Positions 1-64,000 of a stretch of DNA of 64,000 bases are shown piece after piece. The notes beneath the pieces were generated by a model, which made no database searches, had not been told where the DNA came from, and saw nothing but the letters and a program-made list of their open reading frames with translations. The position numbers were made by a program, and so were the translations under genes. The DNA comes from Meiothermus taiwanensis DSM 14542. Lineage in GTDB: Bacteria > Deinococcota > Deinococci > Deinococcales > Thermaceae. The DNA is taken from the NCBI GenBank assembly GCA_000482765.1, contig AXWR01000010.1, positions 1-64,000 of the forward strand, read 5' to 3'. The stretch's first letter is position 1, and each line of letters begins with the position of its first letter.

Positions 1-323
1 AGCACATCCTGGGCCCAGGCCAGCATGGCCTCCTGCAAGGCTGCCAACTGCCCATCCAGGAACCAGAAGAAGCGATACATCGTGGCCTGGGCGGGCAGTT
101 TGCGTTGCCCGAAGCGGTTGCGTAGCTTCAGGGTGTTCAGCAGGTACTTCTCCTGATCCCTGATCCAGTGGGCGATGGCCAGGATATTTGTCCGACCGCT
201 GCCCAGGGCCATCAGACTGATCAGCATCAGGTTTTCCCATTCATGCTCGGTCTTCAGATATTCCCTCGGATCGGGTATCTCCGCCAGGTATGGCAAGGGG
301 CTGGGTATCTGTGTGGGATTCAT
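1..323 (-). CDS. ISAs1-family transposase, N-terminal part (cut by window edge)
   Basis: The minus strand reads open from an ATG at 323 to the window edge, about 107 codons. The beginning (IPDPR, then a helical LMLISLMALGSG stretch, then LRNRFGQRKLPAQATMYRFF) has the pattern of the helical domain that precedes the DDE catalytic domain in ISAs1/H-repeat transposases. The catalytic triad would lie outside the window, so intactness cannot be judged. I could not identify a terminal inverted repeat between this gene and the next. It is the only transposase-like gene visible here. Confidence 0.7.
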   Translation of the reverse strand, partial: MNPTQIPSPLPYLAEIPDPREYLKTEHEWENLMLISLMALGSGRTNILAIAHWIRDQEKYLLNTLKLRNRFGQRKLPAQATMYRFFWFLDGQLAALQEAMLAWAQDV

Positions 324-493
324 AGGCTCTTATGATAAAAGCCTGGCTGACACTGGCTTGGGCTGCAAAAGCCAAAGGGTCATCATACTGCCCTCGAGCG
401 CAGCCCAATAGGGACATTTGCTTGGGTACAGATTCACCTACTGCTGCTTTGCTTTTGGTCGTACTTTGAATTTCGAAATAGGAGGAGGTAGGT

Positions 494-1057
494 ATGGCAG
501 CAGCAAGAATCAACACCAACCTGCAGGTTCCCGAGCCCAGGATCACCCGGTTTCTCTTTGCGGATGTGCGGCTCGCGCCCATCTGGCTGGTGCTCAGGGT
601 GTACCTAGGCTGGCAGTGGCTCGAGGCGGGCTGGGGCAAGCTGAATAACCCGGCGTGGGTGGGTGACAAGGCCGGTGTGGCGGTGGGGGGGTTTCTCGAG
701 CGGGCCCTGACCAAGACCACCGGCGACCACCCCGACGTAACCGGCTGGTACGCCTGGTTCATCCAGAACGTGGCCCTGCCCAACAAGGTGCTCTTCAGCT
801 ACCTGGTGACCTTCGGCGAGATCCTGGTAGGACTGGCGCTCATCCTGGGCCTCTTTACCGGTCTGGCGGCCTTCTTCGCCGGCTTTATGAACGCGGCCTT
901 CCTGCTGGCGGGCACGGTAAGCTCGAACCCCTGGATGTTCATCGTGGCGACCTGGCTGGTGCTGGCCTGGCGCACGGCGGGCTATATCGGCCTCGACTAC
1001 TATGTGCTGCCCCGCTTGGGGGTGATGCTCCGGAGGAACGCAGAGCCGGCCTCGTAG
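494..1057 (+). CDS. DoxX-family membrane protein
   Basis: 187 aa, with four hydrophobic segments at about residues 30-45, 95-120, 122-140 and 148-170. The layout (RVYLGWQWLEAGWGKL early, then FGEILVGLALILGL) is that of the DoxX/DoxD family of small quinone-linked membrane proteins. Some members form thiosulfate:quinone oxidoreductase and others only protect against oxidative stress; the substrate here cannot be read. A strong ribosome site (AGGAGG, 481-486) fixes the ATG at 494. A 10-bp palindrome ATTTCGAAAT (470-479) sits just upstream and could be an operator. The gene stands alone and ends in a clear terminator. Confidence 0.75.
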   Translation: MAAARINTNLQVPEPRITRFLFADVRLAPIWLVLRVYLGWQWLEAGWGKLNNPAWVGDKAGVAVGGFLERALTKTTGDHPDVTGWYAWFIQNVALPNKVLFSYLVTFGEILVGLALILGLFTGLAAFFAGFMNAAFLLAGTVSSNPWMFIVATWLVLAWRTAGYIGLDYYVLPRLGVMLRRNAEPAS

Positions 1058-1074
1058 GCCTAGGGCGGGCCTAG

Positions 1075-1103
1075 AACCCCGCGCGTCCGACGCGGGGTTT
1101 TTT
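1075..1103 (+). terminator. Rho-independent terminator after the DoxX gene
   Basis: Arms AACCCCGCG (1075-1083) and CGCGGGGTT (1091-1099) around a 7-nt loop, followed by six T (1098-1103). It overlaps the stop codon of the convergent spoIID-like gene, so it may serve both strands. Confidence 0.85.
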
Positions 1104-2607
1104 AGCGCCGATCTGCATTTAGTGTGGTGAGGGTGGTGCCGGGGTAGAAGTGCTCCAAGATCTGCTGGTAGCCGTACCCCCGCCGGGCCAGCCCCAGCGC
1201 ACCGTACTGGCTCATCCCCACCCCATGCCCAAAGCCCCCACCCCAGAAGGTGAGGCCCAGAAGATTTCCGCGCTCGTCACGTTCCTCTTGCAGGGCAAAG
1301 GCCGCACTGGGCAGGCTGGGGAAGTTGAGGCGTGGTTCCCCTTGCCACAGCTCCAGCCGCACGTCGTTCCCTCCGGTCAAAGCCTTGTCGGGCCGCAGCA
1401 GGCTGCGGATATGCGACTCCCGCTGCACCACATAGCGCCCGGTGGAGGTCTGGATTTCCAGGGCGGTCACGTAGCCGCCGGTGGTGCGCCTCAGCACGGC
1501 GATTTTTTGCAGGCTTCCCAGCTCGAACCCCGGGGCGTCCGGCGAAAGCGGGCCTTCGGGGGTTTGTACGAACTGGGGGGCCAGCCGGGCCCTTTCCGGG
1601 AGGGTGCGGCGCAGGAGGGCCTCGAGCTCCTCCCGGCTCAGCCTGAGCTTCCAGCGCCAGAAAGGTGAGATGGCATCGTAAAAGCCCTCGGGGTTCCAGT
1701 CCTGAAAAAAGGCCAGCGCTTCGCTTTCGCTCTCGAGCGAAACCCGGGCGGGGTTGGTCTGGGAACGGCCCTTCAGGTAGGGTGCGGGGGGCCGATCCAT
1801 CCAGACCTCCTCGATGCTGGCGGTAGCACCGGGGCTGGTGGAGAAGAAAAAGCTCTGGATGGGCCGGCCCTCAAAGGTCAGGATCTGATTGCGGGTGGCC
1901 TCTACCGCAGCGTCGGTGGCGGGGTGGCGGCGGGTTTGGTGGTAGACCTGCTCGCTCGAGGAATCGTCCACATCGGCTCCAAACTGCTTCCAGTAGGTGC
2001 TGGCCTGCTGCCGGACGAAGGCATAGGTGCGGGCTGCCACCGCCTGGGCCTTGAGGGCCTCGGGGTGAAAGTGCGGGGGCATCTCGCTGGGCAGCACCCC
2101 CTTGAGGTAGTCCTGGTAATCCACCCGATTGACCACCAACAGGCCGTTGCTGCGCAGCTCGAGCCAGAGTTCGCCGGGGTACTCCGATAGGCGGTTGGGC
2201 CGGGAGGTGAGCAGGCGGTACAGCACGGGCTGGGCGGGGTTGGCGGCTTTGAGCTGAACCACGCCCTCCAGGGCAAAGGTAAGCCCCTCGAAGGAAGCCA
2301 CCAGACGGCCATTCTGTGGGGTGAAGGTGAGGGGTTTGTCGGCAAAAACCGTTACCACGGGCCGCAGGTTTGCGCGGTCGGGGCCGCTCGAGATCTGTAC
2401 GCTTCCTCCCAGCGGAACCAGGCCCAGGGTAGGGAAGAGGTACTTCGCCTCGAAGGACGCCGCCCCCGGCTGATAAGAAAGCAGCACGCGGATCTCCTGG
2501 CCGCTGGGGGCGGGGGGCGGCGGGGTTTGCTTTGGATTGAGGGTGCCAAACAACAGGGCTGTGACCATGGCAGGTACCAGCAAAAAGGCCAGCTTCATCC
2601 GCGTCAT
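1102..2607 (-). CDS. SpoIID/LytB-domain protein, secreted
   Basis: 501 aa. The start is taken at the ATG at 2607 because AAAGGG lies 5 nt upstream and the protein then begins with a signal-anchor (MKLAFLLVPAMVTALLFG); the frame is open further upstream but that part overlaps recO. Recognisable SpoIID motifs are YLKGVLPSEMPPHFHPEALKAQ, a region beginning AVAARTYAF, and the C-terminal GGGFGHGVGMSQYGALG. SpoIID enzymes are lytic transglycosylases that trim denuded glycan strands. In a non-sporulating thermophile the role is probably wall remodelling. The gene follows recO by 2 bp and should be cotranscribed with it. Confidence 0.88.
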   Translation of the reverse strand: MTRMKLAFLLVPAMVTALLFGTLNPKQTPPPPAPSGQEIRVLLSYQPGAASFEAKYLFPTLGLVPLGGSVQISSGPDRANLRPVVTVFADKPLTFTPQNGRLVASFEGLTFALEGVVQLKAANPAQPVLYRLLTSRPNRLSEYPGELWLELRSNGLLVVNRVDYQDYLKGVLPSEMPPHFHPEALKAQAVAARTYAFVRQQASTYWKQFGADVDDSSSEQVYHQTRRHPATDAAVEATRNQILTFEGRPIQSFFFSTSPGATASIEEVWMDRPPAPYLKGRSQTNPARVSLESESEALAFFQDWNPEGFYDAISPFWRWKLRLSREELEALLRRTLPERARLAPQFVQTPEGPLSPDAPGFELGSLQKIAVLRRTTGGYVTALEIQTSTGRYVVQRESHIRSLLRPDKALTGGNDVRLELWQGEPRLNFPSLPSAAFALQEERDERGNLLGLTFWGGGFGHGVGMSQYGALGLARRGYGYQQILEHFYPGTTLTTLNADRR

Positions 2608-2609
2608 TC

Positions 2610-3308
2610 TTACCCTTTGGTATGAGAACCTGAGAGGAGCTGGGCTGCACCAAGTTCCCCCACGGCATAGCGCACGTGGGCCAGCAAGGCCAGCAGCAGG
2701 CGATCCAGCGGCGCGCCTTCTTCCAGTACCGCAATGGCCTCGCTGCCAGGCAGACGCAGGATGGCAGTTAGGGCCTGTATACCCTCGAGCCCCAGATAAA
2801 CCCCGCCCCGCTCCACCCGCTCGCCATCCAGCAGATACAGGCCCGTGCCCCCCAGGTTGGGGGCCAGCCCCGCGGCTTTGAGGATTCGCCAGCCAGCCCA
2901 CAGCAGAGCGATGCGGGGGTTGGGGTGTTTGGCGATGCCTTTCAGCCCCGAGGTGAGCAAAGGCCAGATTTTGCCGCCTACCTCGGGGGATGCGATGCGA
3001 AAAGCCAGCTCGGCCAGGTAGCTGGCATAGGGGAAGCGTGTGGGGGCCTCGAGCCCCTCGAGCCGCCCCACCAGCTCCACCTGGGTGAGGGTGGGGAGGT
3101 CGTTGCCGGGCTTCTGATAGACCTGGTACCGGAGGTGGTGAAACAGCGAGAGCCGCCCGCTGCGCCCGGTGGGCCGCAGGGCTTTGCGGGCGATGGCCTG
3201 GGCTGCGCCTTCCGGCCCCACAAACGAGAGAATCACATCGCCGGCCGGGAGCGGTTTGCGCCCTACCACCAGTCCTTCGCTGAGCCGATAGCGTTCCACT
3301 GCCCTCAT
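2610..3308 (-). CDS. recO: DNA repair protein RecO
   Basis: 232 aa from the ATG at 3308. The frame stays open upstream to 3635, but that segment is low-complexity and lies antisense to another gene, so I exclude it. The N-terminus (RLSEGLVVGRKPLPAGDVILSFVG) fits the RecO OB-fold, followed by SLFHHLRYQVYQKPGNDLPTLTQVELV and a helical C-terminal half. No CxxC zinc site is visible, so this is a zinc-less variant. RecO loads RecA at gaps with RecR. The ribosome site is weak. The stop lies 2 bp before the SpoIID gene. Confidence 0.8.
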   Translation of the reverse strand: MRAVERYRLSEGLVVGRKPLPAGDVILSFVGPEGAAQAIARKALRPTGRSGRLSLFHHLRYQVYQKPGNDLPTLTQVELVGRLEGLEAPTRFPYASYLAELAFRIASPEVGGKIWPLLTSGLKGIAKHPNPRIALLWAGWRILKAAGLAPNLGGTGLYLLDGERVERGGVYLGLEGIQALTAILRLPGSEAIAVLEEGAPLDRLLLALLAHVRYAVGELGAAQLLSGSHTKG

Positions 3309-3416
3309 GGTACGTGAGCAGAGCACCGATTGGGATAAGGCCGGGTGGGGTGGCTGCGGATCGTTTTCATCCGAAAGGGGGATGAAGCCAGCCGGCATTG
3401 TGCTATCCTGAGCCTT

Positions 3417-3653
3417 ATGAACGAGCGGTCGTTGCAGGACATCCTCGAGTGGGTGGTGTTGGGCCTCCTGATAGCTGTAGCGGCACTGGTAGTACTGTGG
3501 GTGGGGGGTTGGCTTTTCACTTTCCTGGGCACCATTCTCAAGGGGCTGGCCGGTATTGTCTGGGCGCTGCTGCGGGTGTTGGTGCCGGTGCTGATTGTAG
3601 CCGCGGTGGTTTACTTTGTGATGCGCTTTATTCAAAAGCCCAAAACGGCTTGA
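3417..3653 (+). CDS. Two-helix membrane peptide of unknown function
   Basis: 78 aa from the ATG at 3417. After a short polar start (MNERSLQDILEW) come three closely packed hydrophobic stretches, read best as two or three membrane helices (residues about 13-33, 35-50, 52-70), and a basic tail (RFIQKPKTA). TATCCT about 9 nt upstream of the ATG could be the -10 box of a leaderless transcript. It is divergent from recO. No family is recognised. The frame is open upstream to 3345 but that would add a polar segment without a ribosome site. Confidence 0.55.
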   Translation: MNERSLQDILEWVVLGLLIAVAALVVLWVGGWLFTFLGTILKGLAGIVWALLRVLVPVLIVAAVVYFVMRFIQKPKTA

Positions 3654-3818
3654 AGGACTTTCTAGAATAGCCCATCGGTAGAGTCGTCCTGACCCTACCG
3701 ACTGCTATTGCACCCAGCCCAGGGGGCTGCTCTGCTGCCTGGAGCAGTGCGAGCCACAGTAAGCTTCGACCGCGCAGGACTTGTGCGCATTCCGCCAGTA
3801 TCGTTTGCTTTTGATAGT

Positions 3819-3914
3819 CTAGAGCGTTTCCCACGAGTACCCAGTACAGCGTTTTTTGCTGTATGTGGATAAGTTGCTCGCTACCGTGGGGCGAGTAATT
3901 GCGGAAACGCGATA
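3819..3914. repeat. Dispersed palindromic repeat R2, copy a
   Basis: Begins CTAGAGCGTTTCCCAC and ends GCGGAAACGCGATA, so the ends are inverted repeats (GCGTTTCC/GGAAACGC). Two internal hairpins are visible (ACAGC/GCTGT and CTCGC/GCGAG). Aligns over its whole length with 8493-8590 and, with an internal deletion, with 42330-42394. It fills most of the convergent gap after the membrane peptide and before the 3' end of xylB. The remainder of 3654-4000 shows no gene. Confidence 0.85.
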
Positions 3915-3957
3915 AACGATACTGTCGATCGGATTGAATTTTTCACTTTATGAAACC

Positions 3958-4013
3958 GGATTCAAAAAGACAGTTATCCAGAGCAAAGACCTCCAGGTGG
4001 TTAGTTTTTGTAT
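3958..4013. repeat. Dispersed palindromic repeat R1, copy a
   Basis: Starts GGATTCAAAAAGA and continues ATCCAGAGCAAAGACCTCCA, matching the orientation of the copy at 28430-28488. Its diverged right end runs over the last codons of xylB, so the repeat seems to supply the LYKN C-terminus and stop codon of that gene. Confidence 0.7.
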
Positions 4014-5464
4014 AGCTCGAGCACCTTTTCTACCGCCTGGGCATAGGCTTTGCGGAGGGCCTCAAGGCCCTCCAGCGGGGGGGTGGCGGGCTGCTCACTG
4101 GGAGCCGTGGCCTCCAGGGCCTCGCGGAGGCTGGGATACACCCCGGCCCCCACCAGGGCCAGAATTCCGGCGCCCCGTGCTGCGCCCTCATCCCCCACCA
4201 CCCGGTGGATGGGAACCCCCAGGGCCCCGCCCACCAGCGCCAGCCACAGATCGGAGGCCGAGCCGCCCCCGGTGGCCAGCAGCCGCTGGGCCTTGGCCAG
4301 GGGGCGCATCACCCGGTAGACCTCGCCCAGGCTCAGGGCCACCCCTTCCAGCACGGCGCGCACCAGGTGGCCCCGGCGGTGGGCCAGCGAGAGGCCCAGG
4401 AAGGCCCCGCGCAGGTGGGGGGACAGGTAAGGGCTGCGCTCCCCGGCCAGAAAGGGCAGAAAGTACAGGCCCTCACAGCCCAGGGGGGCCTGGCGGGCCT
4501 CCTCGAGCAGGGTTTCCAGGCCCACCTCGGGAAAGAGGCCCCGCAGCCACTCCAGGCTGCCCGCCGCGCTGAGCGTCACCCCCAGCAGGTGGTACCCCCC
4601 GTCGGCGTGGGCAAACAGGTGCACCCGGCCCTCGGGCTCGGGGGTGGGCTGCTCGGTGGGGATGAAGATCACCCCGCTGGTGCCCAGGGAGAGGCTGCCC
4701 ACCCCCGCGCGGTAACGCGAGACCCCCAGGCCCAGGGCCGCGGCGGCGTTGTCGCCGGCCCCGGCCACCACCGGGAGGCCCGCCTTGAGCCCGGTGGCCT
4801 GGGCCCAGGCCGGGCTCAGGTGCCCCACCACCCGCTGGCTTTCACCCACCTCGGGGAAAAGGTCGGGGGAAAGCGAGAGGGCTTGCAGAACCTCGCGATC
4901 CCAGCTTTTTTGGGCTAAGTTCAGGGCCCCCACGCCCGAGGCATCGGAGTACTCGCTGGATAGGGCGCCGGTTAGTAGGAAGGCCAGGTAGTCCTTGGGT
5001 AGCAAGACCTTATAGAGCCGGCGAAATAGCTCGGGGTGCTGGTTTCTCAGCCAGAGCAGCTTGGGGAGCTGGAAGCCGGTCACCGCCGGGTTGCCGGTGC
5101 GCCGGATGAGCTCGCTGCGCGGGATGGCCTGTTCGATCTGCTCGACCTCGCGGGCGGTGCGCTGGTCGTTCCAGAGCGGGGCCGGGCCCAGGGGGTTCCC
5201 GGCTTTGTCCAGGAACACCGCCCCGTGCATCTGGCCCGAAAGCCCGATGCCCACCACCTCGGCGCCCGGCAGCTGCTCGCAGAGGGCGCGCAGGGCTTCC
5301 TGGGCGGCGCGGGCCCAGTCCAGGGGGTCTTGCTCGGTCCAGCCGGGGCGGGGGGTGTGGAGGGGGTAGGCCGCCCGGGCCTCGGCCACCTTCTGGCCCC
5401 TGGCATCCAGTGCCACCGCCTTGAGGCCGCTGGTGCCCAGGTCGAGGCCCAGCACCAGGCTCAT
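4001..5464 (-). CDS. xylB: Xylulokinase
   Basis: 487 aa, the usual length for the family. FGGY-kinase motifs are in order: [13 protein letters not shown] at residues 7-19 (phosphate loop), [13 protein letters not shown] near 73, WNDQRT near 98 (substrate loop), [11 protein letters not shown] near 235 and [11 protein letters not shown] near 395. It phosphorylates D-xylulose to xylulose 5-phosphate for the pentose phosphate pathway. It overlaps xylA by 4 bp (ATGA), so the two are translationally coupled. The 3' end lies in repeat R1a. Confidence 0.95.
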
Positions 5465-6621
5465 CCCCGTACCCCCAGCAGGTGTTCTACCGCGAGCTGA
5501 TCGAGCTGCTCCAGGGCATAACCGCGGCTGCGGCGGGCCTCGGGCAGCTCGAGCTGCTTGAGCCGCTGGGCTTTTTCCCGGCTGTAGGCCCCCAGCAGGG
5601 CCTGAGGCTCGGGGTCGGCCTGGTAGTAGGCCTCGAGCAAAGCCTGCACCTCGGGGTCGGCCCGGAAGGCCTGGGCTTTCTCCTTCAGAATCAGGTAGGT
5701 GCGCATGCAGCCCTTAGCAAAGGCCCAGACCCCGGCCTCGTCCTCGGTGCGCAGGGCGTGGGCGTCGAAGTGGCGGGGGCCGTCGTAACCGCTGGCCTCG
5801 AGCAGATCCACCAGGAAGAACGCGGCCTTGAGGTTCTCCGAGCCAAAGCGCAGATCCTGGTCGAAGCGGCTCATGCGCTGGTCGTTCAGGTCGATGTGGA
5901 AGAGCTTGCCCATATCGAGAATCTGGGCCACCGCGTGCACGAAGTTGAGCCCGGCCATGGTCTCGTGGGCGAACTCGGGGTTGAGGCCAAAGCGCTGCGG
6001 GTGCTTCAGGGTGCCGATCAGGGCCAGCATGCTGCCCACGGTGGGCAGGTAGATGTCGCCTCGCGGCTCATTGGGCTTGGGCTCCAGGGCAAAGCGGTAG
6101 TTGTAGCCCTGCTCCTCCGCATATTCGGCCATAAAGTCGAGGGCCTCGCGGAACCAACCCCATACCCGCGGGGCCTTGCCGGTGGCGTCCACCTCGGCCC
6201 CCTCCCGCCCCGGCCAGACCACATAGATCTGGGCCCCCAGCTCGGCGCCCAGGTCGAGGGTCTCGAGGCTCTTCTTCAGGGCGTAGGCCCGCACCCAGGG
6301 ATCGGGGCTGGTCAGGGCCCCATCCTTGAAGGCCGGGTCGGAGAAGAGGTTGGCGGTGACCATGGGCACCTTAAGGCCGGTCTCCTGCAGGGCCTTCTTG
6401 AAGCGGCGCAGGATGGCCTCGCGCTCGGCGGGGGGCGTGCCGCGGGGAATCAGGTCTTCGTCGTGCAGGTTGACCCCGTAGGCCCCCAGCTCGGCCAGCT
6501 TGTGTACCACGTAGTCGGGCTCGAGCCGTTCCCGCACAGCCTCGCCAAAGGGGTCGCGCCCGATGTTGCCTACCGTCCAAAGGCCAAAGGTGAACTTGTG
6601 CTCGGGTCTGGGTTCGTACAT
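5461..6621 (-). CDS. xylA: Xylose isomerase
   Basis: 386 aa, the short class I type. It converts D-xylose to D-xylulose and needs two divalent metals. Metal and catalytic motifs are visible: NLHDEDLIP (catalytic His near 53), [35 protein letters not shown] near 180, NPEFAHETM near 215 and FHIDLNDQR near 240 with DQDLRFG after it. It sits between xylR and xylB, overlapping each by 1-4 bp, so all three are read as one transcript started upstream of xylR. Confidence 0.96.
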
Positions 6622-7742
6622 TATGCCTCCTCGTAGCTCATCTGCTCTATAAACACATCGGCGGCCAGCGCGCCCACCCCCAGCAGGGCGGCCTCGCGGC
6701 CCAGGGGCGAGACGGTGATCTGCGCGGGGTCGTGCACCGCCAGGGCATAGCGGGGAAGCCGGGCCTGCACCGCTTCCAGCAGGGCTTCACCGGTGGCCTC
6801 GATGAGGGGCCCGCCCAGCACGATGCGTTCGGGGTCGAGGGTGGCCAGCACCATGGCCGAGAGCTGGGCCAGCCGCTCGGCCATCTCCTGCAGGCGGGCT
6901 GGGCTGGGGTCTTCCTGCCAGCGGCGGTAGCTCAGGAAAGCCTCGGCGCAGCCCCGTTTGCCGCAGCGGCAGGGGGGGCCTTCCGGGTCGAGGGGGATGT
7001 GCCCCACCTCGCCGGCGTGGAAGCGGGCCCCGTGGTACACCTTGCGCTCCACCACCACCCCGCCCCCCACGCCCACCCCCAGGTTCAGGTAGACGCAGTG
7101 CTCGAGGGCCAGCCCCCCCAGGGCGTACAGCCCGTAGGCGGCTGCGTTGGCCTCGTTTTCCACAACGGCCGGGATCCCCACCAGGCCCAACGACCGCAGG
7201 GCCTCCTGGAAGCGCTCGAGCAGCGGCAGGTCGGCCCAGCCCAGGTTGGGGGCCAGGGTCAGGTGGCCCTGGGCGGGCTCGAGCAGCCCCGGCAGGGCAA
7301 GGCCCGCCGAGAGCACCCGCACCCCCGCCAGCAGCGGGGCGGTGTGCTGCTGGAGCAGGGCCAGGGCCTCGTCCAGTTGCATGGGGGCCGGGGGCAGCAC
7401 CACCCGGGCCCGCACCTCGCCCTTCAGGTTCAGAAGGGCCACGGCCATCCGGTCTACGTCGATTTCCCAGGCCAGCGCCAGGTGGCGCTTCTCTTCGACC
7501 TCGAGGGCCACCGAGGGGCGGCCCTGGCCTGTGGGGGGCAGGGGGCGCTCGGTCAGGAGGCCCTCGTTCAACAGCTCGGCCACCACCTCGGTCACCGCCG
7601 AGGGCGAGAGGCCCAGCTTGCGGGCCAGCTTGAGGCGGGAGATGCCGGCCTCGGCCCGGATGGCCTGCAGGATGCGTGCGCGGTGCCAGCGCCGTAATTG
7701 CCGTGTGCTGCCCAGGGGGGTGTGCTCGAGGTACTTAGGCAT
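6621..7742 (-). CDS. xylR: ROK-family transcriptional regulator of xylose genes
   Basis: 373 aa. An N-terminal winged helix-turn-helix (residues about 22-75: [20 protein letters not shown], then [16 protein letters not shown]) precedes a ROK sugar-kinase-like domain. The family zinc site [10 protein letters not shown] is intact near residue 247, and [12 protein letters not shown] gives the phosphate-loop region. ROK repressors of this type bind xylose or glucose and release the operator. It is the first gene of xylR-xylA-xylB, so autoregulation is likely. A 21-bp inverted repeat lies 30 bp upstream. Assignment to xylose is from context. Confidence 0.88.
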
Positions 7743-7772
7743 CCTGCATGCTCCGTTAAGGCTTTCCGCTAT

Positions 7773-7793
7773 TTATTTCCCGACTCAAAATAA
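7773..7793. promoter_or_regulatory. Candidate XylR operator
   Basis: TTATTT-N9-AAATAA, a perfect inverted repeat in an AT-rich patch about 30 bp upstream of the xylR start and about 100 bp from the divergent DUF305 gene. Position and symmetry fit a dimeric ROK repressor. No experiment or second copy supports it here. Confidence 0.45.
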
Positions 7794-7858
7794 CAACTTT
7801 TGCACGGGGTGTCAATCAAAGCCGTGTCGGCTCGAGGCAATCGGTGCATCGGTTACCT

Positions 7859-7885
7859 TTGTTATGCAGCCGCGGTGGCTAGAAT
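7859..7885 (+). promoter_or_regulatory. Promoter of DUF305 gene
   Basis: TTGTTA (7859-7864) and TAGAAT (7880-7885) with a 15-bp spacer. The -10 box ends 8 nt before the ATG at 7894, the spacing of a leaderless transcript. Confidence 0.5.
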
Positions 7886-7893
7886 CGGAATTC

Positions 7894-8496
7894 ATGCAGG
7901 CTACCCCGCTGCTGCACAGACTGTTCAGGTGGGGCCTGGTTGGGCTGGTGCTGGGCGTGCTGGGCTTGCTGCTGGCCCAGCCGCTTACGCCCGAGGGGCG
8001 CTTTGCCCTGGCCATGATTCCCCACCATGCCCAGGCGGTTGAACTGGCTAAAATTCTGGAGCCTCGAGCCACCGATCAGAACCTGCGCTATTTTGCCCAG
8101 GATGTGGCCCAGACCCAGGCCGCCCAGATCGCCCAGATGCGGCGCTGGCTGCCGTGGTGGCGGCAGCTCACGATTGGTTTTGAACGCCCCAGCCCCCAGG
8201 CCGCTGCTGCCATGGGCATGGCCTCGCAGCAAGAGATTGCCGAGCTGCTGGCCCTGCAGGGCCGCGAGGCCGAGATCAGGTTTTTGCAGCTTATGATTCG
8301 GCACCACCAGGGGGCGCTGCCCATGATTGAGCAGGGTCTGGCCGAGGTGCAGTCCCCAGGCCTCTCGCGCCGGCTTATCGAGGCCATGGGCCAGAGCCAG
8401 GCGGGTGAAATTCAAACGATGAAACGCTGGTTGCTCGAGCGCGGGGGAACGCTCCTTCCCTTTGATCCCACCACCCTGCCCATGCATAACCACTAG
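7894..8496 (+). CDS. DUF305 protein, membrane-anchored or exported
   Basis: 200 aa from the ATG at 7894; an upstream in-frame ATG at 7864 lies inside the promoter and is less likely. An N-terminal hydrophobic segment (RLFRWGLVGLVLGVLGLLLAQP) is a signal or anchor. The DUF305 signature is duplicated: MIPHHAQAVELA near residue 45 and MIRHHQGALPMIEQG near 130, giving His pairs in a four-helix ferritin-like fold. The family often occurs with copper or redox genes and may bind metal. The stop codon TAG lies within the first bases of repeat R2b. Confidence 0.85.
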   Translation: MQATPLLHRLFRWGLVGLVLGVLGLLLAQPLTPEGRFALAMIPHHAQAVELAKILEPRATDQNLRYFAQDVAQTQAAQIAQMRRWLPWWRQLTIGFERPSPQAAAAMGMASQQEIAELLALQGREAEIRFLQLMIRHHQGALPMIEQGLAEVQSPGLSRRLIEAMGQSQAGEIQTMKRWLLERGGTLLPFDPTTLPMHNH

Positions 8497-8590
8497 AGCG
8501 TTTCCCACACATACCCAGCACAGCGTATTTAGCTGTACTGGGTAAATTGCCTGCCACCGTGGGGCAGGTAATTGTGGAAACGCGATAAGC
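8493..8590. repeat. Dispersed palindromic repeat R2, copy b
   Basis: CTAGAGCGTTTCCCAC at the left, GTGGAAACGCGATAAGCG at the right. Internal arms TACCCAG/CTGGGTA and GCCTGCC/GGCAGGT form two hairpins; the second arm pair differs from copy a but keeps pairing. It starts on the stop codon of the DUF305 gene. Confidence 0.88.
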
Positions 8591-8708
8591 GCCGCGGTCT
8601 AGCCGCCTGGTGAGCGGGCTGCAGCCAGGCCACCGCTGGATGATGTCCACAAGCCCTGGATACCCAAAACTAGGACGGCAATGCGAATCCATAGAGGGCG
8701 AAGGTGAA

Positions 8709-8764
8709 GGATTCAAAAAGATGGCCTCTGGGGGGTCTTTGCTTTGGATGATTATCTTTTCCGC
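8709..8764. repeat. Dispersed palindromic repeat R1, copy b
   Basis: Starts GGATTCAAAAAGATGG and ends GATTATCTTTTCC; the right arm is complementary to the left except for its last bases. The stretch 8591-8708 between R2b and this copy shows no gene. Confidence 0.82.
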
Positions 8765-8771
8765 TATAAGG

Positions 8772-8794
8772 CCGGCCCTGTAGAACAGGGCCGG
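8772..8794 (+). other. Strong GC hairpin upstream of ctaA
   Basis: CCGGCCCTG (8772-8780), loop TAGAA, CAGGGCCGG (8786-8794). No T-tract follows on the plus strand, so it is not a standard terminator. A 12-bp perfect palindrome GGACAATTGTCC lies at 8819-8830, 65 bp before the ctaA start, and may be a regulator site. Confidence 0.5.
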
Positions 8795-8895
8795 TGGGTC
8801 TGGGCCCTGCGCCTGCCGGGACAATTGTCCTAATGGTGCATCCTGGGGCCTTCTGGCAGAATAAAGGCACTGCCCCCAGGGGGGGTCTTTTCCTT

Positions 8896-9849
8896 ATGTC
8901 CAACCGACGGTTTACCTACTACGCTTGGGGGGTGGTGGTTTTTACCCTGGTGGTCATCTTGTGGGGCGATGTGGTGCAGGCCACCGGCTCCGGGGATGGC
9001 TGCGGTGCCCACTGGCCCACCTGCAACGGGGAAGTGCTGCCCGCTTTTAGGGGCCTCGAGACCTTCATCGAGTTTTTCCACCGGGTTACCAGCGGTCTTT
9101 CGCTGCTCCTGACCATCGGGCTTCTGATCTGGTCACGCCGGGCTTTTCCCAAGGGCCACCTGGCCCGGCTGGGGGCCGGTCTTGCCATGTTCTTCATGAT
9201 TACCGAGAGCCTGGTGGGGGCCGGGCTGGTGCTCTTCCGGCTGGTAGGGGAGGATGCCAGCGTGGCGCGGGCCATTGTGGCACCCGTTCACCTGATCAAC
9301 ACCCTTTTCCTGATCGGTGCGCTGACCCTCACCGCCTGGTGGTCGCGCCACCCCGAGCAACGCCCGGTCTTGCAAGGCCAGGGACTGATGGGTTGGGCCC
9401 TGGGTCTGGGTTTTGGGGGCATCCTGCTGGTTGCAGCGGCCGGGGCCCTGACCTCTCTGGGCGATGCCTTGTTCCCGGTGCGCAACACCGCCGAGGCGGT
9501 GGGGCGGGCGCTCACCCCCGGCGAGCATTTTTTGGTACAGCTTCGCATCTACCACCCCTTTATCGCGGTGGTGGTGAGCGTGTACGTGGTTCTGGTGGCC
9601 AACCTGGTTGCATTGCTGCGCCCCAGCCGCCACACCAAACTATTCGCCCGCATGGCCGGCCTTCTGTTTATCCTGCAGCTTGGGGTGGGCTATCTTAACG
9701 TGCTGCAAGCAGCCCCGCTGTACACCCAGCTTCCCCACCTGTTGCTTTCCGATCTGATCTGGGTGACCTGGCTCTTGCTCACGGTCTCGGCCCTCAGCCT
9801 GGGCTACCCTGTGAGGCCATCTAGGGCCGAAGTGGCTAAAGCGAGGTAG
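8896..9849 (+). CDS. ctaA: Haem A synthase
   Basis: 317 aa from the ATG at 8896; the frame is open upstream but that part is non-hydrophobic. Eight hydrophobic segments. The family signature is clear: VVQATGSGDGCGAHWPTC with the conserved Cys pair near residues 37 and 43, then FHRVTSG near residue 62 (a haem ligand His), HLIN near 135, and a second half with similar spacing. CtaA oxidises the methyl of haem O to give haem A for the oxidase encoded downstream. It is followed by ctaB after 6 bp. Confidence 0.93.
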   Translation: MSNRRFTYYAWGVVVFTLVVILWGDVVQATGSGDGCGAHWPTCNGEVLPAFRGLETFIEFFHRVTSGLSLLLTIGLLIWSRRAFPKGHLARLGAGLAMFFMITESLVGAGLVLFRLVGEDASVARAIVAPVHLINTLFLIGALTLTAWWSRHPEQRPVLQGQGLMGWALGLGFGGILLVAAAGALTSLGDALFPVRNTAEAVGRALTPGEHFLVQLRIYHPFIAVVVSVYVVLVANLVALLRPSRHTKLFARMAGLLFILQLGVGYLNVLQAAPLYTQLPHLLLSDLIWVTWLLLTVSALSLGYPVRPSRAEVAKAR

Positions 9850-9855
9850 ACTGCT

Positions 9856-10746
9856 GTGGTGGTTTCTATTGCTAGCACCGAGCGCGCCACATGGCGGGAC
9901 TATTTTTGGCTAACCAAACCTCGAGTCATCAGCCTGCTGCTGTTTACCACCCTGGCGGCCATGTTCATTGCCGCAGGTGGGTGGCCGGGCCTGGGCTTGT
10001 TCCTGGTGGTTTTTGTGGGCGGTTATATGGCGGCTGGTGCGGCCAACGCCTTCAACATGGTCATTGACCGCGACATCGATGGCCGCATGAAGCGCACGGC
10101 CCAGCGCCCTACCGTTACCGATAAGATCAGCAGCCGGGATGCCATCCTTTTTGCTACCACCCTGATGCTGCTCTCCTTTGTACTGCTGTGGTGGGGTGCA
10201 AACCTGACCACCGCGCTTTTGGCTATGGCCGGGCTGGGCTGGTACGTGCTGGTCTACACCCTTTACATGAAGCGCCGTTTCTGGAGCAACATCGTAATTG
10301 GGGGGGCTGCCGGGGCTTTCCCGCCTTTGGTTGGTTGGGCCGCCGTGACCGGTGGACTGAGCCTTTTTGCCTGGTATCTGTTCTTGATTATCTTTTTCTG
10401 GACACCCGTGCATTTCTGGGCGCTCTCGCTCATGATCAAAGACGACTACGCCGCGGTGGGCGTTCCCATGCTCCCAGTGGTGCGTGGTGAGCGCGAGACG
10501 GCCTATCAGATAGGCCTTTATGCCATTCTGACCGCTGTCATTACCCTTATCCCGGTGCTGATGGGCGAGCTGCGCTGGGTGTATTTGCTGGCGGCACTGC
10601 TGCTCAACAGCTTGCTTTTGCTGTATAGCTGGCGCTTATACCGAACCTTGGCGCGAAACTGGATGCTTACGCTGTATAAGTACTCGATGTTATACCTGGC
10701 ATTACTATTTGTCGCGATGGCCATAGACCGGGCCCTGTGGATGTAG
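9856..10746 (+). CDS. ctaB: Protoheme IX farnesyltransferase (haem O synthase)
   Basis: 296 aa with a GTG start 6 bp after ctaA. UbiA-type prenyltransferase with about nine membrane helices. The Asp-rich motif is [19 protein letters not shown] at residues about 70-88, with a second polar loop [16 protein letters not shown] near 194. It adds farnesyl to haem b, making haem O, which CtaA converts to haem A. The coupling with ctaA and the position in front of the caa3 genes fit haem supply for that oxidase. Confidence 0.94.
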
Positions 10747-10751
10747 CTAAA

Positions 10752-10773
10752 ATATCCTATCGGGATAGGATAT
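10752..10773. promoter_or_regulatory. Perfect 22-bp palindrome upstream of the caa3 genes
   Basis: ATATCCTATC (10752-10761), GG, GATAGGATAT (10764-10773). Related half-sites follow (ATAGGAT at 10772-10778, TATCCTA at 10792-10798). A -10-like TAGAAT lies at 10822-10827. No T-tract follows, so an operator is more likely than a terminator. Confidence 0.55.
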
Positions 10774-10855
10774 AGGATGCTTGGAGGCGAGTATCCTAAA
10801 ATGGTTCCAAATAAAATGCTATAGAATACCCCAAGACCAAGGGAGGATGCGAGGA

Positions 10856-14396
<3,541 letters not shown>

Positions 14397-14407
14397 TTTC
14401 CCCTGAA

Positions 14408-14443
14408 CCGAGGGCCGGAATACCTCCGGCCCTCGGCTTTTTT
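14408..14443 (+). terminator. Terminator of the caa3 operon
   Basis: A 12-bp stem CCGAGGGCCGGA (14408-14419) / TCCGGCCCTCGG (14425-14436) with a 5-nt loop, then CTTTTTT (14437-14443). Confidence 0.95.
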
Positions 14444-14458
14444 GGTGTGCCCACGCTA

Positions 14459-14487
14459 TAGACAACTTCGGGCCATTTGCCTATAAT
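14459..14487 (+). promoter_or_regulatory. Promoter of tRNA-Lys
   Basis: TAGACA (14459-14464), 17-bp spacer, TATAAT (14482-14487), a near-consensus housekeeping promoter 45 bp before the tRNA. Confidence 0.75.
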
Positions 14488-14532
14488 CTCTAAGGCTGTT
14501 GGGAGTTGTTGGCTCCACAGGCCTAAAAAATT

Positions 14533-14608
14533 GGACCGCTAGCTCAGTTGGTAGAGCAACCGACTTTTAATCGGTTGGTCACAGGTTCGAGTCCTGTGCG
14601 GTCCACCA
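14533..14608 (+). tRNA. tRNA-Lys(TTT)
   Basis: Cloverleaf of 76 nt. Acceptor GGACCGC/GCGGTCC, D-arm AGCTCAGTTGGTAGAGC, anticodon loop CTTTTAA with anticodon TTT, T-arm with GGTTCGAGTCC, encoded CCA at 14606-14608. Confidence 0.97.
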
Positions 14609-14621
14609 GTCCAGGACGCAA

Positions 14622-14648
14622 AACCGGAGGATGATCAGTCCTCCGGTT
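14622..14648 (+). terminator. Hairpin after tRNA-Lys
   Basis: AACCGGAGGA (14622-14631) and TCCTCCGGTT (14639-14648) form a perfect 10-bp stem; GTCCGTTTT follows, a weak T-tract. Confidence 0.7.
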
Positions 14649-14701
14649 GTCCGTTTTACGGTGATTCTACGGTTTATGGTTCAGGCTTTCGCACGGGGTT
14701 T

Positions 14702-14836
14702 GATACCAGATTTGGTTAGTTCGGCACCGGAAGGCGGCGAACTAACCCGACCGAAGTTATCCGCGTAGCGGAGGGCGATACCGCCCCTTGGAAGGGATAC
14801 GCTTTCTTCGCCGAGCGTAGCGAGGGGTGTGCTCTA
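14702..14836. repeat. Dispersed repeat R3, copy a (longest)
   Basis: Starts GATACCAGATTTGG. It contains a hairpin with arms GGTTAGTTCG (14714-14723) and CGAACTAACC (14738-14747), then CTTCGCCGAGCGTAGCGAGG near the right end and AGGGGTGTGCTCTA at the junction with R1c. Its reverse complement aligns with 28489-28582. It abuts R1c directly. Confidence 0.82.
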
Positions 14837-14893
14837 GGATTCAAAGAGATAGCCTCTGAATGTTTCTTGTTTGAAGATTATCTTTTTGAATCC
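14837..14893. repeat. Dispersed palindromic repeat R1, copy c
   Basis: GGATTCAAAGAGAT at the left and ATTATCTTTTTGAATCC at the right form inverted ends. Interior CCTCTGAATG...TTGTTTGAAG matches the other copies. Confidence 0.85.
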
Positions 14894-14961
14894 GGTATGA
14901 GCGGGCCTTCAGGGTCGAGTACCCACCCGGCAAAGACTTCTAGAGGCTATTTTGAGCACTT

Positions 14962-14998
14962 GCTTAGCTCGGCACTGGAAGGTGTCGGACTAACCGAG
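14962..14998. repeat. Partial R3 repeat, copy b
   Basis: GCTTAGCTCGGCACTGGAAG followed by a CGGACTAACC arm resembles the hairpin part of R3a. The rest of 14894-15173 has a small hairpin (GGCCCA/TGGGCC near 15011-15030) and no convincing gene. Confidence 0.5.
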
Positions 14999-15173
14999 TC
15001 TGGTAAGAGTGGCCCATTGAGGGGTGGGCCGACGGGGTTTCTGAAGACAAGCTCCATATCCAGCGCGCCCCTGCGCAGGTTCGGGGGTTTATCTTTACGA
15101 ATGGGCGGCCCTATGTTACTCTGATGAACGGTCTTGTTGATGGGTTCATTCCCACAACAGGAGCGACTCCAGC

Positions 15174-15249
15174 GGCCCCATCGTCTAGTGGCCTAGGACG
15201 CCGCCCTCTCACGGCGGTAACAGGGGTTCGAATCCCCTTGGGGTCACCA
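15174..15249 (+). tRNA. tRNA-Glu(CTC)
   Basis: 76-nt cloverleaf. Acceptor starts GGCCCCA and pairs with TGGGGTC, anticodon stem CCGCC/GGCGG with loop CTCTCAC (anticodon CTC), T-loop GTTCGAATC, encoded CCA at 15247-15249. Three bases separate it from tRNA-Val. Confidence 0.96.
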
Positions 15250-15252
15250 CAC

Positions 15253-15328
15253 GGGCGACTAACTCAGCTGGTAGAGTGCATCCCTTACAAGGATGAAGTC
15301 GGGGGTTCGAGTCCCTCGTCGCCCACCA
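15253..15328 (+). tRNA. tRNA-Val(TAC)
   Basis: 76-nt cloverleaf. Acceptor GGGCGAC/GTCGCCC, anticodon stem ATCC/GGAT with loop CTTACAA (anticodon TAC), T-arm GGTTCGAGTCC, encoded CCA at 15326-15328. Cotranscribed with tRNA-Glu. Confidence 0.96.
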
Positions 15329-15341
15329 CGTCCAGAACGAG

Positions 15342-15379
15342 AAACCCCCTTTATGCACCCTTTGCATAAAGGGGGTTTT
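15342..15379 (+). terminator. Terminator of the tRNA-Glu/tRNA-Val transcript
   Basis: Perfect 16-bp stem, arms 15342-15357 (AAACCCCCTTTATGCA) and 15363-15378, loop CCCTT, T-run at 15376-15379. Confidence 0.93.
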
Positions 15380-15528
15380 GGCGCAACCAGGGTGCCATTG
15401 CTTCCTGCTATATCCAGGCTTCCCAAAGACCGGCTAAAGAATCGCTCAACGCCAGGATTAAGCTTTGCTGATGCGGGCTTCATAGCACTGGGTCGTCTCT
15501 TTCCTACCTTTGAAGCAGGAGGAAGGAG

Positions 15529-16392
15529 ATGAAGCGACTGATGGCAACAAGCCTGCTGGGCCTGATGGCCTATGCCACGCCGGTGCTGAGCCCCCAGGGC
15601 ATTATCGTCAACCCGCTGCCCACCGACCTCGAGGTGCAGACCTGGGTAGACCGCGACCCTGCGGGGTTGGGCAACGCGACCTACTTTTTTGGCGACAAGA
15701 TCCGGATTTACACCCGTGTCAACCAGAACGCCTACGTCTACCTCTTCAACATCAACGCCAATGGGCAGATCGACCTGATCCTGCCCAACCCTTATAGCCC
15801 CAGCAACTATTTGCGGGCGGGGGAGACCTACAGCTTCCCGGAGCCTGGGGCGCGCTACGAGTTCACCATCGGCGGGCCGGCGGGGGTAGACCAGGTGCTG
15901 GCGGTGGCCAGCCGCCAGCCGCTCTCGCTCGCACAGATTGCCGATATTCGCAGCGGGCAGATGCGGGTGCAGGGGGCCAGCAACCTGGCCAGGGCGCTCT
16001 CGATTGTGGTTACCCCGCTGCCCGAGCGCGACTGGGTAAGCGCAGTGGTGCGCTACAATGTGCAGCCCCGCCAGGCGGTCAACCCGCAGCCCGTGGTGCC
16101 CAGGCCGCCCATCTACTTCATCTCGCCCATGCCGGGGTACTGGGTGAACTGGGAAGACCGCGACGACACCGAGTATCGCGTGGCCTACCGTGGTGGCGAT
16201 CTGGAGCAAATTTTCAGCTACTATCACCGCGACCTGACCTCCAAAGGCTGGGTGAGGGTGAGCTTCAAGTCCAAGGGGGGCAAGAAGAATCTGGCCTACG
16301 AGGCCGAGTACCGCCGGGGTGGGGATAGGCTCGAGGTCAAGGTAGCACCCCGCGGCGCCGAGATGGTTGTCAAGCTGGAGTGGGGCAGATAG
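15529..16392 (+). CDS. DUF4384-domain secreted protein
   Basis: 287 aa. A short signal-like N-terminus (MKRLMATSLLGLMAYATPVLS) is followed at about residues 38-115 by a DUF4384 domain (VDRDPAGLGNATYFFGDKIR, then YVYLFNINANGQIDLILPN). The C-terminal quarter (residues 200-287) is a separate basic beta-rich region. DUF4384 is common in exported proteins of thermophiles and cyanobacteria and its biochemical role is not established. AGGAGGAAGGAG directly before the ATG is a strong ribosome site. The gene is monocistronic between two terminators. Confidence 0.78.
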   Translation: MKRLMATSLLGLMAYATPVLSPQGIIVNPLPTDLEVQTWVDRDPAGLGNATYFFGDKIRIYTRVNQNAYVYLFNINANGQIDLILPNPYSPSNYLRAGETYSFPEPGARYEFTIGGPAGVDQVLAVASRQPLSLAQIADIRSGQMRVQGASNLARALSIVVTPLPERDWVSAVVRYNVQPRQAVNPQPVVPRPPIYFISPMPGYWVNWEDRDDTEYRVAYRGGDLEQIFSYYHRDLTSKGWVRVSFKSKGGKKNLAYEAEYRRGGDRLEVKVAPRGAEMVVKLEWGR

Positions 16393-16409
16393 CGCCCCCT
16401 TGCCCATAG

Positions 16410-16442
16410 GCCCCCGCTGGAGGCGCGGGGGCTTTGCTTTTA
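16410..16442 (+). terminator. Terminator after the DUF4384 gene
   Basis: GCCCCCGC (16410-16417) pairs with GCGGGGGC (16425-16432); TTTGCTTTTA follows. The T-tract runs into TATAAT at 16441-16446, which may be the -10 box of the next gene. Confidence 0.88.
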
Positions 16443-16458
16443 TAATTGCCCTATGCAC

Positions 16459-16561
16459 CCCTGGCTGGATATTCCAACCAAACAACTGCGCTTTGCCAGG
16501 GCCATTATTTCCGCGGGTAAATAAAACCCCTTTCGCCCTCGTACAGTCGGGAGGCTGTACG
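16459..16561 (+). promoter_or_regulatory. Possible structured 5' leader of the Rieske oxygenase gene
   Basis: If TATAAT at 16441 is the -10 box, the leader is about 155 nt. It has two hairpins: CCCTGGC (16459-16465)/GCCAGGG (16495-16501) and CGTACAG (16540-16546)/CTGTACG (16555-16561), the second followed by GGTTTGGTCTTTT. I do not recognise a riboswitch class. Confidence 0.35.
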
Positions 16562-16608
16562 GGTTTGGTCTTTTGAGCCCTCGATTCCAAGCACCATAAG
16601 GAGCAACC

Positions 16609-17697
16609 ATGAACAACCTCGAGGTTCACCCCGACATCGCCCAGGCCTCCACCCTTCCGGCCCGCTTCTACCAAGACCCTCAGGTATACGAAGCGGTAAA
16701 AGAGAAGGTGTTTGCCCGAAGCTGGCAGTGGGTGGGCGACACCGACGACCTGAAGGCCCCCGGCACCGTCAAGCCCTTTACCTTGCTGGAAGGCTGCCTG
16801 GACGAGCCGCTGGTGCTGACCCGCGACCACCAGGATCAGCTGCACCTGCTCTCCAACGTCTGCACCCACCGGGGGATGCTGGTGGCCGAGAGCGGCGGCA
16901 ACGCCCGCTACCTGCGCTGCCGCTACCATGGGCGGCGGTTTGGGCTCGATGGCTGCTTCCAGGCCATGCCGGAGTTCGAGGGGGTGGTGGGGTTCCCCAG
17001 CCCCAAGGACGACCTGCCCAGGGTGGCCTTCGAGACCTGGGGCCAGGGGAAGTTTTTGTTTGCCAGCCTGAACCCGCCGGTTTCGCTGCAAGAGGTGCTG
17101 CGCCCTGTGCAGGAGCGGGTGGGCTGGCTGCCCTTTCGCGAGTTTTACTTCGAGCCCTCCCGCGCCCGCGACTACCTGGTGCGGGCCAACTGGGCCCTCT
17201 ACTGCGACAACTACCTGGAAGGCTTCCACATCCCCTACATCCACGCCTCGCTCAATAGCGCCATTGACTACGGCAGCTACACCACCGAGGTCTACGACTG
17301 GTGCAACCTGCAGCTCGGGGTGGCGGCCCCCGGCGAGCCCTGCTTCGACCTGCCCAAGGACTCACCCGACTACGGCCAGCGCATCGCGGCCTACTACTAC
17401 TGGGTTTTCCCCAACCTGATGCTGAACTTCTACCCCTGGGGGCTTTCGGTTAACGTGGTGCGCCCGCTGGGGCCCGAGCTTACCAAGGTCTCGTTTTTGC
17501 CTTATGTGTGGGATGCCAGCAAGCTGGACGCCGGGGCCGGGGCCGCCCTCGACCGGGTGGAGCGCGAAGACGAGGTGGTGGTGGAGGCTGTGCAGAAGGG
17601 GGTCAAGTCGCGCTTCTACGACCGAGGGCGCTTTAGCGTCAAGCGGGAGCAGGGGGTGCACCACTTTCACCGGCTGCTGGCGCGGGCTTTAGGGTAG
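16609..17697 (+). CDS. Rieske non-haem iron oxygenase, alpha subunit
   Basis: 362 aa. The Rieske [2Fe-2S] site is complete: CTHRG near residue 85 and CRYHGRRF near 104. The catalytic mononuclear iron site is visible as DNYLEGFHIPYIH near 203-215 with the bridging Asp/Glu. C-terminal part is a helix-grip fold. Family members hydroxylate aromatic rings or quaternary amines (choline/betaine) with a separate reductase; no reductase is next to it, so the substrate is open. AAGGAG lies 8 nt before the ATG. Confidence 0.85.
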   Translation: MNNLEVHPDIAQASTLPARFYQDPQVYEAVKEKVFARSWQWVGDTDDLKAPGTVKPFTLLEGCLDEPLVLTRDHQDQLHLLSNVCTHRGMLVAESGGNARYLRCRYHGRRFGLDGCFQAMPEFEGVVGFPSPKDDLPRVAFETWGQGKFLFASLNPPVSLQEVLRPVQERVGWLPFREFYFEPSRARDYLVRANWALYCDNYLEGFHIPYIHASLNSAIDYGSYTTEVYDWCNLQLGVAAPGEPCFDLPKDSPDYGQRIAAYYYWVFPNLMLNFYPWGLSVNVVRPLGPELTKVSFLPYVWDASKLDAGAGAALDRVEREDEVVVEAVQKGVKSRFYDRGRFSVKREQGVHHFHRLLARALG

Positions 17698-17739
17698 TGC
17701 GGACTGTCCTGGTATGATGAAGCAGCGTTTGGAGGAACT

Positions 17740-18255
17740 ATGCAGCGACTGCTTGCTTTGCTCGTCTTGGTGGTTGGTCTTGCCCTGGCCCAGGCCCCGG
17801 CCTATCCCGAGAACACCGTAGGGGTGGGTTTTGGGATTGGGCGTGGGCTGATGCTGCAGGGCAGCGCGGGCCTGCCCTTCAGCCCGCTGGGAATAGACAC
17901 CGGGCTGGATGTGGAGGTTATCGTTCCCACCAGCTTTGATGCGCTGGAGGTCTGGGCGCTTTTGAAGGCCAACCTGCTGCCGGCTCTTACGGTGGCCGAT
18001 TTTTCACTCTCGGCAGGCCTGGGGCTGGATGTGAGCTTCAACACGGTGGGGAACGTGTTTGGTCTTCACCTGGGGCCGGTGGCCAGCCTCGAGATTCCCG
18101 GTGGGGCCATCTCGGGCTATCTGGGGCTGGGCATCGAAGGAGGGTTTAACCTGGCCTATGGCCTGGGGGGGCGGCTCTACCTTGACCCGGTGGCCCTCGA
18201 GGTGGGCCTTTCCGACCGCTACCCCTTCAAAATAGCCTTGCTCTACCTGTGGTGA
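17740..18255 (+). CDS. Secreted beta-barrel-like protein
   Basis: 171 aa. Signal peptide MQRLLALLVLVVGLALAQA, then alternating hydrophobic strands rich in Gly (VGVGFGIGRGLMLQGSAGLP, YLGLGIEGGFNLAYGLGGRL) ending in an aromatic-terminated strand (FKIALLYLW), as outer-membrane barrels do. Eight strands is a reasonable count. TATGAT at about 17713-17718 is a possible -10 box, and GGAGG precedes the ATG by 5 nt. Function unknown. Confidence 0.65.
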   Translation: MQRLLALLVLVVGLALAQAPAYPENTVGVGFGIGRGLMLQGSAGLPFSPLGIDTGLDVEVIVPTSFDALEVWALLKANLLPALTVADFSLSAGLGLDVSFNTVGNVFGLHLGPVASLEIPGGAISGYLGLGIEGGFNLAYGLGGRLYLDPVALEVGLSDRYPFKIALLYLW

Positions 18256-18284
18256 TATCCTAAAGCACAGGAAAAAACCGGCCC

Positions 18285-19811
18285 ATGCGCTGGATTGGGG
18301 TTCTGGCGGTTTTGTGGGGCATGGCCTGGGGGCACCCGGTTTTTGTGCTCACCCCCCAGGGGCGCCTTCAGGGTGGTTACAACCCGCAGGCCCAGGTGGC
18401 CTATTTTCTGGGCATCCCCTATGCCAGGGCCGAGCGCTGGAAAGCCCCGCGGCCGGTACTGCGCCTCGAGGGGGTGTTCAAAGCCACCCAGCCGGGCCCG
18501 GCCTGCCCCCAGCGCGGGGTCTTCACCACCCGCCTGGGGGGCTACCTCCCACCCCAGAGCGAGGACTGCCTGAACCTGGGCGTCTGGATGCCCATGGCCG
18601 CCCCTCCGCCTGAGGGCTACCCGGTGATGGTCTTTATTCACGGGGGCAGCTACACCGGCGGCAGCTGGGCCGAGCCCCTCTACGACGGCACGGCCCTGGC
18701 CTCGCAGGGGGTGGTGGTGGTGGGGTTCAACTACCGGCTGGGTTCGCTGGGCTGGCTGGCCCTGCCCGCGCTGCGGCATGAGGACCCCCACGGCTCCACC
18801 GGCAACTACGGGCTCTTGGATATGCTCGAGGCCCTGCGCTGGGTGCAGCGCAACATCGCCGCCTTCGGGGGCAACCCCGAGAACGTGACCCTCTTCGGGC
18901 AGTCGGCGGGGGGGATGGCGGTCTGCACCCTGCTGGCGGCCCCGGCGGCCCGGGGCCTCTTCCACAAGGCCATTATTCAGTCGGGGGGGTGCGGGTACGT
19001 GCGCACCCTGGAACAGGGGCTGGCCTGGGGGGTTCGCTGGGCGGCCCAGATGGGGTGTGAGGCGGGGGATCTGGCCTGTTTACGCCGGCTTCCCCTGGAG
19101 CGCCTCTTCCCACCCGAAGACCGCAGCATCGGGGCGCTTTTGCAAAGGGTTGAGGCCGGGGAGTTTGCCGAGGTGCCCTGGAAGCCCCATCTGGACGGGG
19201 TCTGGTTGAAAAAACTGCCCCTCCAGGCTTTGCGCGAGGGCGATGCGGCGGGGGTGCCCCTGCTGGTCGGGGCCACCGCCCAGGAGACCTGGGGGGAGCG
19301 CTTTGTGGGCCCTTCGGACTGGGCCGGGTTTGTAAAGCGTGTGGAAGAAAAGCTGCCGGGGCAGGGGGCTCGAGCCGAGCAGCTTTACCGGGCCCGTTCC
19401 GCTTCCCCCGCCGAGGCCTGGGCCTACTTCCAGACCGACCGGATTCTGCTCTGCCCCACGCTGGCCGCTGGGGCTGCCCAGGCCGCCCATGCGCCCACCT
19501 ACAGCTACCTGGTGGACTGGGCCTCGCCGGTGCTCGAGGGGCTGGGGAGCTTCCACGGGATCGAGCTGCCCCTGCTCTTCGGAACCGAGAGGAGCTGGCC
19601 TGCGCTGGCTTTGTTCCTGACCCAGGAGGCCCTGGAAAGCTCCCGCCCCCTGGCCCAGGCCTTGCAGGCCCAGTGGCTCAATTTTGCCCGCACCGGTGAG
19701 CCTTTTCTGCTGGGCTGGCCCGAGACCAGGGCTGGCTACGCCATGGGCTTTTCCGCCCAGCCGGGCCGCATCCCCGACCCCTACCCCGAACGCTGTGGGT
19801 TGTTTCGCTAG
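18285..19811 (+). CDS. Secreted type-B carboxylesterase
   Basis: 508 aa. A short signal sequence ([16 protein letters not shown]) and the carboxylesterase/lipase family fold. The nucleophile elbow is GQSAGG near residue 206, the oxyanion region is [10 protein letters not shown] near 115, and the acidic and His members are in the C-terminal half ([11 protein letters not shown] near 422). The early Cys pair region [11 protein letters not shown] is also typical. It hydrolyses carboxylic esters, in the p-nitrobenzyl-esterase group. It starts 29 bp after the barrel gene and may share its transcript. Confidence 0.86.
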
Positions 19812-19834
19812 GCCCAACTGAATAGCATAGAGGG

Positions 19835-20485
19835 GTGCCGGTGCTCCGGGTTTCCGCCGCCGACCAGTACCTCATCGCCAGCGGCGACACGCCGTTGCTG
19901 GAAGTCTGGGCGGCCCTGCCCCAAGGGCTGTTTCCGCCCTTTCCCCCGGTCGAACTGCCGGGGGGCCTGGACGGCCTGCTCAAGCGCGGCGGCTTCGCCC
20001 AGACTTTTTTTATGGGCAGCGAGGTGCTGGGGCTTAAGTTCAGGTCGCCCAAGGGGCACATCATCCAGGCTGGGGGCCTCACCGTAAAAAACGTGCAGGG
20101 CTACGACCTGGTGCGCCCCTTCGTGGGCAGTTTTGGGGCGCTAGGGGACGTGCTCGAGGCCACCCTACGCCTGCGCCCAGGGCGGGCCTCGGTGTTTTTG
20201 CGCCGAACAGGTGAGCTTTCCACCCCCCCCATCCGGCCCCGCTTTTTGTGGCAGGCCCTGGCCTATACCCATGCTTTTCACTTTGGGCACCCCCTCGAGG
20301 TTCAGCGCTTTGCAGAAACCTTCGGCGGAGAAGAGGTGCAGGGGCCGCTGGATTACACTGGGCTTTTCCCCCAGGGCATGGGGATAGGGCCGGGCAGCCT
20401 GAGCGATCTGCGCTTTAGCTGGGCCAACGGCGGGGCCCGGCCCGAGCTGCCCGAGGCCTTCCGGCGCCTGGCGGAGGCAATTTAG
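19835..20485 (+). CDS. GlcE-like FAD-binding protein, N-terminally reduced
   Basis: 216 aa with a GTG start. The region [21 protein letters not shown], then [20 protein letters not shown], is the distinctive end of the FAD-binding domain of glycolate oxidase subunit GlcE. The usual first part, with the flavin pyrophosphate loop, is missing and the protein starts at the point equal to the second strand block ([15 protein letters not shown]). No glcD or glcF is nearby. It may be a degraded or re-purposed flavoprotein. The next gene begins 6 bp after it. Confidence 0.6.
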
Positions 20486-20491
20486 GAACCT

Positions 20492-21352
20492 ATGAGACCC
20501 AAATTTACTGTTCCGGATCATCTGAGGCCCTACCAACGCCGGATCAGCGCCAACGGGGTGGGGCTGCACCTCTACGACTCGGGGCCGGCCCAAGCCCCAG
20601 ACCCCACCTTTCTGCTGATTCATGGCCTGGGCGACGAGGCCGATAGCTGGCGTAAGGTGTTTCCGCTGCTCGCCGGGCGGGGCCGGGTGGTGGCCCCCGA
20701 CCTGCCGGGGTTTGGCCGATCGGAGCACCCCCGGCGGGCCTACACCCTCAACTTTTTTGCCGATACAATGGCCGCCCTGCTGGAAAGCCTGAAGGTTTCG
20801 CAGGCCGTCCTGGTGGGCAGCTCGCTGGGGGCCGCGGTGGCCCTGCGGGTGGCCCAGCGGCGCGCCGACCTGGTGGGGCGGCTGGTGCTGGTGGGGGGGC
20901 CGCCGGTGCGGGGCCGGCTCAACCGGGTGCAGCTCATGTTTTTGATTCCGGGCCAGGGTGAAAAGCTATACAACAGCTTCCGCCGCTCACAGGAGGCTGC
21001 TTTTGAGAGCCTGCGGCCCTACTATGCCAGTCTGGAGGCCCTGCCGCCGGAAGACCGCCAGTTTTTGCGGGAGCGGGTCTGGGATCGGGTCTGGAGCGAC
21101 GACCAGCGGCGGGCCTACTTCTCCACCTTCCGCTGGATGGCTTTGGAGAGCCTGCTGGGCTCGGCCCGCTTAGAACAGATAAAAACCCCTACGCTGCTGG
21201 TCTGGGGCGAGCAGGACGCAGTAATTCCCCTCGAGGCCGCCAGGGCCCTGCAAGGCCGGATACCGGGTTCACAACTTCAAGTGATCCCTGGCTGCGGCCA
21301 CCTACCCCAGCAGGAAAAGCCCCTCGAGCTGGCCCGGCTTATTTTGCAGTAG
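20492..21352 (+). CDS. Alpha/beta hydrolase
   Basis: 286 aa. Oxyanion motif LLIHGLGDEADSW near residue 41, nucleophile elbow GSSLGA near 109, acid in WGEQDAVIP near 238 and catalytic His in GCGHLPQ near 266, so the triad is complete. A cap of about 80 residues lies between strands 6 and 7. Substrate unknown. The last 14 bp overlap the 3' end of the convergent fur gene. Confidence 0.85.
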   Translation: MRPKFTVPDHLRPYQRRISANGVGLHLYDSGPAQAPDPTFLLIHGLGDEADSWRKVFPLLAGRGRVVAPDLPGFGRSEHPRRAYTLNFFADTMAALLESLKVSQAVLVGSSLGAAVALRVAQRRADLVGRLVLVGGPPVRGRLNRVQLMFLIPGQGEKLYNSFRRSQEAAFESLRPYYASLEALPPEDRQFLRERVWDRVWSDDQRRAYFSTFRWMALESLLGSARLEQIKTPTLLVWGEQDAVIPLEAARALQGRIPGSQLQVIPGCGHLPQQEKPLELARLILQ

Positions 21353-21737
21353 CGGCCTGGCAGGCCGGACAGAGGCCCTGGTACTCGACCTGCACGTCTT
21401 CAATCACAAAGGCGGGGTACTTGGCCTTGACCTCGCTCAGCAGGTCGGGCAGCGGGTGCACGATGTCAAAGAAGCGGTTGCATTTGCGGCAGACCATGTG
21501 CAGGTGGCCGTCCAGGTTGGCCTCGTAGCGCAGGGCCTCTCCGGGTCGGGCCAGCGGCACCAGGTAGCCCTCCTCGGTGAGCGCGTCCAGGGTGCGGTAC
21601 ACCGTACCCAGGCTGATGCTGGGTACCTGCTTGCGTACTTCAGCATAGACCCAAGCAGCATCGGGGTGGTGGCCCTTGGCGCTGCGAACCACCTCGAGCA
21701 CGGCTTTACGCTGCTTGGTTAGGCGCTTCATTCTCAT
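21339..21737 (-). CDS. Fur-family metal-dependent regulator
   Basis: 132 aa. Winged-helix residues 1-80 (RLTKQRKAVLEVVRSAKGHH, then GTVYRTLDALTEEGYL) and a metal/dimer domain with HLHMVCRKC near residue 78 and CPAC near 124, giving both CxxC zinc pairs. It could be Fur, PerR or Zur; the sequence does not decide. It lies downstream of hemC, 103 bp apart, and may control haem or metal uptake. ATG at 21737 and at 21731 are both possible starts. Confidence 0.85.
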   Translation of the reverse strand: MRMKRLTKQRKAVLEVVRSAKGHHPDAAWVYAEVRKQVPSISLGTVYRTLDALTEEGYLVPLARPGEALRYEANLDGHLHMVCRKCNRFFDIVHPLPDLLSEVKAKYPAFVIEDVQVEYQGLCPACQAATAK

Positions 21738-21840
21738 AGCGATCCTTCGGGGATTGGCCGGGGTGCGTATTGAATCCCGACTATTAAGCTCAAGTTTACA
21801 ACAAAACCCCTGAGGAAATTAAGCCGGGATACAAAACGCC

Positions 21841-22740
21841 TCAGCGTTGTGGTGCAGGTACTGCGCTGAGCAGCTCCCGCCCCCCTTCGGCCAGCAAATC
21901 CTGGGCCAGGTCGTGGCCCAGCTCGGCGGCTTCTTCGGCGTCGCCCTCGATCTCGGCCCGGATCAGCTCGCGGCCATCGGGTGAGGCCACCACCCCTTGC
22001 AGCAGCAGGGTGTCGTCGCTCTCGAGGGTGGCCAGCGCGGCGGCGGCACACCCGTCGCCCGCACCCAGGGCCTTCAAGAAGGCCCGCTCGGCAATGGTTC
22101 GGACGAAGGAGGCCCGGTGGTTGAGGCTGTAGGCCAGCTCCTCGGCCCAGTCGTCGCCCTGGCGCACCTCGAGGCCCAGGGCTCCCTGGCCGGGTGCAGG
22201 CAGCATGATCTCGGGGTCCACAAGCTGGTCGATGCGGTTTCTCAAGTCCAGCCGCAGCAGGCTGGCCGCTCCAATGATCATCGCGTCGTACTCACCGGTG
22301 CCGAGGGCGCTCAGGCGGTCGTCCACGTCGCCCTCCAGATCACACACATTTAGGTCGGGGCGGTAGGCCAGCAACTGGGCCCTGCGCCGCAGGCTGTTGA
22401 CCCCCACCACGGCCCCTTTAGGCAGATCCTCCAGGCGTTTGGCGCTGCGCCCGACCAGGGCCTCGCGGGGCTCCATGCGCTTGGGCACCGCCACCAGCCG
22501 GAGGCCGGGTGCTTCCTGGGTGGGCAGGTATTTGAGCGAATACACGGCAATATCCACTTCCCGCTTGCTGAGGGCCTGTCGCAAGGCTTCGGCGGCGCTT
22601 TGCTCAGAGGCGTTTTTGGACTGTATGGTGCGTATTTTGAACTCGGTTTCGGGCCAGTTTTCTTTGAGGCGTTCCACCACCCAGCGGGTCTGGGCTTGCG
22701 CCAGCAGGCTCGCCCGGGCCCCTATTACGATGACGCGCAT
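21841..22740 (-). CDS. hemC: Porphobilinogen deaminase homologue with altered active site
   Basis: 299 aa. Overall similarity to HemC is clear: [11 protein letters not shown] at the start, SLRRRAQL near residue 120, [17 protein letters not shown] near 150, and [14 protein letters not shown] near 185. The cofactor Cys region is present (GDGCAAA near 235). However, the invariant HSMKDVP box reads YSLKYLP, so the catalytic Asp (Asp84 in E. coli) is Tyr; the GD and KGLF-xKELE segment before it is shortened; and RGN reads EGD. The ATG at 22740 is preceded by TAATAT 10 nt upstream. Function as a true deaminase is therefore uncertain. Confidence 0.75.
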
Positions 22741-22793
22741 AACGCCCAATATATTAGCCGGAAATTGCCTGCGGTGGTATGCGCGGCGGGCTT

Positions 22794-23036
22794 CTATGGG
22801 CGGTATGGTGGGGGAATGCAGTCCGGCACGAGTTCGAAATCACCCTGCACGGCTTTGGCTCTGCCTTCTTTGACCAACAAAAGCAGGGTTTGGTGGACAT
22901 ACTGCTGCACACGCCGCAGCGGGAGGGTCTCGGCGGCCAGCTCGGGCCGGTGCAGCTTGAGGAAAGCCCGGTGAAAAGCGGGCAACTCGTTCAGCGGGAG
23001 GGCGGCCTCGAGGGTGCTCCAGCGCACGGTGTTCAT
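22794..23036 (-). CDS. Small protein of unknown function
   Basis: 80 aa, mainly helical by composition ([14 protein letters not shown], then [20 protein letters not shown]). It looks like a small winged-helix or effector-type peptide but no family is recognised. It sits in the minus-strand run between the 142-aa secreted protein and hemC, with gaps of about 35 and 50 bp, so it is probably cotranscribed. Confidence 0.55.
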
Positions 23037-23069
23037 GAGAGCCAGCCTACTCCTAAAGAAGCCCCCGCT

Positions 23070-23498
23070 CTACTTGGCGACCCCGAAGGCAAAAACCAGC
23101 TCGTCCCCCTTGCGCACCACAAACAGAAGGGCGGCCCGGCCGGCCTCGTTCCGCAGGTTGTAGCGGGTGCGCACCTCGCCGGCCACCTGGGTTTCCTGCT
23201 GGTTTTCCACGAAGTAGCCAGCGGCCGCAAAGCCGGTCAGAATCTGCTGGACAAAGCCGGGTTGCAGCCGGGCCGCCACGCCCCTGGCCGCGTAGACCTC
23301 CAGGTTGAACCGGCTGGCATCGGGGATGCGGGCCACAATGGCCTCGCTGCCGCGCCCGGCCTTAAAGGAGCCGGAGGGAAAGCGCACACTGGCATCCAGG
23401 CTAGAGGTGATGGCCGCCACCGTGGTCACCTCGACCAGGGTCTGGGCCAGGGCCGGAGCCCCCAGCAGGAGCAGCAAGCCAAGCAAAAGGGTCTTCAT
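23070..23498 (-). CDS. Secreted protein of unknown function
   Basis: 142 aa from the ATG at 23498; upstream codons add only a non-signal extension. Signal peptide MKTLLLGLLLLLGAPALAQ. The mature part is a mixed alpha/beta domain (FVQQILTGFAAAGYFVENQQ, GRAALLFVVRKGDELVFAFGVA). It lies between ubiD and the 80-aa gene in the same direction. No family recognised. Confidence 0.65.
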   Translation of the reverse strand: MKTLLLGLLLLLGAPALAQTLVEVTTVAAITSSLDASVRFPSGSFKAGRGSEAIVARIPDASRFNLEVYAARGVAARLQPGFVQQILTGFAAAGYFVENQQETQVAGEVRTRYNLRNEAGRAALLFVVRKGDELVFAFGVAK

Positions 23499-23535
23499 GC
23501 CTCGAGCATAGCGCCGGGCAGAGGGGGTTGCTGGG

Positions 23536-25365
23536 TTATTTGCCTCCGGACTGCCCCACGGGCACATCCCTGGGCGGCAAGGGGGGCAGCCCCAGGCGGC
23601 TCCAGCGCTCGTCTACCCGGCGCACGATCTCGGGGGACATCACAATTTTGGGCGGCCAGCGGCGGGTAAAGCCCTCCTCGGCCAGCTTGCGGGTGCCGTC
23701 CAGCACCAGCACCGGGCCCTCCACCCCCGGCAGCACCCAGGCGTCGCGCTCGGGGTCAATGTTGTTGAGCACCGCCCACATCACCTCGTCGAACTCGAGC
23801 GCGGTGTCGGCATCGGTCAGGAGCAGCAGCCGAATGCCGGCACTCTGGGGGGCTGCCAGCAGGCGCTCGGCCATCTCTCTGGCCTGGTGGGGGCGGGTTT
23901 TCTCGAAGGTGACCATCCAGATGCCCGGCAGCTGCTTCTGCCGCACCCCCGGGATGCCCGGCAGGCTGGGGTGGGCCTGGAGGGTAAAGGGCAGGGGGCC
24001 GCCTTCCTCCTCGAGCTTGGCCGTACCGTCCACAATCAGCTTGCCCCCGTAGCCCATGGCGCGGGAGGAATGGTCGAGCACGTCGATGGGGCCGCGCGAG
24101 ATGAGCGTGTCGCGCCCTGGCACGGCCTGTAGAAGGGCTTTTTGCAGGGCCTCGGGCCCCTTCAGGGGAGCGCCCGCATCCAGCACCACGATCACCTTGG
24201 CAAACATCATCTGGCCCAGCCCAAACAGGCCGTTGGCCACCTTGTAGGCCTGGCCGGGGTAACGCTTCTCGATGCTCACGTTCACCCAGTTGTGGGCCAC
24301 CCCGGCGGGCGGCATGTGGTAGTCGTGGATCTCCGGCAGGATGAGCTGGGCCGCGGGCAGAAAGAGCCGTTCGGAGGCCTCGATCAGGTAGGCGTCCTCC
24401 ATGGGCGGGCGGCCCACGATGGTGGCCGGGTAAACCGCGTTTTTGCGGTGGGTGATGGCGGTGATGTGGAAGCGGGGGTAGTAGTCTTCCAGGGTGTAAA
24501 AGCCGGTGTGGTCGCCAAAAGGCCCTTCCAGCACCAGCTCCTCGGCAGGGTCGATGTAGCCCTCGAGCACGAACTCGGCCTCGGCGGGCACCGGCAGGTC
24601 TACCGTAACGCCCTTGGTCAGCTCGACCGGCTGCCCCCGTAGAAATCCGGCCAGGTTGAACTCATTGACGCCCGGAATGGGGGGCACGGGGGCGGTGGCG
24701 GCGTAGGTCAGGATGGGGTCGCCGCCCAGGGCCACGGCCACCTCCAGCCGCTTCCCCAGCTTTTTGGCTTTGTCGTAGTGCCGCCGCCCCACCTTGTGTA
24801 GCTGCCAGTGCATGGCGGTGCTCTGCTTGTCCAGCACCTGCATGCGGTACATGCCCAGGTTAAGCTCGCCCGTTTCCGGGTCTTTGGATATCACCAGCGG
24901 CAGGGTGATGAAGGGGCCGCCGTCTAAGGGCCAGCACTTGAGGATGGGCATTCTAAATAGGTCTACCTGCTCGCCCCGCCAAATCACCTCCTGCACCGGC
25001 CCGCCGCGCACTTTTTTGGGGAAGAAGCCCTTGAGCTCCCGCAGCTTGGGCAGCAGGGCGAGGGCCGCCTTGAGGCCGCCCTTGCCGGGGTTGAGGTTCA
25101 TCAGCTGGGCCACCCGCACCGCCAGATCGTCCAGGCGTTTCACGCCCATGGCCCGCGCGGTGCGCTCGGCGGTGCCGAACCCCCCGATGAAAACCGGGAA
25201 GTCGCGCCCTTCGACGTTTTCAAACAGCAGGGCCGGGCCGCCCGACTTGACCATTCGGTCGGCGATCTCGGTGATCTCCAGCTCGCAGGAGACCGGCTCC
25301 TTGATGCGAACGAGCTCTCCGTGGCGCTCGAGGTCGCGGATGAAGGCCTGGAGGTTCTTGTACAT
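23536..25365 (-). CDS. ubiD: UbiD-family decarboxylase
   Basis: 609 aa from the ATG at 25365, which has GGAG 4 nt upstream; the open frame extends to 25473 without a ribosome site. UbiD landmarks: PALLFENVEG near residue 38, IPGVNEFNLAGFLRGQPVEL near 230, LEGPFGDHTGFYTLEDYYP near 275 (Glu of the E-R-E set), PPMEDAYLIEASE near 315 and GPIDVLDHSSRAMGYGGKL near 425. These enzymes use prenylated FMN to decarboxylate aromatic acids in quinone synthesis. A UbiX partner is not in the window. It could serve menaquinone synthesis, but this is inference. Confidence 0.88.
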   Translation of the reverse strand: MYKNLQAFIRDLERHGELVRIKEPVSCELEITEIADRMVKSGGPALLFENVEGRDFPVFIGGFGTAERTARAMGVKRLDDLAVRVAQLMNLNPGKGGLKAALALLPKLRELKGFFPKKVRGGPVQEVIWRGEQVDLFRMPILKCWPLDGGPFITLPLVISKDPETGELNLGMYRMQVLDKQSTAMHWQLHKVGRRHYDKAKKLGKRLEVAVALGGDPILTYAATAPVPPIPGVNEFNLAGFLRGQPVELTKGVTVDLPVPAEAEFVLEGYIDPAEELVLEGPFGDHTGFYTLEDYYPRFHITAITHRKNAVYPATIVGRPPMEDAYLIEASERLFLPAAQLILPEIHDYHMPPAGVAHNWVNVSIEKRYPGQAYKVANGLFGLGQMMFAKVIVVLDAGAPLKGPEALQKALLQAVPGRDTLISRGPIDVLDHSSRAMGYGGKLIVDGTAKLEEEGGPLPFTLQAHPSLPGIPGVRQKQLPGIWMVTFEKTRPHQAREMAERLLAAPQSAGIRLLLLTDADTALEFDEVMWAVLNNIDPERDAWVLPGVEGPVLVLDGTRKLAEEGFTRRWPPKIVMSPEIVRRVDERWSRLGLPPLPPRDVPVGQSGGK

Positions 25366-25488
25366 CTGCTCCAGAATAGCCGATACGGCCCAGGGCAATA
25401 TGGAAGCAGGTTCCGGTATTGGGGAAAGGGCCTGTCGCCCGCCCTTCAGGGATGGCCTCCACGACCTGGCCAACCGGCTGGGCAGGGG

Positions 25489-25818
25489 TCATGGCTCCAA
25501 AAGCAGGTGCTCGAGGCGAAACCGCCGAGGGGTTCCATACACCAGAACCGCCTCCAGCCGCACCGCCGCATCGTCCCGGCCCAGCAGATAGAGCACCGAC
25601 CGGTAGATGCGCCGGTACTTGGTGGGCGTAAGGGCCTCGAGGGGGCTACCAAAAGCCTCGTTGCTACGCTGCTTGACCTCTACCGCCACATAGGTGGGGC
25701 CGTCCTGCATCCAGAGGTCAATCTCACCAAAAGGGGTGCGTTTGTTCCGCCCCAGCAACACATAGCCCTTGGCCTGTAGGTGCTGGCAGGCCAGAGCCTC
25801 GGCCCAGGCCCCCTTCAT
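25489..25818 (-). CDS. yraN: YraN/UPF0102 family protein
   Basis: 109 aa. The restriction-endonuclease-like fold is clear: [29 protein letters not shown], and VAVEVKQR, giving the E-D-ExK catalytic set, followed by [16 protein letters not shown]. The biological role of the family is not settled; a nuclease role in recombination or repair is often suggested. It overlaps the PASTA gene by 4 bp (ATGA). Confidence 0.86.
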
Positions 25819-27416
25819 AACGGGCTTTCCAGCACCTGCTGCCCGTTGACCACCACCCGCAGCACCGCGCTGCCGCGCACCACAATCTCCTGGTTAAAGC
25901 TCCAGGGCTGCTGCACCGGCCCCTCAAACACCGTGTTGACCAGTACCTCGTCCTGCACGGTGATGATCACCACCGCGTTGGGGATGTCTTCCGGCAGGGT
26001 GTAGCTCACGTTCACCCGCCGTTCTTGCGGCCCGGTGGGTGTGGGTGTGGGGCTGGGCTGGTTTATGTTCGGGTTGGTGGGTGCTGGTGCGGGCTCGGGG
26101 GGCGGGGGTGCCTCTAGGCGAGCAGGGGCGAAGGGGGAGGCTTTGGGAAGGGTGGCCACCGGCTGGGCAGCCACCAGAACGCGTACCACCGTTTCACGGG
26201 GCAGCACCACGCCGGGGCCGGGTTCCTGGCCCACCACCAGCCCGTCGGGCGCGCCCGAGGCCACCCGCACCACCTGGGCCTGGAGTTCGGCCACCGTCAG
26301 GATGTAACGGGCCTCCTCCTCGGTCAGGCCGGTTAGGTCGGGCAGCAGGGTCTCGCGCACCGGCGGGCGGGTTCCGGTGGAGACCAGGAGCCGCACCCCC
26401 TCGCCGGGGCGCAGGGGCTGGCCTTCGCTGGGAATGCTGGCCAGGACGGTATCGGCAGTGTCGCCCGAGGCCATGCGGGTGATCCCGGCGACACGGTAAC
26501 CGGCGGCCTCGAGGGCCTGGCGGGCATCCTCGAGGGAGCGCCCGCTCACGGTGGGTACGCTGCCGAGGCGGGGTTTGTTGACCACCAGCTCCAGCCTGCG
26601 CCCTGGCTTGACGCGGGTGCCGGGATCGGGGGTTTGCTCCAGAATCTGATCCTTGGGCAGCGAAACATCGCTGCCTTCGGTAAACTCCACCTTCAACCCG
26701 TAGCTGCGCACAGCCTCCAGGGCCTGCCGGGGGGTTTTGCCCACCAGGTCGGGCAGCACATACTCCGGCGGGTTCAGGTAGCGGTTGGTGGCCTGCCAGA
26801 GGGCCAGACTTCCCAGGGCCAGCATCAGCAAGCCCGGAAGCCAGCCGGGCCAGCTTCCAAAGTGAAGGCGCTGTGGGGCGCGGGGCCGGGTCTCGAGGTG
26901 GGCACGGGGGGCAGGTTTGCGGGGCATCTCGATCCTGGACGGGTGTTCTTGAGGCTGGACGGTGGAGGGGTCAAGGGGCAGGGTGGCTGGGTTGGTGCGG
27001 TTTGTGGCGGTGGGGGCTGGGGTAAGTTGTGGGTGCAGTTTCCCCACTAGGGGCCGCCCATCCACCTCGGTGGCCTCGAGGTCGCTCTCCTGGTAACCAA
27101 AGGGTTCGAGAAGCTCCAGAATTGGTCGGAGCCGCCGGGGTTTGAGCGCGATTTTGGGCTGCTCGGGCCAGAAGACATAGTAGCGCCCCGGATTGGCCGA
27201 GACCAGCACCCCTTGCGGTAAAAAACCCTGGTTTTCCAGCCGCCGAATTGCATTTTTGTAGCGGTGGAAAGCGGTGCGGGCCTCAGGGGTATGCACCTCG
27301 AACCAATACAAATGTCCTTTCAGGCCCTCGGGTATCTGCGCCTGATAGACGCGCAAAAAGCCCTGGGCAGGCTCCTCACCAAGAATTGTGAACTTGTCGT
27401 CCAGCAACGACACCAC
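25815..27416 (-). CDS. Membrane PASTA-domain protein with kinase-N-lobe-like start
   Basis: 533 aa. Residues 1-90 ([52 protein letters not shown]) look like the N-lobe of a PknB-type Ser/Thr kinase, but no catalytic loop (HRD) or DFG follows. After a Pro-rich linker comes one membrane helix (about 190-210) and three PASTA repeats (about 212-278, 280-345, 348-415). The end ([20 protein letters not shown], then [15 protein letters not shown]) resembles the RodZ C-terminal domain. PASTA domains bind cell-wall muropeptides. The start is GTG at 27416 (or 27413), close after TATAAT (27422-27427). Confidence 0.75.
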
Positions 27417-27561
27417 AAGCGATTATACAGACCCCCACGAGGGCATTATGAGGGTCTGCAATTGTACCCACAGCAAGAAAGCCGCCGCAGGCACCCGTAA
27501 CGCTTTGCTGGATGGCCCAGGCCCAAAGGTCACACTCGAGTTCAACGCTTCAGGGTATGAT

Positions 27562-27589
27562 TTGCAATTTAATTTTGCATTGCTATCAT
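27562..27589 (+). promoter_or_regulatory. Promoter of the methyltransferase gene
   Basis: TTGCAA (27562-27567), 16-bp spacer, TATCAT (27584-27589), 11 nt before the ATG, consistent with a leaderless message. TGCAA/TTGCA (27563-27579) make an inverted repeat inside it, a possible operator. The AT-rich 27540-27600 patch stands out against GC-rich flanks. Confidence 0.6.
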
Positions 27590-27600
27590 TAAAACCGAGC

Positions 27601-28395
27601 ATGACTTCTCATTTTAGTCGGGTGGCCTTTACCTACGACCGAACACGGTACCATCCTCCTGAGGTTTCTGGGCGTATCGCTACCGCCCTCACGGCGCCCG
27701 TTGAGAAGTTATTCCGCGATCCCTTGTTTCTGGAGATTGGGGCGGGTACTGGTCGGATTGCAGTGCCGATTATTGCCCGTGGGTACCGCTATATTGCCCT
27801 GGACAACAACCCGGCCATGCTCGAGGTGCTACGGCAAAAGGTGGCCGGGGTGGCCCGTAAAGCCCGCCTGGTCGAGGCCGATGCTCGTGAGTTACCCTTC
27901 GAACGGGCCAGCCTCCATGCCGTGATTGCGGTGCACTGCTGGCACCTGATAGAAGGCTGGCAGCAGGCCCTGCAGGAGAGCCTGCGGGTGCTGCGCCCCG
28001 GGGGTTTTTTGTTTGAGGGCTGGGATCGATCCAATGGAGAAAGCGAGGACTGGCGTATCCAGCAAAAGTGGCAGGAAATTCTGGCTGGGTTGGGTTATCG
28101 GCTGGTTCGAGGCCGGCACCAGGCCCGCCTGGAGGAGGTGGAAAGAGAGCTGGTTCGTTATGGGCTCGAGCCCAGATCCAGGATTGTAGCTGACTGGGTA
28201 GAGCTGCGCAGCCCCCGAACCAGCCTGGAGATGCTGCTGGAACGCATTTACTCCTTTACCTGGGCTGTCCCCGAGGAGGTGTTCAGGCCCTCCGTGCTCG
28301 AGCTAGCCCGGTGGGTCGAGGCCACCTACCCCGATCCCGATGTGGAGTACCCAATTCACTGGCAATTTGTGGTGCGTAGCAGCCGGGTTGCCTAG
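27601..28395 (+). CDS. Class I SAM-dependent methyltransferase
   Basis: 264 aa from the ATG at 27601; the frame stays open to 27388 but without a coding look. The SAM-binding motif I is FLEIGAGTGRIAVPI near residue 40, motif II region LVEADARELPF near 88, and ESLRVLRPGGFLFEGWDR near 127. Rossmann-type small-molecule methyltransferase, of the UbiE/type-11 kind. The substrate cannot be read. The gene ends 35 bp before repeat R1d. Confidence 0.82.
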   Translation: MTSHFSRVAFTYDRTRYHPPEVSGRIATALTAPVEKLFRDPLFLEIGAGTGRIAVPIIARGYRYIALDNNPAMLEVLRQKVAGVARKARLVEADARELPFERASLHAVIAVHCWHLIEGWQQALQESLRVLRPGGFLFEGWDRSNGESEDWRIQQKWQEILAGLGYRLVRGRHQARLEEVERELVRYGLEPRSRIVADWVELRSPRTSLEMLLERIYSFTWAVPEEVFRPSVLELARWVEATYPDPDVEYPIHWQFVVRSSRVA

Positions 28396-28429
28396 GATGC
28401 GAATCGACCCTACGTAGCCGTGTTATATC

Positions 28430-28488
28430 GGATTCAATAAAGATAATCATCCAAAGCAAAAACCTCCAGAGTTTATCTTTTTGAATCC
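28430..28488. repeat. Dispersed palindromic repeat R1, copy d
   Basis: GGATTCAATAAAGATAATCA at the left and TTTATCTTTTTGAATCC at the right are inverted ends. Inverted relative to copies b, c and e. Placed between two convergent genes; with R3c directly after it. Confidence 0.88.
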
Positions 28489-28582
28489 TATAGCACACCC
28501 CTTCGCTACGCTCAGCGCAGAAAGCGTACCCCTTCGGTTGGGTTGGTTCGGCGCCGGAAGGCAGCGAACTAACCCAGTCCTG
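28489..28582. repeat. Dispersed repeat R3, copy c (deletion form, inverted)
   Basis: TATAGCACACCCCTTCGCTA, CGCTCAGCG and AGAAAGCGTA align with the reverse complement of the right part of 14702-14836; TTGGTTCG/CGAACTAA form the hairpin. About 40 bp present in R3a are missing. It ends at the stop codon of the PfkB gene. Confidence 0.8.
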
Positions 28583-28584
28583 TA

Positions 28585-29538
28585 TTATCTGTGAACAAAA
28601 CCGAACTGCTCGAGGCGCCGCTTGATTTCAGCATCCATGGGCGGGCGGGCCCCAAACCGTCCGATCACCCAGCCCGCCACCTGCACCGCGAGCTGCCCGG
28701 CGGCCAGGGCATCTTTAGAACGCAGGTAATGCCCCAGGAAGGCTCCCCCAAACGAATCCCCGGCCCCGGTGGCGTCTACCGGCTGGTCGCGGGTGGCTGG
28801 AAGCTCGATGAGCCGGCCCCGGTCGAGAATCAGGGCCCCATCGGCGGCCAGCTTGAGCAGAATCATGGCCTCGGGGTAGAGCTTTTGCAGCACCTCGAGG
28901 ATGTCCTTGGGGTCTCGCGCCCCGGTGAGGGCCTGGCCTTCGTCCAGGTTGGGAAAGACAAAATCCAACGAGAGATCGCGGGTCATGCGGCGGAACTCCT
29001 CGCGCCCAATTTCCCGGATCATCTGGAACGAGGCCGGGTCGAAAGATACCGTTACACCGGCCTCGCGTGCGACGTGTACGGCTTTGAGCGCGGCCTGGCG
29101 TGGTGGGTCGGTAAAGAGCGACCAGGCCGTCACGTGCAGGTGCCCGGCCTGCCGGATCACCTCCAGCGGTACTTCCTCGGGACGCAGCTCGAAGTCGGCC
29201 CCCTGGGAGGTGAGCATGGAACGCTGTCCGGCAGCATCGATCAGCACCAGGATTACGCCAGTGGGGGTGCTGCTGTTCCAGATGATGTGGGGCTCTACCC
29301 CTTCGCTGGCCAACTCCTGCACCGCAAACTCGCCGAAGCGGTCGCGCCCTACGGCCCCGATAAAACCCGCCGGATAGCCCACCCGGGCTGCCCACACCGC
29401 CACATTGGCCGCACTTCCGCCGCCCATCAGCAAAACCCGCCCGGTGGTATCCCCGCCGGGCAGCAGCAGGGTATTGGGTTTGGCCAGCACATCCCAGGTA
29501 AGGTCGCCCAGGGCAACGAGGGGTTTGAGCGTAGTCAT
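28585..29538 (-). CDS. PfkB-family carbohydrate kinase
   Basis: 317 aa. N-terminal GGGSAANVAVWAARVG near residue 40 and the C-terminal anion hole/catalytic motif VDATGAGDSFGGAFLG near 252 are complete. Family members phosphorylate ribose, fructose, adenosine, 2-keto-3-deoxygluconate and others; which one cannot be decided. The last codons border repeat R3c. It is divergent from tRNA-Trp. Confidence 0.85.
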   Translation of the reverse strand: MTTLKPLVALGDLTWDVLAKPNTLLLPGGDTTGRVLLMGGGSAANVAVWAARVGYPAGFIGAVGRDRFGEFAVQELASEGVEPHIIWNSSTPTGVILVLIDAAGQRSMLTSQGADFELRPEEVPLEVIRQAGHLHVTAWSLFTDPPRQAALKAVHVAREAGVTVSFDPASFQMIREIGREEFRRMTRDLSLDFVFPNLDEGQALTGARDPKDILEVLQKLYPEAMILLKLAADGALILDRGRLIELPATRDQPVDATGAGDSFGGAFLGHYLRSKDALAAGQLAVQVAGWVIGRFGARPPMDAEIKRRLEQFGFVHR

Positions 29539-29567
29539 CGGGCCGATTCTACCCTGGCCTGCCCCGG

Positions 29568-29596
29568 TTGTCGGTTCTGTGTCCCTGTGCTACAAT
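29568..29596 (+). promoter_or_regulatory. Promoter of tRNA-Trp
   Basis: TTGTCG (29568-29573), 17-bp spacer, TACAAT (29591-29596), 15 nt before the tRNA. Confidence 0.75.
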
Positions 29597-29611
29597 CCGA
29601 TGCGCTAGTGT

Positions 29612-29688
29612 GGGCCGTTAGCTCAGCCCGGTAGAGCACTCGTCTCCAAAACGAGGTGTCGGAGGTTCGAATCCTTCACGGCCCGCCA
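29612..29688 (+). tRNA. tRNA-Trp(CCA)
   Basis: 77-nt cloverleaf. Acceptor GGGCCGT/ACGGCCC, D-arm AGCTCAGCCCGGTAGAGC, anticodon stem CTCGT/ACGAG with loop CTCCAAA (anticodon CCA), T-arm GAGGTTCGAATCC, encoded CCA at 29686-29688. Confidence 0.96.
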
Positions 29689-29705
29689 GACTGTCCAGAA
29701 CGCAA

Positions 29706-29740
29706 AAAACCCGAGGTGCCAATCCTTGGGTTTTGCTTTT
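29706..29740 (+). terminator. Terminator of tRNA-Trp
   Basis: AAAACCCGAGG (29706-29716) pairs with CCTTGGGTTTT (29724-29734) with one G-T wobble; GCTTTT follows. Confidence 0.85.
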
Positions 29741-29913
29741 GATACCAAGTCTGGGTGAATCATCACACATCGGAAAGCCGACCCCAGCCCTGACACCCCC
29801 GGATGAGGCCAGCGTGCCCCTGGTGGCACCCTGGCTCTTTGCGGCCCGTTCGAGTTCTTCCAGGCCGGGATTTTGTGTGACTATTTACCTAGATTCCGTA
29901 TGACCCCAGATTT

Positions 29914-30134
29914 TTACCCCTGCGCCCTGACCCCCGGCAGGTCTTCAGGGCCAATGACCCAGCCCCGGCGCTCCTGCTGGAGTAGGTGACGGTACACCCC
30001 CGGAGTGATCTTGGGGCTGGTGTGCCCCATCCGTTCCGCCACCAATGCCATTTGCCAGCATGTGCGAGCCGTAGCCGTAGGAGTGTCTGAGGTTGTGCAC
30101 CCGCACCGATGAGAAAGACTCCTCTAGACGTTCG
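29914..30134 (-). pseudogene. Tyrosine recombinase (integrase), C-terminal remnant
   Basis: Two minus-strand frames join to the C-terminus of a phage-type integrase. The first gives RLVERLEE, then RVHNLRHSYGYGSHMLANG (box II HxLRH). A small non-triplet deletion near 30041 shifts to a frame giving VAERMGHTSPKITPGVYRHL (box II His, nucleophile Tyr) and LLQQERRGWVIGPEDLPG before the stop at 29914. The N-terminal and core regions are gone and the upstream side runs into the 3' end of rarA. It lies about 225 bp after tRNA-Trp, a common integration target. The stretch 29741-29913 shows no gene. Confidence 0.8.
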
Positions 30135-30160
30135 ACGAGCCGCCTTAGCGGCTCGTTTTT
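30135..30160 (+). terminator. Terminator-like hairpin at the rarA 3' end
   Basis: ACGAGCCGC (30135-30143), loop CTTA, GCGGCTCGT (30148-30156), then TTTTT. The T-tract is on the plus strand, opposite to rarA, whose stop codon lies inside the loop. It would end a plus-strand transcript coming from the tRNA-Trp side. Confidence 0.6.
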
Positions 30161-31410
30161 CCCCTCGAGGCAAACCGCGCCCGCAGGGTTTTGAGCCGCT
30201 CGCGCACCCGCTCTTCCCAGCCCTCGCCGGTGGCCTGGTAGAGCTCGAGGCCCTCCAACACCTCGGGCAGGTACCGCTGGGCGAAGCTGCCCTCGGGGTC
30301 GTCGTGGTAGTAAGCGTAGCCCCGGCCATAGCCCATCTGTTGCATGAGGGCGGTGGGGGCGTTGCGCAGGTGCAGGGGAATGGGGGCGGTAGGGTGTTTG
30401 CGGGCGGCCTCCTGGGCCTTGTGCCAGGCCACATAGACGCTGTTGGACTTGGGGGCCAAAGCCAGGTACACCACCAGCTCGGCCAGGGCCAGCTCGCCCT
30501 CGGGGCTGCCTAAAAAATCGTAGGCCTCCTTGGCGGCCATAGCCAGGCGCAGGGCGTTGGGGTCGGCCAGGCCCACGTCCTCCACGGCCATGCGGGCCAG
30601 CCGGCGGGCCAGGTAGAGGGGGTCGGCGCCGCCCTCGAGCATGCGGGCCAGGTAGTAGAGTGCGGCGTCGACGTGGTTGCCGCGCACCGACTTGTGCAGG
30701 GCCGAGATCAGGTCGTAGAAGTAATCGCCCCCTTTGTCGAAGCCCAGCGTGCCACGGCCCAGGGCTTCGCGGGCGGCTGTCAGGCTAATGTGCCCTTCAC
30801 CCAGGCTGGCGGCAAGCTCCAGCGCCGACAGGGCCCGCCGGGCGTCGCCCATGGCGGCCTGGGCGATGAACTCCAGGGCTTCCGGCTCGGCCTGGGCTTG
30901 CAGGCCCTGGGGGTGGTGGAGTGCTCGCTCCAGAAGCCTGCGGGTGGCTGCCCCGTCCAGGGGCTCGAGCACGTAGACCCGCGCGCGGGAGCGCAGGGCG
31001 GGATTCACCTCGAAGGAGGGGTTTTCGGTGGTGGCCCCAATCAGGGTCAGGAGGCCCGACTCCACGTGGGGCAGGAGTGCGTCTTGCTGGGCTTTGTTGA
31101 AGCGGTGGATCTCGTCCAGGAAAAGCACCAGGCCGCCCTGTTCCTGGGCCTGGGCCACGATCTCCTTGATATCCTTGAGGCCGGCATTGACCGCCGAAAG
31201 CATCACCATGGCCCGCCCCACGCCCTGGGCCATCAGCCGGGCCAGGGTGGTTTTGCCGCTGCCGGGCGGCCCCCACAAAATGAAGGAGGAAAGCCGCCGG
31301 GTCTCCAGCATCCGCCGCAGGGGTTTGCCCGGCCCGGTGAGATGTTCCTGGCCCACCACCTCGTCTAGGGTCTGGGGGCGTACGCGCTCGGCCAGCGGTG
31401 CTATGCTCAC
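30145..31410 (-). CDS. rarA: Replication-associated recombination protein RarA (MgsA)
   Basis: 421 aa with a GTG start. AAA+ ATPase of the clamp-loader group: Walker [14 protein letters not shown] near residue 46, Walker [16 protein letters not shown] near 98, sensor 1 [14 protein letters not shown] near 122, and the RarA C-terminal tetramer domain ([19 protein letters not shown] near 226, [16 protein letters not shown] near 265). It acts at stalled forks with SSB. TATGTT and TACGAT lie just upstream of the GTG, suggesting a leaderless start. Its last codons lie in the integrase remnant zone. Confidence 0.93.
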
Positions 31411-31490
31411 AACATAATCGTACCAGAGGGCGGGGGTTTGTCACCCCGGCTTGTGTTTATTCTTGATGCAGCCGGGCGAGCTGTGATCGT

Positions 31491-32234
31491 ATGCTAGGGG
31501 TTATGTGGTTGTCGCTGCTGCCCTGGGGCTTCGTCCTGCTGGGGCTGTTGCCGCTGTGGTTGTTTCCCCGGCAGGCAAGCCTTTATCCCGGTCTGGTATT
31601 TTTGCTGGCTGCACTGATGCTGGCCGCCGCAGCCAGCCTGTACGCCCGCGTACCGTTGGGCCCACAGGCACGGTTTTTCTGGGTGCTGGGGCTGGGTTTG
31701 ATGAGCAGCGCTATGGCTGTAGCCGCCAGCCGTGACCTGGCCCAGATTCCTGAAGATCTGGCGGTGGTGGCCTCGGTAGCAAGTTTGATGGGAGCCTGTG
31801 CCTTCTTGATGGGATTGTTTTTCTTGCTTAGGCGCGAGGTGCCAAGCCTGCCACCTGCCACACAGATGGGTTTTCGCCATGAGGGGGGTGTTCTATCTCA
31901 TACCGCTTTGCAAGCCCTGGCTCCCAGCCTCGAGGCCCTCTCGGCGGTGCGCCCTGTTACGCTTTTGTTGTTGCACACCCGTGCCGACCAGCCAGGGGCT
32001 GAACTGGTGCAGTACCTGCGTCAGCCCGACATGGTGTTTCAGCTTGGCCCTGGCCAGTTTCTGATTGTTTTGCAGGGTAGCAACCTGGAGGGGGCCCAGG
32101 TTGTCTTCCGTCGCATCCGGCAGAACCTGGCGATCCGGGCCTATGGGGTGCTGCCCCTGCAAGGCATCAGCGTTCAACAAGCGCTCGCACAGCTCGAGGG
32201 TGAGCTTCAACACTACTACCTGACCCAGCACTAG
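31491..32234 (+). CDS. Membrane protein with degenerate GGDEF-like domain
   Basis: 247 aa. Residues 1-115 hold about four membrane helices. Residues 150-245 follow the GGDEF fold: RPVTLLLLHTR, then QPDMVFQLGPGQFLIVLQGS, LEGAQVVFRRIRQNL, and ISVQQALAQLEGEL. The active-site GG(D/E)EF position reads LGPGQF, so no diguanylate cyclase activity is expected. It may sense a signal or bind GTP or c-di-GMP. The ATG at 31491 overlaps a possible -10 box, so the ATG at 31503 is an alternative start. It overlaps the convergent aminotransferase by 4 bp. Confidence 0.65.
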   Translation: MLGVMWLSLLPWGFVLLGLLPLWLFPRQASLYPGLVFLLAALMLAAAASLYARVPLGPQARFFWVLGLGLMSSAMAVAASRDLAQIPEDLAVVASVASLMGACAFLMGLFFLLRREVPSLPPATQMGFRHEGGVLSHTALQALAPSLEALSAVRPVTLLLLHTRADQPGAELVQYLRQPDMVFQLGPGQFLIVLQGSNLEGAQVVFRRIRQNLAIRAYGVLPLQGISVQQALAQLEGELQHYYLTQH

Positions 32235-33346
32235 AAGGCTACCAGGCCCAGCCGCTCCTCGAAGGCCCGCTCGAGGCCGCTCTTGCCCAGCACCTCGCCC
32301 AGGGCCTTGAAGAATACCCGGTAGTGCTCGGGCCGTGCGCTTTCGCCCATCAGCCCCAGCCGCAGCACCTTACCGGCGGTGGGGCCGATACCCCCGGCTA
32401 CCGAGACCCCCCGCGCATACAGCCCCTTGCGGATCTCGGCCTCCTCTAGGCCCTGGGGTGGGCGTACCACCAGCACCGTGGGCAGGCGGGCTCCCTCGGC
32501 TGCATAGGCGCTGAAGCCCAGCTCTTCCAAGAGCGACAGCACCGTGCCGTACAGCAGCTCGGCGCGTTTCTGGCGGTTCTCCAGGCCTTCCTCCAGGGCC
32601 AGCTTGAGGGCCTCCTCGAGCGCGTAGTGCAGCAGCACCGGCGAGGTGCAGAAGTAGCCCTCCTGCTCCCAGTAGACCGCCACCCGCGACAGGTCGGAGT
32701 ACCAGCCCCGCACCTGCCCTAAGCACTCCCGCCCGCGCTGGGAGAGGGCAAAGGGGGCCAGCCCCGGCGGGGCCGAGAGGCATTTCTGGCTACCGGTGAA
32801 GGCGTAGTCAATGCCCAGCTTCTGCATCGAGAGCGGCATCATGCCGGCGGTGGTCACCGCGTCCAACATGAACAGCGCGCCGTGGGCCTGCACCAGCTCG
32901 GCAATCTCTTCTACCGGGTTGAGCACGCCGGTGCTGGTCTCACCGTGCACCAGGGCCACCAGCTTGTAGGGGCGGTGCTTCAACTCCTCGGCCACGGCCT
33001 GGGGGTCAATGGGGTGGCCCGGCTCGGAGCGCAGTACCTTGTAGTCGAACTGGTAGGCGTGAGCAATCTCCACCATGCGCTCGCCAAAAGTGCCGCTCAC
33101 CAGCAGCAGCACGGCATCGCCCTCGTCGGCCAGGTTGGTGAGGCCGGCCTCCATGCCCAGGCTCCCCGAACCCGGCATGGCCGCCAGCAAAGCGCCAGGG
33201 CCGGGGTCGAAGAGCTTGTTGAGGTGCTCGCGAATGCGGCGGTTGGTGGCCAGCACCTCGGGGTCGAGGTGGCCGCGCATCTCCTTGCCGAGGGCGGTCT
33301 GTACCCTGGGGTGGATGGGGGTAGGGCCGGGGGTCAAGAGAACCAT
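32231..33346 (-). CDS. Class V aminotransferase (alanine-glyoxylate/serine-pyruvate type)
   Basis: 371 aa from the ATG at 33346, which has GGAGG 6 nt upstream. Fold-type I PLP enzyme: MLLTPGPTPIHP-like start, HGETSTGV near residue 144, LDAVTTAGMMPL near 167, and the PLP lysine in FTGSQKCLSAPPGL near 193. The family transfers amino groups between serine, alanine, glycine and glyoxylate or pyruvate. Substrate choice cannot be read. It has an elaborate leader (separate entries). Confidence 0.88.
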   Translation of the reverse strand: MVLLTPGPTPIHPRVQTALGKEMRGHLDPEVLATNRRIREHLNKLFDPGPGALLAAMPGSGSLGMEAGLTNLADEGDAVLLLVSGTFGERMVEIAHAYQFDYKVLRSEPGHPIDPQAVAEELKHRPYKLVALVHGETSTGVLNPVEEIAELVQAHGALFMLDAVTTAGMMPLSMQKLGIDYAFTGSQKCLSAPPGLAPFALSQRGRECLGQVRGWYSDLSRVAVYWEQEGYFCTSPVLLHYALEEALKLALEEGLENRQKRAELLYGTVLSLLEELGFSAYAAEGARLPTVLVVRPPQGLEEAEIRKGLYARGVSVAGGIGPTAGKVLRLGLMGESARPEHYRVFFKALGEVLGKSGLERAFEERLGLVAF

Positions 33347-33360
33347 GGGTTTCCTCCAAA

Positions 33361-33446
33361 ACAAAAAAGAGATTCCCCGCCGGGCAAACCCCTACGGCCT
33401 CTTCCGAAGAAGAGCGCCGCTTAAAGGGTAGCTCGTGCGGAGAATC
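33361..33446 (-). promoter_or_regulatory. Attenuator-like leader hairpin upstream of the aminotransferase
   Basis: On the minus-strand RNA, GATTCTCCGC (33446-33437) pairs with GCGGGGAATC (33380-33371) in a 10-bp stem, and a T-tract (CTCTTTTTTGTTTT, 33370-33357) follows at once, as in an intrinsic terminator. Inside it, CGGC-G-CTCTTC (33419-33404...) pairs with GAAGAG-GCCG (33395 side) closed by a UUCG loop. The left arm of the outer stem lies inside the 9-codon leader ORF. Confidence 0.6.
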
Positions 33447-33450
33447 GCAT
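33421..33450 (-). CDS. Possible 9-codon leader peptide
   Basis: ATG at 33450 and TAA at 33421 give MRFSARATL. The ATG lies 8 nt after the -10 box TATATT, the spacing of leaderless starts in this genome. Codons 3-6 form the left arm of the terminator stem. Too short to judge by composition. Confidence 0.4.
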   Translation of the reverse strand: MRFSARATL

Positions 33451-33458
33451 CTGGTTTG

Positions 33459-33487
33459 AATATACAGGGGTATATTGGTTTTGTCAA
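33459..33487 (-). promoter_or_regulatory. Near-consensus promoter with embedded palindrome
   Basis: TTGACA (33487-33482), 17-bp spacer, TATATT (33464-33459). AATATAC/GTATATT (33459-33465 and 33470-33476) is a perfect inverted repeat over the -10 box and spacer, placed as a repressor site would be. Confidence 0.8.
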
Positions 33488-33556
33488 AAACCGGGTTGCA
33501 ACGCCTCGTGTTTAAAACCACAAGAAAAATACCTAAGCCTGATAGACTAAACTTCG

Positions 33557-34633
33557 ATGAACGACTACTACGCAACCCTGGGGGTAGACCGAAACGCGAG
33601 CGCCGAGGAGATCAAGAAGGCCTATCGCAAGCTGGCCCTCCAGTACCACCCCGATAAAAACCCCGGTAACAAGGAGGCCGAGGAGCGGTTCAAGCAGATT
33701 AACGAGGCCTACGCGGTGCTTTCCGACCCGGAAAAAAGGGCCCACTACGACCGCTACGGCACGGCCACACCGGGCGGGCTGGGCGGTGTAGGGGGCAATT
33801 TTGGCGACATCTTCGATCTGTTTGAGCAGGTGTTTGGTTTTCGCACGCCGGGGGGTGCGGGCCGTGCGCCACGGGGGGAAGACCTCGAGGCCGAGATCGA
33901 GCTGGAGCTGGTGGATGTGCTGCATGGTGTTCAGAAGGAGCTCGAGTACGACCGTCTGGTTCCCTGCGAAACCTGCCACGGGCAGGGGGGTAAGCGCCAG
34001 GCCTGCCGCTCGTGCGGGGGGCGGGGGACGCTCGAGCAGATACAGCGCACCTTTTTTGGCAACATGGTGGCCCAGGTGCCCTGCACGGCCTGCCGGGGCC
34101 GGGGTTACGTCTTTTCCGAGACCTGCTCAAGCTGCAAAGGCCAGGGCCGGGTGCGGCGCAGGGAAAAGATTCAAATCAACATCCCAGCCGGTATTGATGA
34201 GAACCAGCTCCTGCGGGTCTCGGGGATGGGCAACCTGGGGCCGGGGGGGCCGGGCGATCTGTTTGTTCGCCCGCACATCCACCCCCACCCGCAGCTCAGG
34301 CGCGAGGGTTCTAATCTGATTTACGAGCTCAGGCTGGGGCTGGCCCAGGCCGCGCTGGGGGCCAGGGTGCAGATTCCGGGCCTGGAGGGCGACCTCGAGC
34401 TCAGCATACCCCCCGGCACCCACGAGGGCGAGGTGTTCGAGCTCGAGGGCCAGGGTTTACCCCACCCCGGTAGCCGCAGCCGGGGCAAGCTGCAGGTGAT
34501 CACCCAGATCGTGGTGCCACACAACCTTTCCAAGCGAGCCCGCGAACTCCTGCGCCAGTACGCGCAGGAAGTGGGCGAGGAGGTGGCCCCCGAGGGCTTC
34601 TGGGACAAGGTGAAGCGGGTATTCAGGGGCTAG
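33557..34633 (+). CDS. dnaJ: Chaperone protein DnaJ
   Basis: 358 aa. J-domain residues 1-70 with YHPDKNPGN, a Gly-rich linker, then four CxxCxGxG-type motifs ([32 protein letters not shown] at about residues 137-200), and the C-terminal substrate domain. The distance between the first two motifs is shorter than usual. It stimulates DnaK ATPase and hands over unfolded clients. No dnaK or grpE is adjacent, so this is a stand-alone copy. TAGACT (33543-33548) 8 nt upstream of the ATG suggests a leaderless message. Confidence 0.93.
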
Positions 34634-36150
34634 CGCACCTGCGGGAAGCCCAGATCCACCTTGCTGGTGCTGGGGTCGGGCCAGCGGCTGGTGACCACCT
34701 TGGCGCGGGTGTAGAACTGCACCCCTTCGGGGCCGTACATGTGCAGGTCGCCGAACAGGCTGGCCTTCCAGCCGCCAAAGCTGTAGTAGGCCACCGGCAC
34801 CGGGATGGGCACGTTGATGCCCACCATGCCGGCCTCCACCTCGAACTGGAACTGCCGGGCAGCCCCCCCGTCGCGGGTGAAGATGGCCGTGCCGTTGCCG
34901 TAGGGGTGCTCGTTGATGAGCTTCAGGGCCTCGTCGTAGGTCTTGACCCGCACCACGCTGAGCACCGGGCCAAAAATCTCGTCGTCGTAGCACTTCATGC
35001 CGGGCCTGGCGTGGTCAATCAGGCTGGGGCCCAGGAAAAACCCCTCGGACTGGGCGATGGGATCCTGCCGGCCATCCACCACCACGCTGGCCCCTTCCTT
35101 GGGGGCGTTTTCGATGTAGGAGGCCACCTTGTCGCGGTGCTCGCGGGTGATCAGGGGGCCCATCTCCACGCCCTCCTCGAGGCCCGGCCCCACCTTGATT
35201 CTGGGCATCCGCTCCTTGATGGCGGCAATCAGGGCATCGGCGGTCTGGTCGCCCACCGCCACCACCACCGAGATGGCCATGCAGCGCTCGCCCGCCGAAC
35301 CATAGGCCGCGCTCACGGCGGCGTCGGCGGCCATGCCGATATCGGCGTCGGGCAGCACCACCATGTGGTTTTTGGCCCCGCCCAGGGCCTGCACCCGCTT
35401 GCCGTGTTTGGTGCCGGTCTCGTAGATGTACCGGGCCACCGGGGTGGAGCCCACGAAACTTACGGCCTTGATCTCGGGGTGCTCGAGGATGCGATCCACC
35501 GCCACCTTGTCGCCCTGCACCACGTTGAACACCCCATCGGGGAGGCCGGCTTGCTGCAGGAGCTCGGCCAGGAAGAGGCTGGGGGAGGGGTCTTTTTCCG
35601 AGGGCTTCAGGATGAAGGTGTTGCCGCAGGCGATGGCGTTGGCGAACATCCACATGGGCACCATGGCCGGAAAGTTGAAGGGGGTGATGCCCGCTACCAC
35701 GCCCAGCGGCTGGCGAATCTGGTACACGTCCACCCCCCGGCTGGCCTGCTCGGAGAAGCCCCCCTTCAAGAGGTGCGGAATACCGGTGGCGAACTCCACG
35801 TTTTCCAGGCCCCGCGCCACCTCGCCCAGGGCATCGGCCAGAGTTTTGCCGTGCTCGAGGGTGATCAGCTCGGCAATTTTGCGACGGTTCTGGTCTACCA
35901 GATCGCGGAACTTGAACATGATCTCGGCCCGGCGGGAGAGGGGGGTCTGCCGCCAGGTTTTGTAGGCTTCCCTGGCCACCGCCACCGCCGCGTCGACCTC
36001 TTCCACCGAGGCGAAGTCCACGGTGGCCTGCGGCTGCCCGGTGGCGGGGTTCCAGACCACGCCGCTCCGCCCAGACCTACCCTCGACCAGCCTGCCGCCG
36101 ATCCAGTGGGAAACGCGTTTCAGGGTGACTTGGGGTTCCTTGACTGCCAT
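34630..36150 (-). CDS. mmsA: Methylmalonate-semialdehyde dehydrogenase (acylating)
   Basis: 506 aa, typical length. Aldehyde dehydrogenase fold with the catalytic Cys in [12 protein letters not shown] near residue 287, the Glu region [15 protein letters not shown] near 250 (the MmsA form, without the usual ELGG Glu), [16 protein letters not shown] near 150 and [10 protein letters not shown] near 180. It converts malonate/methylmalonate semialdehyde with CoA and NAD to acetyl- or propionyl-CoA in valine and inositol degradation. GGAGG precedes the ATG by 6 nt. Convergent with dnaJ, 4-bp overlap. Confidence 0.9.
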
Positions 36151-36249
36151 CTGCTACCTCCGTATGGGTTGGGCAATGAAACAGGGTTGAGGCCCGATAG
36201 GTTCATGGTAGGAGCCTGGGCCCCAGATGGCAATGGACAGTCTGTCTAA

Positions 36250-38025
36250 TTACTTTGCGTACTCCACGGCCCGGCTTTCCCGCACCACCGTGACCTGCAC
36301 CTGGCCGGGGTAGTTCATGTCGCGCTCGATGCGCCCGGCAATCTCGCGGGCCAGCAGGACGGCCTTGGCGTCGGAGATGCGGTCGGGCTTCACAATCACC
36401 CGCACCTCACGCCCGGCCTGCACCGCGAAGGCGTTGTCCACGCCCGGGAAGGACAGGGCAATGCGCTCGAGCTGCTCCAAGCGCTGGATGTACTCCTCCA
36501 GGCTCTCGCGGCGGGCGCCGGGACGGGCCGCGCTGATGGCATCGGCGGCAGCGGCCAGCACCGAGTAGAGGGTCTCGCCGTTTTCGGGGTCGTGGTGGTG
36601 GGCGATGGCGTCAATCACCTCTTTGGGCTCGCCAAAGCGGGTGGCCAGGGTGACGCCGATCTCCACGTGGGTGCCCTCGATCTCGCGGTCCACCGACTTG
36701 CCCAGGTCGTGCAGCAGCCCAGCCCGGCGGCCCAGGGCAGCGTCCAGGCCCAGTTCGGCGGCCATGATGCCGGTCAGGTGGGCCACCTGCACCGAGTGCT
36801 TGAGCACGTTCTGGCCGTAGGAGGAGCGGAAGTGCAGCCGGCCTAAAAGCTGCACCAGGCCTGGCTTGAGGCCCACCACCCCGGCCTCCAGGGCGGCCTC
36901 CTCGCCGCGCTCGTAGATGAAGGTTTTCATCTCGTTTTTGGCCTTTTCCACCACCTCCTCGATGCGGCTGGGGTGGATGCGGCCATCAGCCACAAGCTGC
37001 TCGAGGGCCATTCTGGCGATCTCGCGCCGCATGGGGTTGAAGCTGGAGAGCAGCACCGCCTCGGGGGTGTCGTCGATGATCAGATCCACCCCGGTGAGGG
37101 CCTCGAAGGTGCGGATGTTGCGCCCTTCGCGCCCGATGATGCGGCCCTTCATGGCGTCGGAGGGGATGGGTACGACCGAGACGGCCAGGGCCGCGGCGGT
37201 CTCGGAGGCCTGGCGCTGGGCGGCCTGGGCCAAAAGCTTCTGGGCCTCGCGCTTGACCTCGAGCCGGATGCGCTCGAGGTTGGCCTTGACCCGCAGGGCT
37301 TTTTCTTCCTCCAGCTCGGCGTCCAGGCGCGACAGAAGCAGGTTCTGGGCCTCCTCCCGGCTCATCCCGGCCACCTCCTGGAGCTTGAGGTCGATCTGCC
37401 GTTCACGTTGGGCCAGCTCGGCCTGGCGGGCCTCGAGGGCCTTCTCCAGGGCGTCGAGCTTTTCCTCCTGCTCGTCGAGCTTGGCCGCGCGGGCATCGAG
37501 CTGCTCGCCCCGCCTTGCTAAGCGCTCGGTCTCGCGCTTGAGCTCCTCGCGCTCGGCCCGGCTGGCCTGTAGGTCGGCCTGCAAGCGTTCGCGCTCGGCC
37601 TGGAGGGAGGCCCGCTCGCTCAACAGGGCCTCGCGCTCGGCCTGGAGGCTGGCCTGCAGGCGTTCGCGTTCCTCCCGCAGCTGCTGGCGCAGGCGCTCCT
37701 CGCCTTGCTGACGGAGGCGCTCGAGCTCGGCCTGGGCGCTTTGCCGCAGGTTTTGTACCTCCGTCTGGGCGCTCTGGCGCAGGCTCTGGGCCTCGGCACG
37801 GGCGGCCTCGAGCAGCGCCTGGGCCTGGCTCTGGGCCTGCTCGAGGGCGGTCTGGGCCTGGCGGCGGGCGGCCTCCAGGGTCTGCTGGGCCTCGCGACGG
37901 GCGGCCTCGAGTTCGCTTTTGTTAACTTCGGTCTGGCGGTTGCTGCGCTGCAAAAGCAGCACCACCACCGCCGCCAACACAATCACAATCAGGGTGAGTA
38001 TCAAATCTAGGGGAGTAAAGGCCAT
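36250..38025 (-). CDS. rny: Ribonuclease Y
   Basis: 591 aa from the ATG at 38025 (GGAGG 5 nt upstream). One N-terminal membrane helix (LDLILTLIVIVLAAVVVLLL), a long charged coiled coil to about residue 275, a KH domain (MKGRIIGREGRNIRTFEALTG) near 300, and an HD phosphohydrolase domain with RAGLLHDLGKSVDREIEGTH near 440. It is an endoribonuclease that starts mRNA decay at the membrane. It lies downstream of recA but with a 336-bp gap. Confidence 0.95.
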   Translation of the reverse strand: MAFTPLDLILTLIVIVLAAVVVLLLQRSNRQTEVNKSELEAARREAQQTLEAARRQAQTALEQAQSQAQALLEAARAEAQSLRQSAQTEVQNLRQSAQAELERLRQQGEERLRQQLREERERLQASLQAEREALLSERASLQAERERLQADLQASRAEREELKRETERLARRGEQLDARAAKLDEQEEKLDALEKALEARQAELAQRERQIDLKLQEVAGMSREEAQNLLLSRLDAELEEEKALRVKANLERIRLEVKREAQKLLAQAAQRQASETAAALAVSVVPIPSDAMKGRIIGREGRNIRTFEALTGVDLIIDDTPEAVLLSSFNPMRREIARMALEQLVADGRIHPSRIEEVVEKAKNEMKTFIYERGEEAALEAGVVGLKPGLVQLLGRLHFRSSYGQNVLKHSVQVAHLTGIMAAELGLDAALGRRAGLLHDLGKSVDREIEGTHVEIGVTLATRFGEPKEVIDAIAHHHDPENGETLYSVLAAAADAISAARPGARRESLEEYIQRLEQLERIALSFPGVDNAFAVQAGREVRVIVKPDRISDAKAVLLAREIAGRIERDMNYPGQVQVTVVRESRAVEYAK

Positions 38026-38361
38026 CGGTACCTCCAAGGGTTGCATGGAGGTTCTCACAGTTTCTGATCGGCGTTTGGCTAAATACGTGTTCCAGTTTTT
38101 TCAGGCATACCCTTGCACTGAACGGCTCTTGAAAACAGCCCGCGCACCTGGCAGGGTTGTTTTGAAAGACCCACCACGCCCATCCTGCGGGGCACAGCGG
38201 GAACCGTGATCAGACTGGCCCGAGTCCGACGCCAAACCAGAAGTAGACCATTACCAAGCTCTACTGCGCACCGCTCCCTGGCCCAAAGCGCCACCGGACG
38301 GATGCTGAGCATTTGGGTTGCCTGGCCTTTCATACTGGGAGAACCCCACCTAACCAGCAGT
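38026..38361. other. Intergenic region between rny and recA without a visible gene
   Basis: 336 bp between two same-strand genes. A minus-strand frame of 84 codons (38079-38333) exists but is Arg/Gly/Val-rich without a ribosome site and does not look coding. I see no tRNA, terminator or repeat of the R1-R3 families. Confidence 0.5.
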
Positions 38362-39411
38362 CTATACCTCGGCAGCCACAGTGGAAGACTCCTCGTCTTC
38401 TTCTGAAGCTGCCAATACCGATAGCTTACCAGCTTGGGCCAAAACTTTCTCGCGGATCTCCTGAACCAGGCGCGGCTCGCCCCTCAGAAACTCGGCGGCC
38501 TTCTCCTTGCCCTGGCCCAGCCGGGTATCGCCATAGGAGAGCCAGGAACCCGATTTGTCTATCACCTCGGTGGCGATGGCGACTGTGACCAGGTCGGCCA
38601 GGGGGTCGATGCCCTTGCCGAAGTACAGTTCGATCTCATGCTCGCGGAAGGGTGGGGCCAGCTTGTTCTTGGTCACCTTGACCCGTACCCGGTTGCCCAC
38701 CGCGTCGTTGCCCACCTTGATGGGCTGGCCTTGCTTGCGCACATCCAGCCGCACCGAGGCATAAAACTTGAGGGCCCGTCCGCCGGGGGTGGTCTCGGGG
38801 TTGCCGTACATCTGCCCCACCTTTTCCCGGATCTGGTTGATGAAGATGGCGGCGGTGTTGCTCTTGGAAAGCGCCGCCGTGAGCTTGCGCAGGGCCTGGC
38901 TCATCAGGCGGGCCTGGACGCCCACGAAGGCATCGCCCATCTGCCCCTCGATCTCGGCCTGGGGCACCAGGGCCGCCACCGAGTCGATCACGATAACGTC
39001 TATCGCGCCGCTGCGGGTGAGGAGCTCCACGATCTCCAGGGCCTGTTCGCCGGTGTCGGGCTGGGAGACCAGGAGGTCGTCGATGTTAACCCCCAGGCTT
39101 TTGGCGTAGATGGGGTCGAGGGCGTGCTCGGCGTCCACGAAGGCCGCCACCCCCCCGGCCTGCTGGGCCTGGGCGATGATGGAGAGGGCCAGGGTGGTTT
39201 TGCCGCCCGATTCGGGGCCGTAGATCTCGGTGATCCGCCCTTTGGGAATCCCCCCGATGCCCAGGGCCATGTCCAGGCCCAGGCTGCCGGTGGGGATGAC
39301 CTCCACCTGTTGCCTGGGGGCCTCGCCCAGGCGCATCACGGCCCCTTTGCCGAACTGCTTCTCGATGGACTTCAGGGCCCCTTCCAGCGCTTTTTGCTTG
39401 TCTTTATCCAT
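38362..39411 (-). CDS. recA: Recombinase RecA
   Basis: 349 aa from the ATG at 39411 with GGAG 5 nt upstream. N-terminal [23 protein letters not shown], Walker [10 protein letters not shown] near residue 67, [14 protein letters not shown] near 92, [18 protein letters not shown] near 142, loop 2 region [20 protein letters not shown] near 192, and an acidic C-tail (EEDEESS). It forms filaments on single-stranded DNA for repair, SOS and transformation. Downstream of cinA and thpR in one operon. Confidence 0.98.
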
Positions 39412-39436
39412 ACACACTCCTACGATCAGAGGCTGT

Positions 39437-39949
39437 TCAACCGAGTGGAAACTGTTCCAAAACGCGGTATTGTGAACCTGAGCGCTCCAGCTTGGACTCT
39501 ACCAAGCATACTGCTTGAACCTGAAAGCGAATATTCATCACCACGGGCCCCACGCGGGGGGCCGGGCCTTTTTTGCGGGCCAGGGTCAGGTGGGGCTTGA
39601 AGGGCGCCGCCTCGACCTCCGGCAGGGCTTGCTGCAGTCCCTGGGCCAGGGCCTCGAGCCCCTCCCCGCTGGCCTTGACGAACCAGACCCGGGGCGCGCC
39701 GGTAGGGGGGAAGTAGCCGGTTCCGCCCAACTCCACCTCGAAGGCCTTGGTACGGGATGCCACCTCGCGCCCGATGCGGCGGAACTCCGGCAGGCGCTCG
39801 GGGGGCTGCTCCCCCAGAAAGAGCAGGGTGATATGGAGCTGGTGGGGGGGGCTGGGCTTCCAGCCCCGGTAGCTCTGCACTCGAGCCTGGGCCTCGGCAA
39901 GGGTGGCCTGCACCTCGCGTGGGGGGAAGATGGCATAAAAAAGTCTCAT
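39437..39949 (-). CDS. thpR: RNA 2',3'-cyclic phosphodiesterase (2H family)
   Basis: 170 aa. Two HxTx motifs, HITLLFLG near residue 39 and HLTLARKKG near 120, mark the 2H phosphoesterase fold. It opens 2',3'-cyclic phosphates at RNA ends. It overlaps cinA by 4 bp (ATGA) and precedes recA by 25 bp. Confidence 0.9.
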
Positions 39950-41148
39950 CGCAGCTCACTCACCAGAAAAGCCAGGGCCGCGTGGGCTGCCCGCTGGCGT
40001 ATCATCTCGCGGCTGGCCCCCGGCAGCCGGAAATGCCGGGAGCTGACCCCCTGGGGGCCGGCCAGACCTACGAACAGGGTTCCCACCGGCTGGCCCTCCA
40101 GGGGCTCGGGGCCGGCCACGCCGGTGGTGGAAAGGCCGTAGGTGGCTCCCAGCAGGCTGCGGGCCGCCACGGCCATGGCTTCGGCAAAGGCCGCCGAGAC
40201 CACCCCGTGCTGGGCCGCGACCTCGAGGGGAATGGGGAGCTGGGATTTGGCGAGGGGGCTGTAGGAGACCAGGCCCCCCAGGTAGCTTCTGGAAGCGCCC
40301 GGCACCCCCGTCAGGAGGGCGCCCAGCACCCCCCCGGTCATGGACTCGAGGGTGGCCAGGGTGGCTTTTTGGTCATCCAGCCGCTGCAGGGCCAGCGCCG
40401 GGAGGGTATCGCCCTCCCGGCCCCAGACCGCCTCGCCCAGCAGGGGCCGGATCTGCGCGGCCAGGGCTTCGACCGGGCCGGGCTCCCCCCGCACCACCAC
40501 CGCCACCCCATCCATCTTGGCGTAGGTGCCCACCTCCACCGCCCCGCCCCGCCGGAACAGGTCGCCCAGGAGCTCCACGATGCGCGACTCGCCCAGGCCA
40601 AAGGTTTTGAAGGTAATCTGCCGGTAGGGTTTTGCTGGCAGCCCCAGCCTGGGCAGCAGCTCGGCCCACATCGGGCGCCACTCGGCGGGCGGGCCGGGCA
40701 GGCAGACCAGGTCTTGGCCCTCCCGGTGCACCCACCAGCCGGGCGCGGTGCCGCGGGGGTTGGCGATCCAGGTGGCCGAAGGAATCTTGAGGGCCTGTTT
40801 GCGGTTGGCCTCGGGCATCTTCCAGCCCCGATCGGCAAAGATACCCTCCAACCAGGCCAGCACCTGGGGGTCAATTTCCATCTTCTCGCCCAGGGCCGCG
40901 GCGATGGCCTCGCGGGTGATGTCGTCGGGGGTGGGGCCCAGCCCGCCCGAGAGCACCACCAGCCGGGCCTTTTGCCAGGCCTCGCGCACGGCCTCGGTCA
41001 GGGCCTCGAGGTGGTCGGCCACGCGCAGGGTGCGGCGGATCTCGAGGGCGTAAGGCTGCAGACTAACGGCAATTTCAGCGGTGTTGCTGTCCACCGTTTC
41101 GCCGTATAGCAGCTCATCCCCTACGCCAATTATTTCTGCTAAAAACAT
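39946..41148 (-). CDS. cinA: Competence/damage-inducible protein CinA
   Basis: 400 aa. N-terminal MoaB/MogA-like domain (LAEIIGVGDELLYGETVDSN, LVVLSGGLGPTPDDITREAI) and C-terminal nicotinamide-nucleotide amidase domain (ESMTGGVLGALLTGVPGAS, YSPLAKSQLP, STTGVAGPEPLEGQPVGTLF). It recycles NMN and deamidates pyridine nucleotides and is linked with competence. AGGAG 5 nt before the ATG; promoter TTGACC-17-TAGTGT just upstream. Confidence 0.95.
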   Translation of the reverse strand: MFLAEIIGVGDELLYGETVDSNTAEIAVSLQPYALEIRRTLRVADHLEALTEAVREAWQKARLVVLSGGLGPTPDDITREAIAAALGEKMEIDPQVLAWLEGIFADRGWKMPEANRKQALKIPSATWIANPRGTAPGWWVHREGQDLVCLPGPPAEWRPMWAELLPRLGLPAKPYRQITFKTFGLGESRIVELLGDLFRRGGAVEVGTYAKMDGVAVVVRGEPGPVEALAAQIRPLLGEAVWGREGDTLPALALQRLDDQKATLATLESMTGGVLGALLTGVPGASRSYLGGLVSYSPLAKSQLPIPLEVAAQHGVVSAAFAEAMAVAARSLLGATYGLSTTGVAGPEPLEGQPVGTLFVGLAGPQGVSSRHFRLPGASREMIRQRAAHAALAFLVSELR

Positions 41149-41160
41149 AATAGCTCCTAT

Positions 41161-41189
41161 ACACTACAACAACTTATTAAAAAGGTCAA
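41161..41189 (-). promoter_or_regulatory. Promoter of cinA-thpR-recA
   Basis: TTGACC (41189-41184), 17-bp spacer, TAGTGT (41166-41161). The -35 box overlaps the T-tract of the hairpin AGCCCG/CGGGCT (41191-41215), which may end ygfZ. Confidence 0.65.
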
Positions 41190-41215
41190 AAGCCCGCACC
41201 TCTATCATACGGGCT
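41188..41215 (-). terminator. Weak terminator after ygfZ
   Basis: AGCCCG (41215-41210 on the minus strand) and CGGGCT (41196-41191) with a 13-nt loop, followed by TTTT. Confidence 0.5.
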
Positions 41216-41237
41216 GGTCTCGAGGCCGAGGACGCTT

Positions 41238-42215
41238 TTACGGCATTGGCAAGCCCGAAACGGTAGCCGACCAACCCTCGATGTGCACCTGGTCGCCGGG
41301 GGCCAGCTCCTTGCGCAGCAGGGCCAGTGCGATGGCCCCGAGCCGGGGTGACTCCACAGCGGTGCCCACCCTGCCAACGCGCTTGCCCTCGCGGAAGATT
41401 TCGGCCCCGCTGGGGAGCTCCTTCTGACCCAGAAGCCCCATGAGCTGGTAGCGGGTGTTGCCCCGGGCCTCGAGCCGGGCCATTATTTCCTGCCCCAGGT
41501 AGCAGCCCTTCTTGTAGCTCACCCGGCCCTCCAGCCCCACCTCCTGGGGCAGCTCACCCAGCGCCTCCGGCAGGTCGGGGATGCCGCGCTCGACCCGCCA
41601 GATGTGCCAGGCCTCGTGCCCTACCAGGCTGGCCCCGGCCTCCAGTATTGGCTGAACTAGCATGTGCGCTTGGCTGGAGGGCGTCAGCAGCCACAGGCCG
41701 AATTCGTCGCGGGCCATTACCCAATGCGGGGTCTTCCCAAGGCCCCAGCGCGGGGGCAGGGGGGCCAGCTTTTGGGCCACCGCCTCGGCATCCGGGCCAT
41801 GCAGACGCAGCAATGACCAGGGCAGCGCTTCGATCTCGACCTGGTCGAACACAATAAACTTGCGAAAGCGCTCGGCCAGGGCCCTGGCGCTGGGGGAGCT
41901 AACCCAGAAGGAGTCGCCCAGGTTGAGAACCAAGCCCAGGTGCTCGATCTGGCCCCTGGCGTTCAGGAAGAGGGTCTCGAGCCAGCTATCCTGCAACATT
42001 GCGCGAATATTGGAGGTGCACTGGTTGTGCAGGAACTCGGTGCGGTCGGGGCCTCTAAGCTCCAACAGGCCGTGGTTGGAGAAGTCCAGCAGGGCCGCGC
42101 CTTGCTGGAGGGCCTCGAGTTCGGCCTCCACATCACCGTAGTTCCACGGGACGCGAAATTCATCCTGCTCGCGCCAGGTAACCTTCAACGATTCGTGTAA
42201 GTCTTGCAGATGCAC
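41238..42215 (-). CDS. ygfZ: YgfZ/GcvT-like folate-binding protein
   Basis: 325 aa, GTG start. The family signature is YKKGCYLGQEIMARLEARG near residue 232 (K-G-C-Y-x-G-Q-E). The N-terminal half (LLDFSNHGLLELRGPDRTEF, LHNQCTSNI) matches the GcvT fold. It acts with tetrahydrofolate in repair or assembly of some iron-sulfur enzymes. AGTCTA (42222-42227; TAGACT on the coding strand) lies 6 nt upstream, suggesting a leaderless start. Confidence 0.92.
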   Translation of the reverse strand: MHLQDLHESLKVTWREQDEFRVPWNYGDVEAELEALQQGAALLDFSNHGLLELRGPDRTEFLHNQCTSNIRAMLQDSWLETLFLNARGQIEHLGLVLNLGDSFWVSSPSARALAERFRKFIVFDQVEIEALPWSLLRLHGPDAEAVAQKLAPLPPRWGLGKTPHWVMARDEFGLWLLTPSSQAHMLVQPILEAGASLVGHEAWHIWRVERGIPDLPEALGELPQEVGLEGRVSYKKGCYLGQEIMARLEARGNTRYQLMGLLGQKELPSGAEIFREGKRVGRVGTAVESPRLGAIALALLRKELAPGDQVHIEGWSATVSGLPMP

Positions 42216-42275
42216 ACCTTTAGTCTAAGGCCAGACCCGTTTGAGTTTTTGGAAGGGGGGTTAGGTTTCGCTATC

Positions 42276-42329
42276 GATACCAGATCGGGTTGGTTCGGGC
42301 CGACAAATAACCCAACCGAAGGGGGTGTT
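42276..42329. repeat. Dispersed repeat R3, copy d
   Basis: GATACCAGATCGGGTTGGTT at the left, then AACCCAACCGAAG and GGGGGTGTTC at the right, matching R3a with most of the middle removed. Directly followed by R2c. Confidence 0.75.
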
Positions 42330-42394
42330 CTAGAGCGTTTCCCACGAATACCCGGTACGGCGTACGGGGGCGGGTAATTGTGGGAAATGCGATA
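42330..42394. repeat. Dispersed palindromic repeat R2, copy c (internal deletion)
   Basis: CTAGAGCGTTTCCCACGAAT at the left and GTGGGAAATGCGATA at the right. The middle two hairpins of copies a and b are replaced by a short GC stretch. Confidence 0.8.
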
Positions 42395-42452
42395 GGCTTC
42401 AAAAAGATGGCCTCTGGAAGTCTTTGCCTTGGACGACCATCTTGTTGAATCC
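42395..42452. repeat. Dispersed palindromic repeat R1, copy e
   Basis: GGCTTCAAAAAGATGGCCTC at the left and ACCATCTTGTTGAATCC at the right. This site shows R3-R2-R1 joined without gaps. Confidence 0.85.
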
Positions 42453-42500
42453 GGTACGGAAAACCTGCTGCGCTGCAGCGAACCACGGCCGATGGGATGC

Positions 42501-45500
42501 TCAGTTCACCTGCACCCGGTACACGAAATACCCACCCTGACCGGGCAGCAGGGCCGGGGCGCTGCCGCCGCCAGGCTGAGGGGCGGTGGGGAGGGTGCAG
42601 AGCGTAGCCAGGTTCAGGGTGATGCTGCTGGTAGAACCCAGGTCGGGCCGTACCACCGCACCACCGGGGCAGACCAGCTCCACCTCGCCGGTGCCGCCGT
42701 AGGCGTTCTGTACCAGGGTGCTGAAGAAGGGGATGGGGTCATAGAGCACCACGTTGAAGATGGGCTGGCTGCCGATGTTCTGGTACTGGATGCGGTATTC
42801 CAGCACCTCCCCGGGCCGTCCCTGGGCGCTGGCGGCGAAAGCGGTGTTCTGGCTCACGTTACGCACCTGCTTTTCCAGCCTTAGCTCCCCACCCCGAATA
42901 ACAGTGGTGGCATCGGTCAGGCCCCTGGTTTCCTGGACGGCAGGGTTGCTGCCCCAGGACAGACTGGCGCTGAGGCTGGCGATATCCACCTGGCCGGCGC
43001 TCACCCCTGCGGGCACCAGTACCTGCACCTCGAGGGCGCACCCTGCCAGACTGCCGTCGGATGCCCGCGGCCAGCCAGAGCCCACACTAAAGCTCTGCGG
43101 TAGCCCCTGGAAGCCCTCGCCAGCGTCGTCGAAGTCGCCATCGCAGTTCACATCGCGGCGGAGTTGGTAGCCAAACTGCGGGGTGTTGGTCAGGGCCAGG
43201 GTAACCGTTCCCAGGGTGCCGGGCTTGAACTGGTGCAGATAGCGCACCACCCCTGGGCTGGTGGTCTGGCCCGACTGGTCGGGCCTAAAGAGCGAGCTGC
43301 GCACCACCCCAAAGTTGCGGGTAAGGCTGGAACCGGCCAGGCTGCTGGCCGAACCCAGGCTAATCACGGCACCGCTGGAGGTGGGGCTTGTGGCGTCGGC
43401 CCAGCTTCCTACCAGGGTGGCGCTGCTCCCGTTGTTCCAGCCGGTGGCCGGGCGCAGGGGGTGGGAGAGGGTCACGCTGCCCCAGGAGGCGGGAATCCAA
43501 AGGGTGTAGCCCCCGTTCCCATCGGTGGCGGCGGTGCGGGTGTAGGTGCCATCGGTGGCGCTGACCACGCTGGCGGCCCCGCGCTCACCCCCATCCTGCA
43601 GGGCGTTGTTGGCCGAGCCGCCGCTCTCGCCATCGTCGTAGAAGACCCGGCCCTCTACCCGCGCGCCGTGGAAGAGGCCAAAGTCCTGGTTCAGCAGGTT
43701 GCTAGCAGCCACGGTGATGGCCCGGCTCCCACCGGCTGGGTTAATAAAATGCCAGCCAGCGGGAGGGGTGGGGGTGGTGTCGGCGGTGCTGTTGTTGTTG
43801 TCCAGCACCAGGCTGTAGCTGCCGGGGGCCACCCCGCTAAAGCTGTAGGCTCCGGTTCCGGGACTCACGGTCTGAACAGCCAGCACCGTGCTGCCCTGCA
43901 CAAGCTTCACATAGACCGTAACCCCCGTGCTCCAGTTCTCGCTGTTCCGCACCCCGTTGGGTTCTAGGTCGTGGTAGACCTGGCCGCTCACGTTGACACC
44001 GGTCACGTTCAACACTGCGCTGGCCGGGCTCTGGTTGCTGCCGTGGTTGGTTTGGAGGGCCCCGGCAGCCAGGGTGTTGGTGTAGCTGCCTGGTGTGCTG
44101 GCAGTGACGCTCACGCTTACAGTACAGCTTCCGTTAGCCGGTATCTGGGCCCCGGCAGCCAGGGTTACGCTGCTGCTGCCAGGCGTGGTGCTCACGCTGC
44201 CGCTGGGGCAGGTGGTGCTGGCATTGGCTGGGCTGGCCACCACCAGGCCCGCGGGCAGGTTGTCCACCAGGGCCGCGCTCAGGGTGGCAGGGGTGGGGTT
44301 GGGGTTTGTGAGGGTAATGCTGAGGGTGCTGGTGCTACCTACGGGAATGCTGGCCGGGGAGAAGGCTTTGCTAAGAGAAGGAGGGTTAGAGACCTGGCTA
44401 TTGGCCGAGACGCTGGCCGTCTGGCTGAAGCTGGTGCCCAGGGTCTGGCTGTTGTAGCTGATCTGGGCGGTGTTGGTGATGGTCTGCCCGCCGGCGCTGG
44501 GCAGCACCTGTACCCGGAAGCGCACGCTGGCGCCCTGGCTCGGTAGGATTAGCCCGCCGCTCGAGGCGTTGGCCCCGGTGCCCAGGCGGAAAACCACGCG
44601 GTTGTTGGCGTTATCAAACTCGGCAATGTCGTCGCCAGCGGCATCGGTAAAGGTGCCGGTGGGGGCGCCAGTGGCGTTGGTGAGCACCTGCAGGCTTCCC
44701 GGCACATACTGGGTTCCGGCAGGAATGGGGTCGTACACGACCACATTGGTGGCCCCGTCCCCCCCAGTGTTAGAAAAACTGAGGGTGTACTCGAGGATAT
44801 CGCCCGGCACCAAGTTGCCCCCGTTGATGTCCTGTCCGGTTTTACTGAAGGAACTGGTCAGGTCGGGAAGGTAGACCTGGGTGGCGAAAGTCAGCACGGT
44901 GGGGAAGTAAACGTCCTGAGAGGAGGTGAACTGGATGGTTGCAGTAGTGGATCCGTTGGGAAGGTGCCCTGTGGCGTCTATTAGGTCGACGTCCACCGCC
45001 ATCTGGTTGAGGTAGTTGGGGGTTTTGGCAGTGAAACGGGTACCGAGTTGAGATACAGAGCTGTTGAAGAAGTTGTTGCTAGGGTTTTGTGCGTCGCCAA
45101 GTGGTACTCCATTCAGCACCAGTTGGTCACCTGTGATGCCGCCATCCCCCTCAAAGGCCACTGCCCCCAGGTAGGTGGTAAAGGAGCCTGTGATGGGGGT
45201 CAGGAAGCCGCTGGGGGTGATGGTGACGGGGTTGCCGTTGCTTACCGAGGCCAGCCCGTTGTAGACCGTGAGGTTGCGGAGGGGCTCGCTGGACAGCCGG
45301 TAAACCACCACCAGCGACCAGCCTGCATAGAAGCCCAGCCCGTCATTGCCGGTGTCAGCCAGGATACCCCCTACCCAATAGGAGCCGTTGCCGCTGGCTT
45401 GCACGAGGTCGGTTACATCAGCAAAGGCGGTGTAAGGGCGGGTGGTAGGGGTGCCCTGGTTTGTGATGGTGCCAATGAGGCTGCCCGAGAGGGGCTGGTA

Positions 45501-45932
45501 GGTGCTGCTCCCCGGAGGTTTGATGGAGATCTGGTTGCGGCCAGCGGCGTTTTCACCTGTTCTGGCACCCCAGTAAAGACCGGCAAAGAGTACCTGGGCC
45601 CCGGTGGGCAGGGAGAGGGTGGCGGCGCTCGAGCCTCCCCGGCCTGAAGGCCAGGTAGGGTTGGTGGGGTCGGCGTTGATGAAAATCATGTTTCGTGTGG
45701 TATCGAGCTGGTTGCTGGAAGTTACCGCCGTGTTGTTTTGGCTTGAATTATTCATCCGGGTTGTATCGCACTGGGTGGTGGAGTTGGCCTGACTCATGCA
45801 CATTAGGGTGTTGCCCACCAGCATGATGTTGCCATTGGTGGTGTTTTGGTAGCGGATGCTAAATGAGGTTACCACCTGGGCCTGGGCCAGGCCCAGGAAC
45901 GTGAACAGGGCCAGGAGTAGGATGCGGTTCAT
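42501..45932 (-). CDS. Surface operon gene 5: secreted DUF11/SdrD-like protein
   Basis: 1143 aa from the ATG at 45932, with AGGAGG 7 nt upstream lying within the end of gene 4 (ATGA overlap). Signal peptide MNRILLLALFTFLGLAQA. Modules: unique region 20-350, DUF11-type repeats about 354-510 and 514-640, two SdrD-B/prealbumin-like domains (VSGQVYHDLEPNGVRNSE near 647; VEGRVFYDDGESGG near 757), then a block near 884-1143 with a D-x-N-x-D-x-D loop (DVNCDGDFDDAGEG) and the last DUF11 domain. The block resembles the C-terminal block of gene 2. The last strand is FVYRVQVN. Likely a cell-surface fibre or layer component. Confidence 0.75.
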   Translation of the reverse strand: MNRILLLALFTFLGLAQAQVVTSFSIRYQNTTNGNIMLVGNTLMCMSQANSTTQCDTTRMNNSSQNNTAVTSSNQLDTTRNMIFINADPTNPTWPSGRGGSSAATLSLPTGAQVLFAGLYWGARTGENAAGRNQISIKPPGSSTYQPLSGSLIGTITNQGTPTTRPYTAFADVTDLVQASGNGSYWVGGILADTGNDGLGFYAGWSLVVVYRLSSEPLRNLTVYNGLASVSNGNPVTITPSGFLTPITGSFTTYLGAVAFEGDGGITGDQLVLNGVPLGDAQNPSNNFFNSSVSQLGTRFTAKTPNYLNQMAVDVDLIDATGHLPNGSTTATIQFTSSQDVYFPTVLTFATQVYLPDLTSSFSKTGQDINGGNLVPGDILEYTLSFSNTGGDGATNVVVYDPIPAGTQYVPGSLQVLTNATGAPTGTFTDAAGDDIAEFDNANNRVVFRLGTGANASSGGLILPSQGASVRFRVQVLPSAGGQTITNTAQISYNSQTLGTSFSQTASVSANSQVSNPPSLSKAFSPASIPVGSTSTLSITLTNPNPTPATLSAALVDNLPAGLVVASPANASTTCPSGSVSTTPGSSSVTLAAGAQIPANGSCTVSVSVTASTPGSYTNTLAAGALQTNHGSNQSPASAVLNVTGVNVSGQVYHDLEPNGVRNSENWSTGVTVYVKLVQGSTVLAVQTVSPGTGAYSFSGVAPGSYSLVLDNNNSTADTTPTPPAGWHFINPAGGSRAITVAASNLLNQDFGLFHGARVEGRVFYDDGESGGSANNALQDGGERGAASVVSATDGTYTRTAATDGNGGYTLWIPASWGSVTLSHPLRPATGWNNGSSATLVGSWADATSPTSSGAVISLGSASSLAGSSLTRNFGVVRSSLFRPDQSGQTTSPGVVRYLHQFKPGTLGTVTLALTNTPQFGYQLRRDVNCDGDFDDAGEGFQGLPQSFSVGSGWPRASDGSLAGCALEVQVLVPAGVSAGQVDIASLSASLSWGSNPAVQETRGLTDATTVIRGGELRLEKQVRNVSQNTAFAASAQGRPGEVLEYRIQYQNIGSQPIFNVVLYDPIPFFSTLVQNAYGGTGEVELVCPGGAVVRPDLGSTSSITLNLATLCTLPTAPQPGGGSAPALLPGQGGYFVYRVQVN

Positions 45933-48900
45933 CGGTGCCCTCCTAAAAAGTCCAGGCGCAGATAGAAGCCGGGGGCGGTATCGGGGGTGAGGCCGGTAAA
46001 GCCGCCGACGGTGTAGCCCAGGTTGAACCACAGGCCCTCCACGATCCGCAAGGAGGCCTCCAGGGAGAAAGCAGTGGCGTTGCTTTGGGTGCCGGGCTGG
46101 AACTGGTAGTATACCCCCCCGCCCAGGCCCAGCCAGTCGGTGAGGTAGTAGTTGGCCCCCAGGCCGAGCTGGTAGGTGTTGCCGCTGGGGTCGTCGAGCT
46201 TGAGGCGGTAGGCCAGGCTGGGGCGGAGCTGGAAGGAGAGACCGGGGTGATAGCTGCTGGCCAGGGCCCCTTCGAAGATACGCTCACCCACAATGCTCAG
46301 GCGGTGGTAGGTGAGCAGCGACACATCGCGCCCGCGCAGGGCGTAGGCCAGGGTGAAGCGGCCTTCGGAGGTGGGCAGAACCTGGTAGCTGGCATCCAGC
46401 GAGAGGGTCTGCTGCTCGTCGAGCTGGCCGGTGGCCCCGGCCCGCAGCACCACCTTGGGCTGCCCCGCGCTCCAGGCGGTCTCGCCCCCCAGGGTGGCGG
46501 TGAAGCCCTGGGCCTGGTAGCGCAGGGCCAGGCCAAAGGCAGCCTGATCCTGGCCGGTGCTGAGGCTGCGCTCATAGCCGGCGCTGGCGTTCAGGCTCCA
46601 ATGTTCGGAGAGGGGGAGCGGGGCCTCCAGGCCAAAACGGGCCCGGTTGCCCTCGCCGGAGGCACCGGGGAGCTGGTAGGAGAGCGAGAGGTTGCTTCCA
46701 CCCAGTTTCTGCTTGAGGCCGAGCTGGCCGCTCATGCCCAGGCCCCAGGTCTGGATCAGGTCGGCCTCGGCGGTGAGGTTGGCATCGAAGGCGTAGGTGC
46801 TTCTGAGGCGGGTGGAGGCGCTTTTGGTCAGGCTGAAGGGCTGGGCGTGGGTCAGTTCGGTGCTCAAGGGGCCGCTCTTGAAGCCCAGCCGCCCCAGGCT
46901 GGCCCAGGCTGCTTCCTCCCAGGTGTAGCCCAGCCCGGCCCCTACCGAGAAGCTCTGGGAGAGGCGGCGGGTGTAGAGCAGGCCGGTGCGGTTGCTGGGG
47001 CCGGTCTGGTGCTCGAGGCTGAGGCGGTCGGCCTCGCTCAGGTTGTAGGAAAGTTGGGCCTGGCCCTGGAGCCTGCCTTCGTAGGTCAGGTTGGTGCTGG
47101 CCTCTAGGGCCCCGTTTTTACCGGAGAGCTCGAGGCCGTACCGCTCCGCCGTACCCCGGCTGTAGCTCACTTTTACGCCAAAGCCGGGTGGCTGGTAGGC
47201 GGCCTCGGCCCCGTAGCGCCAGCCCTGGGCGGGCAGGTAGGCCGCTCCCAGCCCAAGGCTAAAGTCGCCGGCCTTCCAGCGGGCCCCGGCCCCGTAGCCC
47301 AGCTCGCGCTGCCCGCCCTGGGGGGCGTAGGTGACCTCGAGGTAAACCGGCTGGAAGTCGGGGTCGCTGGGCCAGAGGGGTCTGCTCAAGGTGAGGAGGC
47401 CGGTATCGGCGTCCAGCACATAGTCCTTGAGACGCTCGAGGCGGGTCTTCTGGCTTCCCACCCAGAGCACCACCTGCTCGCTGCCGGGCTCGGCCGGGCT
47501 GGACAGCCGGTAGTAGCGGGTGCCGTCGGGGGTGATGCGCTCGGTGCGGCTGCCCGCAGGCAGGTAGCCCACAAAGCCCTGCAGGGCCAGCTCGCCGCGG
47601 GTCTCGAGGCGCAGGGCCGTGCCCTGGGGCAGTCCGTCAACCCCAAAGACCGCCAGCTTGTCGGCGTAGTAGCCCAGGCTGAACCCCTCCTGGTCGTAGC
47701 GCAGAGCAAAAGGCTCATCCGAGCGCAGGGGGAGGGTGGCCTCGTTGCCAGCGCCGGTGAGGGGGAAGCGTCCGGTGGGGTCGGGCTGGTCGCGCAGGTT
47801 GGATTGCAGCCGGGGCTGGCCTGCTTCAAAGCGCAGCGAACCGTCCAGCGCGCCTTGCAGGAGGCCCGGGCCCAGGGGGCTTTCCAGATAGCCCCGCCCC
47901 AGCCCGAACACCTGAAGGCTATCGCCAAGGCGCACCCCCAGGCTTCCTTGAAGCTGCCACAGGGTGCTCTGGCGGCCCAGCACGAAGAATTCGTTTTGCG
48001 CTTGCAGTTCCCCGGTTGCCAGCCGCAGGCGCAGGGTGGTGGGGGTGGGGGTGGGCTTCAGGCGCAGCCGGGCCACCCCGTCCTTCAAAAGCACCTGGTA
48101 GCCCGAGAGCAGCGGGAAGGCATCCTCCTCCAGAGGTTCTAACGAAGCCTCTACCGTGAGAGGGCCAAAGCCCGAGGCCAGGCCCAGCGCATCCACGGCC
48201 CGCACCTCGAGCTCCAGCGGGGTGCGGCCATCGGCCAGCAGGCGCAGGGGGCGTACTTCCAGCCGCACGGGGCTACCGGCCAGGAAGACCTCCACCCGAT
48301 CCGAGCCCAGGGGGGTCTGCACCTCGATCAGGTTGCGGCCCGGCTGCAGCGGCAGGCCGTAGTACTCCAGGCGCTGCAGGCCGAGGGCGCTGTCGTAGGT
48401 GGCCTGGCCCAGGAACCTGGAGTCTACGGGGGCCCCGTTCACGGTCAGACGGGTCTCGAGGCCGTTGGGGGTTTGCAGCACCACCCGGGCTTTATCGCTG
48501 CGGAACACACTGCCGGGCATGGGCTCCTGGATGAAGCCGTCGCGGGCTGTAGCCACGATGGGCTGGGCTTTTTCCAGGTCGGCCAGGCGCTGCTGGCCCT
48601 GCAGGTAGACTTCCCGGTCGCCTACCTGCGCGGTCAGGGTGGGTTCGGGTATGGGGCCCAGGGCCTCGCGGTGGCGGAGCTGGTAGGTGAGCTGGCCCTG
48701 GCGCTGGTAGGGCAGCTCGAAGTAGAGGCGGCCCTTCTCGTCCTGGCGGGGGTCGGGGATGGGGCGGCCATCCAGCCGGGCTGAACCGGGTTCGTAGGTG
48801 CTTTGGGCGGGGGGCTGGTGGGTGAGCAGCAGGCGCTCGAAGGGGGCGCTGCCCTGCACCTCAAAGTCCAGGGTGACGGTGGAAAGCCGGCGGGGCTCGA

Positions 48901-51439
48901 GGATGGGCAGGGCCTGCAGGGTGGCTTTGGCGGGGAGGGAGGCCGGGGTGCTGCCCACAAAGGCCGTGACCTGGTTGTCGAGCGAGCCCACCCGTTCGGC
49001 CCGGGCCTCCAGCTCCATCTCCCGCACCTCGCCGGGCTGTAGCGTAAATTCCAGGCTTTCCGGCAGGCTCACCCGCAGGCCCTCGGCGGGCGACTCCTGC
49101 AGGCGCAGGTTGAGTGGGTGATCGGTGGGGTTGCCGAGCCGAATGGTGAAGCGGGCCTGGCCGCCCACCAGCACCCGGCCCGGTTCCACGGTCTTCTCGA
49201 GCTGCACCAGCACCCGCTGGAGGCTGTCGGGCGCGCTGGGGTGGCCGCCGTTGGAGGTGAGCTGGGCCAGGAACGACCCCTCAGCCGCCGGGCCAAAGCG
49301 CACCCGGGCTTTATAGAGGTGGGTGGCGCTGGCGCCGGGGGCCAGTTCACCGCTAAAGACCGGGGTTTGCGCCACCTCCAGCCACTCGGGGTGGCTGTCG
49401 CGCAGCTCGTAGTTCAGGGGGGCCTGGCCGGTGTTGCGCACCACCAGGCGCACCTCTACTTCTTCCCCCGGCACCACCCGGCGCTTATCCAGCGAGCGCG
49501 AGAGCTCGGCCACCGGGCGCAGCACCCGCACCTCGGCCTGGGCCGTGGCGATGAGGCTGCCATCGGGCCGGAGAAGCTGGGCCTGGTTGACGAGGAGGCT
49601 GGGGGCTGCCTCGCCCACCGGGCTGCGCACCTGGAAGCTGCGTCTTTCCCCCGGGGATAGCTCAAAGATCTGGTCAAACCCCACGGGCTCGTCCTTCAAG
49701 CGCACCTGCCCTTTTTCATCCCCGGTATTGGTTGCCGTCAGCTGCCATACGGCCTCATCGCCCACGGCCACCTGGGGGGTCAGGGCTACTTTCTGCAGGG
49801 TGAAGGTGGCCGGCCGAATGATGCTCAATCGGGCACTGGATTTTTGCCCCCAGGGGCTCAGGGTGGCGCCAACCTCGGGCTCGCCCTTGCACAGGGCCCG
49901 GGCCCGCACCTGCAACACCGCCTCGCGGCCCTGGGCGATGGGGGCCAGCAGGCGGGGGGCCTCGAGGGCCTCCAGGCAGGGGGGCAGTTCAAGCTCGAGG
50001 TCGGCGGGCAGCAGGCGCGGGAAGGCGGTGGTAGCGCGGGCGGTCAGGAGGGTCTCCTCGCCTACGCGCAGATGGGCCGGGGCGGCCTCCAGGGTCAGCC
50101 GAACCTCTGGATAGACTTTGAAGCGCACCTGCTGGGTCTGGTTGGTCAGGAGTTCCACAACCGAGGGCCCCTCGATGCGGGCCCCACCCAGTTGGGGCAC
50201 GAGGGGGTAGGTGCCCGGCGCCAGGCTCAGACGGGCCCGGCCCTGTTCAAGTGCCACGGGCTGTTCGTTTACTGTGAGCGGCAGGTCGAAGGGCTGTTCG
50301 CCCTCCGGCAGCACCAGCACCGCCTCGAGTTCCAGGGTAGACGCGGGCGGAGCGGCGGGGCTTGTTGAAGCGGGGGCTGGCCTTTCCACCACATAGCGCA
50401 CCAGGCCGCCCGCACAGCCGAAGCGGGCAGTATGGGCATCCAGGGCTTCCCCGCCTTCTACCTCCATCCGCACCAGGCGGTACCCCTCGGCCAGGGCCGG
50501 CAGCCGAAGGGTGCGGATCTTGTCGCCCTCCACGCCAGGGGTGATCTCGAGCGGCCGTCCGGCGGTGTCCTGCACCAAAGCCTGCACCGGGCGCGGGGGC
50601 ACCACCCGGAAGGCCTCCCGCTCCACTTCCATACAGGCGTCCACCCGGAAGCCGATGGTGTTGGAGTACTGGGTGGCGGTTCTGGGCTGGCGGAAGCCGA
50701 AGCGCACCAGGCCAGGCCGCCGGATATCGAAGTAGGCCCAGGTTCGATCCCCGGAGACGGGCCGGGCCTCTGTGCTTCCGTCCTGCCAGCGCACCCGGCC
50801 CTCCATCTCCTTCGGGCCATCCTCGTCGTAGAAGCCCACGCGCAAGGGCAGCACCTCGGGGCTCACGTTGAGCACGAAGGGCTCGTGCCAGTCCTGCCCC
50901 CGGATGGTGGCCACCGAAAGCGGGGTCACTGCCTGAAAAGGCCGGACGTCGTAGAGCTGAAGGGTGGGGTCTATGAGCAGTTCGGCGGCCTCCGGCACAC
51001 TGGTCTGGATGCGGTAGCGGAAGGCGTTCTTGCCCAGGCCGGCCAGGCGGCTCTTGAGCAGGTAGACCCCCGGCTCCACCTGGCCCCGGAAGAACAGCAC
51101 CCAGCGGTGCGGCTCCACGCTAAAGTTCTCCTGGGCCAGCACTTTTCCATCCCGGATCAGCACAAACTCGGCCAGCATCTGACCTCGGCCCTTGTCGTAG
51201 CGCTCATCGCCGAGTTCTTCCTGGCCCTTTAGGGCCCGGCGGTAGTCGGTGGGGTCGAAGCCAGGGGAGTAGATCTGAAGGTTCAGGATGGTGGGTTTGC
51301 TTACCACCACGCTGGCCCGCAGCTCCTGGATTTCCCAGCCCAGCGCGTCCCCCGGCACGATGCCCTTGAGGTCGGTACGGGTTTGGCCCAGGGCCGGGAA
51401 GGCCAGCAGCAGGAGGAGCGGAGCAAGCCAGCGTCTCAT
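45929..51439 (-). CDS. Surface operon gene 4: giant outer-membrane barrel protein
   Basis: 1836 aa. Signal peptide MRRWLAPLLLLLAFPALGQ. Residues 20-530 are beta-rich without a named family; DUF11-like repeats at about 535-950; Ig-like/invasin-like region near 973-1145; and from about 1150 or 1380 to the end a long series of amphipathic strands (GLGYTWEEAAWASLGRLGFK, FGLALRYQAQGFTATLGGET, LGLGANYYLTDWLGLGGGVY) that reads as a beta-barrel of roughly 20 strands. It ends GFYLRLDFLGGHR. It probably anchors the neighbouring secreted proteins in the outer membrane. ATGA overlaps with genes 3 and 5. Confidence 0.75.
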   Translation of the reverse strand: MRRWLAPLLLLLAFPALGQTRTDLKGIVPGDALGWEIQELRASVVVSKPTILNLQIYSPGFDPTDYRRALKGQEELGDERYDKGRGQMLAEFVLIRDGKVLAQENFSVEPHRWVLFFRGQVEPGVYLLKSRLAGLGKNAFRYRIQTSVPEAAELLIDPTLQLYDVRPFQAVTPLSVATIRGQDWHEPFVLNVSPEVLPLRVGFYDEDGPKEMEGRVRWQDGSTEARPVSGDRTWAYFDIRRPGLVRFGFRQPRTATQYSNTIGFRVDACMEVEREAFRVVPPRPVQALVQDTAGRPLEITPGVEGDKIRTLRLPALAEGYRLVRMEVEGGEALDAHTARFGCAGGLVRYVVERPAPASTSPAAPPASTLELEAVLVLPEGEQPFDLPLTVNEQPVALEQGRARLSLAPGTYPLVPQLGGARIEGPSVVELLTNQTQQVRFKVYPEVRLTLEAAPAHLRVGEETLLTARATTAFPRLLPADLELELPPCLEALEAPRLLAPIAQGREAVLQVRARALCKGEPEVGATLSPWGQKSSARLSIIRPATFTLQKVALTPQVAVGDEAVWQLTATNTGDEKGQVRLKDEPVGFDQIFELSPGERRSFQVRSPVGEAAPSLLVNQAQLLRPDGSLIATAQAEVRVLRPVAELSRSLDKRRVVPGEEVEVRLVVRNTGQAPLNYELRDSHPEWLEVAQTPVFSGELAPGASATHLYKARVRFGPAAEGSFLAQLTSNGGHPSAPDSLQRVLVQLEKTVEPGRVLVGGQARFTIRLGNPTDHPLNLRLQESPAEGLRVSLPESLEFTLQPGEVREMELEARAERVGSLDNQVTAFVGSTPASLPAKATLQALPILEPRRLSTVTLDFEVQGSAPFERLLLTHQPPAQSTYEPGSARLDGRPIPDPRQDEKGRLYFELPYQRQGQLTYQLRHREALGPIPEPTLTAQVGDREVYLQGQQRLADLEKAQPIVATARDGFIQEPMPGSVFRSDKARVVLQTPNGLETRLTVNGAPVDSRFLGQATYDSALGLQRLEYYGLPLQPGRNLIEVQTPLGSDRVEVFLAGSPVRLEVRPLRLLADGRTPLELEVRAVDALGLASGFGPLTVEASLEPLEEDAFPLLSGYQVLLKDGVARLRLKPTPTPTTLRLRLATGELQAQNEFFVLGRQSTLWQLQGSLGVRLGDSLQVFGLGRGYLESPLGPGLLQGALDGSLRFEAGQPRLQSNLRDQPDPTGRFPLTGAGNEATLPLRSDEPFALRYDQEGFSLGYYADKLAVFGVDGLPQGTALRLETRGELALQGFVGYLPAGSRTERITPDGTRYYRLSSPAEPGSEQVVLWVGSQKTRLERLKDYVLDADTGLLTLSRPLWPSDPDFQPVYLEVTYAPQGGQRELGYGAGARWKAGDFSLGLGAAYLPAQGWRYGAEAAYQPPGFGVKVSYSRGTAERYGLELSGKNGALEASTNLTYEGRLQGQAQLSYNLSEADRLSLEHQTGPSNRTGLLYTRRLSQSFSVGAGLGYTWEEAAWASLGRLGFKSGPLSTELTHAQPFSLTKSASTRLRSTYAFDANLTAEADLIQTWGLGMSGQLGLKQKLGGSNLSLSYQLPGASGEGNRARFGLEAPLPLSEHWSLNASAGYERSLSTGQDQAAFGLALRYQAQGFTATLGGETAWSAGQPKVVLRAGATGQLDEQQTLSLDASYQVLPTSEGRFTLAYALRGRDVSLLTYHRLSIVGERIFEGALASSYHPGLSFQLRPSLAYRLKLDDPSGNTYQLGLGANYYLTDWLGLGGGVYYQFQPGTQSNATAFSLEASLRIVEGLWFNLGYTVGGFTGLTPDTAPGFYLRLDFLGGHR

Positions 51440-54144
51440 GGGTACCTCCAGCGCACCTGGGGATCGGTTAGATGGGGTGTGCCTTCCAGGTCGTAGGTGA
51501 GGGTCTTCTGGCCCTGGAACTGCACAAAGTGGAAGCTGCGCTCACCGCCGCCGGGGAGGGGGTCGGTGAGGGTCAGGTCGGTGAGGGGCTCGTCGGATTC
51601 CAGTACCAGCACCACTCGAAAACCCTCTGGTAGCGGCAGCAGCTTTTTGCTAAGGCGCAGGGGGCCAAACTCCAGAACGGTCTCGCGCTGGGCACGGGCC
51701 AGGCCCGCTGGGCGCTCGAGGGGGAAGTCGCTCACGGTCAGGCCCTCCACCCGTACCCGGTGGCGGTAGCCCGCCCCCTGGGCCTCGGGGTGGGGGAGGG
51801 GCGGGAAGGGGGCCGAGGCCGGCTCGAGCATCACCTCCCACACCCCGCCGGTAAGGTTGCGGAAGCTGTAGCGCCCCTCGGCATCGGTCAGGGCCTGCCA
51901 GCCGTTGCCGAGAATCACTCGAGCCCCCGGCAGCGGCACATCCAGGCCGGCGGTGTACAGACCGTCGCGGTTGGTATCCAGAAAGACCCGGCCCACCAGC
52001 AGATGGGGTACGGCCAGCACGCCCTGCTCGACCTGCACCGAGGCCGAGGCCACCGCGCTGGCTACCGCGCTTCCGCCTGCGCTATCCCCGGTGGCCTGCA
52101 CGGTGTTTTTCAGCTCGCTACCGGCCCCCGCCAGCACCCGCATGCGGTAGCGAAGCTCCACCCGCGCCCCGGGGGCCAGGGTGAGGTTTTCCCAGACCAG
52201 GCGGCCGTTTTGCAGAACGGGTTCCGTGGGGCTGGCGCTACCGGCCAGGTATTGCAGGTGGGGGTCGGGGGTGTCTTCCAGGCGCACCGTGAGGGGAACC
52301 TGCCCCACATTGACCGCGATCAGGGTGTAGGTGAGCAGGTCGCCCACCTTGACCTTTCTGGGCTCCACCCGCTTTTCCAGAAGCAGGGCCGCCGCCTGCA
52401 CCCGCAAGGTGACGCTGTTGGAAACCAATGGGTTGCCAATATCGGCAGAACGCAGGCTGAAGCGGTTTACAATGGCTACATTGTCGGGCACGGCGGCGTT
52501 AACCCGCACGCGCAGGCGCAGGGTGAGGGTGCTCCGGGCTGCCAGCGTCAGGCTCCAGCGCACCGTGCGGCTTCCGGGGTCGAAGACCCCCCCGTCGGAA
52601 GCTGAGAGGAACTCGAGGTGGGCCTCCAGGGCATCTTCAATTTGCACGTTTGAGAGGGTCAAGGGCAGCGGATTCTCAACCTGTAAGGTGTATTCCACCC
52701 CCTGCCCGGGACTCACGATGGGCCCGCTCGAGCTGTTCTTGAACAGAACGATCTGAGAAAGATCCCAGACCTGTGCGACGCGATCCACGGTGGGGTCGGC
52801 GCTGCCAGTGCTCCCCGAGCGAGCCAGCAGGCTGAACTCAAAGGCAGGTGTACCGGCAGGCAGGGCCGATATGCAGGCCTGGAAGTCCAGGGTGTTTCCT
52901 GGGGCCAGCGTGATGGGGGTGGGCAGGCTGGCCCCGCCCATGGTGCGGTAGGTCAGGTTCACGCCGCTGGGCAGCCCAAGAGCCTCCAGGGTATAGGTAT
53001 CGGGTGCATTGCCGCTGTTGAGCAGGGTATGGTGAAAGCAGTAAGGCTGCCCGGCCAGCACCTCGGCTTCCTGCCGGTCGGCAGCGCCTGCGGCCTGCGG
53101 GTTGCCGATGGGCCCCAGGGCGTGGGCGTAAAGGGCGGCAATTTGCAGCGAAACCTGGGTCTGTGCGCTGCTTTCGCTGGAGGTGGCACGGGCCAGGTTA
53201 ATCCGCTCGCCCGGCGCGGTGTCGGCAGCGACCTGCATCCGGAAGCTAAAGACGGCTTCCTCGCCCACCTCGAGGCCATCCAGCACCAGCCGGAGGCCGC
53301 GCACGCTGGCGGGCTCGAGGCTGCTCCAATTAGCCCCGTCGAAGTACTCCAGGCGGCCTTTAACCGCACTTGCAGAGCCAGCCAGATATGCCAGGCCGCT
53401 CAGTTCGGGCACATCCAGCCGATCCTCTACGTAAACTGGCCCGCTGGCGCGCGCACTGCCCAGGTTTTGTACCCGCAGGGTGAAGCCCACGCTCTGGTTT
53501 TGTCGAACCGGGTTCGCATCCACCGACTTGGCCAGGCTCAAAGCTGGCCCGCTGCCGATGCGAATAGCGCCAAAGTTATCCTCATCGCGCGTACCGTCGG
53601 GGCAGGAGGCCACAGGGCTAATCAGCAGCTCGCCGCTGGCTGAGGGTGGGGTCTGTACGGCCATAACCAGCCGCACCTCCTGTCCCATATCCAGGGAGAG
53701 GCTGCTAACTTCCGGCTCGCCGGGGTCGAGCTGGGCGTTGGCGTTGACATCGAGATAAAAGCGCACTGTGCTGGGTGTCCAGGCGGCTCCGTTTTGCAAC
53801 CAGCTCAGGTTGAACAGAAAACTTTGATTTCCACTGTTTTGCAAGCGATAGCTAAAATAGGCGGTTCCACCGGCTGGAGCAGTGGTGCGCTGGCCGGGGC
53901 TGGCAAGGTTGCCGTTGGGGGTCATGGCCGGAACGCACACCGCCTGTACCCGGGTCTCCACCTCGTTGGATAGATACACCTGGCCGTTCACAATGGCCGC
54001 AGCCTGGTTGCGAATTACCGTCCCAGCGGGCGCAGCCCAGGCCAGGTGTAAGCAAAACAACACCCATGCCAAACCTGCCCAGAGGGTGGAACCCTGGCTT
54101 CTCCTGGCCCTGTGGGCAGTTGGTATGGGTGCTTGGGTTTGCAT
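51436..54144 (-). CDS. Surface operon gene 3: secreted DUF11 protein
   Basis: 902 aa. Basic N-terminus then a signal segment (LAWVLFCLHLAWAAPA). Residues 37-165 (PAGTVIRNQAAA, SPGQRTTAPAGGTAYFSYRL, NSGNQSFLFNLSWLQ) are homologous to the N-terminal block of gene 2. DUF11 repeats begin near 201, 464 and 584, and a SdrD-like domain near 717 (GRVFLDTNRDGLYTAGLD). Asp-rich loops (YLDVNANAQLDPGE) suggest calcium. It ends PQVRWRYP and overlaps gene 4 by 4 bp. Confidence 0.75.
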   Translation of the reverse strand: MQTQAPIPTAHRARRSQGSTLWAGLAWVLFCLHLAWAAPAGTVIRNQAAAIVNGQVYLSNEVETRVQAVCVPAMTPNGNLASPGQRTTAPAGGTAYFSYRLQNSGNQSFLFNLSWLQNGAAWTPSTVRFYLDVNANAQLDPGEPEVSSLSLDMGQEVRLVMAVQTPPSASGELLISPVASCPDGTRDEDNFGAIRIGSGPALSLAKSVDANPVRQNQSVGFTLRVQNLGSARASGPVYVEDRLDVPELSGLAYLAGSASAVKGRLEYFDGANWSSLEPASVRGLRLVLDGLEVGEEAVFSFRMQVAADTAPGERINLARATSSESSAQTQVSLQIAALYAHALGPIGNPQAAGAADRQEAEVLAGQPYCFHHTLLNSGNAPDTYTLEALGLPSGVNLTYRTMGGASLPTPITLAPGNTLDFQACISALPAGTPAFEFSLLARSGSTGSADPTVDRVAQVWDLSQIVLFKNSSSGPIVSPGQGVEYTLQVENPLPLTLSNVQIEDALEAHLEFLSASDGGVFDPGSRTVRWSLTLAARSTLTLRLRVRVNAAVPDNVAIVNRFSLRSADIGNPLVSNSVTLRVQAAALLLEKRVEPRKVKVGDLLTYTLIAVNVGQVPLTVRLEDTPDPHLQYLAGSASPTEPVLQNGRLVWENLTLAPGARVELRYRMRVLAGAGSELKNTVQATGDSAGGSAVASAVASASVQVEQGVLAVPHLLVGRVFLDTNRDGLYTAGLDVPLPGARVILGNGWQALTDAEGRYSFRNLTGGVWEVMLEPASAPFPPLPHPEAQGAGYRHRVRVEGLTVSDFPLERPAGLARAQRETVLEFGPLRLSKKLLPLPEGFRVVLVLESDEPLTDLTLTDPLPGGGERSFHFVQFQGQKTLTYDLEGTPHLTDPQVRWRYP

Positions 54145-54213
54145 GGGCTCTTGCTTTGGTTTATTCCCTACGAGGGCTCAGAGGCCCTCGCAGGGATGGG
54201 TATGTAATCCGGC

Positions 54214-56907
54214 TTACTGCACCTGCACGCGGAAGCTGAGGGTAATGGTAGCTCCGGGTGGCAGGATGTCGGCGTTGGTGATGGTGTTGTCACCGTTGGT
54301 GTCTACAGCCACGTAGAGGGTCTGGCCTGAAGACAGCGTGGTTGGGGCGGTGGTGCTCCAGGTGCTCCCGTTGGTCGAGTAGAGCACAGTTCCGCTGAAG
54401 CCGCTGATGCTGACGCTTGCGCTTACAAAGCTGGTGTAGCTGGGCAGCGGGTCGCTCACCACCACCTGGGTCAGATTGCCCGTGCCGATGTTCTGGGCCA
54501 CCACGGTGTAGAGGATCTGGTCGCCGGGCAGGGCCACCGCTGCGTTGGCATCCCGTACAGTGCTGCTGCTGCCCACGTAGCTCACCGCGCTCTTGGTCAG
54601 GCGCAGGTCGCCACCCACCACGGTGGTGGTTTCCGAGGCTGTGGCGGTGGCCGTAGTGCTGGCAATGGTGCAGCTTGCGGTCAGGGCATTGATGTCGGTG
54701 CGCCCGATGGGCTGGCCGGCCGGGGTCAGCACCCGCACATACACCACCTGGCTGCCACCGTTGGCCGCCACTGCAATGCTGCTCAGACTGGAGGCCCAGG
54801 TGCTGCCATCCAGCGAGTACTGATAGGTCCAGCCGAAGCTCCCGCCGCTACCGGAGATGCTGCAGGTGGCAGGGGCGTTGGAGCTGTTGGTCAGGGTGTG
54901 GGTGTACTGGATGGTGCCGGGGCTGGTCACAGTCCCGCTGCGGTTGGGCGTCAGGCTTACCTGGGCCACCAGGTTCACGTCCACCGCGCCGGCGATGGTG
55001 TCGCTCACGCTGGGCAGGGTGGTGCTGGTAGCGGTGAACTGTACGTTATCGTTGGTGCCAGCGGTTACATCCACGGGGGCAGCACCGTTGGGCACCTGTA
55101 CGGCTGCGATGAAGCAAGCGATGGTGCCTGCATTGATCAGGCCGGTGCTGCTCACAGGGGCCGGGGTGGGGGTGTCCATCACGCCGTCGCAGTTGGTGTC
55201 GGGGTAGAAGAGCGCCGTCCAACCCGCGGGCAGGTTGGCCGTGAGGTTATAGGTATCCGGGTTGGCGCCCGTGTTGTTGACCTCGAAGGGGAAGTAGGCC
55301 ACACCGCCAGGGTTGACCGCAGGGTTGTAACCGGGGCGGGTGTCGTTGGCGGGGTCAGAACCTTCACCGCCGGAAGCCCCGTTGGTGTTGTGGGCGACAT
55401 CCAGGCTGTAGCCCAAGACCACGTTGGTCACGGCCAGGGTGGTTGCATCCACCCCGTCCAGCAGGGTGCCCACGCTACCGCTGGGGTTGTTCACCGAGGT
55501 TGCGGTCAGGGTCACGCTGCCGCCGGTGGTCTGGCTGGCCGGAATGGTGCAGCGCACCACCACGTTGTAGGTTGCACCGGCCGCCAGCGGGCCCACCGGG
55601 CCGGAAAGCGGGGTTACGCCGTCGGATTGCAGGATGGTGCAGGTGCCCAGGGTGCTGGTGCCCAGGCTGAGGGTGAAGCTATCGGCGGCGTTGCCGGTGT
55701 TTTGCAGGGTGGAGTTGAAGGTCACCGTGCTGCCGGAAGTGGCGGTGGCAATGGTCTGGGTATCGGCCCCGTCTATAGCGCTGGCCCCGGTACCGCCGAT
55801 AGCCACGCTGTAGCGGCTGGCCGCGGTGTTGTTGGTGGTGTTGGAGGTGGTGATCTGGTTGGCGGTTCCGTCGTTGTACTGGACGGTGGCCGTGTTGGGG
55901 TAAGAGGTGCCAGCCGGGGCGTTGGTAGGTACGGTGACCTGGAAGCTAAAGGTGTAGGAGGCGGTCTGGGGGAAGAAGGCCCCGCTGCCGCTGATGAACA
56001 TACCTACCCGGTTGGAGCCGTTGCCCACGAAGGGGAAGGCAGGGGCGGTGGTACTCCAGGTGGTGCCGCCGTTGGTGCTGTAGACGATTTGCACGGTACC
56101 AGCGCCTGCGCTACCGGTGGGGGCGGCGGGCACGCTCAGGCCGGTGGGGATGGTGTCGGAGATCAGGATGCCGGTGCCGGTGAGGCCGCTCACGCTCACA
56201 CCGCTGGCAGCACTGCCGCCGGTGTTGGCGCCGGAGATGGTGTAGGTGATGGTGCTGCCGGGGGTGACAGGGCCTGAGGGGCTGGCCGATTTAGTGGCGG
56301 TGAGGATGGCTGCGGTGGTGGCGATGGCCCGGGCCCAGTTGTTGTTGTCGGTGGTGGTGGGGCTGCCTGCCGAGGTGCCTACTAGGTTGAGGTTGCCAAA
56401 CTGACCGCTGGTAGCCGAAGCGGGAATAGTGCCGGCCACGATTACACAGGCGCTGGCACCCGGGGTGCCCTGGCGGCTCAGGGTGACGCTGGTGATGGGG
56501 GTGGTTTCACCGGAGTCGAGCGTGCCGTTGCAGTTGGCATCCAGGTAACGGGCAGTCCCGGTCAGGTCGAAGTTGTCACCCGTATCCTGCGCTAGGGTCA
56601 GGTTGATGGTATCTGTGCCGTTACCGGTATTGCTGACCGTGTAGCTGAAGTAGACCGGGGCGCCGGCCAGGGCCGTGCGGGTCTGGCCGGGGGTGGTGGT
56701 GCTGCCGTCGGGGGTGATGCTAAAGCTGTAGACCTGTTGCACCACCGTGATGACCTGGTTGGAGGTGGTGGTGCGGGGCTGGCCAGCGGAGTCTATGTAG
56801 CTGGCTGAGGCCTGGTTGGAGATGTTGGTGCCAGCAGGCGTCTGCTGAGCGAAGGCCAGGCCCGGCAGCATCAGCGCTGCAAGCAAGATGGGATAGATTC
56901 TCTTCAT
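54214..56907 (-). CDS. Surface operon gene 2: Ser/Thr-rich DUF11 surface protein
   Basis: 897 aa, Thr/Ser/Asn-rich. Signal peptide MKRIYPILLAALMLPGLAFA. N-terminal block about 22-150 (PAGTNISNQASASY, TPGQTRTALAGAPVYFSYTV) shared with gene 3. Dxx-x loops YLDANCNGTLDSGE, YPDTNCDGVMDTP and VDTNGDNTITNAD recall dockerin/EF-hand calcium loops. YSTNG(G/S)(T)TWSTTAP occurs twice and YSLDGSTWASSL once. The C-terminal block (652-897) is shared with gene 5. Ends SFRVQVQ. It looks like the major structural protein. It follows gene 1 after 15 bp. Confidence 0.75.
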   Translation of the reverse strand: MKRIYPILLAALMLPGLAFAQQTPAGTNISNQASASYIDSAGQPRTTTSNQVITVVQQVYSFSITPDGSTTTPGQTRTALAGAPVYFSYTVSNTGNGTDTINLTLAQDTGDNFDLTGTARYLDANCNGTLDSGETTPITSVTLSRQGTPGASACVIVAGTIPASATSGQFGNLNLVGTSAGSPTTTDNNNWARAIATTAAILTATKSASPSGPVTPGSTITYTISGANTGGSAASGVSVSGLTGTGILISDTIPTGLSVPAAPTGSAGAGTVQIVYSTNGGTTWSTTAPAFPFVGNGSNRVGMFISGSGAFFPQTASYTFSFQVTVPTNAPAGTSYPNTATVQYNDGTANQITTSNTTNNTAASRYSVAIGGTGASAIDGADTQTIATATSGSTVTFNSTLQNTGNAADSFTLSLGTSTLGTCTILQSDGVTPLSGPVGPLAAGATYNVVVRCTIPASQTTGGSVTLTATSVNNPSGSVGTLLDGVDATTLAVTNVVLGYSLDVAHNTNGASGGEGSDPANDTRPGYNPAVNPGGVAYFPFEVNNTGANPDTYNLTANLPAGWTALFYPDTNCDGVMDTPTPAPVSSTGLINAGTIACFIAAVQVPNGAAPVDVTAGTNDNVQFTATSTTLPSVSDTIAGAVDVNLVAQVSLTPNRSGTVTSPGTIQYTHTLTNSSNAPATCSISGSGGSFGWTYQYSLDGSTWASSLSSIAVAANGGSQVVYVRVLTPAGQPIGRTDINALTASCTIASTTATATASETTTVVGGDLRLTKSAVSYVGSSSTVRDANAAVALPGDQILYTVVAQNIGTGNLTQVVVSDPLPSYTSFVSASVSISGFSGTVLYSTNGSTWSTTAPTTLSSGQTLYVAVDTNGDNTITNADILPPGATITLSFRVQVQ

Positions 56908-56922
56908 GTATTTTCCTCCTAT

Positions 56923-57441
56923 TTATCGCACGACAACGCGAAGCGTAAGGGTAAGGGTCTGTTGGGGCTCTATTTGCGGAATAACCCAGCGGGCGTGGGT
57001 GTATTCTTCGGGTTTGACTTCTACTTCCTTCTCTACCTCCTTGCCGTTTTCCACAACTTTGAGTTTTCGCTTGAGGGGGGGTCGGCCATAGCTTTTCCCT
57101 CCGTCAAAGCTAAACTCGGGAACAACCAGGGTATCTCCCAGGCGCAAAGGCAGTGCGCTTTGGGCCTGGTAGGCGGTGGTGGGGGGGATAGGAATGACCA
57201 GCGCCACCTGACGAAGCGGGCTGGTGAAGGTGTTCAAGGCGGTGAGTTGGTACTGGATGATCTGGCCTGGTTTTGCATCCAGGGCGGGCTCGAGCCGCTC
57301 GACGGTACGGCTTTGCTCCTGCACGCTCACCACCCGGAAGGCCTTGAGATCAAGCCGTATGTCGCTGCTGGCTTGAGCCAGGGCCAGACCAATCAGGCAT
57401 AGTAGGCCTGTACCAAACCGCCACCCAAAGTGTTTCATCAT
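56923..57441 (-). CDS. Surface operon gene 1: small secreted DUF11-like protein
   Basis: 172 aa from the ATG at 57441 (GAGGAG 7 nt upstream; a second ATG follows directly). Signal segment FGTGLLCLIGLALAQ. The mature part is a single DUF11-type beta-sandwich (IIQYQLTALNTFTSPLRQVA, VIPIPPTTAYQ) with a Lys/Glu-rich insert (KLKVVENGKEVEKEVEVKPE), ending LTLTLRVVVR. It opens the five-gene operon. Confidence 0.72.
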   Translation of the reverse strand: MMKHFGWRFGTGLLCLIGLALAQASSDIRLDLKAFRVVSVQEQSRTVERLEPALDAKPGQIIQYQLTALNTFTSPLRQVALVIPIPPTTAYQAQSALPLRLGDTLVVPEFSFDGGKSYGRPPLKRKLKVVENGKEVEKEVEVKPEEYTHARWVIPQIEPQQTLTLTLRVVVR

Positions 57442-57454
57442 CCTTGCTCTCCTC

Positions 57455-57493
57455 AAAAAAAACAACGACCGACTCAAAAAAAAGAGCCGGTCG
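57455..57493 (-). terminator. Intrinsic terminator in the surface-operon leader
   Basis: On the minus strand CGACCGGCTC (57493-57484) and GAGTCGGTCG (57475-57466) form a 10-bp stem with a T8 loop; TTGTTTTTTTT follows (to 57455). It lies only about 14 nt before the start of gene 1, so it must be read through for the operon to be expressed. Confidence 0.8.
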
Positions 57494-57504
57494 CGCCACT
57501 GGCT

Positions 57505-57543
57505 ACCTCCAGCCCCATGGCGCCCGTGTGGGGGACTGGAGGT
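57505..57543 (-). promoter_or_regulatory. Leader hairpin upstream of the surface-operon terminator
   Basis: ACCTCCAG and CCCC (57543-57531) pair with GGGG and CTGGAGGT (57516-57505), a 13-bp stem with one bulge and an 11-nt loop. Together with the terminator it makes a two-hairpin leader of about 120 nt. Confidence 0.6.
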
Positions 57544-57567
57544 CATCACCTCTCAAAGGGGCAGTTT

Positions 57568-57597
57568 AGTAGAGATTTTTCTGGTGTTTGTGACAAA
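57568..57597 (-). promoter_or_regulatory. Candidate promoter and operator of the surface operon
   Basis: TTGTCA (57596-57591), 17-bp spacer, TCTACT (57573-57568). The palindrome TTTGTGACAAA (57587-57597) covers the -35 box and is a possible regulator site. Confidence 0.55.
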
Positions 57598-57860
57598 TGA
57601 CCATAAACTTTTAGACTGATGGTTAGGATATTGTCCAGGACACATTTTTTCGCTCAATGCACCTGCATACCGTGGGTGGGTATACCATCTAATGAGCAAT
57701 CTATAAGCATTTCGGTAGCATGGTTTGATCTTGTCAAAGTGAACGAATCGGTGATGAACGAACCGAATCTGGTATCAGAACCTCCAAACCGGCAGAAAAC
57801 AGCCTGGCCTGAATATAGACCAGGGGCATTACCGGCCAGCTGTTTTGAAGGATGGGGGCG
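57598..57860. other. Intergenic region with a partial R3 repeat
   Basis: Positions 57741-57778 (GAACGAATCGG...ACCGAATCTGGTATCA) match the inverted left part of R3 (GATACCAGATTCGGTT). No gene is visible in the rest of the region. Confidence 0.5.
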
Positions 57861-58343
57861 TTACGGAATGAGAACCACCCGCGCAACCATGTTGCGAAAA
57901 TGCATGGTGCCGGCGGTGGCCAGGCCGCTATCGAGCTGTATCCCTATCCAAAGGTTGCCGCTGTTGATGCCGTCGGTTAGTTTAGAACCCCTCAGCTTCA
58001 GGGTTTGAGTAGGGCTGGACTGGAAGTTGGCCGTGCCAATCTCTTCAAAGCTCGTGTTGCGGTCGCAGATGTAAAAGCCTTGGCTCTGGGTGCTGCACGG
58101 TTCTGTATCGGTGGCGTAAAAAGTGAAGGAAACCCCGGTTTTGTAGGTAAGGTTGCCCTCGAGTTCAACCCTGGACAAGCTGACTGGAGGCCGGTCGAAG
58201 CTTTGTTTCACAAACACAATTTTGTTGTTCTGAATAGCCGCCACGTCCACATCAAAATCGCGCAGGGCCACGCTCAAGGGCGCATTGCTACAGCCGAACA
58301 AAAGACCGCTAAGAACAAGAAGCAGCAGTGAGAACGAACGCAT
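57861..58343 (-). CDS. Lipoprotein of unknown function
   Basis: 160 aa. Signal peptide with lipobox (LLLLVLSGLLFGC; Cys18). The mature domain is beta-rich (LTYKTGVSFTFYATDTEP, LWIGIQLDSGLATAGTMHF), with a Cys pair at about 82 and 93. It lies 37 bp after pyrC on the same strand and could be read through from it, but nothing links it to pyrimidines. No family recognised. Confidence 0.7.
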   Translation of the reverse strand: MRSFSLLLLVLSGLLFGCSNAPLSVALRDFDVDVAAIQNNKIVFVKQSFDRPPVSLSRVELEGNLTYKTGVSFTFYATDTEPCSTQSQGFYICDRNTSFEEIGTANFQSSPTQTLKLRGSKLTDGINSGNLWIGIQLDSGLATAGTMHFRNMVARVVLIP

Positions 58344-58380
58344 AACACCTCAAGTTTAAATTAGCTCCTGAGTAAAGTAT

Positions 58381-59712
58381 TTAGGGGGCGGACTGTCCGA
58401 TTCCCTCACCCTCCATCGCTTTGCACACCATCTGCCCTTCCACCCAGGTGCACACCGGCCAGCCCTTTAATTCCCAGCCAGCCCAGGGGCTGAAGCGGGC
58501 CTTGGAAGCAAAGGTCTGGGGTTCCACTGCACGCTGGGCGCTCGGATTCCACAGCACCAGGCTGGCCTCGGCCCCTTCCTCCAGGTGCAGTGGGGGAAAA
58601 CCCAGGACGCGCCGGGGGCCGTCGGTAAAGCGGGCTACCAGCACATCCAGGGGAAAGCCCCGCTTTTCCACCAGCTCGGTGTAGAGCAGGGGCCAGCAGA
58701 CCTCGAGGCTGGGGATGCCAAAGGGGGCCCGCAACAAGTCGAGTTCCTTTTCATCCTGGGTGTGGGGGGCATGGTCGGTGCCGATGCAGTCGATGCTGCC
58801 GTCCAGCAATCCTTCGATAAGGGCTTCTACATCGCTCTGGGTGCGTAGGGGCGGGGCCACTTTGTAGAGGGGATTTAGCCCGTTCAGGGCTTCCTCGGTC
58901 AGGGTTAGATGGTGGGGCCCAACCTCGGTGGTAACGGGCAGACCCTGGTGTTTGGCCTGGCGGATGAGCTCGAGGCCCCGCCGGGTGCTCAGGTGCTGGA
59001 TGTGCAGCAGACGGTCGGGCGCTGCCTTGGCCGCCAGGCGATCTAGTACATACCGCACCACCTCTAGGTCTCTGGCGATGCGCGCACTCTCGGCGTAGCC
59101 GCTGTTGCCGGGCAGGCCCAGCCGGTACGAGACCGCCCCTTCGTTCATCACCCCGTTCCGCCGCAGTCCGGCATCTTCGGCATGCACCGCGACCACCAGG
59201 CCCCAGGAAGCCGCATACAGCAGGCCCTGCGCCAGCACACCGGCATCTTCGTTGGTTTTTCCGTCGTCGGTGAGCATGACGGCCCCAGCTTCCTGCAGCC
59301 GATGGGCCTCGCTCAGAACCTTACCCTCCTGGCCCTGGGTGAGGGCCGCCGCGGGGTGCAGCCGGGCCTGCTGGATCTGGGCTGCCTTTTTCTTTAAGGC
59401 CGCTACGATCTCGGGGTTATCGACCACGGGGGTGGTGTTGGGCATGGAGACTATATCGGTATACCCACCTCGAGCCGCCGCGGTTAGGCCGCTTTGCAGG
59501 TCTTCTTTGACCTCTTGTCCTGGTTCGCGTAGATGGGCGTGGGGGTCAAAGAAGCCCGGCGACAGGATCATCCCGCTCGCATCCAGTACGCTTGGGGCCT
59601 CACCCCCTGAGAGCGAAAGAATACGCCCCTCACCGATCAGCACATCGGCTGTGCCGTGGACTCCTCGTCCGTCTACCAGCTTTGCCTTTTTGATAAGAAA
59701 ATCGCCCTTCAT
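58381..59712 (-). CDS. pyrC: Dihydroorotase
   Basis: 443 aa from the ATG at 59712 (GGAG 4 nt upstream). Type I dihydroorotase motifs: [15 protein letters not shown] near residue 52 (metal His pair), [12 protein letters not shown] near 88, VHAEDAGL near 175, [12 protein letters not shown] near 230 and [17 protein letters not shown] near 297. It closes carbamoyl-aspartate to dihydroorotate. It follows pyrB by 14 bp. Confidence 0.96.
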
Positions 59713-59726
59713 GTGGCTCCTTGCAA

Positions 59727-61345
<1,619 letters not shown>

Positions 61346-61374
61346 TTAAAGGTGCGGGGAAAACCCCGCCCGTT

Positions 61375-61404
61375 ATGCTACGCCCTGGGGATGCCCTGGG
61401 TCAA
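61375..61404 (-). promoter_or_regulatory. Promoter of the pyr operon
   Basis: TTGACC (61404-61399), 18-bp spacer, TAGCAT (61380-61375). Confidence 0.6.
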
Positions 61405-61408
61405 GGGC

Positions 61409-61441
61409 AAAAAAAATGTGGCCCCCGGGTTCGGGAGCCAC
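61409..61441 (-). terminator. Terminator after the aldolase gene
   Basis: GTGGCTCCCG (61441-61432) and CGGGGGCCAC (61427-61418) with one T-G wobble, 4-nt loop, followed by eight T. Confidence 0.93.
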
Positions 61442-61459
61442 CCAATACCGCATGCCCGG

Positions 61460-62464
61460 CTAGCCCCGCGCGGCCTCCAGGCTGCCGTAGAGCGTCCACC
61501 AGGGCTTAGCCCCTTTGGCCAGCACCTGGTTGAGCAACTGGATGTTCTTCACGCCCTGATCCGAAAGCCAGGCCTCGAGCGCCTCCAGCCCCTGCTTAGC
61601 GTAGACCGGAATCCCGTCTTGCCAGGTGGCCCGCCCACACAGCACCCCGCTGAAGGGTACCCCGGCCTCGGCGGCCATCTCCAAAGACTCGCGGAAGACC
61701 GCATCGCTGACCCCGGCCGAGAGGTAGATGAAGGGCTTGCCGGCTGCGCTGGCGGTGTCCTTGAGGAACTGCAGGGCCTGGGCGCGGGTGTAGGCTTCCT
61801 CGCCCTTGAAACCCAGGGTGCCGCTGGTGTAGGCGATGTTGAAGGGCAGCTCCACCTTGAGCACGTCCACCCCGTAGCGGTCTTTGGAGAACTCCTCCAT
61901 GTACTTGGCTACGTAGCGGGGTTTGACTTTGGCGAACTCGAGGCCCTCGCCAAGCTGGTCGTTGTAGGCAATGGGCTCCAGGAAGAAAGGCACCTCCAGC
62001 GCGGCGCACTCGGCCCCCACCCGTTCGATAAAGGCGTGCTTGATATTGTTGATCTTGGGGTCGTCCTCGGGGTTGTAGTAAAGCAGAATCTTGACCGCGT
62101 CCCCCCCAAGCTCCACAATGCGCCGCACGCTGAGGTCGGGCAGCAGGTCGGGCAGGCGGCCTACCGTGCTGGTGTCGTACCCCGATTTCTCATAGGCCAG
62201 CAGCACACCGGTGCCGGGGGCTTTGTGCTTGAGCGCTGGCAGTCCGTACTCGGTGTCCATCAGAATCGCCGAGGCGTAGGGGGTGAGGATTTTGACCACC
62301 GCGGTTTTGAACTCGGTTAGCTCGGCGTCGCTCACCTCAGCACCGCGGGCTTTGGCGATGGCTTTGCGCAAGGAGCCCCGCTGATCCATCGCGGCCGCCG
62401 CGATCACGCCCTGTTCGTCGGCACAGGCCTGTATCCGTTCAAACTTTCCTTTGCTGAGTCCCAT
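61460..62464 (-). CDS. LacD-like class I aldolase (tagatose/fructose 1,6-bisphosphate)
   Basis: 334 aa from the ATG at 62464 (GGAG 6 nt upstream). The start IAAAAMDQRGSLRKA matches the AxDQRG motif of LacD/DhnA aldolases; ILMDTEYGLPALKHK near residue 70, KILLYYNPEDDP near 122, and KVELPFN near 205 holds the expected Schiff-base Lys. Cleaves tagatose or fructose 1,6-bisphosphate to triose phosphates. Diverges from a sugar-kinase gene 114 bp away, which could supply the phosphorylated sugar. Confidence 0.8.
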   Translation of the reverse strand: MGLSKGKFERIQACADEQGVIAAAAMDQRGSLRKAIAKARGAEVSDAELTEFKTAVVKILTPYASAILMDTEYGLPALKHKAPGTGVLLAYEKSGYDTSTVGRLPDLLPDLSVRRIVELGGDAVKILLYYNPEDDPKINNIKHAFIERVGAECAALEVPFFLEPIAYNDQLGEGLEFAKVKPRYVAKYMEEFSKDRYGVDVLKVELPFNIAYTSGTLGFKGEEAYTRAQALQFLKDTASAAGKPFIYLSAGVSDAVFRESLEMAAEAGVPFSGVLCGRATWQDGIPVYAKQGLEALEAWLSDQGVKNIQLLNQVLAKGAKPWWTLYGSLEAARG

Positions 62465-62578
62465 AGGTTTCTCCAACCAAGAGTTTACCCTACCTGCGGG
62501 CCTTTACATGCCGCACATAACTCCGGGCGCGAGGGTGTGTGGGCCTGTTAGACTCTTCATAGCTTTGTGGGAGGAAGC

Positions 62579-63499
62579 ATGCTAATTGTTGCTGGTGAGG
62601 CCCTGATCGATATGACCCCCATAACCCACAACGGTGGTATGGCTTATATGCCGCATCCTGGGGGTTCCCCCTACAACGTGGCCATAGGCGCGGGCCGTCT
62701 GGGTACGCCCACTGCGTTTCTGGGGTGCATCTCGCGCGATGCTTTTGGGCAGCTTCTAAGGAGCCATCTGGCCGCCAGCGGGGTCAGCCTGGATTACCTA
62801 AAGGAAAGCGAGCACCTGACCACCTTGGCCCTGGTGACCCCATCCGAGTCGGGCGAGTTTTTTTCCTTTTACTGTGAAAACACCGCCGACCGCATGCTTT
62901 ATCCCGAAGACCTGCCGGCCACGCTACCGCCCGGTGCGGCCCTGCACTTCGGCTCGTACTCGCTGGTGCTGGAGCCGGGGGCCTCGAGCCTCGAGCTTTT
63001 GATGCGACGCGAGGCCCGCCGCCGCCTGATCTCGCTTGACCCCAATGTGCGGCCTTTTCTGATTCCTAACCGCGAGGCCTACCTCGAGCGCCTCTTGGGC
63101 TGGCTCGAGCTGGCCGATCTGGTCAAGGTGAGCCAGGCCGACCTGGCCTGGCTCTACCCAGGCAAAAACCCAGAAACCATCGCCCAGGAGTGGAAACAGC
63201 AAGGCCCGGCGCTGGTGATCGTAACCCAGGGCGGCCAGGGGGCCTTGGCCGTGACCGGACAGTCTGTCCTTCGCGTTCAGGCCCCCAGGGTTTCTGTGGT
63301 AGATACGGTAGGGGCTGGAGATGCTTTTATGTCGGGTGCCTTGAGCTGGCTGTGGGAGCACGGTGCCTGGTCTCGAGCCGCGCTGGAATCGCTAAGCAGT
63401 GCACAGGTTACAGACCTACTGAACTTCGCCGCTAAAGTTGCGGCCATCACCTGCACCCGGGCCGGGGCCAACCCGCCCTGGCGGGCAGAGCTGTCCTAG
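62579..63499 (+). CDS. PfkB-family sugar kinase (fructokinase-like)
   Basis: 306 aa from the ATG at 62579 with GGGAGG 7 nt upstream. N-terminal MLIVAGEALIDM and PGGSPYNVAIGAGRLG near residue 31, and the C-terminal VDTVGAGDAFMSGALSWLW near 240 with the catalytic Asp. The form of the first motif is closest to fructokinases. Overlaps the convergent cupin gene by 4 bp. Confidence 0.85.
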   Translation: MLIVAGEALIDMTPITHNGGMAYMPHPGGSPYNVAIGAGRLGTPTAFLGCISRDAFGQLLRSHLAASGVSLDYLKESEHLTTLALVTPSESGEFFSFYCENTADRMLYPEDLPATLPPGAALHFGSYSLVLEPGASSLELLMRREARRRLISLDPNVRPFLIPNREAYLERLLGWLELADLVKVSQADLAWLYPGKNPETIAQEWKQQGPALVIVTQGGQGALAVTGQSVLRVQAPRVSVVDTVGAGDAFMSGALSWLWEHGAWSRAALESLSSAQVTDLLNFAAKVAAITCTRAGANPPWRAELS

Positions 63500-63909
63500 T
63501 CCGCTTTCTGGCGGTACTCTTCCTCCGATACGCGCTCCAGCCATTCGGTGCTCACCCCCTCCACCGCAGCCTGAATGGCTAGGTGGGTCATGGCGTGGGT
63601 GGGGCTGGCCCCGTGCCAGTGTTTCTCGCCGGCGGCAAAGTAAATGGTGTCGCCGGCTTTCATCTCACGCACCGGCTCACCCCAGCGCTGGAACCAGCCA
63701 ATCCCCGACTCCACGTGCAAAACCTGCCCTTGGGGGTGGGTGTGCCAGGCGGTGCGGGCCCCCGGCGCAAACATCACCCGCAGCACGTGCAGGTGCATGG
63801 GCGCGGGCGTGACCACCAGCTCGCTCAGGTAGACCGTGCCGGTGAACCACTCGGGCGGGCCTAAGCGGGTAGGGGCCTGGGGTACGAAGGTTTTCCACGG
63901 GCTTTCCAT
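63496..63909 (-). CDS. Metal-binding cupin, hydroxynitrile-lyase/carboxymuconolactone-decarboxylase-like
   Basis: 137 aa. A cupin with ligands HTHPQGQ near residue 56 (H-x-H-x3-Q) and a second His in GEKHWHGASPTHAMTHLAIQ near 95. The Gln in place of Glu and the KHWHGA ending fit the small Mn/Fe cupins related to bacterial hydroxynitrile lyases. In vivo substrate unknown. The ATG at 63909 has no strong ribosome site. Confidence 0.78.
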   Translation of the reverse strand: MESPWKTFVPQAPTRLGPPEWFTGTVYLSELVVTPAPMHLHVLRVMFAPGARTAWHTHPQGQVLHVESGIGWFQRWGEPVREMKAGDTIYFAAGEKHWHGASPTHAMTHLAIQAAVEGVSTEWLERVSEEEYRQKAD

Positions 63910-63949
63910 AGCTCGATGTTAGCGCACCTCAAGCAAAATGCCCGGGGGC

Positions 63950-64000
63950 CTAGAAAGCCCGCTCGTACTGCACCGGCCAGACCTTGGTGCCCAGGGCCTG
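63950..64000 (-). CDS. C-terminal end of an unidentified gene (cut by window edge)
   Basis: The minus strand is open from the edge to TAG at 63950, giving the 16 residues QALGTKVWPVQYERAF. Gap to the cupin start is 40 bp on the same strand, so an operon is plausible. Too short to assign. Confidence 0.4.
   Translation of the reverse strand, partial: QALGTKVWPVQYERAF

Follow-up and report, generated by a model that had tools for sequence, protein, structure and literature searches.

The first 64,000 nucleotides of contig AXWR01000010.1 of Meiothermus taiwanensis DSM 14542 (the whole stretch analyzed here, called the window below) contain five closely spaced genes for proteins that appear to be secreted. 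The locus raises the question of whether these proteins are parts of one assembly at the cell envelope, as an earlier note made from the DNA sequence had proposed, and, if so, what that assembly does and how it is controlled. The genes, g1 to g5, lie on the minus strand and span positions 57441 to 42501:

g1, 56923..57441, minus strand: 172 aa, small secreted protein with one DUF11-like domain
g2, 54214..56907, minus strand: 897 aa, secreted DUF11 protein
g3, 51436..54144, minus strand: 902 aa, secreted DUF11 protein
g4, 45929..51439, minus strand: 1836 aa, Ig-like region and, C-terminal to it, a predicted, very large beta-barrel
g5, 42501..45932, minus strand: 1143 aa, secreted DUF11/DUF7933 protein

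A conserved five-gene unit

The spacing of the genes was measured as 15 bp between g1 and g2 and 69 bp between g2 and g3, with ATGA overlaps at the g3–g4 and g4–g5 junctions, in agreement with the tight same-strand arrangement (15 bp, about 70 bp and two overlaps) described in the earlier note. The ORF tool gave a GTG at 46031 for g5, but this codon falls within g4, and the gene was taken to start with the ATG at position 45932. Signal peptides had been claimed for every gene, and, judged by eye, all five proteins indeed begin with signal-peptide-like sequences. The leader of g1 extends the unit upstream to 57562, where a riboswitch is located (see below). Compared with two close relatives, g1–g5 had dN/dS values of 0.08–0.37.

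The proteins share modules. The N-terminal blocks of g2 and g3 are homologous (30% over 406 columns, E 2e-28), as are the C-terminal blocks of g2 and g5 (29% over 277 columns, E 4e-18), which bears out both homologies suggested previously, and g1 resembles the final domain of g2 (E 1e-5). Relative to the Pfam cut-off of 24.6 bits for DUF11, g2, g3 and g5 scored above it with 31.6, 102.9 and 50.4 bits, respectively, and g4 fell barely under it with 24.5 bits. The g5 protein also matched the Pfam family DUF7933 with 128.5 bits, and SdrD-like matches in g3 and g5 were under the Pfam cut-off. For g1, there were no matches to Pfam, and NCBIfam gave a DUF11-type repeat under its cut-off. Six DUF11 matches were found in the entire genome, every one of them inside the g1–g5 operon.

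Among 50 Thermaceae genomes, g1 was present in 37, g2 in 38, g4 in 37 and g5 in 38. Co-occurrence was counted on these four genes: all four were found together in 36 of the 50 genomes, 11 had none of them, and three were mixed. The mixed genomes comprised one with a short g5-like remnant and nothing else (G022), one with g1 alone (G038), and one that is 85% complete and has g4 and g5 without g1, its g2 match sitting in the g5 region (G021). As 11 of the 50 genomes lack all four searched genes, Thermaceae can do without the entire cassette. Gene order was compared in 35 cassette regions from 34 Thermaceae genomes. The five genes were complete and in order in 27 of these regions and partial in eight, six of which are truncated by the end of a contig. 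At two loci (L070 and L067), no g5 adjoins g4, and in each of these genomes a g5-like gene is found on a separate contig.

Relatives of g4 were found in 62 of 111 genomes of the phylum (E 1e-10). We compared 15 loci from 14 genomes outside the Thermaceae, using profiles made from Thermaceae sequences only. The order g1–g4 was seen at eight of these loci (L152, L153, L154, L156, L157, L159, L161 and L162), five of which (L152, L156, L157, L159 and L162) had all five genes in order; several of the remaining seven end at a contig or fetch boundary. One locus, L158, had only a g3-like and a g4-like gene. All of these presence and order counts are raw numbers that ignore the shared ancestry of the genomes. 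The earlier note had named scattering of the genes in relatives as an outcome that would speak against its reading; what we found is an order kept across several families and genes that are mostly gained and lost jointly, with L070 and L067 as exceptions. That the five genes form a unit is well supported. DUF11 modules are common and recombine, and the genes might on that account encode unrelated secreted proteins on a common transcript. The maintenance of gene order across families and the joint presence and loss in Thermaceae genomes argue against this explanation, to which we give hardly any credence.

A second, diverged g4-like gene was found in four Meiothermus genomes (G007, G012, G019 and G020). 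Upstream of each is a DUF11-type protein that ends like the C-terminal third of g3, and in our gene calls the g3-type and g4-type genes of these paralogous cassettes overlap by 1–4 bases. The DUF11-type protein is more than 2600 residues long at one of these loci (L093), and at another (L092) the frame upstream of the g4-like gene is split into several. Apart from weak domain matches, no g1- or g2-like genes were matched beside the second g4-like genes in the four genomes. The minimal form seen is thus a g3-type/g4-type pair.

The predicted barrel of g4

The C-terminal region of g4 was modeled with AlphaFold2:

C-terminal barrel region of g4, residues 1141–1836, 45932..48019, minus strand: about 39–40 strands in the AlphaFold2 model

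The model, made from 20 aligned rows, had a mean pLDDT of 83.3 and a pTM of 0.73, and its strand list comprised eight strands ahead of an insert and, from residue 224 onward, another 32. The homologous region from Thermus scotoductus (51% identical) gave a pLDDT of 82.3 and a pTM of 0.75, with 7 + 32 strands; the two runs share one set of 20 sequences, reordered. A barrel of about 20 strands had been proposed for g4, and this number must be revised to about 39–40 in the two predictions, a count that omits six short strands in the insert and keeps several short ones, so that the true number could be a few lower. All 50 of the alignments to known barrels listed for g4 span the model from close to its first strand through to its last, and in a second set 43 of the 50 listed alignments did so. 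The closure of the barrel was deduced from these alignment ranges; the models were read without coordinates, and strand number or closure could be misjudged.

The best Foldseek matches for the g4 barrel were LptD, FimD and PapC, and nutrient receptors were found as well. All matches listed were barrels, with query-normalized TM scores <0.3, and SprA was the 48th. Barrel-type Pfam matches in g4 were under the cut-off, and no relatives with solved structures were found by sequence at E 0.1. Taken as a prediction, the very large beta-barrel in the C-terminal region of g4 is well supported.

The presence of LptD and nutrient receptors beside ushers among the best matches might suggest a large channel or uptake system, in which g4 moves something other than g1–g5 and the DUF11 proteins bind or cap it. 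However, with TM scores this low the matches are generic, and the conserved unit contains no enzyme or transporter gene at either the Thermaceae or the other-family loci, and we consider such a system improbable.

The chaperone–usher systems of FimD and PapC, which are among the best fold matches, resemble the cassette in combining a barrel with Ig-like partners and in having an insert inside the barrel. Known ushers have 24 strands. A search for Usher (PF00577) gave no matches in the M. taiwanensis genome and did match the E. coli control; membership in the chaperone–usher class is therefore unsupported. Another large barrel, that of SlpA, has 30 strands. The SlpA/S-layer deinoxanthin-binding complex of Deinococcus (7zgx, 8agd) comes from the same phylum as g4, but g4 has no SLH match, and its fold-search match to SlpA is generic only.

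A parallel in size is the type IX secretion protein SprA/Sov, which, like g4 by prediction, is a very large single-chain outer-membrane barrel. According to the part of the source consulted, SprA has 36 strands and was the largest outer-membrane barrel identified as of 2020, and its 7 nm pore has room for folded cargo (PMC7463736). With about 39–40 predicted strands versus 36, g4 would exceed SprA if its size holds, raising the question of whether export through giant barrels evolved twice. SprA_N had no match in g4 at E 0.01. It had none in the M. taiwanensis genome either, a result that is uninformative because the control genomes gave none. Por_Secre_tail (TIGR04183), the one type of cargo signal covered by the search, likewise gave no matches in this genome, with matches in two of 14 controls. 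Membership in the type IX system is thus unsupported by the searches of the genome, with no Por_Secre_tail matches and an SprA_N search in which the controls were silent.

A riboswitch with an overlapping terminator in the g1 leader

Two RNA elements were identified in the leader of g1:

c-di-GMP-II-GAG aptamer (RF03169), 57476..57562, minus strand: 51.6 bits against a gathering score of 40
Intrinsic terminator hairpin with T-run, 57465..57494, minus strand: 11 pairs, 7 of them G–C, having the aptamer 3' end in common

The Rfam match had an E value of 2.9e-7 for the window, and a model made from 27 non-cassette riboswitches of Thermaceae also recovered the g1-leader aptamer. The same model detected a switch ahead of g1 in three other Meiothermus genomes (G009, G017 and G005) and in G070, which belongs to another family according to the genome search; the record name of its contig (L110) is 'Thermaceae bacterium isolate M10'. 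The G070 switch also passes the canonical c-di-GMP-II family RF01786 (55.4 versus a gathering score of 53.5), and it is from this match and from the Rfam name that the ligand of the GAG variant is assigned.

In all five cassette switches, a terminator hairpin with a T-run starts 14 to 18 bases before the 3' end of the aptamer. By the same script, this overlapping layout was found in five of five cassette switches and in none of the 27 other riboswitches, a comparison in which the terminator criteria were fixed after the first four cassette leaders had been seen and in which the 27 controls are related sequences, including relatives and tandem copies. The presence of a riboswitch with an overlapping terminator in the g1 leader is well supported. 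As the 5' arm of the hairpin is aptamer sequence, aptamer and terminator would be mutually exclusive, and ligand should give read-through. We infer that the leader binds c-di-GMP and, from its layout, that the ligand switches the operon on. In C. difficile, each of the four class II riboswitches acts as an ON switch, and two precede predicted adhesins, as described in the portion of PMC6366702 available to us.

The switch is not a general feature of the cassette. It was found at five of 39 g1-bearing loci (the window, 30 Thermaceae loci and eight from other families), a lower bound given the default search filters, with one locus (L162) starting too close to g1 for its presence to be judged; a riboswitch ahead of every cassette is ruled out by this count. 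At Rfam gathering scores, no RNA was found in 14 switch-less cassette loci, 12 from Thermaceae and two from other families. Together, these two results show that control by c-di-GMP is not general. In a tree of concatenated g1–g4, whose deeper nodes are without support values, the four switch-bearing Meiothermus genomes are not monophyletic, which calls for either one gain followed by loss or two gains. Aptamers of this riboswitch family occur in 74 of the 111 genomes of the phylum, and recruitment to new genes is therefore easy to imagine. The riboswitch offers a ready genetic handle, as removal of the terminator would lock the operon on, and the contrast in terminators between the cassette and the other riboswitches makes c-di-GMP control of Thermaceae surface proteins directly testable.

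A proposed surface assembly and its alternatives

We propose that the cassette encodes a dedicated outer-membrane system found in the Deinococcota. In this view, g4 would anchor the DUF11 proteins, export them or do both, so that they form an adhesive surface structure, induced by c-di-GMP in some lineages. We consider this the probable reading, held with some reserve. The g4 protein, with its very large barrel and long Ig-like arm, would be seated in the outer membrane, where it would anchor g2, g3 and g5 and/or pass them through, with g1 perhaps serving as an adaptor or cap. At the cell surface, g2, g3 and g5 would form an adhesive fiber or coat. In the switch carriers, namely the window genome, the three related Meiothermus and the one other-family genome, high c-di-GMP would cause the class II riboswitch to let RNA polymerase through the leader, and the structure would be made upon a shift to sessile life. 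No export machinery other than g4 was identified. A surface fiber or coat fits best because a giant barrel adjoins DUF11 proteins with which it is kept and lost, and because the genes are under predicted c-di-GMP control where the switch exists. Of the earlier note's proposal, the part that is supported is a dedicated cassette in which a single outer-membrane anchor is accompanied by several DUF11 proteins; the surface structure, including surface location, export through g4, fiber formation and adhesion, is something that we infer.

The DUF11 proteins might instead remain in the periplasm, which is wide in these bacteria, where they and the Ig-like arm of g4 would jointly tie the outer membrane to the inner layers, leaving g4 mainly as a tether. 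Such a scaffold is consistent with the long Ig-like N-terminal region ahead of the barrel, with signal-peptide-like starts that reach only the periplasm, and with our finding no surface sorting signal in the cassette proteins. However, 11 of the 50 genomes live without the cassette, c-di-GMP control would be more fitting for an attachment factor than for a structural scaffold, and related DUF11 filaments are external in the excerpt of PMC13319060 at hand. On balance, we regard a periplasmic scaffold as unlikely.

These filaments are the nearest parallel to the proposed adhesive surface structure. In the text seen of that paper, GhlA, a DUF11 protein of Litorilinea and homolog of the Aureispira protein GhpA, is proposed, with cryo-EM data, to assemble into hook-like surface filaments (PMC13319060). 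The grappling-hook proteins and the cassette are alike in being DUF11 proteins of the envelope, but a long surface filament has been seen for GhlA, whereas the cassette is known from its genes. GhlA is described there as a single polypeptide of 6596 residues that contains 49 DUF11 domains and lacks a signal peptide. In contrast, the cassette has three DUF11 proteins of ~900–1150 residues plus g1, signal-peptide-like starts and a barrel gene of its own.

A more specific and more speculative version of the proposal, which we put forward tentatively and would not expect to hold in full, is that g4 is a translocon with a single-chain barrel larger than that of SprA, that its DUF11 cargo is recognized by C-terminal domains, and that the g3-type/g4-type pair is its minimal form, with antitermination by c-di-GMP in some lineages. 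It would then be an undescribed system for protein export and surface assembly, so far seen in the Deinococcota. Each component belongs to a known kind; what is new within the literature searched is how they are combined, how far they are spread through the phylum and how large the barrel is. Among open-licence papers, searches on the cassette, on its riboswitch and on c-di-GMP in this group gave none recognizable by its title or the beginning of its abstract as an account of the cassette. Present in much of the phylum, the cassette is a candidate system for assembly at the cell surface.

The regulation also has a parallel in C. difficile, where, according to the same partial text of PMC6366702, c-di-GMP-controlled adhesins are paired with a protease that releases them. 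In both the adhesin genes and the cassette, a class II aptamer precedes genes for large surface proteins and follows ON logic, both the surface location and the logic being predictions in our case. The only other riboswitch match found in the M. taiwanensis genome lies on another contig (C51), ahead of a gene for an S8 protease (subtilase), so that, as with PPEP-1, the genome also has a protease gene downstream of a riboswitch of this class. Unlike the C. difficile system as described there, the cassette has a barrel as its anchor rather than sortase, the aptamer is of the GAG variant, and the protease is a subtilase; that it might act on the cassette proteins is a guess. This subtilase carries a lipobox-like motif. 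Its surroundings, which are related to c-di-GMP, favor the proposal: a GGDEF gene lies two genes downstream, and the divergent gene upstream encodes an HD-domain response regulator.

Possible start codons of riboswitch-linked S8 protease genes

The second c-di-GMP-II-GAG riboswitch match in the M. taiwanensis genome precedes the following frame:

L095:5067-6631, S8 protease (subtilase) frame with riboswitch, on another contig (C51) of the same genome

This open frame starts inside the riboswitch aptamer. Among the 11 riboswitch–S8 loci, nine have a GTG within the aptamer as the frame start, in each case with GGAGG directly on its 5' side. In three of these nine (L095, L050 and L051), no alternative ATG, GTG or TTG is found outside the aptamer ahead of the lipobox. 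The aptamer may be part of the protease coding region, an arrangement that suggests translational control, perhaps in the OFF direction.

Same-class riboswitches in other genomes

In Thermus, riboswitches of this class, part of which are tandem copies, are followed by genes for small secreted proteins (L032, L033, L034, L039, L043, L044 and L046), with an N-terminus resembling MRKLVALMALLAGLALAQ. Pfam searches with four of these proteins (from L044, L046 and L033) gave no matches. A chaperone-like gene comes next in several of the loci. Whole-genome counts of c-di-GMP-II-GAG riboswitch matches were highest in G096 (16) and G097 (18), exceeding every other genome listed.

Cassette gene g4 and the upstream neighbor

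L073:8204-14152, g4 region with altered segment order, Calidithermus chliarophilus
Window 57861-58343, minus strand, small lipoprotein-like gene upstream of the cassette

The middle segments of the Calidithermus g4 align in an order unlike that of the query, as if the protein had been domain-shuffled. The lipoprotein-like gene, matched by neither Pfam nor NCBIfam, also lies upstream of the cassette in 10 fetched Meiothermus regions.
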